Source of the DNA: an uncultured Alphaproteobacteria bacterium
GTDB lineage: Bacteria > Pseudomonadota > Alphaproteobacteria > Rhodobacterales > Rhodobacteraceae
Assembly: GCA_902560505.1 (NCBI GenBank)
Contig: CACELY010000006.1
Span: 1-46,379, forward strand
Direction of reading: 5' to 3'
Length of the DNA stretch: 46,379 nucleotides
In this document: in pieces, positions 1 to 46,379 of the stretch
Numbering within the stretch: position 1 is the first letter of the stretch
Layout of the letters: the number at the start of each line of letters is the position of its first letter
The notes under the pieces: generated by a model
Told to the model about the DNA's origin: nothing
Database searches by the model: none
Seen by the model: the letters and a program-made list of their open reading frames with translations, nothing else
Made by a program: the position numbers and the translations under genes

Positions 1-1053
1 CTTTTCAATTCTATATCCTACACAAATCTTAATTTTTTCAAGCTTATCTAAAACGTCAATTTTTGTGAGAGCAAGACTAGTAACACCATTAAGCAAACAA
101 CTTCTTCTAACCAGCGGTGCATCAAACCAACCACATCTTCTGTCTCTACCTGTCACTGTTCCCTTTTCATTTCCCTCTTCTGATAGATAACGTCCAACAC
201 TATCAGTAAGCTCGGTAGGCATTGGACCCTCTCCCACCCGAGTGGTGTATGCTTTTGTTATTCCTAATACAGAGTTGATTTTATTATGAGCAACACCGCT
301 TCCAATTGCTGCTGCTGCCGCAATTGTTGAAGAAGAGGTAACAAATGGATAAGTACCAAAATCTACATCGAGCATAGAACCTTGCGCGCCCTCAAATAAA
401 ATATTTTTATTTTTTTTAATCTGTTCGTTAAGGATTTTCCAAACGGGCTTTATGAACATATTAATTTTTTTACCCACTATCATCAATTCATCAAAAAGTT
501 GTTCTTCATCTATATGAGTGGCGCCCAATCCTGCCCTCAAAATATCATGATGCTCTTTAATAATATTTAATTTTCTCTTCACTTGGTTTGGGTCTTTCAG
601 ATCACCGGTCCTTAATGCCCTTCTTCCAACTTTATCTTCATAAGCTGGCCCTATTCCTCTTCCAGTTGTACCTATTTTTTCTTTTCCCGCTTTCTGTTCC
701 CGCAAAAGATCTAGATCTTTGTGAAAGGGTAGTATAAGAGGCGTATTCTCAGAAATTAAAAACCTGTCACTACAAATCTTTATTCCCCTCGAGTTTAATT
801 GTTCAATCTCTTCCAGTAATTTCCATGGATCTAATACCACTCCGTTCCCAATTACCGCAATCTTATCTTCTCTTATGACTCCGGATGGCAAAAGTGATAG
901 CTTGAATACTTGATCACCAACAACTAATGTATGACCAGCGTTGTGACCTCCTTGAAATCTAACTATGGTATCTGCCTTTGAAGAAAGCAAATCTACGATT
1001 TTTCCCTTTCCTTCGTCGCCCCACTGTGTGCCTATTACAATTAAATTACTCAT
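1..1053 (-). CDS. purA: Adenylosuccinate synthetase, partial (C-terminus beyond window)
   Basis: PurA condenses IMP with aspartate using GTP, the first committed step to AMP, in the cytosol. It is missing from the ORF track because its stop lies outside the window. Translating from the ATG at 1053 gives MSNLIVIGTQWGDEGKGK, the family P-loop with its catalytic Asp, then FQGGHNAGHT with the catalytic His, GTTGRGIGPAYEDK, and GAQGAMLDVDFGTYPFVT for IMP binding. The last readable part includes TGRDRRCGWFDA and LTKIDVLD for guanine recognition. About 351 residues are present, and the usual length is about 430, so roughly 80 C-terminal residues are off the edge. It is the last visible gene of the serC-serA-purA run, 12 bases after the serA stop. 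Confidence 0.96.
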   Translation of the reverse strand, partial: MSNLIVIGTQWGDEGKGKIVDLLSSKADTIVRFQGGHNAGHTLVVGDQVFKLSLLPSGVIREDKIAVIGNGVVLDPWKLLEEIEQLNSRGIKICSDRFLISENTPLILPFHKDLDLLREQKAGKEKIGTTGRGIGPAYEDKVGRRALRTGDLKDPNQVKRKLNIIKEHHDILRAGLGATHIDEEQLFDELMIVGKKINMFIKPVWKILNEQIKKNKNILFEGAQGSMLDVDFGTYPFVTSSSTIAAAAAIGSGVAHNKINSVLGITKAYTTRVGEGPMPTELTDSVGRYLSEEGNEKGTVTGRDRRCGWFDAPLVRRSCLLNGVTSLALTKIDVLDKLEKIKICVGYRIEK

Positions 1054-1065
1054 TTCTTGATCTAA

Positions 1066-2670
1066 TCAGATTTCAAAACTCAAAGTTTTTGCCTCTTTTA
1101 CACCTTTTAGCCTCTTTATTTCCTTTAAATCTTTTGGGTCAATTTTTTCATCAATCCCTAATAAAGCTAGCGCTAAGCCAGCCTTTTCCTTTCTCCCTAA
1201 AGAAAAGGTTGCAATGTTTACATTCATCTTGCCCAACGTCGTTCCTAGTAGGCCAATAAAACCTGGTGTATCTATATTTGATGTATAAAGCATAAATTTC
1301 TGCGGCATTGTATCCATATCAATTCCATTTATTTGAATAAATCTAGGCTGCCCGTCAGAATAAACCGTCCCAGCTGCAGATCTAATGGCCCTTTCGGTCT
1401 TCACCAAAATTCTAATATACGATCCAAAGGCTCCCTGCGAGTCTTTTTTTATCTCACTAATTACGATACCTCTTTCACGAGCAAAAATTAACGATGACAC
1501 AAGATTGACAGACCCAATACCAACAATTGGGTTAAGGATTGAAGCTACGATTGAACAAGTCAATGGACGCGTATTCAGTTCGCCAACCGAGCCAACATAT
1601 TCAATGTTTATCTCCTGTAGACCTGATTCAATAATCTGCCCAATAAAGCCACCTAATACATCAGATACTTTGACCCAAGGTTTAAGTAATGGTGCTTCTG
1701 CAGCAGATATTGAAGGTGAGTTAATAGAATTTGTTATTGCTCCTTCTTTTAAATAATCTGCTATCTGTTCAGCAACTTGCACCGCAACTTTTACTTGAGC
1801 TTCTGAAGTAGAGGCTCCAAGATGTGGTGTGCAAACAACATTTTCCAGACCAAACAAAGCGTTATCCACTGCGGGCTCTGAACCAAATACATCAAAAGCA
1901 GCTCCAGCAATTGATTTTTCTTTCAGCGCTTTTGCAAGTGCGTTTTCATCTACAAGACCCCCTCTTGCACAATTAACTAGTATCGCGGTACTTTTCATTT
2001 TTTTGATCAAAGAACCATTTATGATATTGGTGGTCTTATCAGTTTTTGGAACATGTAATGAAATTATATCACTTTCAGCTACAAGCTTTTCGAGCGTCTT
2101 TACTCTTTCTATACCGAGACCTTGTACTTTTTCGTCGGTTAAAAAAGGATCATAAGCTTTAACTTTAAGTTTGAGCCCCAAAGCACGATCCGCAACAATT
2201 GAACCTATATTTCCAACACCAATTAATCCCAAGGTTTTCCCTGTTAATTCTTGTCCCATAAACTTCGATTTTTCCCACTTTCCTTGTTGCGTCGAATTGT
2301 CCGCTGCGGGAATTTGCCGACAAGAGGCGAAAATCATAGCCAGAGTGTGTTCTGCCGTAGTTATTGCATTGCCATGAGGCGTATTCATTACCACAATTCC
2401 CTTAGAGGATGCCGCTTTAAGATCAATATTATCCACGCCTATACCTGCTCTACCAATGACCTGCAAATTTTTTCCTCGATCAATAACGTCTCTTGAGACT
2501 TTGCTAGCGGATCTAATTATTAGTCCTGAGTAAGGTTCAATGACCTCCTTAAGGCTATTACTTGTTCCACAGTCTGGCTTGTAATCGAAATCGATATTAC
2601 TTTTTTGGAGAGTTTCTAATGCTCTCTGTGATATCTTATCGGATACTAATACTCTATGCCTTTTTGCCAT
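1066..2670 (-). CDS. serA: D-3-phosphoglycerate dehydrogenase
   Basis: SerA oxidises 3-phosphoglycerate to 3-phosphohydroxypyruvate with NAD+, the entry step of serine synthesis. The 534 residues match the long bacterial form: a split substrate domain, a Rossmann NAD domain with GVGNIG at about 151-156, then an intervening ASB domain and a C-terminal ACT domain (about 455-534) that senses serine in relatives. The catalytic triad of the 2-hydroxyacid dehydrogenases is visible as Arg236 (CARGG), Glu265 (GSEP) and His283 (TPHLGAST). It begins 12 bases after the serC stop, and the pair performs consecutive steps, so co-transcription is very likely. Allosteric serine feedback is inferred from the ACT domain only. 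Confidence 0.97.
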   Translation of the reverse strand: MAKRHRVLVSDKISQRALETLQKSNIDFDYKPDCGTSNSLKEVIEPYSGLIIRSASKVSRDVIDRGKNLQVIGRAGIGVDNIDLKAASSKGIVVMNTPHGNAITTAEHTLAMIFASCRQIPAADNSTQQGKWEKSKFMGQELTGKTLGLIGVGNIGSIVADRALGLKLKVKAYDPFLTDEKVQGLGIERVKTLEKLVAESDIISLHVPKTDKTTNIINGSLIKKMKSTAILVNCARGGLVDENALAKALKEKSIAGAAFDVFGSEPAVDNALFGLENVVCTPHLGASTSEAQVKVAVQVAEQIADYLKEGAITNSINSPSISAAEAPLLKPWVKVSDVLGGFIGQIIESGLQEINIEYVGSVGELNTRPLTCSIVASILNPIVGIGSVNLVSSLIFARERGIVISEIKKDSQGAFGSYIRILVKTERAIRSAAGTVYSDGQPRFIQINGIDMDTMPQKFMLYTSNIDTPGFIGLLGTTLGKMNVNIATFSLGRKEKAGLALALLGIDEKIDPKDLKEIKRLKGVKEAKTLSFEI

Positions 2671-2682
2671 TGTTGGTTGTCC

Positions 2683-3843
2683 TCAGTAGCCTGATATTAT
2701 TTCGTGGAAACAGTACTCCAACCAAGGTAGTAATTTTTGAATATCATCCAGATTAATTGTTGCTCCACACCAAATTCTTAAACCTGGTGGAGCATTTCTG
2801 TGACCCTTTATATCAAACGCAGCGTTTTCTGCTTCTAGAAGCGCAACAAATTCTTTAACAAAGCGGGTTTTTTCGTCTGGATTTAGTGAAATAAGCCTCT
2901 CGTCTGAAAACTTTAAGCATACTGACGTATTTGAACGGTTTCTTGGATCACTTACTAAATTTTCTATCCAAGGCGTTTTATCTACCCACCCCTGCAAGCA
3001 CTTAAAGTTTTCATTACTTCTTCGGATTGTTTCAGTCAGTCCACCAATCTCCTTGATCCACATCAAACTATCTAAGGCATCTGCTACACAAAACATGGAT
3101 GGTGTATTTAACGTTTCTCCTTCATAAACTCCTTCTATCAACTTTCCATTTTTAACGAGCCTAAATATTTTAGGCATTGGTCTTTCAGGATGAAATGTTG
3201 AAAGGCGTTTTATGGCATTAGGACTCAAGACTATTACGCCATGACCTCCCTCCCCACCAAGGACCTTTTGCCAAGAAAAAGAAACTGCATCAAGCTTTTC
3301 CCAATCTAATTTCTGAGAAAAAACTGCAGAAGTAGCATCACAGAGCACTAACCTTTCATCACTTTTTTCAACCCAGTTTGAGTTGGGGACACGCACGCCA
3401 GAGGTTGTTCCATTCCATGTAAAACAAATATCAGAGCTTCTAGAAACCTGATCAAGATCCGGTAGGTATCCGTACTCTGCTTTTTCTACCTTACAACGCT
3501 CTAATTTTAATTGATCGACAGCATCCTCTGCCCAATCGTTACCAAATGACTCCCACACTAGCATAGTCGTCTCGTTTTTTCCTAAAAGTGACCACATTAA
3601 AAGCTCAAATGCTCCTGTGTCAGAGCCCGGCACTATAGCCACTTTATAGCCCTCAGGAAGCTCTAGTATTTCACCAGTTAAATTGATTAAATTTTTGATT
3701 TGTTGGAGCGGTTTTTTTGCTCTATGTGATCTTCCAAGATAGGCTATTTTCTCTATTGCGTCTGCACTCCATCCCGGTCTCTTAGGACATGGTCCAGAAG
3801 AAAAAAGGGGTCTTGAAGGTTTTTGCGGTGGCTTAATATTCAT
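2683..3843 (-). CDS. serC: Phosphoserine aminotransferase
   Basis: SerC is a PLP enzyme that transfers an amino group from glutamate to 3-phosphohydroxypyruvate, giving O-phosphoserine; the family also acts in vitamin B6 synthesis. The 386 residues resemble the form common in alphaproteobacteria rather than the E. coli form: N-terminal PLFSSGPCPKRPGW, the PLP-stacking region VPGSDTGAFE, and the Schiff-base lysine in SFSWQKVLGGEGGHG (Lys193). The ATG at 3841-3843 is the only good start. It lies 25 bases downstream of glmM and 12 upstream of serA on the same strand. No serB phosphatase is visible in the window; the HAD protein gph nearby looks like a phosphoglycolate phosphatase instead. Confidence 0.95.
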   Translation of the reverse strand: MNIKPPQKPSRPLFSSGPCPKRPGWSADAIEKIAYLGRSHRAKKPLQQIKNLINLTGEILELPEGYKVAIVPGSDTGAFELLMWSLLGKNETTMLVWESFGNDWAEDAVDQLKLERCKVEKAEYGYLPDLDQVSRSSDICFTWNGTTSGVRVPNSNWVEKSDERLVLCDATSAVFSQKLDWEKLDAVSFSWQKVLGGEGGHGVIVLSPNAIKRLSTFHPERPMPKIFRLVKNGKLIEGVYEGETLNTPSMFCVADALDSLMWIKEIGGLTETIRRSNENFKCLQGWVDKTPWIENLVSDPRNRSNTSVCLKFSDERLISLNPDEKTRFVKEFVALLEAENAAFDIKGHRNAPPGLRIWCGATINLDDIQKLLPWLEYCFHEIISGY

Positions 3844-3868
3844 AACAAACTACTTCACATTGATATCT

Positions 3869-5212
3869 TTAAAACTTGGTCTTTTTCAATATAGACAAGC
3901 AAGTGGCAATAGTCTCTTCCAACTTATTTTTTTCTCTATGCTCAACCATTAATCTAATAACATTTTCGGTGCCTGATCGTCTGATGAGAATACGGCCCTT
4001 ACCAGATATTGAGCGCCTGACATCTTCCAACCTATTTTTTATTTGCTCATTTTTTTCGAAATCGTTGCATTTATGAGCGTCTATATTTACCACTGTTTGT
4101 GGGAATGGCTCGAACAAATTAAAAAGCTGACTTGCTTTTTTTTTGTTTTCTACCAAAACACTCAATACTTGCAATGACGTAATTAATCCATCACCTGCAT
4201 TTGAATAATCCGACAGAATGATATGGCCTGACTGTTCTCCACCTAAGTTTAACCTTTGCCTATTCATACATTTTGAGACGTTTTTGTCACCTACCTGCGT
4301 CCGAATCAAGCTTACTCCTATTTTTTCTAGGTATAGCTCTAAGGCCAGGTTAGACATAACTGTCGCTACGACAGTATTTTTATTCAGTGAATTTTTATTT
4401 ACCCAGGCTTCAGCTAAAAGTCCGATAACTATATCCCCATTAGCTAACTTCCCCTGCTCATCAATGAATAAAACTCTGTCAGCATCGCCGTCTAAACATA
4501 TCCCTATATCTGCACTGTTTTCTAGAACTGCTTTTTGTGCTTTTTCTGGTTTTGTTGAACCACACTCCATGTTTATATTAAAACCATCTGGAGCCACGCC
4601 TATTGACACAACCTCTGCACCAAGCTCTCTTAAAATTTGGGGTAAAATCTTGTATGCTGCACCATTAGCGCAGTCCACTACTATCCTAATTCCGCCTAGG
4701 CTTAAATTACTTGGAATAGTGATCTTTGCAAATTCGGTATAACGGCCAAGAACATCATTTATCCTACTCGCTTTACCTAGATCACTTGGAACCACTAATG
4801 GTGATTTGTTCCTAATCTCTTTACTGATTTCCTCTTCAATTTTTGTATTTATCTTTAAACCATCTTTATCAAAAAATTTTATTCCATTGTCTTCGTATGG
4901 GTTATGGGATGCCGAAATCATAATGCCGAGGTCAGCTCTCAGGGATTTTGTTAGAAAACTTACTGCAGGTGTAGGCAAAGGTCCAAGTAAGTTTACCTCC
5001 CAGCCCATAGAGATAAAACCAGCAGTTAGAGCATTTTCAACCATATATCCGGACCTTCTCGTATCTTTGCCTATAATAACCTTAGGAAGATTTATACCTT
5101 TTCCGATCACATGACCTGTTGATAAAGCAATTTTCAATATCGTTTCGGGATCAATAGGGTAGGTATTTGTCCTTCCTCTTATCCCATCAGTTCCGAATAT
5201 ATTTCCTTCCAT
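3869..5212 (-). CDS. glmM: Phosphoglucosamine mutase
   Basis: GlmM interconverts glucosamine-6-phosphate and glucosamine-1-phosphate on the way to UDP-GlcNAc for peptidoglycan and lipopolysaccharide. At 447 residues it is full length. It shows the N-terminal FGTDGIRG, the phosphoserine loop SASHNPYEDNGIKFF (catalytic Ser102), the metal loop DGDADR, the sugar-binding GGEQSGH, and the C-terminal phosphate-binding RRSGTENVIRLMVE. It begins 16 bases after the folP stop, in an arrangement (folB-folP-glmM) recalled as common in Rhodobacterales. Co-transcription with the folate genes is inferred from spacing and strand. Confidence 0.97.
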   Translation of the reverse strand: MEGNIFGTDGIRGRTNTYPIDPETILKIALSTGHVIGKGINLPKVIIGKDTRRSGYMVENALTAGFISMGWEVNLLGPLPTPAVSFLTKSLRADLGIMISASHNPYEDNGIKFFDKDGLKINTKIEEEISKEIRNKSPLVVPSDLGKASRINDVLGRYTEFAKITIPSNLSLGGIRIVVDCANGAAYKILPQILRELGAEVVSIGVAPDGFNINMECGSTKPEKAQKAVLENSADIGICLDGDADRVLFIDEQGKLANGDIVIGLLAEAWVNKNSLNKNTVVATVMSNLALELYLEKIGVSLIRTQVGDKNVSKCMNRQRLNLGGEQSGHIILSDYSNAGDGLITSLQVLSVLVENKKKASQLFNLFEPFPQTVVNIDAHKCNDFEKNEQIKNRLEDVRRSISGKGRILIRRSGTENVIRLMVEHREKNKLEETIATCLSILKKTKF

Positions 5213-5228
5213 TTATGCAAACCTTATT

Positions 5229-6227
5229 TTATTTAATAATATTCCAAACTTTCATTGCATCGACGGTCTCCTTTACGTCATGCACTCTAACAATGTTCAC
5301 CCCGTTACTGACTATCTTCAGCATTGCTGCTATCGAACCTGATAATCTTGCCGAGGGCAGCCTTTCTCTAATAATTTCGCCAATAAAACTCTTACGTGAT
5401 ACCCCTATCATGAGCGGACATCCTAATCCAAGGAACAGACTAGCTTTTTTTATTATTTCCATATTATGGCTAAAACTTTTTCCGAAGCCAATGCCTGGAT
5501 CTATAATAATGCGTTTTCTTGATATGCCTGTACTTTCAGCTTCAGCGATCTTCTCTTTAAGATAATCATAAATATCTAGAAGGACATTTTCATAACGAGG
5601 TTTATTTTGCATATTTTCTGGCAAGCCTTGAGAGTGCATCAAACACATACCTGCTTTATATTTTGCGACAACGCCAAACATTTGTTCATCAAATGATCCT
5701 GCAGAAATATCATTCACTATGGAAGCTCCAGCTTGCAAAGCTTTCTCAGCAACAATTGCCTTTCTAGTATCAACTGAAATTATAGCTGAGGGAGCAGATT
5801 GTTTTATTTTCTTAATTACTCCTATTACTCTTTCTATTTCTATACTGGACGCAACCTCCTTCGCTCCAGGCCTTGTTGATTCACCTCCTACATCTAATAT
5901 ACAGCAGCCAGCTTTAAGAAGATTTAGACCTTTTTCGACAAACTGTTTTTCTGAAAAGGATTGTTCTCCATCGTAAAAACTATCAGGAGTAACATTCAAA
6001 ACTCCCATAATAAGTGTAGTGTCGAAGTTTAGTCCCAATTTTGAATTTGGCTTCGATATAAATTTTTTTAGAAACTCTTTTTTTACATCAGACGTAGGGA
6101 TAACCTTTGAGCCTTTATTCCTTTCAGTAACTCTAAATGAATTAAAAACGATATTGCCACCATAGATAGTATGAAAGTATTCTGCTCCGCCTTGAAAATC
6201 GTTTAACTCTGGGAAAAAGTATTGCAT
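5229..6227 (-). CDS. folP: Dihydropteroate synthase
   Basis: FolP joins p-aminobenzoate to the pterin diphosphate to make dihydropteroate and is the sulfonamide target. After an unusual N-terminal extension of about 75 residues come the family signatures LIMGVLNVTPDSFYDGEQ, CCILDVGGESTRPGA, VDTRKA, VNDISAG, IDPGIGFGKS and a C-terminal VRVHDV, covering the TIM barrel. The track starts it at a TTG (6233) that overlaps the gph stop; the ATG two codons later (6227) is an equally likely start and is used here. No clear ribosome binding site is seen, suggesting translation coupled to gph. The extension resembles longer Rhodobacterales FolP proteins; its role is unknown. Confidence 0.93.
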   Translation of the reverse strand: MQYFFPELNDFQGGAEYFHTIYGGNIVFNSFRVTERNKGSKVIPTSDVKKEFLKKFISKPNSKLGLNFDTTLIMGVLNVTPDSFYDGEQSFSEKQFVEKGLNLLKAGCCILDVGGESTRPGAKEVASSIEIERVIGVIKKIKQSAPSAIISVDTRKAIVAEKALQAGASIVNDISAGSFDEQMFGVVAKYKAGMCLMHSQGLPENMQNKPRYENVLLDIYDYLKEKIAEAESTGISRKRIIIDPGIGFGKSFSHNMEIIKKASLFLGLGCPLMIGVSRKSFIGEIIRERLPSARLSGSIAAMLKIVSNGVNIVRVHDVKETVDAMKVWNIIK

Positions 6228-6229
6228 TT

Positions 6230-6895
6230 TCAAGTCAAATTTTGTTTAAAGTGACTAGTTAATTCACTGAAATTATCGAAACTAAAGTCAATTCCAGCTT
6301 TATTTACAGTTTGTGGTGCGTAACCCCTTTTATGAAAAAAAAAGCTCGCACCAACCGCTTTTGCTAAAAGTAAATCAATTGCAGTATCACCGACATAAAA
6401 ATAACTTCCATTACCTAATTCTTTTACAGAATGATAAAAAACTTTTGGGTCAGGCTTTAAAACTCCAGTGCTATCACCGTATGCAAATCCATCAAAGTAT
6501 TGATAAATATTGAGATCAAACAAAACCTTTTTTGCGCTGCTTTCAAACTTCTGCGTACATATAGTCAATTTTAACCCTTGGCTTTTCAAAAACTCTATTA
6601 GCTCCAATACTCCTTTATAAAGAGAACAACCCTTAACAGGATCTTCGTAGTATCTATCTTGAAAAAACTCAAAGTAGACATCCAAACCGCTATCTGGAAT
6701 ACCCCCAGTAGATACCAAGAGCTTCTCTACCTGCTTTTTTGTCCCACCGCCAATGAATCCTTTATACTGTTCGAGCTTTATTGGATCTCTCCCAATACTC
6801 TTCAAAAGTTCATTTCCAGCATTCAGTAAGGCCGGTGCCGTATCAGCAAGGGTTCCGTCCAAATCAAAGGTCACAATTTTTTCTTTTTTTGACAT
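6230..6895 (-). CDS. gph: HAD-family phosphatase, probable phosphoglycolate phosphatase
   Basis: This 221-residue HAD hydrolase most resembles phosphoglycolate phosphatase, which removes the product of oxidative DNA 3'-end repair and of oxygenase side reactions. Visible motifs are FDLDGTLADT near the N-terminus (nucleophile Asp plus acid/base Asp), a cap helix region, KLTICTQK for motif II, the KPDPKVF lysine motif, and YVGDTAIDLLLAKAVG for the metal-binding acids. Substrate cannot be fixed from HAD motifs alone, so pyrophosphatase or another sugar-phosphate phosphatase is possible. It sits between the folB fusion (15 bases upstream) and folP (stop and start touching), so it belongs to the same operon. 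Confidence 0.83.
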   Translation of the reverse strand: MSKKEKIVTFDLDGTLADTAPALLNAGNELLKSIGRDPIKLEQYKGFIGGGTKKQVEKLLVSTGGIPDSGLDVYFEFFQDRYYEDPVKGCSLYKGVLELIEFLKSQGLKLTICTQKFESSAKKVLFDLNIYQYFDGFAYGDSTGVLKPDPKVFYHSVKELGNGSYFYVGDTAIDLLLAKAVGASFFFHKRGYAPQTVNKAGIDFSFDNFSELTSHFKQNLT

Positions 6896-6910
6896 TAAAC
6901 CAATTTACTA

Positions 6911-7858
6911 TCAGCAATACTCAACAGTAACTCCTATGTTACGCATACCTTCTGTTAATACAGAAGCCAATTTATCTTGTCGGAACAAGTAAATCTTTTT
7001 CATTAAAAGGTCCTTTGTTAAATGGCAGGCCATGCTTAAGGCAAATTCTTTATTTAGAAACACATCGTTTTTGGAAAACCTACAGAGATCGGTTGGACAC
7101 CAAATACAATTAACACCTCCTTTCAACAAAAAAGCAACCTCAGTCTTACTTCGTGCTAATTTTAAATTTTTAAATTCTTTATTGAGCACATAAGCATTTT
7201 GTGCAACAGACATTGTCAGTATTTCGCTATCGGTTTCTGGACTCATTTCTGTGAAATCTTTATAGATCTCTGAAGGGCAGATAACCCAAGTCATTGTTGA
7301 AGTGGAAATAAATTCCTTTAAAAAACAAATATTTTTTTGTTGTAACATCCTATTCGAAATGAATAACAGACCAGCATTAGGAATCTTAGTCTTGATAACT
7401 AAATTATTCTTGTTAAGCAAATTCAAATTTGTTTTAGATGTATCTGGTTGAACCTTCGTTCTACTTATCTGAACCCCAAGCCTTCCCAGACCCCTATCTA
7501 GCTTTTCGAGACGCACAGTAGCCATAACCACACTATCTAAACATAAGCACGAAATAGCTATTTTCTCTGCTAATGTTTCTAGCAGTGCAACTCTTTTCTG
7601 ACCAATTTCATCCTCAATTACTTCAATTATATTGTCATATGATAATACTAAATCAACGTTATCATGCATTGGTTGATTATCGGTATTCACTTCCAAAATG
7701 ACATTGAAGGATACTCTTTGTTTAACACCATACTCTGGCTGAAAGGCGCCGATGTCTATCTCTCTTACATAGTCTCTTACTAAAATATGGTCTACATTCG
7801 CCTTTTTTTTTCCTCCTAGGTCAAGGAGGTCTTTTTTCTTAAATTCTTCACTAAACAA
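6911..7858 (-). CDS. folB: Dihydroneopterin aldolase with extra C-terminal domain
   Basis: Residues about 20-140 form a FolB domain, which cleaves dihydroneopterin to 6-hydroxymethyl-dihydropterin: IDIGAFQPEYGVKQRVSFNV, LSYDNIIEVIED, LLETLAEKIA and RLEKLDRGLGRLGVQISR match the tunnel-fold family, including the conserved Glu/Tyr region and the late lysine. FolB alone is about 120 residues; this protein has 315. The second half (about 150-315) has no motif I can name. It contains several Cys (CPTDLC, MACH, terminal EYC) and looks like an alternating alpha/beta domain. Long FolB forms are recalled from Rhodobacteraceae, so a lineage-specific fusion is more likely than an assembly artefact. It heads the folB-gph-folP-glmM run. 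Confidence 0.85.
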   Translation of the reverse strand: MFSEEFKKKDLLDLGGKKKANVDHILVRDYVREIDIGAFQPEYGVKQRVSFNVILEVNTDNQPMHDNVDLVLSYDNIIEVIEDEIGQKRVALLETLAEKIAISCLCLDSVVMATVRLEKLDRGLGRLGVQISRTKVQPDTSKTNLNLLNKNNLVIKTKIPNAGLLFISNRMLQQKNICFLKEFISTSTMTWVICPSEIYKDFTEMSPETDSEILTMSVAQNAYVLNKEFKNLKLARSKTEVAFLLKGGVNCIWCPTDLCRFSKNDVFLNKEFALSMACHLTKDLLMKKIYLFRQDKLASVLTEGMRNIGVTVEYC

Positions 7859-7891
7859 TGGGTAATCCTAATAAGTTTAAAATACATTATG

Positions 7892-8590
7892 CTAATTTCT
7901 GTAAAATATATGTCTACCTATTTTTCTAGTCTTTTTAAATTTCTTTGACCAACTGGGACTTACTTCCGACGCATGAAAAAATGTTGCGCCGTTTGTTACA
8001 TCAGAAAAAGCACCATTTAATATCATCGATGAAAGCTTGACTATCCTTCTATAGGTTTTTTTGTCATAAATCAGTTCTAGTTTGCCATCACAATTGTACG
8101 AAAATTGACACGCATGTCTCTTATGTGCCCCCTCGGAAACGACCCCGCAAATAGTACCGGGGAATTGGCTAGAGTTTTTCCGATTGATAATTACATCGGC
8201 TACCGCAATTTGTCCCTCTATCTGTTCACCTCGTGCTTCAAAATACAAAGCCTCTGATAGGCATTTGAGTTCCCTATTCATCTTCGGCATTCGCATACTG
8301 TCGAGAGCTCCCTTAGAGAAAAATTGTTTTTCACTATTGTTCGATAAATATGCTCTATCATACGTAATCAGACCTGACAGTCTTGTTAAATAGTTATCAT
8401 CAATGCTATCAAGCCGTATCATTTCTTCTTCAATTGTTGTCCCCAAATTCACGATAACCGGACGGATACCCTCATTATCTTTCTTTTTCACGTTTGAATT
8501 TGTTTGCGCGAGAGCTAGGTGACTAATTAATAGAAAATACACGAATAAAATAGGCAATGATGTCCTTCTTTTAACAAATAAGTGTTTCAT
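7892..8590 (-). CDS. Cell wall hydrolase, SleB/CwlJ family, secreted
   Basis: A Hydrolase_2 (SleB) domain protein of 232 residues, predicted to act on peptidoglycan in the periplasm. The N-terminus is a signal peptide: basic MKHLFVKRR, then a hydrophobic stretch, with likely cleavage after LALAQ near residue 29. The catalytic domain covers about 108-232: LSEALYFEARGE with the catalytic Glu, QIAVADVIINRKNSSQFP, GVVSEGAHKRHACQFSYNCDG and the C-terminal NGATFFHA. In spore formers SleB cleaves cortex; in alphaproteobacteria the related proteins are general wall hydrolases with little functional characterisation. It lies 14 bases downstream of the ppdK-like gene, a neighbourhood recalled from Rhodobacterales. 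Confidence 0.85.
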   Translation of the reverse strand: MKHLFVKRRTSLPILFVYFLLISHLALAQTNSNVKKKDNEGIRPVIVNLGTTIEEEMIRLDSIDDNYLTRLSGLITYDRAYLSNNSEKQFFSKGALDSMRMPKMNRELKCLSEALYFEARGEQIEGQIAVADVIINRKNSSQFPGTICGVVSEGAHKRHACQFSYNCDGKLELIYDKKTYRRIVKLSSMILNGAFSDVTNGATFFHASEVSPSWSKKFKKTRKIGRHIFYRN

Positions 8591-8604
8591 TATTAGGCCT
8601 TACT

Positions 8605-11154
8605 CTAGTTTAAATTTCTTATTCTTGATTGAGCCGCGGCCAACCTAGCTATCGGCACTCTATAAGGCGAACATGATATGTATTCAAAACCAACAGAGCG
8701 ACAAAAACTAATGGATGTCGGATCACCACCATGCTCACCGCACAAGCCTGTTACTATCTTTGAATTTGTATTTCTAGCTCTTTGAACTGCTATTTTAAGC
8801 AATTCACCCACACCCTCGACATCAATAGTTTTGAAGGGGTCGCCATTAAAAAGTCCTTTCTCTATATACTCTTTCATAAATCTATTAGAGTCATCTCTAC
8901 TCAAGCCATACGTCATTTGAGTTAAGTCATTTGTACCAAAACTCAAAAAATCACAGGATTGCGCAATGTCACCCGCTCTTAGCGCAGCTCTGGGAGTTTC
9001 AACCATTACTCCTAACTTATATTTAAGATCTACAAAATTGTTCTTATTTAATTGTGAAAAAACTTCTCTAATTCTATCTCTCACCAAATCAACTTCTTTA
9101 TTAGCGGAAATTAATGGTATCATAATTTCGGGATTTACTACTATTTTGTATTTCTCGAAAACCTCAATGGCCGCCAGAAAAATAGCTTGCACCTGCATAT
9201 CATATATCTCGGGAACCATCACACCAAGCCTCACCCCTCTTGTACCCAACATGGGATTGAACTCAGATAGATCTTTAATGCGATCAGCTAGTTGCTGTTC
9301 CGTCATCGCCATAAGATTTGCCGTCCTCTGAATTTCTTGTTGTGAATTTGGAAGAAACTCATGCAGAGGCGGATCTAAAAGCCTTATAGTCACAGGAAGG
9401 TTGGACATCTCTTTAAATAGGTCGATAAAATCTTCTTTCTGTATCGGCAGAAGCCTCTCAATTATTGATCCTCTTTCCTTATCACTGTTAGTGAGTATCA
9501 TTTGTCTAACTAGATTTATGCGATTGGAATCGGTGAACATGTGCTCCGTTCTACATAGGCCGATCCCATCTACTTCATAAAAAAGCGCTACTCGGGCATC
9601 TTCCACCGTATCAGCGTTTGCTCTTATTTGAATATCACAGAACTCATCAGCCCATTGCAAAAGTGTGCTAAACGTGCTTGTGGTCTCAGGTGGTCTTAGT
9701 TTTACTTTTTCAAGATATATGGCGCCTGTAGAACCATCTATTGTAATTTCATCGCCCTCGGATATTACATTGCCATCCTCTAATATCAGTAATTTTTCCT
9801 GTTCCTTAAAAACCACATTTCTTGTTCCTACGATACATGGTATTCCCATTCCTCTAGCTATAACGGCAGCATGGCTAGTCATCCCTCCTTTTACTGTTAA
9901 TACACCTTTTGATAGAGACATAGCATTGATGTCATCAGATATAGTCTCGGTCTTAATTAATATTGCATCAGTTTCAGTCGAGTTATATTGAATAACTTTA
10001 TTAGTAGACATAGCTACCCTTCCAGAGGCAGCCCCTGGGCTTGCTGGCACTCCCAAAAGTGCAACTTTCGGTTTTATATCTTCCGATACCGATGGATGAA
10101 GAAAAATATCTAGGTATTCAGGGTTAATTAGCAACAGTCCATCTTCTTTTTCAATTATATTTTCCTGAACTGATGTAACAACAAACTCAATAAACTTCTT
10201 ATGAGGTAATATTACCTCTTTTAAACCAATCAAAAACAATGTGTCGCCATCTAACAGAAAACTTACCTCTAATGGTGACTTAACTTTTTTTGTCAAACTC
10301 TCAATCAAACTAGGCAATGAATTAGGTTTGGGTACTTTGCTAACCTCCTCTTTGCTAACCGGGTTGAAAGCCGACTTTTTATCACTTTTATCTAATCGAA
10401 AGCACTGATAGCTTGACTTTCCTATATTATCATCAAAGTTCTTAACTTTAAAATATTCCACTGGCTTGTCTTCAATACCAAAGTGCATTTCTTGTAGAAT
10501 TATTGGTATTAACTCCTCACTCTTCCTACCACTGACATCCCGAAGTATTTTCTGAGTAGGACTAATCCAACCTTTATAAATTGAGGTGATTACTTCTATT
10601 AATTGCTCTGAAATATTTCTTGGAAAAGTTGAACCAGTTTCTAATGAGATTAATTTTTTTATCCTGCTAATTTGATCAGGACTGCCTTCTTCAAAAACGG
10701 ATTCTGGCCTTTTTGGATTTTCTAATAATCGGCGAAGTTCATCACAGGTTTCAAGATCTATATTATATACAGTCGAAGAAAACATTCCAAGAAAGCTAAA
10801 GTAAATCTGTGATGCCTTTCTAATCCCTACCGTCTTTTTAAGGATCTCATAACTGCGATCGTCAAGCCCAATATAAAGAAATGGCTCATTTTTTAGGGAA
10901 AGATCTATAACTGGACTAGGCCTGATTACCAATAATTTGTTCTTAAAGTGTGAGAGAATTTCAGCTGGAACGCATTTTTTCTCAAATATTTCTTTAACCA
11001 ATTCACCAGAAAGGAATACTGTATCAGGCACAGGAAACTGCCACTTTTTAGCCAAGCTGAGGTTGCACGCTTTGTACCCAAACTCATCTATTTTTTTTTG
11101 ATCATCTGGTATCTCATTAAATAAATATCTAGAGCTTAAATTTGTATCATTCAT
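8605..11154 (-). CDS. ppdK: Pyruvate phosphate dikinase-like protein with degenerate ATP-grasp half
   Basis: PPDK interconverts pyruvate, ATP and phosphate with PEP, AMP and PPi through a phosphohistidine. The C-terminal two thirds are intact: swivel domain with the phosphorylated His428 in GGMTSHAAVIARGMG, and a PEP/pyruvate barrel with GLCRTEHMF, RLLDPPLHEFLP, GTRGVRLGV, VMVETPRAAL, SFGTNDLTQ and the acid/base Cys805 in GLCGEHGGDP. The N-terminal half is eroded: the region matching the VRSGA...GMMDT motif reads VIRPSPVIDL, the usual GTGVAFTRNP loop and INAQGEDVVAG region are unrecognisable, and the DIEFT...LYMLQTR ATP site reads LEVSFLLDGDTLFLIGLKE. Length (849) is slightly below the usual 870-890. 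It overlaps glyS by ATGA. A normal dikinase reaction is uncertain. Confidence 0.82.
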   Translation of the reverse strand: MNDTNLSSRYLFNEIPDDQKKIDEFGYKACNLSLAKKWQFPVPDTVFLSGELVKEIFEKKCVPAEILSHFKNKLLVIRPSPVIDLSLKNEPFLYIGLDDRSYEILKKTVGIRKASQIYFSFLGMFSSTVYNIDLETCDELRRLLENPKRPESVFEEGSPDQISRIKKLISLETGSTFPRNISEQLIEVITSIYKGWISPTQKILRDVSGRKSEELIPIILQEMHFGIEDKPVEYFKVKNFDDNIGKSSYQCFRLDKSDKKSAFNPVSKEEVSKVPKPNSLPSLIESLTKKVKSPLEVSFLLDGDTLFLIGLKEVILPHKKFIEFVVTSVQENIIEKEDGLLLINPEYLDIFLHPSVSEDIKPKVALLGVPASPGAASGRVAMSTNKVIQYNSTETDAILIKTETISDDINAMSLSKGVLTVKGGMTSHAAVIARGMGIPCIVGTRNVVFKEQEKLLILEDGNVISEGDEITIDGSTGAIYLEKVKLRPPETTSTFSTLLQWADEFCDIQIRANADTVEDARVALFYEVDGIGLCRTEHMFTDSNRINLVRQMILTNSDKERGSIIERLLPIQKEDFIDLFKEMSNLPVTIRLLDPPLHEFLPNSQQEIQRTANLMAMTEQQLADRIKDLSEFNPMLGTRGVRLGVMVPEIYDMQVQAIFLAAIEVFEKYKIVVNPEIMIPLISANKEVDLVRDRIREVFSQLNKNNFVDLKYKLGVMVETPRAALRAGDIAQSCDFLSFGTNDLTQMTYGLSRDDSNRFMKEYIEKGLFNGDPFKTIDVEGVGELLKIAVQRARNTNSKIVTGLCGEHGGDPTSISFCRSVGFEYISCSPYRVPIARLAAAQSRIRNLN

Positions 11155-13208
11155 TTTTTGTCCAATTCCGAAAATACTACAACTCTATCCATAGTTTCCC
11201 GAATTTGATTCAAAAATGAATATCGTAAAATCCGGAGCGCATTATCTTCACAATTAATTTGCACATTATCAAGAAACTGATTGACAGAATCCACCATTGA
11301 ATTCAATTCAATAAGAGCAGTCTTGAAATCTTTGCGTTTCAAGCTGCCTTCTACTTGCTCTTTGGTTAACATCAATTGTTTTTGTACTAATTTATCTTCT
11401 TCAGTTGCAGTTTCTTTAGAAAATTCTTTCTCAGCACCTAAGACCTCTTGATTAGAACTTAAGAAATTAGAAACTCTCTTGTAGACTGCTAAAACCCTTA
11501 CCCCAGAATTGGAAGAAATAAATGCATTTATCTGAGCTATCATATCCGGCAAGATGGGCAAAAAATCTAGCTTGTAATGCTCGACCACTGCCTGTACCAC
11601 CTTTTTTTGATAATTTTTTTCTGTAAGGTAATATACTATTCTTTCTTTTAAAAAGCGCTGCAAAGAGGGCTTATCAAAATTATCCTCCGCTAGGTCAATC
11701 AAGTAATCTAAATCAATATCTAACTTGTTCTCTAGTATTATTCTTATTATCGCCAAAGCTGCTCTCCTTAAAGCAAAGGGATCTTTATTTCCAGTAGGCC
11801 TAATACCAATCTTCCAAAGGGAGGTTAAATAATCAATTTTATCACTGATTGAGAGCACGATTGAAAGCGGGTGTTTTGGAACGACATCGTTGGAACCAAC
11901 GGGAAGATAATGATCTCGGATCGCGTCAGCTACCACTTTTTTAAAACCCTCAGCTTTAGCATAATGAGCCCCCATTATACCCTGCAAAGAAGGAAACTCT
12001 GCTACAACGTTAGAAACAAGGTCAGCCTTGATAAGTGTTGCAGCCTTACTTACCTCATCCCTTTCGAGTTCAAATTGCCCGGCAAGTATTGCAGAAATCT
12101 TCACTATTCTTTCTACTCTATTATACTGAGAGCCCAACTTTTCATGAAATTTAACACTTTTCAATTTATCATTCCAGGCCATCATTCCATGATGTTTCAC
12201 CAGATCTAGATCATTTTGATAAAAGAAAATAGCATCTTTTAATCTTGAATTTAAAACCCGCATATTGCCAGAAAGAATGGTTTTTTGTTGATCATGAGTT
12301 TTTAAATCAGTAACCACCAAAAATCCTTCAACCTTACCGTTAGTACTACTTCTTAGAGACAAGAACTTTTGATGCTCTCTCATAGAAGAGATAATCACTT
12401 CTTCAGGTATGGAAAGTAATTCTTCGGGAATCTTGCCTAGTAAGGGAACCGGAAATTCTGTTAACCCGACTATTTCCTCTAAAAGTTTATCATCCTCAAT
12501 TAAATAATATCCTCTAGCTTCAGCTAGTTTCTTACCTTCTTGGACAATTATTTTTTTACGATCCTGAGGCTGGAGGATAACTTTACCGTTTGCAATCTTT
12601 TCCTGATAATCGTTGATAGATTTAAAATCAAAAAACTCTGGATGCATCACATGATGTGCTCTGGTAACAATATCTGATTCAATATCTCTTACATGCAAGG
12701 GTACTCTTTCCCGTTTCTCATTTTCAAAAAGAACAGCAGTTATACTTCTAAGTGGTCTAACCCACTTGAGAGAATAATTATCGCCCCAGTACATAGATTT
12801 TGGCCAATTAAACTCTTGAATAATCTCGGTAAAAATCCGCGATAAAATGGTTGATAAGGGTTGAGTATTTATCTTTAAAGTGTAAACATAGAATGATCCC
12901 TTAGTAGTTTTTTTTTCTTGTAGATCGGTTCTCTGGATCTTATTTTTTTTCAAAAAACCATTGATTGCATTTGCAGGTGCTCCCAACCTAGGTCCACGTA
13001 TTTCTTTGATGCTTTCCTTCACTTCAATTGATATATTTTCGAGAATAATTCCCAATCTCGTTGGTGTGACAAAAGGGACCATTCCAACAAAAATCAAACC
13101 GTTTTCATTAACTTTTTTTAAAGTTAAGACTTCCAGTTGACGCATAGCGTGTGCTTGCATTTTTGCAGGTATCTCTTCAGAGATCAGTTCCAATATAAAA
13201 TCGTTCAA
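11151..13208 (-). CDS. glyS: Glycyl-tRNA synthetase beta subunit
   Basis: GlyS is the tRNA-recognising beta subunit of the bacterial alpha2beta2 glycyl-tRNA synthetase. The 685 residues match the usual 690 or so. Recognisable blocks are LLELISEEIPAKMQ at the N-terminus (here FILELISEEIPAKMQ), GPRLGAPANAINGFLKKN, FNWPKSMYWG, FVRPLR-type VRPLRSI, REHQKFLSL, the HD-like segment LIKADLVSNVVAEFPSLQG, and TGNKDPFALRRAALAIIRI. It follows the DUF6446-like gene by 2 bases and overlaps the ppdK-like gene by four (ATGA). With glyQ 450 bases upstream this makes a complete glyQ-X-glyS unit. Confidence 0.97.
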   Translation of the reverse strand: MNDFILELISEEIPAKMQAHAMRQLEVLTLKKVNENGLIFVGMVPFVTPTRLGIILENISIEVKESIKEIRGPRLGAPANAINGFLKKNKIQRTDLQEKKTTKGSFYVYTLKINTQPLSTILSRIFTEIIQEFNWPKSMYWGDNYSLKWVRPLRSITAVLFENEKRERVPLHVRDIESDIVTRAHHVMHPEFFDFKSINDYQEKIANGKVILQPQDRKKIIVQEGKKLAEARGYYLIEDDKLLEEIVGLTEFPVPLLGKIPEELLSIPEEVIISSMREHQKFLSLRSSTNGKVEGFLVVTDLKTHDQQKTILSGNMRVLNSRLKDAIFFYQNDLDLVKHHGMMAWNDKLKSVKFHEKLGSQYNRVERIVKISAILAGQFELERDEVSKAATLIKADLVSNVVAEFPSLQGIMGAHYAKAEGFKKVVADAIRDHYLPVGSNDVVPKHPLSIVLSISDKIDYLTSLWKIGIRPTGNKDPFALRRAALAIIRIILENKLDIDLDYLIDLAEDNFDKPSLQRFLKERIVYYLTEKNYQKKVVQAVVEHYKLDFLPILPDMIAQINAFISSNSGVRVLAVYKRVSNFLSSNQEVLGAEKEFSKETATEEDKLVQKQLMLTKEQVEGSLKRKDFKTALIELNSMVDSVNQFLDNVQINCEDNALRILRYSFLNQIRETMDRVVVFSELDKK

Positions 13209-13210
13209 CT

Positions 13211-13654
13211 CTATTCTTTCTTATACTTAGTATTTAATTGCCTCCAACGATAACTTCTTCCATCTGGATAAATAGCTATTACATCGTCAATGCCGTCAAA
13301 CTCTTCTCTTTTTATTAAAAAGGCAGATGCTTTACCATTTTCTAAATCTTTTGTTATTCTTTCAGCATTAAAACACTTAAACCAAAAAGGTGCGGTAAGG
13401 GGTGTTGGTTTCTCGTATTTAGGAAGACTAATATCATCCAATATATCGACAACAAAGCATTCTCTGAGCTTTAAACCTGAACTTTCAGAATCTATTCCTT
13501 GATAGTAGGAAATTTCATACCTCTTCTCACCTAATAAAATATTTTGCCTAATATCTATTGAGTCATAGTAGGCATAATTTTGAAAGTAAAACAACGCCCC
13601 TGTAAAAATGACAACACTAGATAAAAATAAAGTAATGAAACGTCTTCCGTTCAT
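13211..13654 (-). CDS. Membrane-anchored protein between glyQ and glyS, DUF6446-like
   Basis: A 147-residue protein of unknown function. One N-terminal transmembrane helix (about 7-25, TLFLSSVVIFTGALFYF) is followed by NYAYYDSIDI and a soluble, probably periplasmic domain with a conserved-looking Cys pair region (LRECFVVD, WFKCFNAE) and KYEKPTPLTAPFWFKC. From memory this matches the DUF6446 family, which occupies the same position between glyQ and glyS in Rhodobacterales; that assignment needs a profile search. It overlaps the glyQ stop by one base (TAATG) and ends 2 bases before glyS, so it must be co-translated with the synthetase subunits, yet nothing in it suggests a tRNA role. Confidence 0.75.
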   Translation of the reverse strand: MNGRRFITLFLSSVVIFTGALFYFQNYAYYDSIDIRQNILLGEKRYEISYYQGIDSESSGLKLRECFVVDILDDISLPKYEKPTPLTAPFWFKCFNAERITKDLENGKASAFLIKREEFDGIDDVIAIYPDGRSYRWRQLNTKYKKE

Positions 13655-14568
13655 TATACTCTCAATGAAACTTCATCTATATAGGCATCTGCACACAACT
13701 TAGCCAATGCTCTTACTCGGCCAATATATACTTGACGTTGGGCGGTAGAAATTACTCCTCTTGAGTCAAGTACATTAAATAGGTGTGAAGCTTTTATACA
13801 CTGATCGTATGCAGGTTGGACAAGAATATTTTTTTTTGACGAGGACTTCTCCTCGAGGTCCCCCATTCCTAGTATTTCTTGACATATTTTCTCTGCATCA
13901 TCGAAATGGCGAAAAATAATTTCTGTGTTTGCAACATTAAAATTCCACTCACTATACTGCTTTTCTGCTTTGAGAAAAATATCTGAGTATTTTATTGGTC
14001 TTTGACTATTTGGGGAATTGTAAGGTAAATTCATCACAGATTCACACTCCAAAATAAACATTGCAAGTCTTTCGAGACCATAAGTAATCTCTCCTGTAAC
14101 CGGTTTGCAATCATGTCCCCCTACTTGTTGGAAGTAAGTGAATTGACTAATCTCCATACCGTCACACCAAACTTCCCAACCTAGTCCCCATGCACCCAAC
14201 GTAGGACTTTCCCAGTCGTCCTCTACGAATCTGATATCGTGTACTTTGTTATCAATACCCAGAACCTTTAAACTTTCCAGGTACATTTCTTTAAACATTA
14301 TAGGTGAAGGCTTCATAACAACTTGGAACTGATAATAGTGTTGCAATCGATTAGGGCTATCTCCATAACGACCATCAGAGGGTCGCCGACAGGGTTGGAC
14401 ATAAGCAGCTGACCAATGATCGGGGCCTAAGCTCCTTAAGGTTGTCGCTGGATGAAAAGTTCCTGCTCCTACTTCCAAATCGTAAGGCTGCAGAACAACG
14501 CACCCCTTTTCAGACCAAAATTTCTGTAGCAATAAAATGATTTGTTGAAAACAATCTGGCTTTTGCAT
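13654..14568 (-). CDS. glyQ: Glycyl-tRNA synthetase alpha subunit
   Basis: GlyQ is the catalytic alpha subunit that makes glycyl-adenylate and charges tRNA-Gly with GlyS. The 304 residues show the highly conserved family sequence: [104 protein letters not shown] and [11 protein letters not shown]. These include class II motifs 1-3. It starts with ATG 46 bases downstream of folE. The stop codon overlaps the following small membrane gene by one base. Confidence 0.98.
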
Positions 14569-14614
14569 TAGTGAGCTTTATTCATTTTACCTGGGCTAGT
14601 AGCTTTTTTAATTT

Positions 14615-15229
14615 TCAGCTGGTTAGTCTTATAAACTCATTCTTCTTCTCTGAGTCATTTAGAAAAACACCAGTGAAGTGCATCGTTTTCATTATGGATC
14701 CGTGTTTCTTAACACCTCTCGAAGACATGCAGTGATGTTCTGCTTCAATTACGACTCCAACTCCTAAACAATCTAAGTGAGTTTGTAAACAGTTACCTAT
14801 TTCAGCCGTCATTTTTTCCTGCACCTGCAAACGCCGTGCAAAAACTTCAACTAGTCGAGCAAGTTTTGATAGTCCCACCACTTTATTATTTGGAATATAT
14901 CCAATGTGAACCTTGCCCACAATTGGCGCAAAATGATGTTCGCAAAAACTGTGGAAGCTTACATCTTTTAAACTAATCATTTCTTTGTAACCATCTACTT
15001 CTTCGAAAGTCTTATTAAGTATCTCTACAGGATTCTGAGTGTACCCAGCAAACCATTCTTTATACGCCTTTAAAATTCTTTTTGGCGTCTCTCTCAGTCC
15101 CTCTCTTTCTGGGTTCTCGCCTATCCATCTTAATAGCAACTCGAGCGCTCTTTTTGCATCATTATTTGATACACCGTTCCTAAATTCTTTTTCTGCAGTT
15201 CCAGAAAGATTTTTTTCCACAATATTCAC
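14615..15229 (-). CDS. folE: GTP cyclohydrolase I
   Basis: FolE opens GTP to 7,8-dihydroneopterin triphosphate, the first step of folate synthesis, as a zinc decamer. Motifs seen are REGLRETPKRILKAYKEWF, FHSFCEHHFAPIVGKVHIGY (zinc Cys and His), KLARLVEVFARRLQVQE, and EAEHHCMSSRGVKKHGS with the second zinc Cys. The track starts at ATG 15304, adding 25 residues unlike the family; a GTG at 15229 preceded by GGGGAAAATCAA gives a good ribosome binding site and the usual length (204 residues), so it is preferred. The region to pyrC (about 200 bases) must carry divergent promoters, but I see no convincing pair of boxes. FolB and FolP of the same pathway are encoded 7-10 kb away. Confidence 0.93.
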   Translation of the reverse strand: MNIVEKNLSGTAEKEFRNGVSNNDAKRALELLLRWIGENPEREGLRETPKRILKAYKEWFAGYTQNPVEILNKTFEEVDGYKEMISLKDVSFHSFCEHHFAPIVGKVHIGYIPNNKVVGLSKLARLVEVFARRLQVQEKMTAEIGNCLQTHLDCLGVGVVIEAEHHCMSSRGVKKHGSIMKTMHFTGVFLNDSEKKNEFIRLTS

Positions 15230-15427
15230 TTGATTTTCCCCGTAAACTTTCAGATTGTTACTATTAAATGTCCATATAATAGTATATAAACTAGTAATTG
15301 ACATTTTGAAATATATTTAGATGTTTTTTACGAAAGAATGGATTAAATTTTTTTGAAGAAGCCCAGTAATTTTTATGAAAACAACCGGTATGGTCATATT
15401 AATAAACGCGAAAAATAAAATCGCTTA

Positions 15428-16471
15428 ATGGAAGAAACCTATCTTGATATTTTGAGGCCCGATGATTGGCATGTACATTTGCGCGAGGGGGAACTTCTAT
15501 CAAGTGTTCTACCTTATACCTATGAAAACTTTGGTTCAGCGCTCATAATGCCTAACTTAGATACTCCTATTACGAATATTTCTTTAGCTGAAAACTATTA
15601 TAATGAGATCTGTAAAAAGATTCCAACTGGAACAGAGTTTACCCCAAATATGACACTCTATTTAACAAATCATTTGAGCAAAGATGAGATCAAAAAAGTT
15701 AGCACTCACAAACATATAAAGGCCATCAAGATGTACCCAAAAGGAGCGACGACCAATTCAGACTCTGGGATATCAGATTTTAAAGATTTTTATAAAATGT
15801 TTGAAGTGATGGAAGAAAGTGGCGTCATACTGTCTATACATGGCGAGGTTACAGATGAAAAGGTTGATGTATTTGAAAGAGAGAGCGTATTTATCGAAAA
15901 AGTTTTGACAAAAATAATCAAGCAATTTCCAAGTTTAAAAATAGTTTTAGAGCATATCACTTCTGCGGATGCAGTAAAATTCATAAACGAACAAAGTATG
16001 GTTGCAGCTACAATCACCATTCATCACTTGATGGTAAATAGAAACATAATGCTTTCAAAGGGAATAAGACCAGATTTTTATTGTGCACCAATATTAAAGA
16101 AAGAATATGATCGTCTTGCTCTTGTGCAAGCTGCAACATCTGGTAACTGTAAATTTTTTCTTGGTACAGACAGCGCTCCTCATGTCGAGGGTAAAAAAAT
16201 AGCTCCCTGTGGATGTGCTGGAATATTTAGTAGTCCTTTTGCAATTCCACTTTTGATACAGTTGTTCGAAGAACATCGGTCTTTGAAGAAAATTGAACCC
16301 TTTGTGTCTAGAAATGGTCGTGCATTTTATGGCTTAAGGCAACATAGAGATAGGGTAAGATATGTAAAAAGGCTTAAATCGATAGAAGTGATAAAAGATA
16401 TTAAGACCAGTGATGGGAAAATAACGGTCTTTAACCCTTACAGTGAAATTTATTGGGAAAAAGAAAATTAA
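15428..16471 (+). CDS. pyrC: Dihydroorotase, homodimeric (E. coli-like) type
   Basis: PyrC closes N-carbamoyl-aspartate to dihydroorotate in pyrimidine synthesis. The 347 residues match the short class II enzymes such as E. coli PyrC, not the longer PyrB-associated type. The binuclear zinc ligands are all visible: His-x-His in DDWHVHLREG near residue 16, the carboxylated lysine in IKMYPKGATTNS, His in LSIHGEV, His in VLEHITS and Asp in FLGTDSAPH. The ATG at 15428 places DWHVH where the family has it. PyrE follows after 19 bases on the same strand, giving steps 3 and 5 of the pathway together. Confidence 0.96.
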   Translation: MEETYLDILRPDDWHVHLREGELLSSVLPYTYENFGSALIMPNLDTPITNISLAENYYNEICKKIPTGTEFTPNMTLYLTNHLSKDEIKKVSTHKHIKAIKMYPKGATTNSDSGISDFKDFYKMFEVMEESGVILSIHGEVTDEKVDVFERESVFIEKVLTKIIKQFPSLKIVLEHITSADAVKFINEQSMVAATITIHHLMVNRNIMLSKGIRPDFYCAPILKKEYDRLALVQAATSGNCKFFLGTDSAPHVEGKKIAPCGCAGIFSSPFAIPLLIQLFEEHRSLKKIEPFVSRNGRAFYGLRQHRDRVRYVKRLKSIEVIKDIKTSDGKITVFNPYSEIYWEKEN

Positions 16472-16490
16472 TACAATTTTGTGAGGAAAA

Positions 16491-17162
16491 ATGAACATAG
16501 CTGAACGATCGAGAAACACCGCAAAAATTCTCATCGATATTGGAGCAATTAACTTTAGCCTGGCGACACCTTTTAGACTGTCATCTGGCTTTTTGTCGCC
16601 AAGCTACATCGACTGCAGAAAGATTATTGCATATCCATCAGCTTTCAAATCAATTACAGATATGATGATAGATACCATAAAATTCGATATGGACTCCCAA
16701 TCGCCAAATTACATTATAGGTGGTGAGACTGCAGGAATCCCGTTTGGTGCAGTTATAGCTGGAAAAATGGAGCTACCATTTTCTTATATAAGAAAAAAAG
16801 CAAAGGACCATGGAAAAAATAAATTGATTGAGGGGGATATTTTTAAGGAAAGACATAGCTTACTTGTAGAAGACCTAATGACAGATGGAAAATCCAAAAT
16901 AAATTTTGTCGAAAACATCCGATCGCAAGGTATTCAGTGTAATCTCAGTTTGGTTGTCTTCAAGTACAACATATTTAAAGAAGCTGACAATTCAATGAAA
17001 AGAAATAATATAAAAGTATATCATCTAACCGATTGGGAAGAAGTATATAACCAAATGCGTTTGATGAATACGTTTGAAGCTAGCATTCTTCTAGAAATAA
17101 GAAAATTTTTAGATGATCCTGTTGCTTGGTCAAACTATAAAAACGAGATTGCAACATTGTGA
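16491..17162 (+). CDS. pyrE: Orotate phosphoribosyltransferase
   Basis: PyrE couples orotate with PRPP to form orotidine monophosphate. The 223 residues contain the type I PRTase fold: FRLSSGFLSPSYIDCRK for orotate, GGETAGIPFGAVIAGKM, FSYIRKKAKDHGKNKLIEG with the mobile catalytic loop lysines, and the PRPP motif LLVEDLMTDGKSK. The ATG at 16491 has AGGAAAA just upstream. It is 19 bases after pyrC and ends 7 bases before the convergent stop of olsB, leaving no room for a separate terminator. The C-terminal tail (about 30 residues past the fold) has no known role. Confidence 0.95.
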   Translation: MNIAERSRNTAKILIDIGAINFSLATPFRLSSGFLSPSYIDCRKIIAYPSAFKSITDMMIDTIKFDMDSQSPNYIIGGETAGIPFGAVIAGKMELPFSYIRKKAKDHGKNKLIEGDIFKERHSLLVEDLMTDGKSKINFVENIRSQGIQCNLSLVVFKYNIFKEADNSMKRNNIKVYHLTDWEEVYNQMRLMNTFEASILLEIRKFLDDPVAWSNYKNEIATL

Positions 17163-17169
17163 ATTAAAG

Positions 17170-17856
17170 CTAATTATTTTTTTTACCGGTTAAATCCAGA
17201 TAAGTAAAAACATGTAAAGTATCTAAGTCTTTGTCAATCACCGCATGATCAGAGACTTTACCACCAAGCCTAAGGTAAAACTTCAATAAAGGAGGCAAAA
17301 AATTATTATCCATTTTTTGCTTATCCGAACCAATAATTGTTTTAATATCTAAAATGCTGTTTGATTTCTTTGTGATTGACAATTTTGGTCCTGAAAGCTG
17401 GCTTTTTTTTAATGATCTCAAAGAAGCCAAATGCTTTGGGTCGTTTGCTCCGGAGAAGCTGGTACATCCAAATATAAAATTCCTTCTACGATTCGAGATT
17501 AGTGAAGCAAGGTATTTAAAGGCAGTCAAAAGTAAAAATGGGTCTTTAGCCGTCTTATCGACACATAGTCTTCCAATCTCCATAGGTTTGAAAGGTATTC
17601 TGGTCAACTGGGTTAAGTCGTAATATTGCGCAGAATAGCTACACAGAATATCTTTCATGCTCGAAAACGATCTTGATCTAAAAACTAAAACTAACTTATC
17701 GTTTTTCTTTTCATCAAATATTAGGCAATGATCGGAAATTTTATCAAACTTGTCTTCATCCAAACCAGTTTCAGTTCCTCTAAAAACCTTTTGCCTAAAT
17801 TTTTGGGCTTTCATCCGATTAGCATCAGATTGACCAAACTCTATTCGGTATCTCAT
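17170..17856 (-). CDS. olsB: Ornithine-acyl-ACP N-acyltransferase (ornithine lipid synthesis), GNAT type
   Basis: OlsB N-acylates ornithine with a 3-hydroxyacyl group from ACP, giving lyso-ornithine lipid; such lipids can replace phospholipids in phosphate-poor seawater. The 228 residues match this GNAT branch: N-terminal AQKFRQKVF, DKISDHCLIFDE, the block MEIGRLCVDK, and FIFGCTSFSG followed by a C-terminal LPPLLKFYLRLGG. The autoinducer synthases are distant relatives, but the GRLCV and FGC.SF blocks favour OlsB. OlsA, which adds the second acyl chain and is often adjacent, is not within the window. Its 5' side faces msrB across a 71-base divergent gap. Confidence 0.8.
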   Translation of the reverse strand: MRYRIEFGQSDANRMKAQKFRQKVFRGTETGLDEDKFDKISDHCLIFDEKKNDKLVLVFRSRSFSSMKDILCSYSAQYYDLTQLTRIPFKPMEIGRLCVDKTAKDPFLLLTAFKYLASLISNRRRNFIFGCTSFSGANDPKHLASLRSLKKSQLSGPKLSITKKSNSILDIKTIIGSDKQKMDNNFLPPLLKFYLRLGGKVSDHAVIDKDLDTLHVFTYLDLTGKKNN

Positions 17857-17927
17857 TATTTGATCTTTCCTAAATTGGGCCTATATTGGTCCTACAACTA
17901 CTTTAATACATATATATATATCAACTA

Positions 17928-18290
17928 ATGGAAAATAAAAAGTTATCCCGTATGGCGTATGCCGTTACCCAACTAGGTGAGACAGAGCCACCATTTTCAC
18001 ACCCGGGGTTTCCTAGTGGAGAGGGAAAATTCCTTTGTGTTTGCTGTTCAAGTGAATTATTTTCTTCATCCGAGAAGTTTGAAAGTGGTTCGGGATGGCC
18101 TAGCTTTAGTAGCCCGTTATCAGAAGACACTGTGGCCTCAAAAATAGACCTTTCACACGGAATGAGAAGAAGAGAAGTGAATTGTAGTAGCTGTAAAGCA
18201 CACTTAGGGCATGTTTTTGAAGATGGTCCTGCTCCTACTGGTCTGAGGTATTGTATTAATGGTGTTGCCTTAAAATTCAAGCCAACTTAG
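17928..18290 (+). CDS. msrB: Peptide-methionine (R)-S-oxide reductase
   Basis: MsrB reduces the R epimer of methionine sulfoxide in proteins. At 120 residues it is a short but complete domain. Zinc-binding pairs are seen as CVCC and CSSC, the substrate region as SGSGWPSF, and the catalytic Cys as RYCINGVAL. An N-terminal YAVTQLGETEPPFSHP matches the MsrB start, so ATG 17928 is supported. It is a single gene: olsB is divergent upstream and the BamE-like gene convergent downstream, with stop codons overlapping by four bases. The AT run upstream (tatatatatat) may form part of its promoter, not assignable to boxes with confidence. Confidence 0.94.
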   Translation: MENKKLSRMAYAVTQLGETEPPFSHPGFPSGEGKFLCVCCSSELFSSSEKFESGSGWPSFSSPLSEDTVASKIDLSHGMRRREVNCSSCKAHLGHVFEDGPAPTGLRYCINGVALKFKPT

Positions 18291-18727
18291 TCTGGGATCC
18301 TTACGCCGCCAACACCGACATTTGAAAAAAATGTAGCAATTAATGATCTTTCCTCTGTATTTAAAGTGGTGGTATCTGTGTTCATTTGAAGAGACTTTCC
18401 ATCTTTCAAATTAAACTTTTCAAGCTTCTTTAATTTATTTTTTTTATTAAAGTAGAGGACTAAAACATCTCTCGAAATTACTTTGGGTTCAAAAAATAAT
18501 ATTCTATTGGTAACCTGTGAAGAATATATAAATATTGGCTCTTGGTTGCCTAAAATCAAAGCAGGTTCTCCTAATCTTGATTTTGCAAAAGACAAAGAAG
18601 TTTTATTGACTTTAAGTTCATCGACACTGTCCTGCACCGGCATGTAGCCATTATTGGCTTTAATTCCCGAACAAGTATTTAAGAAAGAACAAGCTAAAAC
18701 TAAAAGTATAATTTTTTGTTTAAACAT
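18287..18727 (-). CDS. bamE: BamE/SmpA-like outer membrane lipoprotein
   Basis: BamE is a small lipoprotein of the outer membrane beta-barrel assembly machine. The 146 residues have a hydrophobic signal (IILLVLACSFL), a candidate lipidated Cys in LNTCSG, and the SmpA/OmlA-type core: a helix ending in KSRLGEPALI, then IFIYSSQVTNRILFFEP, VLVLYFNKKNKLKKLEKF. It lies divergently from the DUF177 gene, and that divergent pairing (BamE-like against DUF177-rpmF-plsX) is recalled from Rhodobacterales and supports the call. The residue before the Cys is Thr, an uncommon choice for signal peptidase II, so lipidation is probable but not certain. Confidence 0.78.
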   Translation of the reverse strand: MFKQKIILLVLACSFLNTCSGIKANNGYMPVQDSVDELKVNKTSLSFAKSRLGEPALILGNQEPIFIYSSQVTNRILFFEPKVISRDVLVLYFNKKNKLKKLEKFNLKDGKSLQMNTDTTTLNTEERSLIATFFSNVGVGGVRIPD

Positions 18728-18781
18728 ATTAAAATTGTTGATAGGTTTTTTTTCAAATTTTCAATAACTTGATGATATATC

Positions 18782-19312
18782 ATGAAAGAAATACAGGAAA
18801 TAGATAATTTCTCTTACATAATCTCACTAGAACAAATACAAAGAGACATTGAACATGAGTTTCACCTTGTTTGTTCCAAGGATGCTCTGAGGGAATTGAC
18901 TAAAAGCTTAAACGTTATAGAGGCAAAGAAGGCGAGCTTTAACGGGCATTTAAAATTACAAGAAGCAAACCAAATATTTTTACGTGGCACGGTCAAAGCA
19001 AAACTTATACAACCTTGCTCTATAACACTTGAACCTATGGTAACGACTATATACACACGACTTGCACGAACATTTTTTATTGGAACAAACGAAAATAAAC
19101 CAATGAAAAAGAGCGTTTTCGAGCTCACTGAAAAATCATTTGAAAGCGATATTATTCTAGACGAAATTAATTTAGGCGACGTATTAATGGAAACCATCAG
19201 CCTCGAAACACCTGATTATCCAAAAAAGTCAGGAGCATCTATAAGTTTAAATCCAACAGAACGTGTAGATAGAGAAAATCCTTTTTCTATTTTGAGTAAA
19301 CTCAAAAAGTAA
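18782..19312 (+). CDS. DUF177 (YceD) family protein
   Basis: DUF177/YceD proteins are encoded upstream of rpmF in most bacteria and have been linked to 23S rRNA accumulation. The 176 residues show the family core: an N-terminal FSYIISLEQI strand, a long helical segment, and the Cys motif IQPCSITLEPMVTTI, followed by acidic and hydrophobic stretches around DIILDEINLGDVLMETISLE and the terminal PFSILSKLKK, which resembles the conserved NPFAVLK ending. The ATG at 18782 faces the BamE-like gene across 54 bases. RpmF follows after 79 bases, where a separate promoter may sit. Confidence 0.88.
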   Translation: MKEIQEIDNFSYIISLEQIQRDIEHEFHLVCSKDALRELTKSLNVIEAKKASFNGHLKLQEANQIFLRGTVKAKLIQPCSITLEPMVTTIYTRLARTFFIGTNENKPMKKSVFELTEKSFESDIILDEINLGDVLMETISLETPDYPKKSGASISLNPTERVDRENPFSILSKLKK

Positions 19313-19326
19313 TTACAAGATTTTAC

Positions 19327-19354
19327 TTGCGCTATTTTCAATTTTGCTTATGGT
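19327..19354 (+). promoter_or_regulatory. Candidate sigma-70-like promoter for rpmF-plsX
   Basis: In the gap between DUF177 and rpmF there is TTGCGC, a 16-base spacer and TATGGT, about 37 bases before the rpmF ATG. Both boxes deviate from consensus and the region is AT-rich, so a chance match is possible. Placement before a ribosomal protein gene makes it plausible. Confidence 0.3.
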
Positions 19355-19391
19355 GCGTTGAAGAAACTCAATAATACTACGAGGAATCCAC

Positions 19392-19607
19392 ATGGGCGTG
19401 CCTAAGAGTAAAATTACGAGATCGAAAAGAGGTTTGAGAAGAGCGCACGACGGAATTATATCCCGCCAATACGGAGAATGTAGCAATTGTGGGGAATTTA
19501 AGTTATCTCATCACATATGTGGTGCATGCGGCTATTATGGTTCTGGAAATAAACAGAGAAGAGTAATAAATAAACTAGAATCCGAAGTTGGTGATGACGA
19601 AGATTGA
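19392..19607 (+). CDS. rpmF: Ribosomal protein bL32
   Basis: bL32 is a small zinc-ribbon protein of the large ribosomal subunit. The 71 residues begin MGVPKSKITRSKRGLRRAHD, matching the family start AVPK.K.S..RR..RRSH, and carry four zinc cysteines as CSNCGEF and CGACGYY. The C-terminal tail of about 15 residues is acidic (ESEVGDDED). GAGGAATCCAC before the ATG is a good ribosome binding site. PlsX follows after 35 bases, the linkage of ribosome and phospholipid synthesis seen across bacteria. Confidence 0.97.
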   Translation: MGVPKSKITRSKRGLRRAHDGIISRQYGECSNCGEFKLSHHICGACGYYGSGNKQRRVINKLESEVGDDED

Positions 19608-19642
19608 CGTTATTTAGCTAGATTAGGTATACCTGAAAGCTA

Positions 19643-20641
19643 ATGATAAGAGATAATAAAATCACTCTCTCAGTTGATTGTATGGGAGGAGATAACTCTG
19701 TAGAGGATATTATCGGAGGAGTGAAGCAGTTTTGTTCTGAAAATACTAATGATACCTTGCTTTTGCATGGCGATAAAAAAGCTCTGTCCAAAGCACTCGA
19801 TAGATATCCTGAAATAAAAAAAATGTGTAAGATTAGGCACTCTTACAAAGTAATCCAAATGGGGGATAAACCTTCTCAGTCAATTAGGGGAGGGAAAAAC
19901 TCAAGTATGTGGAATTCAATAGAAAGTGTTAAATCATCCAAAGCAGAGGTTGCAATTTCATGTGGAAACACTGGATCTTTAATGGCTATTTCAACCCTGC
20001 TTTTGAGAAAACTTCCTGATGTTAAAAGACCTGCTATCGCTATCTTTTGGCCTTCAACCTCTGATCAAGGTTTTAATGTTGTTCTAGACGCTGGAGCTGA
20101 TATCAAGGCACAGCCATCCGATTTGCTCGCTTACTCTAACTTCGGCTCAGATATATTCTCAAAAGTTTTTAATACACAAAAGATCAAAGTGGGATTATTG
20201 AACGTTGGTACAGAAACACATAAAGGGAATGAACAGTTAAGAAAGACATCAGAGATGTTTATAGAGACATTCACAGATGGAGGAATTGAGTACGTAGGGT
20301 TCGTAGAGGGCAGCGATTTTTCTTCTGATAAAGCTAATGTTATAGTAACCGACGGTTTTAGTGGAAACATCGCTTTGAAAACAGCTGAAGGCACAGCAAA
20401 TTTAATTAAAAAATTTTTCTTGGATGAGTTTAGTTCATCTATATCTGGAATATTCATGGGTCTTCTAATGAAAAGAAAGCTTAGGCGACTCAAAGAACGA
20501 ATGGACCCAAGAACTCTTAATGGAGGGGTCTTTGTTGGTTTAAACGGTCTAGTAATAAAATCCCATGGTAGTTCTGACTCCAAAAGCTTTTACTCAGCGT
20601 TAAAACTAGCAAAGACTATGTGTAAAACAAAATCCGCCTAG
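19643..20641 (+). CDS. plsX: Phosphate acyltransferase
   Basis: PlsX makes acyl-phosphate from acyl-ACP for PlsY, at the start of phospholipid synthesis, as a peripheral membrane enzyme. The 332 residues begin with the family motif LSVDCMGGDN, and continue with SMWNSIESVKSSKAEVAISCGNTG, GLLNVGTETHKGNEQLR, GFVEGSDF, VTDGFSGNIALKTAEG and a C-terminal NGGVFVGLNGLVIKSHG. Length is normal. In many alphaproteobacteria fabH follows plsX directly and then ihfA; here ihfA follows after only 65 bases and fabH is absent from this place. Confidence 0.97.
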   Translation: MIRDNKITLSVDCMGGDNSVEDIIGGVKQFCSENTNDTLLLHGDKKALSKALDRYPEIKKMCKIRHSYKVIQMGDKPSQSIRGGKNSSMWNSIESVKSSKAEVAISCGNTGSLMAISTLLLRKLPDVKRPAIAIFWPSTSDQGFNVVLDAGADIKAQPSDLLAYSNFGSDIFSKVFNTQKIKVGLLNVGTETHKGNEQLRKTSEMFIETFTDGGIEYVGFVEGSDFSSDKANVIVTDGFSGNIALKTAEGTANLIKKFFLDEFSSSISGIFMGLLMKRKLRRLKERMDPRTLNGGVFVGLNGLVIKSHGSSDSKSFYSALKLAKTMCKTKSA

Positions 20642-20660
20642 CTTACTGTAAAAACTTAAG

Positions 20661-20689
20661 TTGACATCCTAATAATACTTAAATTAGTT
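20661..20689 (+). promoter_or_regulatory. Candidate promoter of the ihfA operon
   Basis: The plsX-ihfA gap contains a perfect TTGACA at 20661-20666. Seventeen bases later comes the weak -10-like TTAGTT (20684-20689), with TTAAAT nearby as an alternative at suboptimal spacing. The -35 is the best consensus match I noticed in the window, while the -10 is poor, which could indicate activator dependence or chance. AAGGGGAGG follows as a strong ribosome binding site for ihfA. Confidence 0.4.
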
Positions 20690-20706
20690 TGTAAGGGGAG
20701 GTTAAG

Positions 20707-21009
20707 ATGGTACGCAGAACGGTAACTCGCCAAGATATTAGTGAAGCACTTTTTAGGAATGTAGGGCTATCAAAACATGAATCTGCCCATATGTTAGAGA
20801 CTGTTTTGGACCAGATATCGAATGCATTAATTGATGGTAAAAGTGTGAAACTTTCGTCATTTGGTACTTTTACCCCAAGACAAAAACATGAAAGAATTGG
20901 CAGAAATCCGAAAACTGGAGTAGCAGCTACTATAAATGCTCGGCGAGTAATAAGCTTCAAACCCTCCAAATTGATGAAAGAGCGTATTAACAAGTCTGAG
21001 AAAAATTGA
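20707..21009 (+). CDS. ihfA: Integration host factor alpha subunit
   Basis: IhfA pairs with IhfB to form the sequence-specific DNA-bending protein IHF, which shapes promoters, recombination sites and the nucleoid. The 100 residues contain the HU/IHF fold: [24 protein letters not shown], and the beta-arm [11 protein letters not shown] with the intercalating Pro, followed by [14 protein letters not shown]. The ATG at 20707 has GGGGAGG upstream. The stop TGA overlaps the TTG start of the MerR gene (TTGA), so these two are translationally coupled. Confidence 0.96.
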
Positions 21010-21473
21010 GCACAAAATTTGAAACCAAAAAAGCACCTAGAGCTTTTCGCACCATATCTGAGGTGGCTGGAGAATTAGAGTTGCAACCATACGTAATTCG
21101 TTTCTGGGAAAGCCAGTTTAAACAAATAAAACCCATGAGGGGAAAGGGGGGACGAAGATATTATAGACCGAGAGACATTGATTTTCTAAGAGGCGTTAAA
21201 ACCCTACTACATGGAAAAAATTTTACGATAAAAAAGGTTAAAGAGACAATTATAAAAAAAGGTAAAGAGTTTATAATTGCTAGACCAAATCAGGTAGTAG
21301 ATGACTTCTTAGCCGTTGAAAAACAAAAAATACAAATTAACTTCAATCATACTGGGAAAAGAACGATACTTATCAAAAGCCTTTCTAGTGAAGAGAAAAA
21401 GCTCGAGATTAATTCCCTAATAGCATCTTTAAATAAGTTACGAGAAGAAATGATAGCTAGAAAAAATATTTGA
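21006..21473 (+). CDS. MerR-family transcriptional regulator
   Basis: A 155-residue MerR-type DNA-binding protein. Residues about 13-80 form the winged helix-turn-helix: [42 protein letters not shown], followed by the second wing [14 protein letters not shown]. No cysteines suitable for metal sensing are seen, and the C-terminal part is a basic, coiled-coil-like segment. The same type of MerR gene lies beside ihfA in many alphaproteobacteria; its targets are not known to me. It starts at a TTG overlapping the ihfA stop, and the tRNA-Pro begins 7 bases after its stop. Confidence 0.88.
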
Positions 21474-21480
21474 TTAACAG

Positions 21481-21557
21481 CGGGCTATGGCGCAGTCTGG
21501 TAGCGCGTTCGTCTGGGGGACGAAAGGTCGTGAGTTCAAATCTCGCTAGCCCGACCA
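21481..21557 (+). tRNA. tRNA-Pro (GGG anticodon)
   Basis: The 77 bases fold as a complete tRNA: acceptor stem CGGGCTA with TAGCCCG, D arm with GCGC..GCGC pairing around AGTCTGGTA, anticodon stem TTCGT/ACGAA with loop CTGGGGG giving anticodon GGG, and T arm GTGAG-TTCAAAT-CTCGC. The discriminator is A and CCA is encoded. Unlike most tRNA-Pro it has a canonical-looking TTCAAAT T loop. It lies between the MerR gene (7 bases) and dcd (4 bases), so it is probably cut out of a longer mRNA. Confidence 0.97.
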
Positions 21558-21561
21558 ACAA

Positions 21562-22668
21562 ATGAGTAAATTAATGCTTTTCAAAAGAAAAGGGGCTCTT
21601 CCCGCGGAGCAGATAAAAGCTTTACACAAACGATCATCTATAAAGTGTCTGCGACCCTTAACGGACAACCAGATCCAACCTGCTAGTATGGACTTACGAC
21701 TTTCTAAAAAGTGTTGGGAAGTTGAAGCTTCATTTTTACCTGGACATAAGAAAACTGTCAGACAAAAGCTATCTAAATTAAAAAAGAGGGAGATAGATAT
21801 CGGTCACTTTAGGACACTTGTAAAGGGCAAAATTTATATAATACAAATACAGGAAGAATTATGTTTGCCAGGTAACATTTCGGCGGTAGCTAATGCCAAA
21901 AGTTCAACTGGAAGATTAGACATATTGACGCGATTAATCTCCGATAATTCTAGCTGTTTTGATCGTGTCAGAAAGGGTTATAAGGGCAAAGTTTATGTGG
22001 AGATAGCTCCTATATCTTTTTCAATAACAATCAAAGAAGGGATAACATTAAACCAGCTACGATTTCATAACGAGCAACAAATTATAACTGACCGACAGCT
22101 AGAAAAGCTAAATACTAAATTTAATATAGTCGAAAACTCAACGCAGATTGATAACGGTATTACGATCTCTGTAAATTTAAAGGGAAAAGAAAATGAACCA
22201 ATTGGCTTCAAAGCGAGAAAAAGTTGCCCAGCAATTAATTTAAGTAAGCTTAACTTCTATAAAGTAGAAACTTTTTGGGAAAGACTATTCTCAAAAAAGG
22301 GTTACATAACTTTGGTGCCAGGAGCATTTTATATACTAAGAAGTAAAGAGTACATTACCATACCACCCCAGACAGCTGCCGAGATGGTTCCTTATGAAGT
22401 CAGGATGGGAGAGTTTCGCGTACATTATGCTGGTTTTTTTGACCCTGGTTTTGGGTTCACAAAAAATACTGTCGACAAGCGCTCGAAGGCTGTACTTGAA
22501 ATTAGGTGTCACGAAACCCCATTCATACTGGAAGACAGTCAGATTATTGGTAAACTAATTTATGAAACACTTTCCAGCATGCCAAGTGCAATGTATGGAG
22601 AAATAATTGGCTCCAATTACCAGGGACAAACACTCAAGTTATCAAAGCATTTTAAAGATTGGCAGTAG
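21562..22668 (+). CDS. dcd: dCTP deaminase, double-domain form
   Basis: Dcd converts dCTP to dUTP, feeding dTMP synthesis. The 368 residues are about twice E. coli Dcd (193) and match the alphaproteobacterial two-domain form. The first half has IQPASMDLRL, FLPG and AKSSTGRLDILTRLISD, with the Arg-rich substrate region; the second half has LVPGAFYILRS, MVPYEVRMGEFRVHYAGFFDPGFGF, a second copy of the dUTPase-type fold. The ATG at 21562 is only 4 bases past the tRNA-Pro CCA; another ATG at 21574 is possible because family members start near GALPAEQI. Its stop lies 1 base from the convergent scpB stop. Confidence 0.9.
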   Translation: MSKLMLFKRKGALPAEQIKALHKRSSIKCLRPLTDNQIQPASMDLRLSKKCWEVEASFLPGHKKTVRQKLSKLKKREIDIGHFRTLVKGKIYIIQIQEELCLPGNISAVANAKSSTGRLDILTRLISDNSSCFDRVRKGYKGKVYVEIAPISFSITIKEGITLNQLRFHNEQQIITDRQLEKLNTKFNIVENSTQIDNGITISVNLKGKENEPIGFKARKSCPAINLSKLNFYKVETFWERLFSKKGYITLVPGAFYILRSKEYITIPPQTAAEMVPYEVRMGEFRVHYAGFFDPGFGFTKNTVDKRSKAVLEIRCHETPFILEDSQIIGKLIYETLSSMPSAMYGEIIGSNYQGQTLKLSKHFKDWQ

Positions 22669-22669
22669 G

Positions 22670-23221
22670 CTAATCTCGGTTTAAATTTTTTACTGATAAC
22701 CCAAGATCCCTAAGTTCTTTAACTCCTGGAAGATCTTTAAGACTACTTAAATCAAAATAATCAAGAAACTTATCGGTTATTTGGAACGTCACAGGACGGC
22801 CTGGACTTGATTTCCTTCTACCAAATTTTATCCATTGTAAATCCATCAATAGGTCAATTGTACCAGACCCTACACTAACGCCTCTTATTTCTTCTATTTC
22901 AAGCTTAGTAACTGGTTGATGATATGCTACAATAGCTAACGTTTCTCGTGCTGCCCTTGATAAGTTCTTTCTAGCAACTATTTTCTTAACGAATAGATGA
23001 TCTAGATCTTTAGCAGTTCGTAAGGCAATTGAATTGCCGACGCGTTTTAGATTAACACCTCTTGTTTCATAATGTTTTTTTAGTGTTTCAATTATAGACT
23101 CTATATCCGCATTTTGAGGCAAATTTTTCTTTAAATCCCTAATTGAAAGTGGCTCTGAGGAAGTAAATAGTAATGCTTCAACAACCCTCTCCATATCTTG
23201 TTGGTTCAAAGATAATTCCAT
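22670..23221 (-). CDS. scpB: Segregation and condensation protein B
   Basis: ScpB is the winged-helix kleisin partner that joins ScpA and SMC in the bacterial condensin. The 183 residues show the tandem winged-helix family: VVEALLFTSSEPLSI, ALRTAKDL, RAARETLAIVAYHQPVTKLEIEEIRGV and GRPVTFQITDKFLDYF. It overlaps scpA by one base, the classical coupled pair. In Rhodobacterales the tat genes often follow scpB, but here the convergent dcd gene follows at once. Confidence 0.95.
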   Translation of the reverse strand: MELSLNQQDMERVVEALLFTSSEPLSIRDLKKNLPQNADIESIIETLKKHYETRGVNLKRVGNSIALRTAKDLDHLFVKKIVARKNLSRAARETLAIVAYHQPVTKLEIEEIRGVSVGSGTIDLLMDLQWIKFGRRKSSPGRPVTFQITDKFLDYFDLSSLKDLPGVKELRDLGLSVKNLNRD

Positions 23222-23997
23222 TAAACCGTATTTCCGTTGCTAACTTTAGCCAACTCTAAACTAGAAAAGGCATTTGCCTGCTTCATTTGAATTTTTCCTA
23301 ATTTTGTATATTCGAGTAATCCGCAGAAAATAGATGCAGCACAGCGCTTGGCTTCAATCCCAGACAATGCATGTATTTCCTTAACCAAATTTGGGAAACT
23401 AATTAATGCTTTTGATCCCTTCACTTTCTGCTCAATGAAACTAATCGCTTTGTCTAAAAACAAATATTCCTCTTTAGCACCCAGAGCCACTTCGTAATTT
23501 CTCTTATCTACAATACCCATATAGGCCTTTAGTATATCTGCCAGCTGTACCCTTAAAAAATCTTCTTTAATCATTTTTTCATCTCGATAAAGACTGCTTG
23601 GAAAAAAATTTTTGGAAAGCTGCGGTCTATCAAACAACAATATAGCCTTTTCTCTTATTTTAGCTAATCTTTGAAGTCTTAACGCCAATAGTTCATTGAT
23701 CTTATCAGCATCCTCCTCTTTGAACTCATCCTCAGGAATAATTAATTGACTTTTTAATAAAGTGAGCCAAGACGCCATAACTAGATAGTCTCCAGCAAAT
23801 TCTAATTTGAACTTATACCTCTGTTCCCTAAGATAATCTAAGAACTGATCAGCAAGAATACCCAACTGTAATTTTTTTAGGTCCACCTTCTGCTTCTTTG
23901 CAAGCGTAAGCAAAAGATCTAAGGGACCCTCAAATCCTTCCAAACTGACATATAATTCAGGCTTGATATCCTTATTATATTCTGTTGATTTATCCAT
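23221..23997 (-). CDS. scpA: Segregation and condensation protein A
   Basis: ScpA is the kleisin that bridges SMC heads in chromosome organisation. The 258 residues contain the N-terminal signature LEGFEGPLDLLLTLAKKQKVDLKKL, the membrane-like helical block FAGDYLVMASWLTLLKSQLIIP, and a C-terminal winged helix (AASIFCGLLEYTKLGKIQMKQ). The ATG at 23997 is 7 bases after the SPOR gene stop, and the stop overlaps the scpB start by one base. No smc gene is in the window. The nagZ gene usually found just upstream in relatives is absent. Confidence 0.94.
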   Translation of the reverse strand: MDKSTEYNKDIKPELYVSLEGFEGPLDLLLTLAKKQKVDLKKLQLGILADQFLDYLREQRYKFKLEFAGDYLVMASWLTLLKSQLIIPEDEFKEEDADKINELLALRLQRLAKIREKAILLFDRPQLSKNFFPSSLYRDEKMIKEDFLRVQLADILKAYMGIVDKRNYEVALGAKEEYLFLDKAISFIEQKVKGSKALISFPNLVKEIHALSGIEAKRCAASIFCGLLEYTKLGKIQMKQANAFSSLELAKVSNGNTV

Positions 23998-24004
23998 TTC
24001 TCTA

Positions 24005-24736
24005 TTAATTACTACCTAAATCACTTAATAATAAGCACGAAAACTGTCTAGTAGAAAGTATTGAACATAACTTTTCACCTTCTTCTTCAGAACGAATATT
24101 AGTCAATTCAACTCGAAAAAAAATTGTTTCCCCTTCTAACTGCTCAAAAACTTTTAAGTTGTTGATATTTAAAAGAGTATCATTTCTTCTTTTTATAAAT
24201 TGTCTGAATTCATCTGCTTGCGATAAAGTGTCGAATGAGCCTAAATAAAGTTTCACCATCCCTTGCTGGTTTTTGGCTTCTGGTTCATCATTTTTTTCTT
24301 CATTACTATCAACGACCTCTCTGAGAGCATCCTCAATAGCTGAGGTTAAATTTTTCTGATCATCTTTACCGAGTTCATTGAACTTTATTTCTTTTCGAAG
24401 ATTTACAAAATTTTGGTCTGAATTTTTCAAAATTATTTCGTTTTTTTCTGGCATCTTAGAATCACTCTCAAGGTTTTTGTAGATTGATAGATCTTCCTCA
24501 TCGAATAACTTCCCGCCGGGGTCATCAGGTTCAATCCTTATGTCTCCTTGTAAAGCATTTATTATAGGTAAACTATTTATTGTCTTTTCAGGAATTTTAA
24601 TCGCCCAATAGGAAATTAAACCTATAATAACCAAAGAAAAACAACTCACTAACCAACCCCCAACTAAGAACAAATAATCTAATGTGGTTTTCTTCACTGT
24701 GGTATAAGATGTAATTTCGTGTGCCTGTTCGCTCAT
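24005..24736 (-). CDS. SPOR-domain membrane protein
   Basis: SPOR proteins bind denuded septal peptidoglycan and take part in division. A cytoplasmic N-terminus is followed by one transmembrane helix (LVGGWLVSCFSLVIIGLISYW), a long charged linker rich in Asp, Glu and Lys, and a C-terminal SPOR domain of about 75 residues beginning MVKLYLGSFDTLSQADEFRQ. The track starts at TTG 24775, inside argS; the ATG at 24736 (MSEQAHE) has AGAGGAAAA just upstream and lies after the argS stop, so it is taken as the start, giving 243 residues. Gene position between argS and scpA matches relatives. Confidence 0.86.
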   Translation of the reverse strand: MSEQAHEITSYTTVKKTTLDYLFLVGGWLVSCFSLVIIGLISYWAIKIPEKTINSLPIINALQGDIRIEPDDPGGKLFDEEDLSIYKNLESDSKMPEKNEIILKNSDQNFVNLRKEIKFNELGKDDQKNLTSAIEDALREVVDSNEEKNDEPEAKNQQGMVKLYLGSFDTLSQADEFRQFIKRRNDTLLNINNLKVFEQLEGETIFFRVELTNIRSEEEGEKLCSILSTRQFSCLLLSDLGSN

Positions 24737-24749
24737 TTTTCCTCTAAGA

Positions 24750-26495
24750 TTAATACATTTCGTCCAAAGGAACAATACCTAGAATAGATAACCCATTCTT
24801 TATGACTATCTGAGTGGACTTTGCTAAAGCCAAACGTTTTATACATAACTCTTTTGATCCCTCGACTATAAATCTATAAGGACCAGTATCACTCGAGGAT
24901 TGATATAGACTATGAAAAGACGATGCAACCTCGTTTAAATAGTAAACAATTCTATGGGGTTCATGATATCTGGCTGATTGTTTTACAACATTTGGCCATT
25001 CTGAAAGTTTTTTTACCAAAGCCAGCTCGCTCTCCAAGTATGGGAGGTTCATTTTCTCTAAATTTTCCATCTTCATTAGCGGCCACAGGTTTATTTCCTC
25101 TGCTTTTTTAAAAACTGAAACTATTCGTGCATGTGCATAATTAACATAAAATACAGGATTATCTTTTGACTTAGACATCATAAAATCAATATCAAAATCT
25201 AATGGAATATCATTATTTCTGCTAAGCATCACAAATCTTATAACGTCGGAGCTAACCTCCTTTAAAAGATCTTGAATAAGTATATAGTCACCAGCTCTTT
25301 TTGACATCTTTAGGACATTTTTATTTTTAATGAGTTTTACTAGTTGTACGAGCTTTACTTCAAACTCAACGTTTTTTTCAGCGAACGCATTAATGACTGC
25401 TTTCAAGCGGCTTACATATCCACTATGGTCAGCTCCTAAAACATCTATTACCACATCAAATCCCCTATTTAACTTGTCTGCGTGATAGGCTAAGTCAGGT
25501 GCAAAGTAAGTCCATGATCCATCAGATTTTTTTATTGGTCTATCGATATCATCACCAAATTTGGTTGATTTAAACAATAGTTGTTTTCGTGCCTTCCAAT
25601 CGGCATATATCTTACCTTTAGGTGCGTCAATTGTTCCTGTATAGATCAACCCCTTATCTTTAAGTACGCTAATGGATTTATCTATTGCATTGGAATCGAT
25701 CATTGCCTGCTCCGAGAAAAAATTATCCATCTCTATATTTAGAGACTTTAAATCCGCTTTAATTATTTCCATCATATGCTCTAAAGAAAAACTCCGAATA
25801 ATATTATCTCTCTCAACCTCTCTGAGATTTTTAAGTTTGTTTCCATATTTGTCTATAAGCTTTTCAGCTATTGGAATTAGATAATCTCCAGGATAGGATT
25901 CGTCAGGGAGCTCTATAACTTCTCCCAACTTTTCTAGATATCTAAAATATATAGTTCTAACTAAAATACCAATTTGCGTTCCGCCATCATTGACATAATA
26001 TTCGCGAGTGACTTTGAAACCTACAAACTCCAATAACCTAGAAAGAACATCTCCGAATACAGCTCCTCTTACATGCCCAAGATGAAGAGGACCTGTCGGG
26101 TTAGCAGATACATATTCTAGGTTTACTTTTTTTCCACCCCCAAAGCTTTCCTCTCCATATCGATTGTTAGGTGAATTTATCTCATATATTAGCCTGTCCC
26201 AGAATTTAGGATTAATTGTTATATTAAGGAAACCTGGGCCATCAAGTGATAAATTGGATATGAGCTTGCTATCCCTTAACTTGTGACTAATTATTTCTCC
26301 TAAATCCCTAGGGTTAGAAGCTAGTGCTTTCCCAAGAACCATCGCAGCGTTTGTAGAATAATCTCCTTGGTGTTGCTTCTTAGGTCTCTCTACCACAATA
26401 TTATTCATGTTAATAGGCTGTTTCAAACTTCTTTCATCAACCAATTGATTGACGCTATTGAGGATCTTATCTCGTAAAATATTGACAATATCCAA
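24750..26495 (-). CDS. argS: Arginyl-tRNA synthetase
   Basis: ArgS charges tRNA-Arg as a class I monomer. The 581 residues include an N-terminal tRNA D-loop binding domain, the HIGH motif as NPTGPLHLGHVRGAVFGD, YYVNDGGTQI, the VLGADHSGYVSRLK block, the KMSKS motif as LKMSKRAGDYI, and a C-terminal DALR anticodon-binding domain containing YVNYAHARI and the ending NGLSILGIVPLDEM. Length is normal. It starts 24 bases after dgt on the same strand. Confidence 0.98.
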   Translation of the reverse strand: MDIVNILRDKILNSVNQLVDERSLKQPINMNNIVVERPKKQHQGDYSTNAAMVLGKALASNPRDLGEIISHKLRDSKLISNLSLDGPGFLNITINPKFWDRLIYEINSPNNRYGEESFGGGKKVNLEYVSANPTGPLHLGHVRGAVFGDVLSRLLEFVGFKVTREYYVNDGGTQIGILVRTIYFRYLEKLGEVIELPDESYPGDYLIPIAEKLIDKYGNKLKNLREVERDNIIRSFSLEHMMEIIKADLKSLNIEMDNFFSEQAMIDSNAIDKSISVLKDKGLIYTGTIDAPKGKIYADWKARKQLLFKSTKFGDDIDRPIKKSDGSWTYFAPDLAYHADKLNRGFDVVIDVLGADHSGYVSRLKAVINAFAEKNVEFEVKLVQLVKLIKNKNVLKMSKRAGDYILIQDLLKEVSSDVIRFVMLSRNNDIPLDFDIDFMMSKSKDNPVFYVNYAHARIVSVFKKAEEINLWPLMKMENLEKMNLPYLESELALVKKLSEWPNVVKQSARYHEPHRIVYYLNEVASSFHSLYQSSSDTGPYRFIVEGSKELCIKRLALAKSTQIVIKNGLSILGIVPLDEMY

Positions 26496-26519
26496 TTTTT
26501 GCTCCCTCAGATTTTCCTA

Positions 26520-27698
26520 TTAAACGCTTATTTTTATTTTACCAAAAGTCTCTAGCGCTTCCTTATCAGTCATACTAGCAATGAAATCTCCAACCAGATT
26601 TAATTTCTTTAGTCTGAACGATTTAAATTTTGAATAATATTTATTCTCCATAAATGAGAGCGGTATATCATCCAAGTTATCTAAATAATATTCAAATAAA
26701 GTGTTTATTATTTCCTCTGCTTGACTCCTCATGATATTTATCTCCTGACTTCTATATAAGTTTTTAAAGAGATATTTCTTTAATTCTACCACTTTTTTGA
26801 CCGTTCCGGAGGAAAATGCAATTACATTCGAAGTTTTGGTACCAGATGCATTCTTTCGGAGATCTTTAATGTTCTTTTGTGTTTGAAAAATTAAATCGTT
26901 CACCAAATATCTTATTAAATCTCTGCAAGCTTGCGCTACTGAAAGCGATGCGTAATATCCTTTGGGGTGTTCTGACACCAAAAATTCTCCGAAAAATGGA
27001 GAAGTCCTTAAGTTTTTAAAGGACAAAATTCCTGCTTCATGTCCATCAGCAATATCGTGTGCACAATAGGCGATATCATCAGACAGTGATGCTACTTGTG
27101 CCTCTAAGGATGGGAATAGGCTTAAATGGTGTTCACCACCACCCTCTCCCAACGCAATATTCTCATCCCAAAACAACCTAATAGTTTTGTCTTTTTCATA
27201 AATAGGTCCATTGTGCTTAACTATCCCATCTAATGATTCAAAACATAAATTTAGCCCAGAAAACTTTAAATATTGTCGCTCTAATATAGTGACTAATTTA
27301 AGGGTTTGAAAATTATGGTCAAAACCACCAACTTCTTGCATAAGATTATTTAGCTTCTCTTCACCGGTATGGCCAAAAGGGGGATGCCCTAAGTCATGGG
27401 CGAGTGCAATTGTTTCACAAAGATCGATATCTAGACCAAGATGATTTGCGATAGTTCTAGAAATCTGACTTACTTCAATCGTATGGGTAAGCCGGGTTCT
27501 AAAAATATCATTGGTTGTAGAAAAGAAAACTTGGGATTTATTTTGTAACCTCCTAAAAGCTTTGGAATGGATAACTCTATCTCTATCTCTCTGGAAATTT
27601 GATCTTATGGTACAAGGTTTTTCTTCATGCACTCGTCCTAAAGATCTGTCGGGATCAGATGCTATCTTCAAAAAAAAGCTCTTTTCTTGCCTATTCAA
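26520..27698 (-). CDS. dgt: Deoxyguanosinetriphosphate triphosphohydrolase-like protein
   Basis: Dgt-family enzymes split dNTPs to nucleoside and triphosphate and help balance dNTP pools. The 392 residues show the HD-domain motifs: FQRDRDRVIHSKAFRRLQNKS, RTRLTHTIEVSQISR, the HD pair in ETIALAHDLGHPPFGHTGE, and SLSDDIAYCAHDIADG. Substrate range (dGTP only or general dNTP) cannot be read from sequence. It is divergent from the ErpA-like gene across 49 bases and followed closely by argS, an order recalled from Rhodobacterales. Confidence 0.94.
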   Translation of the reverse strand: MNRQEKSFFLKIASDPDRSLGRVHEEKPCTIRSNFQRDRDRVIHSKAFRRLQNKSQVFFSTTNDIFRTRLTHTIEVSQISRTIANHLGLDIDLCETIALAHDLGHPPFGHTGEEKLNNLMQEVGGFDHNFQTLKLVTILERQYLKFSGLNLCFESLDGIVKHNGPIYEKDKTIRLFWDENIALGEGGGEHHLSLFPSLEAQVASLSDDIAYCAHDIADGHEAGILSFKNLRTSPFFGEFLVSEHPKGYYASLSVAQACRDLIRYLVNDLIFQTQKNIKDLRKNASGTKTSNVIAFSSGTVKKVVELKKYLFKNLYRSQEINIMRSQAEEIINTLFEYYLDNLDDIPLSFMENKYYSKFKSFRLKKLNLVGDFIASMTDKEALETFGKIKISV

Positions 27699-27747
27699 TT
27701 AGACAAGTATATATTACGCTAAAGCTTAAAATGTAAAGAAAGAAAAA

Positions 27748-28086
27748 ATGAATTTAAGAATACCACCAAAGGTAACCGACCGAGCCTTTAAAAAAATAGC
27801 AGCTTCTTGTGAAAGCAAGACATTAAGAGTCGCTGTTAAAGGTGGTGGATGCTCGGGATTTCAATACATTTTCAATATTGTTGATGATGTAAATGAAAAC
27901 GACCAAGTTTTCCAAAAAGAGGAAAGTAGAGTCATCATAGATAACACTTCTTTACAATTTTTAGAAGGTGCAGAAATTGATTACTGTGAAGAGCTTATAG
28001 GTTCAAGCTTCAAAATTAATAACCCAAATGCAACCTCGTCATGTGGATGTGGCACAAGCTTTTCCTTCTCCCCTTCATTCAAATAG
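27748..28086 (+). CDS. erpA: A-type iron-sulfur carrier
   Basis: A 112-residue HesB/IscA/ErpA protein that delivers Fe-S clusters to target enzymes. The three ligand cysteines are present: VKGGGCSGFQY and SSCGCGTSFSF at the C-terminus. No isc or suf gene cluster is nearby, which fits the free-standing ErpA type better than IscA or SufA; from memory the same gene faces dgt in Rhodobacterales. The ATG has AAAGAAAGAAAAA upstream, a weak binding site. XthA follows after 8 bases. Confidence 0.92.
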   Translation: MNLRIPPKVTDRAFKKIAASCESKTLRVAVKGGGCSGFQYIFNIVDDVNENDQVFQKEESRVIIDNTSLQFLEGAEIDYCEELIGSSFKINNPNATSSCGCGTSFSFSPSFK

Positions 28087-28094
28087 ATTAGCAG

Positions 28095-28868
28095 ATGAAA
28101 ATAGTCACCTTTAATGTTAATGGTGTGCGAGCAAGGATTGACACACTAATTGATTGGTTAAAAAAAACCAACCCAGATGTTGTAGCCCTTCAAGAGATAA
28201 AAATTCAGGACATAGACTTTCCCAGATCTGCCTTTGAAAAGCTTGGCTATCATTGTTACCTTAACGGCCAAAAGTCATTTAATGGAGTCGCAATCCTTAC
28301 AAAAGGTGAGGCTAAATTATCAAATAGTATTTTACCAGGTGATAGTAACGATAAACAATCACGTTTTATTGAAGCCTATTACCAAGAAAAGAGGTTTGTA
28401 TGTATTTATCTGCCAAATGGCAACCCAAAAGGAACAGAAAAGTTTGATTATAAATTAAAATGGATGGATAGACTGAATCAATATTGTAAAAAAGCTCTTA
28501 TGTCCGAAGAGGAGATTATTGTCTTAGGAGATTTTAATGTAATTCCTCAATATATTGATTGTAAATACCCCGATCAGTGGACACAAGATGCGTTATTTGA
28601 TTCGCAAGTTAGGGCTAAATTTAATTACTTGCTTAATTTAGGCTACTTAGATGCAATAAGGATATTAGATGAAACTGACTCAGTGTTCACTCAGTGGGAT
28701 TATAGAAATCGAGCATGGGAGGAAAATAATGGCGTTAGAATTGACCACATAATTTTAAGCCCTAACGCAGCTGACAAACTGGATAATAGCTGGATTGAAA
28801 CATCTCTGAGGAACCAAGAAAAACCATCAGACCATGTTCCTGTCTGGATTTCACTTAGTGAGAAATAA
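28095..28868 (+). CDS. xthA: Exodeoxyribonuclease III
   Basis: XthA is the AP endonuclease and 3'-phosphodiesterase of base excision repair. The 257 residues contain MKIVTFNVNGVRAR at the N-terminus, VVALQEIKIQD with the metal-binding Glu, the GDFNV block, and the C-terminal RIDHIILS and SDHVPVW with the catalytic Asp-His pair. Length is normal for the family. It follows the ErpA-like gene by 8 bases and ends one base before the convergent stop of the FAD monooxygenase. Confidence 0.96.
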   Translation: MKIVTFNVNGVRARIDTLIDWLKKTNPDVVALQEIKIQDIDFPRSAFEKLGYHCYLNGQKSFNGVAILTKGEAKLSNSILPGDSNDKQSRFIEAYYQEKRFVCIYLPNGNPKGTEKFDYKLKWMDRLNQYCKKALMSEEEIIVLGDFNVIPQYIDCKYPDQWTQDALFDSQVRAKFNYLLNLGYLDAIRILDETDSVFTQWDYRNRAWEENNGVRIDHIILSPNAADKLDNSWIETSLRNQEKPSDHVPVWISLSEK

Positions 28869-28869
28869 G

Positions 28870-30051
28870 TCACCCTTTGTAATTATAAATCCAATCGAGC
28901 CTTTTAAAAAACAAGTTTGGAGAAAATCTAGTTAGACACCGCAGAAAAACAAAAAGAATCTTCCTTAACGCTCTTTGTTCCAGATGATATACCTTCTCAT
29001 TCAGCCTAGAAACTTGATCTAATTTATGTATTCTCTTTATTCTCTTTTTAGAGTAATTGTTCAATGCCTCATTTATATCTAAGGGGAACTCCTTTATGCA
29101 ATTTGCTAACTCCCAACTGTCCTCTAAAGCCTTATTGGCTCCCTGAGCCATGTAAGGAAGCATGCTTAGCGCAGCATCCCCTACCATAACGACATTTTTT
29201 TTGTGTATTATAGTAGGTATTCCACTCTCTATAATAGGCCACCTGTAAATCTGTTGCACATCAGGGAGACAAGTTTTGAGGGTCTCATTTAATTCAAAAT
29301 CATTTAAAAATTTCTGCTTAGTTACCTTTTCCTTCCAGTTATTAATCGTCTGTCCTTTTTCTCTTTTACAGAAAACAAAATTTATCATACCATTATTTCC
29401 AGTCGGATAAGTTACAAAATGTCTGCCTCTACCAAAAAATAGATTAATGTTATTTTTGGAAAAAATAGGCGGCAAAGTTTTTCTACTCAATACAAATCGA
29501 TACGCAGTTTGCGAAATGGTACGAGCATTGGTCTCTTTAAAGATAGTTTTTTTCCATATAGAGCCAACGCCATCTGCGACAATAATGAGGTCTTTTTCAA
29601 TTTTTTTCCCTTTGTACGATATGGAAATAGTCCGTTCATTTTTCGAAATCAAGGGAAGCGCTCTTGAACCAAAGTTAACCTTTATTTCTTCTTCTTTAAC
29701 CTTTTCAAACAAAATTTTTATGAGAAATGATCTATGTAGAGTAATGAAAGATCTGCCATAGCGAGATTTTAATCTTTCTAGAATTTCCAAACCACCGACA
29801 CTTTTTAAGTCAGTTTCATCAAATAAACACAAATTGTTAGGCTTTAAACCAGCTTCAACCACCAATTTACCAAGTTTTAACTTCTCTAAAACAAATAAGC
29901 CATTAGAGGTGAGCTGAATACCTGCTCCTTCACCTTTTACTAACTTATCTTTTTCAAATATAGTAACGTCGCAACCGAGCTGCTTCAAAAACAATGCGGA
30001 GCATAAGCCGGATACGCCTCCCCCTATAATTGCTACTTTAAAACTTTTGAT
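28870..30051 (-). CDS. FAD-dependent monooxygenase, start codon not canonical
   Basis: A flavoprotein hydroxylase of the UbiH/salicylate hydroxylase type. The track starts at TTG 29994, which cuts off the FAD dinucleotide fold; reading upstream in the same frame gives IKSFKVAIIGGGVSGLCSAL, the missing GxGxxG. Other motifs are GEGAGIQLTSNG, LIIVADGVGS (DG motif) and MVGDAALSMLPYMAQGANKALEDSWELA (GD motif). No ATG, GTG or TTG lies between the dksA stop and this fold; the ATC at 30051, in the place where MKSFKVAIIGGG would begin, is used here as the likely start. Substrate is unknown. Its stop is 1 base from the xthA stop. Confidence 0.78.
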   Translation of the reverse strand: MKSFKVAIIGGGVSGLCSALFLKQLGCDVTIFEKDKLVKGEGAGIQLTSNGLFVLEKLKLGKLVVEAGLKPNNLCLFDETDLKSVGGLEILERLKSRYGRSFITLHRSFLIKILFEKVKEEEIKVNFGSRALPLISKNERTISISYKGKKIEKDLIIVADGVGSIWKKTIFKETNARTISQTAYRFVLSRKTLPPIFSKNNINLFFGRGRHFVTYPTGNNGMINFVFCKREKGQTINNWKEKVTKQKFLNDFELNETLKTCLPDVQQIYRWPIIESGIPTIIHKKNVVMVGDAALSMLPYMAQGANKALEDSWELANCIKEFPLDINEALNNYSKKRIKRIHKLDQVSRLNEKVYHLEQRALRKILFVFLRCLTRFSPNLFFKRLDWIYNYKG

Positions 30052-30078
30052 TTGCTGAGACCCAAATTCTCTTCTAGT

Positions 30079-30516
30079 CTAATCGTCCCTATGATCTCTT
30101 TCGCGCCTCTCGTGTCGCTCTTGAGCTTCAACACTTAACGTTGCTATAGGACGCGCATCCAATCTTTTTAAAGATATAGGTTCGCCGCTTTCCTCGCAAT
30201 AGCCGTAAGAACCATCATCTATTCTTCTTAAAGCAGCATCAATTTTAGAAATAAGCTTTCTCTGTCTATCTCTAGTTCTTAGCTCCAACGCCCTATCTGT
30301 TTCTTCTGAAGCCCTGTCAGCAACATCTGGAATATTTCTTGTCTCCTCTTTCATTCCTTTGATAGTATCTTTACTCTCAGAAAGTATCGACTTTTTCCAA
30401 TCAAGGAGTTTTTTCCTAAAATATTTAACTTGATTTTCGTTCATGAAAGGCTCTTCGTCAGATGGCCTGTAACCTTCATGTAAAAATTCTTTTGACTTTA
30501 CGAAATCTAAACCCAT
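30079..30516 (-). CDS. dksA: RNA polymerase-binding protein DksA, alphaproteobacterial type
   Basis: DksA enters the RNA polymerase secondary channel and, with ppGpp, adjusts rRNA and amino acid promoter activity. The 145 residues have the coiled coil with the tip acids (DVADRASEETDRALELRTRDRQ) and the globular YGYCEESGEPISLKRLDARPIATLSVEAQERHERRE. Only one Cys remains where E. coli DksA has four zinc ligands, which is normal for alphaproteobacterial DksA. The first 24 residues before MNENQVKYFRKKL may be a genuine extension, as relatives also have one. It is divergent from the MoxR gene over 116 AT-rich bases. Confidence 0.93.
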   Translation of the reverse strand: MGLDFVKSKEFLHEGYRPSDEEPFMNENQVKYFRKKLLDWKKSILSESKDTIKGMKEETRNIPDVADRASEETDRALELRTRDRQRKLISKIDAALRRIDDGSYGYCEESGEPISLKRLDARPIATLSVEAQERHERRERDHRDD

Positions 30517-30632
30517 AATCCCCCCAAAAGTATTAGGTTAAAATTAAGCTACTATATATTCGATAATATAAATTTTAGCGTTTGTCACTATAAGATTTTA
30601 AAAAATTTTATTGAATTGGAAAGGAAATTTTT

Positions 30633-31481
30633 ATGAAGTTTGAAGGTACATCAAAATATATCTCCACAGATGACTTAACTTTGGCTGTTAATGCATCGAT
30701 AACTCTAGAGCGCCCTCTTTTAGTGAAAGGAGAACCCGGTACAGGAAAAACTGAACTTGCAAGACAAATTGCCGAGAGTCTTTCACTTCCAATAATTGAA
30801 TGGAATATTAAATCTACAACCAAAGCTCAACAAGGGCTATATGAGTATGATGCTGTAAGCAGATTGAGGGACAGTCAGCTTGGTGATGAACGAGTTAAAA
30901 ATATAAAAAACTATATTAAAAAAGGAAAAATATGGGAGGCGTTTGAGGCAAATAGTAAAGCCGTTCTTTTAATAGATGAAATAGACAAGGCAGACATAGA
31001 ATTCCCGAATGATCTGCTTCAAGAATTAGATAAAATGGAGTTTTTTGTTTATGAAACAGGAGAGACAATTAGTGCAGCTAACCGTCCTATCGTTATAATA
31101 ACTTCTAATAATGAAAAAGAATTACCGGATGCTTTTTTAAGAAGATGTTTTTTTCACTTCATTAAGTTTCCCGAAAAAGAGATCCTCGAAGAAATAGTCA
31201 ATGTTCATTTTCCTAAAGTGAAGAAAAACTTGTTAGATGCTGCACTTAATCAGTTTTTTGAAGTTAGAGAAGTTCCAGGTTTAAAAAAGAAGCCATCTAC
31301 TTCAGAGATGTTAGACTGGCTGAAACTATTGTTGGTTGAGGAACTTGAGGCTGAAGACCTCAAGATGGATGGCAAAAATATTTTGCCAAAGTTACATGGT
31401 GCGCTTTTGAAAAACGAACAAGATGTTCATCTTTTTGAAAGACTTGCTTTTATGGCCAGAAGGAATAGTGAGAGCAATTAA
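30633..31481 (+). CDS. MoxR-type AAA+ ATPase
   Basis: A 282-residue MoxR-family AAA+ ATPase, a group that remodels or inserts cofactors into partner proteins with VWA partners. It has Walker A GEPGTGKTE at 33-41, Walker B VLLIDEIDKAD at about 111-121, ITSNNEKELPDAFLRRCFFH for sensor 1 and the arginine finger, and a C-terminal helical lid. AAAGGAAA lies before the ATG. A 50-residue membrane ORF and a CoxE-type VWA gene follow on the same strand. Similar ATPase-VWA pairs act with carbon monoxide dehydrogenase or nitric oxide reductase, but no such target is in the window. Confidence 0.92.
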   Translation: MKFEGTSKYISTDDLTLAVNASITLERPLLVKGEPGTGKTELARQIAESLSLPIIEWNIKSTTKAQQGLYEYDAVSRLRDSQLGDERVKNIKNYIKKGKIWEAFEANSKAVLLIDEIDKADIEFPNDLLQELDKMEFFVYETGETISAANRPIVIITSNNEKELPDAFLRRCFFHFIKFPEKEILEEIVNVHFPKVKKNLLDAALNQFFEVREVPGLKKKPSTSEMLDWLKLLLVEELEAEDLKMDGKNILPKLHGALLKNEQDVHLFERLAFMARRNSESN

Positions 31482-31486
31482 AGAAA

Positions 31487-31639
31487 ATGTTTTTAATTAT
31501 AATGACCACAGTTGGCTTTGTATTGGGCATACTGTTAAACCGAAAACGTAAACTACTGGATATCTTGCATAGATCCACAGTAATTTCTATAATGTTCTTC
31601 GTACTAGGTATCGTCATCGCAATTATTTTTGGTAAGTAG
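31487..31639 (+). CDS. Small two-helix membrane protein
   Basis: A 50-residue ORF not in the track, between the MoxR and VWA genes and filling almost the entire gap (5 bases after one, 12 before the other). It begins MFLIIMTTVGFVLGILL, a first transmembrane helix, then a short basic turn NRKRKLLDILHR, then a second helix ISIMFFVLGIVIAIIFG. The hydrophobic-basic-hydrophobic pattern is typical of real hairpin membrane proteins rather than random translation. There is no strong ribosome binding site (TTAAAGAAA), but the gene could be coupled to the upstream stop. I recognise no family; a distant resemblance to N-terminal LysO-type helices is too weak to use. Confidence 0.6.
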   Translation: MFLIIMTTVGFVLGILLNRKRKLLDILHRSTVISIMFFVLGIVIAIIFGK

Positions 31640-31651
31640 CAAGGGTTCATC

Positions 31652-32833
31652 ATGTTTTTAAATCTTTTTGACGAAATGAAAAGCGCCAAAATACCCGTTT
31701 CGCTTCGGGAATATTTGACATTCTTGGAAGCATTGACTGCAGGTGTAGCAATTTTTGATGTAAACGATTTTTACTATTTAGCCCGCACCTCTCTTGTTAA
31801 GGACGAGAGGCATATTGATAGGTTCGATCAGGTTTTTTCGCATGTATTCAAAGGGCTCGAGGCCATTGAAATTGAAGAAGTTTTCAAAAAAATTGAAATT
31901 CCAAATGAATGGATAAAAAAATTGGCTGAGAAGACTTTATCTAAGGAAGAAATGGAAAAGATAAACAGCTTAGGTAGCTTTGAAAAACTAATGGAAACAT
32001 TAAAGAAGCGATTGGAGGAACAAAAGGATCGCCATCAGGGAGGAAACAAATGGATAGGTACTGCGGGCACATCACCCTTTGGGGCCTATGGTTATAATCC
32101 AGAGGGAATTCGTATTGGACAACATGAAAGTAGGCATAAGCGTGCTGTTAAGGTCTGGGATAAAAGGGAGTTTAAGAATTTTGATAGTGATATAGAGCTC
32201 GGTACTCGAGGTATGAAAATAGCTCTTAAAAGACTAAGAAGATGGGCAAGAGATGGTGCAGATGAAGAACTAGATCTAGAGAATACCATAAGCTCCTCGG
32301 CTAAAAGTGGTTTTATCGATGTCAGAACTCGACCTGAACGTAGAAATGCTATTAAAGTGATAATATTTTTTGATGTTGGTGGGTCAATGGACGCCTATAT
32401 AAGACAGGTCGAAGAATTATTTTCGGCTGCTAGGACAGCGTTTAAGCATCTTGAGTATTATTATTTTCATAATTGTCTCTACGAGGGAGTGTGGAAAAAC
32501 AATCATAGGAGGTGGACTGAACAAACGCCCACGACAGAAGTAATGAATACATATGGTAAGGATTATCGATGTATCTTCGTTGGAGATGCATCAATGAGCC
32601 CTTATGAGATAGAATATCCGGGTGGAGCCAACGAACATTATAATGCTGAGTCAGGGAGAACATGGCTAGAAAGAGCCATTACAAAATGGCCTAATTACTT
32701 ATGGATAAACCCAACCAATAAAGACCATTGGGAATACACACATTCAACTCATATCATAAAAGACATATTTGAAGATAAAATGGTTCCTCTCACCCTAAAT
32801 GGCTTGAAAGAGGGCATGAGACATCTTTCATAA
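31652..32833 (+). CDS. CoxE-like von Willebrand factor A domain protein
   Basis: A 393-residue protein of the CoxE/VWA family, the usual partner of MoxR ATPases. Residues 1-130 are helical (IPVSLREYLTFLEALTAG), followed by a Gly-rich linker GTAGTSPFGAYGYNPEG, then the VWA fold from about 230, with the metal-ion-dependent adhesion site DVGGSM at 241-246. The C-terminal part holds YYFHNCLYEGVW and IFVGDASMSPYEI. The start ATG 31652 has AAGGG upstream. No transmembrane helix is seen, so it is probably cytosolic. The M48 gene begins 5 bases later. Substrate of the ATPase-VWA pair is unknown. Confidence 0.88.
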   Translation: MFLNLFDEMKSAKIPVSLREYLTFLEALTAGVAIFDVNDFYYLARTSLVKDERHIDRFDQVFSHVFKGLEAIEIEEVFKKIEIPNEWIKKLAEKTLSKEEMEKINSLGSFEKLMETLKKRLEEQKDRHQGGNKWIGTAGTSPFGAYGYNPEGIRIGQHESRHKRAVKVWDKREFKNFDSDIELGTRGMKIALKRLRRWARDGADEELDLENTISSSAKSGFIDVRTRPERRNAIKVIIFFDVGGSMDAYIRQVEELFSAARTAFKHLEYYYFHNCLYEGVWKNNHRRWTEQTPTTEVMNTYGKDYRCIFVGDASMSPYEIEYPGGANEHYNAESGRTWLERAITKWPNYLWINPTNKDHWEYTHSTHIIKDIFEDKMVPLTLNGLKEGMRHLS

Positions 32834-32838
32834 TCAAA

Positions 32839-33540
32839 ATGATTACAAAGATTATTCCCATAGTTGTGTTAATATCTGTCTTATACATAGGATCTATTTA
32901 TTCATCCAAAAGTTTAAGCAAGAAGCTTGAGAAAAAATCAAAAATTTTCAATGACCCTGTGATTGACAATTATATAAAAGCGTTTCAGTCAATGCTTGAC
33001 TTGGGCAAGTTACAGGTTTTTGTTCTGAATGAGAAACAAATTAATGGTTTAGTAACTCCCAATGGTAATATCTATATTACACAGGGCTTTATCAACCAGT
33101 ACAAGTTAGGCAAGGTTTCGGGGGTTGAACTGACTTCAGTTATCGCACATGAGCTAGGGCACTTAGCCCTAGGACATACAAAAAAACGTCTGATTACTTT
33201 TTCGGCAATAAGCGCAATCTCTATGGTGATCTCGACGATTCTCAGTAGGTTAATACCGTACATTGGAGCAATAATCGGGAGATACCTGTCTCAAATCCTT
33301 ATATCTGGGCTTTCCAGAAAAGATGAATTTGAAGCAGACGCATACGCAGCTGCTCTACTAATTAAATCCGGAATTGGTACTGCTCCACAAATTAGCCTAC
33401 TGAAGAAATTAGAACAACTAACGGGTATAGTTTCATCCAACGTCACTTGGACACTTAGTCATCCTTCTCCTGAGCAAAGAATAAACGCAATCCAAAACCT
33501 AGAAGCCTCTTGGATGACTGGAATTAAAGATCAAAATTAA
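32839..33540 (+). CDS. M48-family membrane metalloprotease
   Basis: A 233-residue zinc protease. It has an N-terminal signal anchor (IIPIVVLISVLYIGSIY), then the M48 domain: VFVLNEKQINGLVTPNGNIYI, the zinc motif HELGH at 104-108 inside VIAHELGHLALGHT, a membrane-associated hydrophobic helix pair after it, and the third zinc ligand Glu in RKDEFEADAYAA. SHPSPEQRI near the C-terminus is typical of the family. It resembles the BepA/LoiP/YggG group rather than HtpX, which has four helices. It may act in envelope quality control. It follows the VWA gene by 5 bases; its 3' end overlaps the convergent soxG by 17 bases. Confidence 0.86.
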   Translation: MITKIIPIVVLISVLYIGSIYSSKSLSKKLEKKSKIFNDPVIDNYIKAFQSMLDLGKLQVFVLNEKQINGLVTPNGNIYITQGFINQYKLGKVSGVELTSVIAHELGHLALGHTKKRLITFSAISAISMVISTILSRLIPYIGAIIGRYLSQILISGLSRKDEFEADAYAAALLIKSGIGTAPQISLLKKLEQLTGIVSSNVTWTLSHPSPEQRINAIQNLEASWMTGIKDQN

Positions 33541-34096
33541 TTTCAGTTCCACGCCTAGTACATACTTCGAACCATTCAATCATATAATCTTTGTGAGAAC
33601 GTAGAACCGATACAAGTATTTCATCTAGCGATTTAAATAAAATATTAATTTGTATTTCACCCAATCTTGTTCTTAGAAAATTACTTTTTAATATTTTTGA
33701 TTTTTCTAAGTCTAAAGGGACCCCTTTTCGCAATATATCTAATGCTCTATTACCTTTTATTAAAAACCAAACTCTTAAATCCGTTGTGTTTTCAGCAACT
33801 CCTGTTGTTAAGTTCATTTGCTTTTGAAATTCTTTAAGCAATGTATCGTTTTCATTTTTTTGATTTAATAAGAGATACTCATCATTTGAAACCCAGCAAA
33901 GCGTTAAGCCATTTCTCTCTGTTGCATTTTGAATTGATGGAAGCTTTTCTTCAATATTTTTTTTTATGACATTAATGCTTTTTTTATCCCTATGATCGAC
34001 CCGTATATTAAAGGACTTTATTGATCCAATTAAATAAACGTCTACAAATGTATCGCCCTTTATTTTATCCATCTTGTTTGGTGCCCTCTGAGTCAT
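33524..34096 (-). CDS. soxG: Sarcosine oxidase gamma subunit
   Basis: SoxG is the smallest-fold GcvT-like subunit of heterotetrameric sarcosine oxidase. The 190 residues match it mainly by position and by late motifs: LCWVSNDEYLLL, TTDLRVWFLIKGNRALDILRKGVPLDL, SNFLRTRLGEIQINIL and the C-terminal SHKDYMIEWFEVC. Sequence conservation in this subunit is low. The start at 34096 overlaps soxA by 32 bases; an ATG at 34072 (MDKIKGDT) would reduce this to 8. The 3' end overlaps the convergent M48 gene. Together with soxB, soxD and soxA it completes the operon. Confidence 0.86.
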   Translation of the reverse strand: MTQRAPNKMDKIKGDTFVDVYLIGSIKSFNIRVDHRDKKSINVIKKNIEEKLPSIQNATERNGLTLCWVSNDEYLLLNQKNENDTLLKEFQKQMNLTTGVAENTTDLRVWFLIKGNRALDILRKGVPLDLEKSKILKSNFLRTRLGEIQINILFKSLDEILVSVLRSHKDYMIEWFEVCTRRGTEINFDL

Positions 34097-37052
34097 AAAA
34101 ATTAGGATCTACAATCTTTGCAAATATAGACTCTTTGGACGAAATCTCAAACTCTAAGGTTGACCCTTTTCTAGACTTACCATTCTCTATTAATCCAAGC
34201 GCTATTGATCTTTTCAAGGTGGGCGAGAAATAAGTAGAGGTCACGTGTCCAATAGCTTTACCATCTTCTACGGCATGACATCCATCCGGAAGAACTTTGT
34301 TTGTATCAAGGGTCAGTATGCCAACGAGCTGCTTTCTAATACTAGAATTTAAATGTGGCAGACTAAATGCTTTTTTTCCTATAAAGTCTTTTTTCTTTTT
34401 AGAAACAATCCACTCCATTCCCAAGTCGTGTGGAGTAACGGTACCATCTGTTTCATCTCCGACAACTATGAATCCTTTCTCAGCCCTTAGAATATGCAGT
34501 GCCTCAGTTCCGTACGGTTGTATTTTGTGTTTCTTTCCCGCCTTAATAAGCTTATTCCATAACTCTTCAGCTTGATTGGAATTAACCGCTAATTCGTAAG
34601 ATAGTTCACCTGAGAAGGATATTCTGTAAATCCTTACCCATATATCATCGATATTAGTTTCTATGAAGTTCATAAAAGGAAGTTTTTCTGCGGATAAATC
34701 AATCGACTTGAAGGTTTGTAAAAGCTCCCTAGATTTTGGTCCTGCAACTGCTATTTGTGAATATTGTTCGGTTAAATTGACAATAAATACCTTTAAGTTA
34801 TGCCATTCTGTCTGAAGCCATTCCTCTAACCAGGCATACACTCTATCTGCACCCCCAGATGTTGTATGACATAAAAATGATTGATCATTGAGACGTGCTA
34901 CAACACCATCATCAAAAACAAAACCTGCCTCATTACACATTAGACCATATCGACATTTTCCAGCTTTTAAAGTCGACATCATATTGGTGTAAATTAAATC
35001 TAAGAATTGACCAGCATCAGGTCCTTTGACCAAAATTTTACCAAGTGTTGATGAGTCAAGAAGACCAACATTTTTTCTAACGCTTAAAACTTCGCGACTT
35101 AATGTTTCCTCCAAACCTTCATTACCTTTGGGATATGCGTATGCTCTTCTCCAATCTGCTACGGGTTCCCATATTGCATTATTTAACAAATTCCATTTAT
35201 CGATAGGAGTTTTTCTAACAGGCTTAAATAGCTTTTTTGCATACTGGCCGGCAATTAATCCAAGTGGAATTGGTTTATATGGCGGTCTAAAAGTTGTATG
35301 CCCAATTTTATCAACAGGTTTTCCTAAGTTTTGTGATAATACGTGAATGCCATTAATGTTTGATGTCTTACCTTGATCAGTTGCCATTCCTAAGGTGGTG
35401 TATCTTTTTGCATGTTCTACATTCTCAAACCCTTCTTGAACAGCAAGTTGCAAATCACTAACCTTCACATCATTTTGAAAATCAATATACATCCTTTTTT
35501 GTTTATCTTTTGACGCCCCATAAGGTAATGCGAAAACTGGTTTTGTCTTTTTTTCTGGCTCGTTAGAAAATACGTTTGTCTCAATGTATCGTTTTGACTT
35601 GATCTTAAGGCGCGAGGCCAATTGATTGATTTTGCGTGGGACTTGTTCTTGGATATCATAATTACTAAAGACGCCTGCACAAGCACCAAGAGCTAGCATA
35701 TTGGTTTCACCTTCCCTACCTGTTGGCGTGTTTTCAGGATCAGGTTTATAAAACCCACATTCATCATCCCATAGAAGTTTTCCTCCACAATGCGACCAAA
35801 GATTTACATTTGGCGTCCATCCACCAGACACCGCTATTGCGTTACAGGGGATCAATTCTTCAATTGTACCTTCACCATTTACAGAACAAATACCAATGGC
35901 GGACGCTTTTCTTTTACCCTCTACCTTACCTATGCATTTCCCAAATAGTATTCTAATACCTAAAGCCTCAGCCTCTTTGATGATTGGGTTCTCGGATGAA
36001 TCTCTTACGTCTAGCACCACCGGTATATCAATGCCTCTGTGTTTGAGTTCAATCACAGTTTTATAGGCATAGTCATTATTGGTTGTAAGTACTAACCGGT
36101 CACCTAATAAAACACCATATTTTTGCAAGTAATCGCGAACTGAAGTAGCCAACATTATCCCAGGCAAATCGTTATCTGGAAATACTATTGGTCTTTCAAT
36201 AGCTCCAGTGCAGAGAATCATTGTTTTCGCTCGAATTTTCCATAATGCTTTTTTTGTAGCTGTATTGCTACATTGATTTTCTTCATAAGCCAATACAAAA
36301 CCATGGTCGAAAATACCAGTAACAGTGGTATTTAATTTAATAGAAACATCGTTGGACTTTCTCAAAATTCCTATACTCTTTTCATGAAACTTCTTGTATC
36401 CGTCTTTCTCCCCTACTTTAGAATCCTCTAGGTACCTCCCACCAATCACACAATCTTTCTCACAAAGCATTATTGAAAGGCCTCTGTCTCTAAGCGCTTT
36501 AGCAGCCGTTATGCCTGCTAAGCCACCTCCGATTATTAGTACATCTGTATGGTGATAAATATGTTCATAATGCTCTTCATCATACTCTCTTGGTGCCTTT
36601 CCTAACCCGGATGCTCTTCTAATCATTGGCTCGAAAAGAAACTTCCATGCTGCTCTTGGCCACATAAAAGTTTTATAATAAAAGCCTGCAGCAAAGAACC
36701 TAGAGAATACATTATTAATTGAAAGAAAATCAAATCTTAACGATGGCCAGTGATTTTGCGAAGCTACATTCATATTTTGTTTTAGTTTTACCTCCGTGGC
36801 TCTGATATTAGGTTCGAAAAAAGGCCCTTCTCCTATGCCCATAAGGGCATTTGGTTCTTCTTCACCTGCCGTCAAAATACCTCTTGGCCGGTGGTACTTA
36901 AAGGATCTTGCCACAAGCATTTCATTATTGGCTAGCAGAGCAGATGCAACAGTATCACCATGAAAACCCTTGAGATTTTTCCCATTAAATCTGAAATCAA
37001 CTGTTTTTTCTCTGTTTATCCGAGAACCCTCCTGTGGCAGTCTAGAACTCAT
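34065..37052 (-). CDS. soxA: Sarcosine oxidase alpha subunit
   Basis: SoxA is the large subunit of the heterotetramer that demethylates sarcosine to glycine, H2O2 and 5,10-methylene-tetrahydrofolate. The order is a ferredoxin-like N-terminal domain (FRFNGKNLKGFHGDTVASALLA, SFKYHRPRGI), an NAD-binding FAD/NAD fold with VLIIGGGLAGITAAKALRDRG at about 175, and a C-terminal GcvT-like folate domain (GLLDSSTLGKILVKGPDAG, LHILRAEKGFIVVGDETDG). The track starts at GTG 37061; the ATG at 37052 overlaps the soxD stop as ATGA and is preferred, giving 995 residues. Its operon partners lie directly up- and downstream. Confidence 0.96.
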   Translation of the reverse strand: MSSRLPQEGSRINREKTVDFRFNGKNLKGFHGDTVASALLANNEMLVARSFKYHRPRGILTAGEEEPNALMGIGEGPFFEPNIRATEVKLKQNMNVASQNHWPSLRFDFLSINNVFSRFFAAGFYYKTFMWPRAAWKFLFEPMIRRASGLGKAPREYDEEHYEHIYHHTDVLIIGGGLAGITAAKALRDRGLSIMLCEKDCVIGGRYLEDSKVGEKDGYKKFHEKSIGILRKSNDVSIKLNTTVTGIFDHGFVLAYEENQCSNTATKKALWKIRAKTMILCTGAIERPIVFPDNDLPGIMLATSVRDYLQKYGVLLGDRLVLTTNNDYAYKTVIELKHRGIDIPVVLDVRDSSENPIIKEAEALGIRILFGKCIGKVEGKRKASAIGICSVNGEGTIEELIPCNAIAVSGGWTPNVNLWSHCGGKLLWDDECGFYKPDPENTPTGREGETNMLALGACAGVFSNYDIQEQVPRKINQLASRLKIKSKRYIETNVFSNEPEKKTKPVFALPYGASKDKQKRMYIDFQNDVKVSDLQLAVQEGFENVEHAKRYTTLGMATDQGKTSNINGIHVLSQNLGKPVDKIGHTTFRPPYKPIPLGLIAGQYAKKLFKPVRKTPIDKWNLLNNAIWEPVADWRRAYAYPKGNEGLEETLSREVLSVRKNVGLLDSSTLGKILVKGPDAGQFLDLIYTNMMSTLKAGKCRYGLMCNEAGFVFDDGVVARLNDQSFLCHTTSGGADRVYAWLEEWLQTEWHNLKVFIVNLTEQYSQIAVAGPKSRELLQTFKSIDLSAEKLPFMNFIETNIDDIWVRIYRISFSGELSYELAVNSNQAEELWNKLIKAGKKHKIQPYGTEALHILRAEKGFIVVGDETDGTVTPHDLGMEWIVSKKKKDFIGKKAFSLPHLNSSIRKQLVGILTLDTNKVLPDGCHAVEDGKAIGHVTSTYFSPTLKRSIALGLIENGKSRKGSTLEFEISSKESIFAKIVDPNFYDSEGTKQDG

Positions 37053-37375
37053 TTTACCCACCCCTTGAAATCAACTCTTGAACGCCGAATGGTTGCTAAA
37101 ATAGATTTGGGTGGTTGCACCTCTTTGGCTGAATACGAGCCAAATACTTGATTGGTAAGGGTACATCTAGCTGTATGGAACCATTTTCCGCAACCATAAA
37201 CATGTCTCCACCGCTCAAAAATAATACCTTTATCATTTTTTCTTTCGTATAGATATTCATAGAAATCTTTATCGCTTGAAGCGTGATCTCTTCTTATTAA
37301 GTGGGCTTGACCGCCACAACTCAACTCTGTTTCATCACAATCTCTTTGGCAAATAGGGCAAAATATATTTAACAT
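37049..37375 (-). CDS. soxD: Sarcosine oxidase delta subunit
   Basis: SoxD is the small zinc subunit that stabilises the heterotetramer. The 108 residues begin MLNIFCPICQRDCDETELSC, containing the Cys-x-x-Cys zinc pair, and later WRHVYGCGKWFHTARCT, which provides the His-x3-Cys ligands known from the structure of the family. Further cysteines (13, 20) are additional to the usual set. Length is near the upper end of the family (90-110). It lies 9 bases after soxB and overlaps the soxA start by ATGA. Confidence 0.95.
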   Translation of the reverse strand: MLNIFCPICQRDCDETELSCGGQAHLIRRDHASSDKDFYEYLYERKNDKGIIFERWRHVYGCGKWFHTARCTLTNQVFGSYSAKEVQPPKSILATIRRSRVDFKGWVK

Positions 37376-37384
37376 TACTATCCT

Positions 37385-38632
37385 TTAATGAGCTACTGCT
37401 GCCGCAGCGCTCTCATCTATTAGTCTTCCTTCTGAAAACCTATTTATTGAAAAAGGAGAGGCCAACTTTCCCGGTTGCTCATTATAAATCATTTCTGCCG
37501 TAGCCCAACCTGAACCTGGGATAGCTTTAAACCCCCCAGTTCCCCATCCACAATTTATATACAAACCATCAACAGGAGTTTTAGAAATTATCGGAGATCT
37601 ATCGCCTGTCATATCTACTATTCCCCCCCATTGTCGCAGTTGTCGTAAACGGCTTATTACCGGGAAAGTCTCGACCAAAGCACGCACTGTTTCTTCAATA
37701 TGGAGAAAGCTCCCTCGTTGACTATAGTTATTATATCCATCGGCTCCACCGCCTATAACGAGCTCGCCTTTGTCAGACTGACTTAAATATCCATGTACCG
37801 TATTAGCCATGACAACACAATCTATTATTGGCTTTATTGGCTCCGACACCAATGCTTGGAGAGCCACTGACTCAATCGGCAATCTGAAGCCTGCTAAATC
37901 AGCCAGAACACTGGAATGACCTGCCGCGACAAAACAAACTTTTTTTGCTTTTATGTTTCCTTTGGTAGTTTCCACTCCCACGATTTTCTCTCTTTTCTTT
38001 TTTACTCCAATAACCTCACACTGCTCTATAATGTCGATGCCAAAGTCGGAGCACTTTCTAGCATATCCCCAAGCCACAGCGTCATGGCGTGCTGTTCCGC
38101 CCCTGGGCTGCCAGAGCGCTCCTAGCACCGGGAACCTTGGCCCATTGATATTTATTATTGGCACTAATTCTTTTACCTCCTCCGGAGCAATCATTTTGGT
38201 ATCTACCCCGTTAATTCTATTTGCATGCGATGTTCTCTTCATCGCTCTCAATTCATGCTCTGTCTGGCACAACATTAGAACGCCTCTAGGGCTAAACATA
38301 ATATTATAATTGAGATCTTGTGAAAGCGTCTCATAAAGAGATCGAGACTTTTCATAAATGCCTATGGAGCTCTCTTGCAAATAGTTGGAACGGATTATAG
38401 TAGTATTACGCCCCGTATTTCCACCACCAATCCAACCTTTTTCTATCACAGCAATATCCGTTACATTAAAATTCTTAGCCAAATAATAAGCCGTTGCGAG
38501 CCCATGGCCTCCACCACCCACGATTATTATCTGATATTCCTTCTTGGGCTGTCGTTTTTTCCAAGCTTTTTCCCAGCCCAGATTATCTCTAAAGGCTTCT
38601 GTAAAAATGGAAGAAAGAGAGTATCTTTTCAA
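37385..38632 (-). CDS. soxB: Sarcosine oxidase beta subunit
   Basis: SoxB carries the sarcosine-oxidising FAD and the covalent FMN of the heterotetramer. The 415 residues contain the FAD motif QIIIVGGGGHGLATAYYL at about 34-51, GNTGRNTTIIRSNYL, the region GGTARHDAVAWGYAR with His183, near the covalent flavin His of the family, and a C-terminal YINCGWGTGGFKAIPGSG. The start is TTG at 38632, with AGGGGA eight bases upstream, and the N-terminus MKRYSLSSIF resembles family members. It is the first gene of soxBDAG. No glyA, folD or purU gene follows in the window. Confidence 0.96.
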   Translation of the reverse strand: MKRYSLSSIFTEAFRDNLGWEKAWKKRQPKKEYQIIIVGGGGHGLATAYYLAKNFNVTDIAVIEKGWIGGGNTGRNTTIIRSNYLQESSIGIYEKSRSLYETLSQDLNYNIMFSPRGVLMLCQTEHELRAMKRTSHANRINGVDTKMIAPEEVKELVPIININGPRFPVLGALWQPRGGTARHDAVAWGYARKCSDFGIDIIEQCEVIGVKKKREKIVGVETTKGNIKAKKVCFVAAGHSSVLADLAGFRLPIESVALQALVSEPIKPIIDCVVMANTVHGYLSQSDKGELVIGGGADGYNNYSQRGSFLHIEETVRALVETFPVISRLRQLRQWGGIVDMTGDRSPIISKTPVDGLYINCGWGTGGFKAIPGSGWATAEMIYNEQPGKLASPFSINRFSEGRLIDESAAAAVAH

Positions 38633-38730
38633 ATTTTGTTTCCCCTAAATAACCCTTGTTTGGCTAGTACAAAAAATATATACCAAAGACTACGTTTTTC
38701 TCAGAACTACGCCCTGGACAAGAAATAGAT

Positions 38731-39462
38731 ATGTACTTTTCAATTCTACTATTTGTTATAATCCTTACAAGCTTGTTTTTATCCTTTAGATACTTTATTT
38801 CTATATCGCACGTAGCTAATAAAAATCAAAAAAATCTATCTTCTTCGGAAACAATAATTAATAAACGCTACGTATTTTCCATGCTAAGTTTTATTCTTCT
38901 TACTGTTTTGCTTTATTCTGGCTTAGGAAGACCTGATCTCATTCAACCGCAATTACAGCAAAAAAAATTAGAACTTCCGTATATACAAAGCCTTCAGCTT
39001 CAAGAAGATGGAGGTGGGAATGCAGAACTTCTTTCATTATATAAAAAACTTAAGATGACACTGGCAAAAAGACCAGACGACATACCGGGGTATAGCTTAT
39101 TGGTAAAAACCTGCCTAAGTTTGAATAAATATTCAGAAGCACGTATAGCACAAGAAAAAGTACTATCTTTGAAAAGTAAGTCCTCAAATTTAGATGATTA
39201 TATCCTCTTATTGGATACATATTTTATTGCAGCTGGGGGGAGATTCTCAATAGAGGCATCAAAAATTTTAAATAGAATGAAAAATGAATATGCTTTGAAT
39301 GAAAATATTCACTTTTTCACAGCCTTGGAGCACATAGAGCGAAAAGAGTATCAGTCTGCTATAAGTGTTTATAAAAAACTTAAAAATAAAAATACTCTTA
39401 AAAAAGAAAAGTTAATATTATTAAAGGATAAACTAGAAAATTTGGGCCTCCCAATTTATTGA
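38731..39462 (+). CDS. ccmI: Cytochrome c biogenesis protein CcmI, short form
   Basis: CcmI (CycH) helps present apocytochrome c to the heme ligation machinery. The 243 residues begin with one transmembrane helix (YFSILLFVIILTSLFLSF), a short loop, and a second helix (VFSMLSFILLTVLLYSGL) followed by GRPDLIQP, the characteristic CcmI-1 junction. Then comes a TPR-like segment: LAKRPDDIPGYSLLVKTCLSLNKYSEA and further helical repeats to the end. Full alphaproteobacterial CcmI proteins run about 370-420 residues, so the C-terminal periplasmic domain is largely missing; no frameshift is needed because ruvX begins 10 bases later. Other ccm genes are not in the window. Confidence 0.8.
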   Translation: MYFSILLFVIILTSLFLSFRYFISISHVANKNQKNLSSSETIINKRYVFSMLSFILLTVLLYSGLGRPDLIQPQLQQKKLELPYIQSLQLQEDGGGNAELLSLYKKLKMTLAKRPDDIPGYSLLVKTCLSLNKYSEARIAQEKVLSLKSKSSNLDDYILLLDTYFIAAGGRFSIEASKILNRMKNEYALNENIHFFTALEHIERKEYQSAISVYKKLKNKNTLKKEKLILLKDKLENLGLPIY

Positions 39463-39472
39463 AAAAAATAGA

Positions 39473-39940
39473 ATGATTAGGGAAAATTTAAATGAATTTT
39501 TTAATGACACAAAAAGAGTTGGCCCTTTTCTAGGCATTGACTTAGGAGAAAAAAGGGTAGGCCTGTCTATATCAGACAGAACCCAGAGTATAGCGTCAAA
39601 CTATGCTACTCTTCAAAAGAAAAAATTTTCCGTTTTTTCTCTAGACCTAAAGTCAATTATTGATAAGGAAATCGTTTGCGGAATAGTAATTGGGTTGCCT
39701 TTAAATATGGACGGATCAGAAGGGCCAAAATGTCAGTCTGCGCGTGATTTTGCTAAAAACTTATCTAACATTGTCGACCTTCCCATAACATTTTGGGATG
39801 AAAGACTAACAACGGTTGCTGCGGAAAGATCTCTTTTGTCGGCTGATTTATCACGAAAAAAAAGACGGCAAGTGATTGATTCAGTTGCCGCTGTTTTGAT
39901 TTTACAAAATTTACTGGATCGTTTAAAAAACATGGATTAA
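39473..39940 (+). CDS. ruvX: Putative pre-16S rRNA nuclease / Holliday junction resolvase-like YqgF
   Basis: RuvX (YqgF) is an RNase H-fold nuclease that acts on pre-16S rRNA 5' ends in E. coli and was named for resolvase similarity. The 155 residues contain the catalytic acid in GPFLGIDLGEKRVGLSISD, GIVIGLPLNMDGSEGPKCQSARDFA, and FWDERLTTVAAERSLL with a second acid, ending in IDSVAAVLILQNLLD with the third. The ATG at 39473 follows ccmI by 10 bases. Convergent dusA follows after 53 bases, in which I see no clear terminator. Confidence 0.94.
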   Translation: MIRENLNEFFNDTKRVGPFLGIDLGEKRVGLSISDRTQSIASNYATLQKKKFSVFSLDLKSIIDKEIVCGIVIGLPLNMDGSEGPKCQSARDFAKNLSNIVDLPITFWDERLTTVAAERSLLSADLSRKKRRQVIDSVAAVLILQNLLDRLKNMD

Positions 39941-39993
39941 AGAACGCCTTAAAACTAACGTCAGCTAATTGAAGATAAGAATGGCCTTCTCCA

Positions 39994-40968
39994 TTAACAA
40001 TAGATCGGAATCAAGTTAGAAAGCCTCTCTAATTTTTCCGAATCTGTTGTTTCATTGCAGAATAAAACACGTTTGAACTCTTTTGAGTTCGCTCGGCCCT
40101 TAAATGCGCCCTTCAAATGTTTTAAAATTCCTTTTATCGCTGTCCCTTCAGATTTCTCTCGATTACAATACTCAATCATATTCCTAATGACGTCTTTCAT
40201 ACTTCTGACCTTTTCCTTTTGATCGAAAATTTCATTGTCTACATTCAATAATATTGATGGATTTTGATACGCTTCTCTACCAATCATTACACCTGCAACA
40301 CGATTTTTCACACAAGATTTCATCTCTTTTAAATCGGTTAACCCTCCATTTAAAATGATATCAAGTCCTGGAAAATTTTTTTGCATTTCATAAACTAAAG
40401 GATATTGGAGAGGAGGAATTTTTCTATTGTCTTTCGGAGACAGACCTTGAAGTAGCGCTTTCCTAGCGTGTATAATAAACACACTACAACCTGAGTTTGC
40501 CACCTTCGTTATAAATTCAGGTAGTACTACATCAGGATTCTGATCATCTACTCCAATTCTTGACTTTACGGTTACTGGAATTTTTCCTGCAGAGCGTTTC
40601 ATTGCTTCTACACAAGATCTAACTAAATCAATTTTTTTCATGAGTGCTGCTCCGAAGTTTCCAGATTTTACTCTAGATGACGGGCATCCAACATTTAGGT
40701 TAATCTCATCATATCCAAAGTCCACGGCTATCTTAGTGGCTTCGGACAAAAGCTTTGGATCATTTCCTCCTAGTTGTAGAGCGACAGGATGCTCAATAGG
40801 ATCAAACCTCAAAAACCTTTCTCTTTCACCAAAAATAATTGCTCTGTCGACAATCATTTCACTATATAACAAGGCGTGTTGCGACAATTGTCTGTGGAAG
40901 TATCTACAGTGCCTATCAGTGCAATCCATCATAGGTGCAACGCTCAGTAGTCTATTTAAGCTATCCAA
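39994..40968 (-). CDS. dusA: tRNA-dihydrouridine synthase A
   Basis: DusA reduces U20/U20a in the D loop of tRNAs with FMN and NADPH. The protein shows LLSVAPMMDCTDRHCRYFHR, LQLGGNDPKLLSEATKIA, YDEINLNVGCPSSRVKSGNFGAAL with the catalytic Cys of the GCP motif, TVKSRIG, FIIHARKALLQGLSP and ILNGGLTDL, the FMN barrel. The track starts it at ATG 41001, 41 bases inside the preceding gene and without a binding site. TTG at 40968, preceded by AAGAGAAG and giving MDSLNRLLSVAPMMD, matches the family start better and overlaps the upstream stop (TTGGATAG). Length is then 324 residues. Confidence 0.93.
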   Translation of the reverse strand: MDSLNRLLSVAPMMDCTDRHCRYFHRQLSQHALLYSEMIVDRAIIFGERERFLRFDPIEHPVALQLGGNDPKLLSEATKIAVDFGYDEINLNVGCPSSRVKSGNFGAALMKKIDLVRSCVEAMKRSAGKIPVTVKSRIGVDDQNPDVVLPEFITKVANSGCSVFIIHARKALLQGLSPKDNRKIPPLQYPLVYEMQKNFPGLDIILNGGLTDLKEMKSCVKNRVAGVMIGREAYQNPSILLNVDNEIFDQKEKVRSMKDVIRNMIEYCNREKSEGTAIKGILKHLKGAFKGRANSKEFKRVLFCNETTDSEKLERLSNLIPIYC

Positions 40969-41755
40969 CCAACTTCTCTTCACTGCCAGCAAAAGTCTCA
41001 TTGCTTAATGCATCTCGAAAAGCTGAAAATAGCTTCACTGAATTCTCATCTCTCGAAGCCTGCCACTCAGGATGCCATTGCACTGCCAGACAAAATCCCT
41101 TTGACCCAGCAATTGATATAGCTTCTGGTGTGCCATCAGGTGCATAGCCATCTATTGATACCCTCTGTCCTGGTTGGTCGATTCCCTGTCCGTGTAGAGA
41201 GTTGACATTAATCTCTTTTTTACAAAATATCTTCTCGAAGACACTACCAGGCAGAAAAGTTACCTTATGTCTAATTGCAAATTTCTGTTCCAAAGTGCCA
41301 TCAGGTGGCATTCTGTGGTTCATCCTGCCGGGTAAATCACGTATTTCAGGATGTAAAGAGCCTCCAAAGGCTACATTAAACTCTTGAAAGCCTCTACATA
41401 TACCTAAAATAGGTTTTCCAATCCTCTCGCATTCCTTTATGAGAGGAATTACAACTTGATCTCTTCCTACATCAAATTCCCCATGCTCTTTAGTTGCTTT
41501 TTGTCCATAAAATTTTGGATGAACATTTGGACGCCCGCCCGTAAATATGAAGCCATCACATATGTTGATTAATTCTTCAGTGGTTGCGTTTTTGGGCACC
41601 CCTGGCACCACAAGCGAAATTGCATTGCAGATTTCCATAATTGGCTCAATATTCATCAAACCCGTTGTTTGAGCTGGATAGGTGTCATTGATTAAGTGCG
41701 AGTTTCCTATTATACCTACAACTGGCTTCAATATATTCTCCAAAGCATCATTCAA
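40961..41755 (-). CDS. Class I glutamine amidotransferase-like hydrolase (PuuD-like)
   Basis: A gamma-glutamyl-gamma-aminobutyrate hydrolase-like protein of 264 residues. The Peptidase C26 motifs are GFIFTGGRPNVHPKFYG, ILGICRGFQEFNVAFGGSLH with the nucleophile Cys, and LAVQWHPEWQA with the catalytic His and Glu; VNSLHGQGIDQPG also matches. PuuD releases GABA from gamma-glutamyl-GABA in putrescine breakdown, but no puuA, puuB or puuC gene is nearby, so another gamma-glutamyl substrate is possible. Its promoter would lie in the 80-base divergent gap to pepN. DusA follows with overlapping codons. Confidence 0.87.
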   Translation of the reverse strand: MNDALENILKPVVGIIGNSHLINDTYPAQTTGLMNIEPIMEICNAISLVVPGVPKNATTEELINICDGFIFTGGRPNVHPKFYGQKATKEHGEFDVGRDQVVIPLIKECERIGKPILGICRGFQEFNVAFGGSLHPEIRDLPGRMNHRMPPDGTLEQKFAIRHKVTFLPGSVFEKIFCKKEINVNSLHGQGIDQPGQRVSIDGYAPDGTPEAISIAGSKGFCLAVQWHPEWQASRDENSVKLFSAFRDALSNETFAGSEEKLVG

Positions 41756-41835
41756 ATAGCTATATTTTTTAATAATTCCTGTTATCTATTAAAACATATA
41801 GTTGGATAAGTCAAAGTCGACATAAAGGAGGCATT

Positions 41836-44394
41836 TTGGCTGAAGTTAAATATAAATTTCTTAAAGACTACGTTCCCCCTATTTATAGACAGCAGTCTGT
41901 TTCACTGGAATTTTTCTTAGACCCTAAAAAAACAGTCCTTAAGTCTAAGATCCACTTTTCACATAACGATGACAAACCAACAGATTTAATACTGCAAGGT
42001 GAAAATATTCAGTTGAGTTATCTGAAAATAGATGGCAAGCAGATTGTGCTAGATCATCTTACTTTAATGAAGCATAAACTAGTTATTCCCAAAAAATTTC
42101 TTGGCCCAAGAGACTTTCAGGTTGAGATGGAAAATATTCTTAATCCATCAATAAATAAAACCCTAGAGGGGCTATATTTGTCTGAGGGCATTTTCGTAAC
42201 GCAATGTGAGCCCGAAGGATTTAGAAAGCTATGCTATTCTCTTGATCGCCCAGATGTGCTTTCTACTTACACGGTAAGAATACATGGATCATATGCTCAC
42301 ATGCTATCTAACGGAAACCCGGTAACAATTTCAAATAATTATTCTGAATGGTACGATCCATTTCCAAAACCTAGCTATCTTTTTGCGCTGGTGGCAGGTG
42401 ATCTAGTGTTTGATGAAGAAACTTATACAACTTTATCTGGGAAATTAGTAATAATAAAAATTTTTTACCAAAAAGAGCACGTTGGCAAAGCAAAGCATGC
42501 ACTTAATTGTGTAAAAAAAGCAATGGCGTGGGATGAAATTAATTATGGCCGTGAGTATGATCTCGATGTTTTTAATATAGTGGCTGTCGATGACTTTAAT
42601 GCGGGAGCAATGGAAAATAAAGGCCTTAATATTTTCAATTCCAAATACATACTTAATGATGATGACACTTCTACAGACTCAGATTATGCTAATACAGAAG
42701 CGATCATAGCACATGAATATTTCCATAACTGGACTGGGAATAGGGTAACCTGTCGTGATTGGTTCCAACTATGTTTGAAAGAAGGGCTTACTGTTTTTCG
42801 TGAACAGGAATACATGGAAGACCAATTAGAGAAAGAAATTTCCCGTATAAACCAAGCAGATTTCCTTATAAAAAACCAGTTTAAAGAGGACTCAGGACCA
42901 CTTTCGCATTCTGCTAGACCGACAAGGTACCTTGAAATAAATAATTTTTACACAGCTACAGTTTATGAAAAAAGTGCAGAGATTATAAGAATGCTCAAAA
43001 AAATTATTGGAAGAGAAAAGTTTTTAGAAGGAATGGATCAGTTTTTTAAAAATCAAGATGGGTGCGCATGTACGCTGGAAGACTTTCAAAAAGATTTTGA
43101 ACTTGTTTTAAGCAAAAATTTAGAAAAATTTTTTAAATGGTTCCATGAACCAGGAACACCAAAGTTAGTTGTTTCTGAAAAATTTGTTGGCAAAAATTAC
43201 AAAGTGATATTTAGACAAGAAAAGCCAATAAATCAAAGAAAATATTCTAATAAAGTCATACCCATAACATATAAGATTTTAAACAGTAAGGGCCAATTTT
43301 TACAGCCAGAGAAAACGCTCATACTTGATGAAAAAACAACCTCAATTGAATTAAAGAATCTAAGTAAAAAACCAGCTATTTCTCTATTGAATTCCTTTTC
43401 AGCCCCAGTAATAGTTGAATTTAAACAATCGATTGATGATTTATTTGCTATTTTGGAGTTTGAAACAGATTTCACAAGCGTGTGGATGACCAAAAAGAAG
43501 CTCGACAACATAATGTTGGAAAAAATAAGCTCTGATCAACCCTCTGTAGAAATTGTTATCTCTAGAATTTATGAGATTCTTATTAATAAAGTTCATACCC
43601 CTTCACTTCTTGCAAAGCTTCTAGAACCGCTCAATGATAATGAGTACTTCTCTAAATTATTAGAAACAACCACACCTGACCCAAAAGCCATGCAAACAGA
43701 CCTTCGTAAATACGAAGATTTATACAAGAGGTACTTTGAGGAGTTTTCTATAACTTACTTGAAGAGTTTTATACACAACAGACAATATTTGAGAGAAAAT
43801 TCAAATTACCAGGAAAGACTGTTAGCATGTGCGTTAATGTTTTTGAATAGAGGTACAAATTTCCTTGATGATTTGCTTGATATTATTTTTAATACTTCGA
43901 ATAATATGAGCTTAAAGGTTTCGTGCCTAATTAACTACATCGGCAGAAAAGATAAAAAAGAAAATATCAAAAAGTTCTATCTACAATATGGGAAAAACAA
44001 GGCCCTGTTGAATAAATGGTTTGCCACCCAAATACAATATTCAACTCCTAAATTGGCTTTAGATCGACTCCGCGAACTGACAACTCATAGCGATTTCAAT
44101 ATGCTTAACCCCAATAACTTCCATAGCGTAATAGGAACTTTTGCAAAAAGAAATTTCTATGCTTTCCATCAAAAAGATGGGAGTGGATATAAGGAAATAG
44201 CAGATTGGATAAAAAAAATTGATCCAGAAAATCCCCAAATCGCTGCAAATACTACTAAGGCTTTTGAGCAAATCAAATTCTTACCCAATATTTACCGGGC
44301 AAAAGCAAAAGATGCTTTAAATGCTCTTTCCAATGGCAATAATCTCTCAAAAGACACTTCTGAATTACTTAACAAGATTGAGGAGTCTTTATAA
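41836..44394 (+). CDS. pepN: Aminopeptidase N, M1 family
   Basis: PepN is a broad zinc aminopeptidase in the cytosol. The 852 residues match the bacterial length (about 870). The exopeptidase motif GAMENKG lies at 257-263 and the zinc site HEYFHNWTGNR begins at 293, with the third ligand Glu in LKEGLTVFREQE. Family blocks VYEKSAEIIRML and the C-terminal armadillo-like region are present. The start is TTG, set by a strong AAGGAGG six bases upstream at 41824-41830; an ATG alternative nearby is lacking. GatB follows on the same strand after about 60 bases. Confidence 0.97.
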   Translation: MAEVKYKFLKDYVPPIYRQQSVSLEFFLDPKKTVLKSKIHFSHNDDKPTDLILQGENIQLSYLKIDGKQIVLDHLTLMKHKLVIPKKFLGPRDFQVEMENILNPSINKTLEGLYLSEGIFVTQCEPEGFRKLCYSLDRPDVLSTYTVRIHGSYAHMLSNGNPVTISNNYSEWYDPFPKPSYLFALVAGDLVFDEETYTTLSGKLVIIKIFYQKEHVGKAKHALNCVKKAMAWDEINYGREYDLDVFNIVAVDDFNAGAMENKGLNIFNSKYILNDDDTSTDSDYANTEAIIAHEYFHNWTGNRVTCRDWFQLCLKEGLTVFREQEYMEDQLEKEISRINQADFLIKNQFKEDSGPLSHSARPTRYLEINNFYTATVYEKSAEIIRMLKKIIGREKFLEGMDQFFKNQDGCACTLEDFQKDFELVLSKNLEKFFKWFHEPGTPKLVVSEKFVGKNYKVIFRQEKPINQRKYSNKVIPITYKILNSKGQFLQPEKTLILDEKTTSIELKNLSKKPAISLLNSFSAPVIVEFKQSIDDLFAILEFETDFTSVWMTKKKLDNIMLEKISSDQPSVEIVISRIYEILINKVHTPSLLAKLLEPLNDNEYFSKLLETTTPDPKAMQTDLRKYEDLYKRYFEEFSITYLKSFIHNRQYLRENSNYQERLLACALMFLNRGTNFLDDLLDIIFNTSNNMSLKVSCLINYIGRKDKKENIKKFYLQYGKNKALLNKWFATQIQYSTPKLALDRLRELTTHSDFNMLNPNNFHSVIGTFAKRNFYAFHQKDGSGYKEIADWIKKIDPENPQIAANTTKAFEQIKFLPNIYRAKAKDALNALSNGNNLSKDTSELLNKIEESL

Positions 44395-44457
44395 TGTTTT
44401 TTATTGATTATAGGAACAGGTTTAGATACTGATTGCGTAGAAAAGCGAAAAAGAAAA

Positions 44458-45951
44458 ATGAACATAGAAAAGTCACAGCTGATAAGAGGAGCAAAGAGCG
44501 ATTTCGTTTTTGTAATAGGGTTAGAAGTTCATGCTCAAGTTAGATCAAACTCTAAACTATTTTCAGGTGCTTCAACCCAGTTTGGCGCTGAACCAAACTC
44601 TAATGTAAGCTTTATAGATGCTGGTATGCCTGGAATGCTACCTGTAGTCAATTCATTTTGCATCCAGCAGGCAGTAAAAACGGGCCTTGGAATAAATGCG
44701 AAAATTAATCTTATTTCAAGATTTGATAGAAAGAACTACTTCTATCCTGATTTGCCACAAGGTTACCAAATTAGCCAATTATACGAACCTATTGTTGGAA
44801 AAGGAAAGATATCGATTCAAACAGAAGAGAAATTACAAAAAGAGGTAGGTATCGAAAGAATTCACCTCGAACAAGATGCAGGAAAGTCTATACATGACAT
44901 GGATCCAACCACCAGTTTTGTTGATTTGAACAGAACCGGTATTGCGCTAATGGAAATTGTTTCCAAACCAGAAATCAATAGCCCATTCGAAGCTGTAGAG
45001 TATATAAAAAAATTAAGATTGATAATGAGGTATCTTGAAACATGTGATGGTAATATGCAAGAGGGGTCCTTGAGAGCAGATGTAAATGTTTCAGTTTGTG
45101 AGATCAACGCCTTTCAAAAATTTATAGAAACAGATGATTATGACTTACTTGGGACTAGGTGCGAGATAAAGAATATGAACTCACTAAAATTTATACAACA
45201 AGCAATAAATTTTGAAGCTCGCAGACAAATAAAACTTATAGAGGCTGGAAAAAAAGTTGATCAGGAAACGCGCCTGTATGACCCAAATAAGAATGAAACG
45301 CGTCCTTTAAGGAGTAAAGAAGATGCGCATGATTACCGGTATTTCCCGTGTCCTGATTTATTAAAGATAGTCCTAGAAAGAGGGTGGGTTGATAAAATTC
45401 GAGATGATCTCCCAGAGTTACCTGACCAGAAGCAACTTAGATTTATTGACGATTTTAATATTACACCCTATGACGCCGAGGTAATAGTCGCAGATAAAGT
45501 AACAGCTGAGTTTTTTGAGGCTATAGCGACAAATACGGATGGGAAAATAGCAGCAAATTTACTTATTAATGAGTTATTTGGTCGATTAAATAAGGACAAT
45601 TTATCTTTCAGCGAAAATCCAACTACAGTTGGACAGATAAGAGAATTAATAAAGCTCATAAAGTCAGATCAAATCTCTAGTAAGGGAGCTAAAGAGATTT
45701 TCGATCACATTTGGACATCTGGAGGCAATCCTAGTGAGCTAATTGATATTTTGGGGCTTCGTCAAGTGCAAGATACAAGTCTGATCGAACAAATAGTTGA
45801 TGGTGTTATAAAAGAAAATCCATCTCAGGTGGATAAAGTCAAAAGCAATCCAAAACTGATTGGTTGGTTTGTTGGACAAGTAATGAAAAAATCCGAAGGA
45901 AAAGCAGACCCAAAAATCATTAATAAAATTCTTAATGAAAAACTTAAGTAA
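44458..45951 (+). CDS. gatB: Aspartyl/glutamyl-tRNA amidotransferase subunit B
   Basis: GatB is the kinase and tRNA-binding subunit that, with GatA and GatC, converts Glu-tRNA-Gln (and Asp-tRNA-Asn) to the amide. The 497 residues contain FVIGLEVHAQVRSNSKLFSG, the kinase region KNYFYPDLPQGYQISQ, LEQDAGKS, VDLNRTGIALMEIVSKPEI, GSLRADVNVSV, and the C-terminal YqeY-type domain ending IINKILNEKL. The track starts at TTG 44404, adding 18 residues unlike the family; ATG 44458 (MNIEKSQLIRG) matches relatives. gatA and gatC are not in the window; gatB alone is usual in Rhodobacterales. Confidence 0.97.
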   Translation: MNIEKSQLIRGAKSDFVFVIGLEVHAQVRSNSKLFSGASTQFGAEPNSNVSFIDAGMPGMLPVVNSFCIQQAVKTGLGINAKINLISRFDRKNYFYPDLPQGYQISQLYEPIVGKGKISIQTEEKLQKEVGIERIHLEQDAGKSIHDMDPTTSFVDLNRTGIALMEIVSKPEINSPFEAVEYIKKLRLIMRYLETCDGNMQEGSLRADVNVSVCEINAFQKFIETDDYDLLGTRCEIKNMNSLKFIQQAINFEARRQIKLIEAGKKVDQETRLYDPNKNETRPLRSKEDAHDYRYFPCPDLLKIVLERGWVDKIRDDLPELPDQKQLRFIDDFNITPYDAEVIVADKVTAEFFEAIATNTDGKIAANLLINELFGRLNKDNLSFSENPTTVGQIRELIKLIKSDQISSKGAKEIFDHIWTSGGNPSELIDILGLRQVQDTSLIEQIVDGVIKENPSQVDKVKSNPKLIGWFVGQVMKKSEGKADPKIINKILNEKLK

Positions 45952-46090
45952 TCAAAAAATCATCCTACCGAGGAATATCGGTTCGGAACTTACTGTTTTT
46001 TATAGGTTTTGAATTCTACTTTAATTACAATAGAAAAAAGAACAAATTTGCTTTAGTGTTATTAGTGGTAAATAATACTAACTCTTCATT

Positions 46091-46345
46091 TTATTGAAAT
46101 TTTATTGATAGCGCATGAATATTTTTAATTAGGCTAGAACCTAAAGCCTTATGAATAGCTCTTTCTCGAGATACCCTCGACATTTTCTCAAAAATCTTTG
46201 CACGTATTACTATTTTAAAATGAGTTTGTGCTCCATCCTTAAACCCAACATGACCACGATGTAGCTCACTTTCATCTACAACCTCTAAAAAAACAGGTTC
46301 AAAGGTTTTTCGTAGGGTTTTATCTATTATGGTTACGTAATTCAT
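46091..46345 (-). CDS. bolA: BolA family protein
   Basis: BolA proteins partner monothiol glutaredoxins in iron-sulfur trafficking and in some bacteria affect cell shape. The 84 residues carry the family core: a KLRKTFEP-like helix (DKTLRKTFEPVFLEVVDES), the HRGH motif in SELHRGHVGF, THFKIVIRAKIF, and VSRERAIHKALGSSLIKNIHALSIKF with the conserved late His. It is complete. Convergent gatB lies 139 bases away; the gap holds only AT-rich sequence and a weak 5-bp hairpin. Nothing is visible between its start and the window end. Confidence 0.93.
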   Translation of the reverse strand: MNYVTIIDKTLRKTFEPVFLEVVDESELHRGHVGFKDGAQTHFKIVIRAKIFEKMSRVSRERAIHKALGSSLIKNIHALSIKFQ

Positions 46346-46379
46346 ATATTTTATCTAAAAGGTTAAATTTTTTCTTGGT

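Follow-up and report, generated by a model that had tools for sequence, protein, structure and literature searches.

Pyruvate phosphate dikinase (PPDK) has been placed at the phosphoenolpyruvate (PEP)-pyruvate node in published metabolic models and flux studies of roseobacters (PMC2761930, PMC2749216, PMC3789786), which together with their relatives form a major marine group. Using 13C, zero flux from pyruvate to PEP was found in D. shibae and P. gallaeciensis, both of which carry an annotated ppdK (PMC2761930), and in R. denitrificans this flux was weak and ppdK expression low (PMC2749216). In the metabolic model of D. shibae, PPDK was run in reverse in all states. The predicted GapR regulon of Rhodobacteraceae contains pckA and pycA for gluconeogenesis, without ppdK, and the GluR regulon of Caulobacter includes ppdK (PMC4052901). 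SPO1359 of R. pomeroyi is ppdK by annotation. A PPDK derivative without dikinase activity has been described in Mycobacterium tuberculosis, an organism without PPDK flux, in which VadK (Rv1127c) is a PPDK-derived histidine kinase (PMC13400623).

Here we describe a PPDK-like gene in a 46,379-nucleotide stretch of DNA (contig CACELY010000006.1 of assembly GCA_902560505.1; the window) from an uncultured alphaproteobacterium of the Rhodobacteraceae. The order glyQ-glyS-PPDK found in the window (Table 1) was also found at six canonical outgroup loci and at the sole canonical Rhodobacteraceae copy (genome G086), usually with sleB downstream. As this order is common to all of them, the PPDK-like gene is by position orthologous to canonical PPDK and not a separate paralogue. 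In the 849-residue protein Pfam detected the PEP-utilizers and PEP-utilizers_C domains, no Enzyme I N-terminal (HPr-binding) domain and, even at E ≤ 1, no PPDK_N (PF01326), for which canonical alphaproteobacterial PPDKs score 176-208 bits. The best-matched PDB chains were PPDKs. Against NCBIfam TIGR01828 the protein scored 730.6 bits, below the curated cut-off of 843.45, compared with 1091-1386 bits for canonical sequences; main-clade relatives (816-872 bits) straddle the cut-off, which is why some of them are automatically named PPDK.

Table 1. Features of the PPDK-like gene and its neighbours in the window.
Feature	Position	Strand	Details
SleB-type cell wall hydrolase	7892..8590	-	PF07486; 14 nt downstream of the PPDK-like ORF; synteny
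PPDK-like ORF, 849 aa	8605..11154	-	Stop codon included in span; ATG start
N-terminal half, aa 1-349	10108..11154	-	Predicted ATP-grasp fold without ATP-site signature
Lys28 codon (PPDK Lys22)	11071..11073	-	Kept in the window's genus; Arg in most other Rhodobacteraceae
aa 78-95, RPSPVIDLSLKNEPFLYI	10870..10923	-	In place of RSGARxSMPGMMDTVLNL; Arg78 = Arg92, kept
aa 296-312, EVSFLLDGDTLFLIGLK	10219..10269	-	In place of DIEFTxxxxxLxMLQTR; Asp321, Glu323, Gln335, Arg337 all changed
Phosphohistidine swivel domain, aa 350-490	9685..10107	-	PF00391, E=9e-21; dN/dS 0.052
His428 codon	9871..9873	-	Phosphorylated His of GGMTSHAAV
PEP/pyruvate-binding barrel, aa 491-849	8608..9684	-	PF02896, E=4e-71; dN/dS 0.046
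Cys805 codon (PPDK Cys831, acid/base)	8740..8742	-	Alignment with canonical PPDK
glyS	11151..13208	-	PF02092; 4-nt overlap with the PPDK-like start; synteny
DUF6446 protein, between glyQ and glyS	13211..13654	-	PF20044
glyQ	13654..14568	-	PF02091

The assignment of ATP-contacting residues in Clostridium symbiosum PPDK is reportedly that of Ye et al. 2001 (cited in PMC13400623). For PPDK, the contact made by Lys22 has been described (PMC4844700). When aligned with canonical and C. symbiosum PPDK, the window protein had replaced Met103, Asp105, Thr106, Asp321 (E296), Glu323 (S298), Gln335 (G310) and Arg337 (K312), with MPGMMDT reading SLKNEPF, and the only checked ATP-site residues still in place were Lys22 (K28) and Arg92 (R78). 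A previous reading of the DNA from its sequence alone (the sequence-only reading) had claimed that the ATP-binding half lost its signature motifs, including the Gln and Arg contacts. The motifs were found as quoted, both contacts are gone, and the alignment revealed no ATP contacts at shifted positions, the two that remain being where they were expected. Since identity to canonical PPDK in this half is only ~18%, the register of single residues is surer in strands than in loops.

The predicted fold of PPDK's nucleotide-binding domain is nevertheless kept. A profile of 15 relatives aligned co-linearly with C. symbiosum PPDK (1kbl; residues 24-349 to chain positions 17-373, E=6e-35), and the AlphaFold2 model of residues 1-349 (pLDDT 82, pTM 0.82) matched PPDK nucleotide-binding domains in Foldseek at 15-17% identity and TMq values as high as 0.77; the best structural match of the full-length predicted model was also PPDK. 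By predicted fold and by descent, the N-terminal half is still an ATP-grasp domain, with its catalytic residues gone. As Lys22 and Arg92 are present, some weak nucleotide binding may persist.

These two residues and the retained fold would be compatible with a protein that is still a dikinase or kinase, working with another nucleotide or with ATP in a rebuilt site, as would the main clade of the family, which has a conserved Gly-rich loop (WGGPGA), Glu323 in 81/92 sequences and Asp in place of Gln335. However, we consider such an enzyme improbable, because the window's genus has lost the loop along with Asp321, Glu323, Gln335 and Arg337, and the PPDK regulator PDRP is absent from it. PDRP was found in 9/12 PPDK-bearing outgroup genomes and in 9/200 Rhodobacteraceae genomes, all nine of the latter having weaker-matching, basal-type orthologues and none a well-matching main-clade one. 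In two Amylibacter-type sequences the phosphohistidine loop reads GGRDSHAAV, in which Asp replaces the Thr that would be the target of PDRP and the His is kept.

The sequence-only reading had presented one odd protein; the oddity is real but it is not isolated, being a trait found throughout the Rhodobacteraceae, of which the window's genus is the most diverged branch. In other alphaproteobacterial families M103, Q335 and R337 were present in 71/72 sequences (71/71 readable, the exception being a mis-chosen ORF that was left out of the count), compared with 1/92, 1/92 and 5/92 in Rhodobacteraceae outside the genus and 0/13, 0/13 and 1/13 within it. The ATP site is gone from 91 of these 92 sequences and from all 13. 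The checked His/PEP residues (eight counted, among them H455, R561, R617, E745, N768, D769 and C831) were retained in 92/92 Rhodobacteraceae; in the genus the phosphohistidine and the PEP-site Arg, Glu, Asn and Asp were present in 13/13 sequences and the Cys in 12/13, one sequence ending early. Alignment, Pfam and these counts thus agree with the earlier claim that the phosphohistidine loop (His428) and Cys805 are kept.

A main-clade orthologue used as probe had matches in 199 of the 200 Rhodobacteraceae genomes sampled, but in three the match was distant and PtsP-type, and a true orthologue (E=0 to 1e-172) was found in about 196 and missing from four (G125, G131, G152, G156). In a class-wide search the variant occurred in no alphaproteobacterial family besides Rhodobacteraceae, with outside hits reaching at most 738 bits vs about 1300 for members. 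In the open-access literature we found no report of an ATP-site-less PPDK in Rhodobacteraceae. The orthologue matches of five Rhodobacteraceae genomes carry one or two in-frame stops. The search for a second, canonical ppdK that the sequence-only reading had proposed returned none from the window's own genome (71% complete), and the 21 genus relatives likewise yielded no additional PPDK. PPDK_N was detected in 61/200 Rhodobacteraceae genomes, where most hits lie in separate proteins about as long as PEP synthase. Several Rhodobacteraceae genomes (G214, G107, G147, G209, G055 and others) also have ORFs of 820-1364 aa with a partial PPDK_N that are unlike PPDK or PpsA, and these are possibly other ATP-grasp/His phosphotransferases. 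Such weak partial PPDK_N ORFs (820-1360 aa) were rejected as canonical PPDK copies, as only G086 was shown to have a canonical glyS-linked PPDK; the examples from G043 and G049 matched the probe over about 80-100 residues only.

In a tree of the His/PEP half, for which the branch order is without statistical support values, G086 and several intermediates were placed near the base of the Rhodobacteraceae, and two more degenerate sequences, from G210 and G053, fell outside the family. Three of the intermediates (L113, L114, L117) have kept K22, the FTR arginine and an acidic residue. The basal intermediates and outlying degenerate sequences suggest that the ATP site was lost stepwise and may have been lost more than once. 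Four basal Rhodobacteraceae PPDK-like sequences (L120 and L121, from G210 and G053, and L255 and L256) show a different, possibly independent ATP-site loss, and no glyS was detected within about 15 kb around them.

Another PPDK-like copy without the ATP signature, annotated ppdK_2, lies on a plasmid of Paracoccaceae bacterium La 6 (CP031587.1; L250:3977-6499), directly downstream of a folB-like gene and folA, near formate dehydrogenase genes and away from glyS. FolB (dihydroneopterin aldolase) of the window, at 6911-7858 on the minus strand, has a C-terminal extension of ~180 aa without a Pfam match; the alignment with the plasmid FolB reaches into this extension, which looks conserved in Rhodobacteraceae. 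The neighbouring folB and folP, and the plasmid copy beside folB and folA, had prompted a folate link in which the PPDK-like protein replaces the pyrophosphokinase FolK. This was rejected, since FolK itself was found in the window's genome and in most genomes of the genus, and adjacency to folB is also inconstant among ATP-site-less copies.

Selection differs strongly between the two halves of the protein. Among 12 genus members, residues 1-345 had a dN/dS (NG86) of 0.198, the His domain one of 0.052 and the PEP domain one of 0.046, alongside 0.076 for glyQ, 0.087 for glmM and 0.145 for glyS; the pairwise values are non-independent, and the contrast between the N half and the His and PEP domains is about fourfold. 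Judged by these ratios, purifying selection in the genus is very strong on the PEP half and much weaker on the ATP half, in line with the earlier claim of divergence and not simple decay. The strong divergence of the N half, the in-frame stops in a few relatives and the absence of the gene from 4/200 genomes could point to a decaying, functionless gene retained through its operon position. We find this scarcely credible, given that dN/dS near 1 was not seen, that no operon segment measured has a lower dN/dS than the PEP domain and that intact copies occur in almost every genome of a family that has itself diverged widely.

The N half of main-clade sequences is conserved to the extent seen in canonical PPDK (mean pairwise identity 0.64 vs 0.66), and 33 of its positions have switched to a new conserved residue, of which the window's genus has only five. 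Conservation around so many switched positions, so few of them in the genus, suggests that in most Rhodobacteraceae the N domain has taken up a new role, and that in the genus it was remodelled or relaxed again. The rebuilt N-terminal domain of most Rhodobacteraceae may bind a new ligand. As most of the rebuilt residues were lost again in the genus, the function common to the family probably sits in the His and PEP domains.

Building on the orthology, ATP-site loss, PEP/His-site retention and purifying selection that the sequences establish, we favour, with a probability of about two in three, a former glyS-linked PPDK that lost its ATP/Pi half-reaction and is most likely still a PEP-charged phosphohistidine protein, acting as a phosphate donor or a PEP/pyruvate reporter. 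Following vertical inheritance of the alphaproteobacterial glyS-linked PPDK, the ATP/Pi half-reaction would have been lost, and the remaining reaction, PEP + His428 <-> pyruvate + phospho-His428, would still run, with PEP phosphorylating His428 and pyruvate being released, as the residues checked for this half-reaction are retained. Phospho-His428 could then pass its phosphate to a partner, by an Enzyme I-like logic, or the phosphorylation state itself could report the PEP/pyruvate ratio. The kept His-domain linkers and ATP-grasp fold suggest that the swivel still exists. There is good support for a window protein that has ceased to be a dikinase, by divergence and not by decay, and the interpretation given in the sequence-only reading is borne out in part. 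Of the options it had put forward, another acceptor and a PEP sensor both stand; a protein with no function at all is less likely, as no sequence measured in the operon is under tighter constraint than the His/PEP half.

HPr was absent from the own genome and from 21/22 genomes of the genus, which are incomplete single-cell and metagenome assemblies, and no other PPDK/EI-family protein was found in the genus outside one genome (G011). With both missing, the genus has no known phosphoacceptor system. HPr was accordingly rejected as the acceptor, being absent from the genus apart from G011. That genome alone has HPr together with an Enzyme I-like ORF, both on one contig (C2), which may be real or contamination. 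These absences would fit a PEP/pyruvate sensor or scaffold that binds PEP, may autophosphorylate and controls a partner through contact, passing no phosphate on, as would the weakly constrained N half of the genus (dN/dS 0.198), which has no conserved new pocket in common with the main clade. We regard this as rather unlikely, because all checked residues of phosphotransfer catalysis are kept and pure binding would not need them. Extending the PEP-charged phosphohistidine protein to the whole family is more tentative: the Rhodobacteraceae may possibly have turned the one PPDK they had into a phosphohistidine enzyme that is driven by PEP and has taken on a new acceptor or a role in signalling, with its ATP domain rebuilt (33 positions) in most members and remodelled again in the marine genus. 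PEP-dependent phosphotransfer or signalling of this kind would be previously undescribed and would occur in nearly every member of the family.

ATP-PEPCK was detected in 18/22 and pyruvate kinase in 20/22 genomes of the window's genus, so that gluconeogenesis and glycolysis there can do without the PPDK-like protein. In this marine bacterium and almost all other Rhodobacteraceae, the protein annotated as pyruvate phosphate dikinase probably works as a PEP-fed phosphate carrier or sensor, and metabolic models in which annotated ppdK yields PEP or ATP are likely to be in error. The published flux data are supportive, not decisive, since they come mainly from glucose-grown cells, in which little gluconeogenic flux is expected, and the ATP-site-less type is assigned to the strains studied from its family-wide distribution, not from their sequences. 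If the protein does not use ATP, PPDK reactions are to be dropped from models, and zero pyruvate-to-PEP flux is simply explained. That the PEP/His half is so strictly conserved argues for a PEP-dependent process that is accessible in culturable roseobacters, and the family-wide switch provides a natural case of a two-site enzyme in which one half-reaction was lost and the other kept.

Compared with known systems, the window protein has in common with canonical, glyS-linked PPDK (EC 2.7.9.1; TIGR01828) its gene position, three-domain architecture, phosphohistidine loop, PEP/pyruvate site and the predicted fold of the three domains; it differs in lacking the ATP/Pi site, in falling under the TIGR01828 cut-off and in belonging to a genus without PDRP. 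Rifampin phosphotransferase and PEP synthase belong to the same domain superfamily with a swivelling His, but they keep a working ATP-grasp domain and are only distant matches to the window protein. PTS Enzyme I and PtsP resemble it in PEP-dependent His phosphorylation, which on the window's side is read from sequence, and in homologous His and PEP domains, whereas the window protein has no HPr-binding domain, has the domain order of PPDK and comes from a genus with HPr in one genome only. Like VadK, it is a PPDK derivative without dikinase chemistry that has kept, besides the phosphohistidine domain, a single substrate domain out of two. Where a VadK-type protein combines a working ATP domain with an absent PEP domain, the window protein is the opposite: VadK is its mirror image, having kept the ATP domain and lost the PEP domain, while the window protein keeps the PEP domain and has lost the ATP site.
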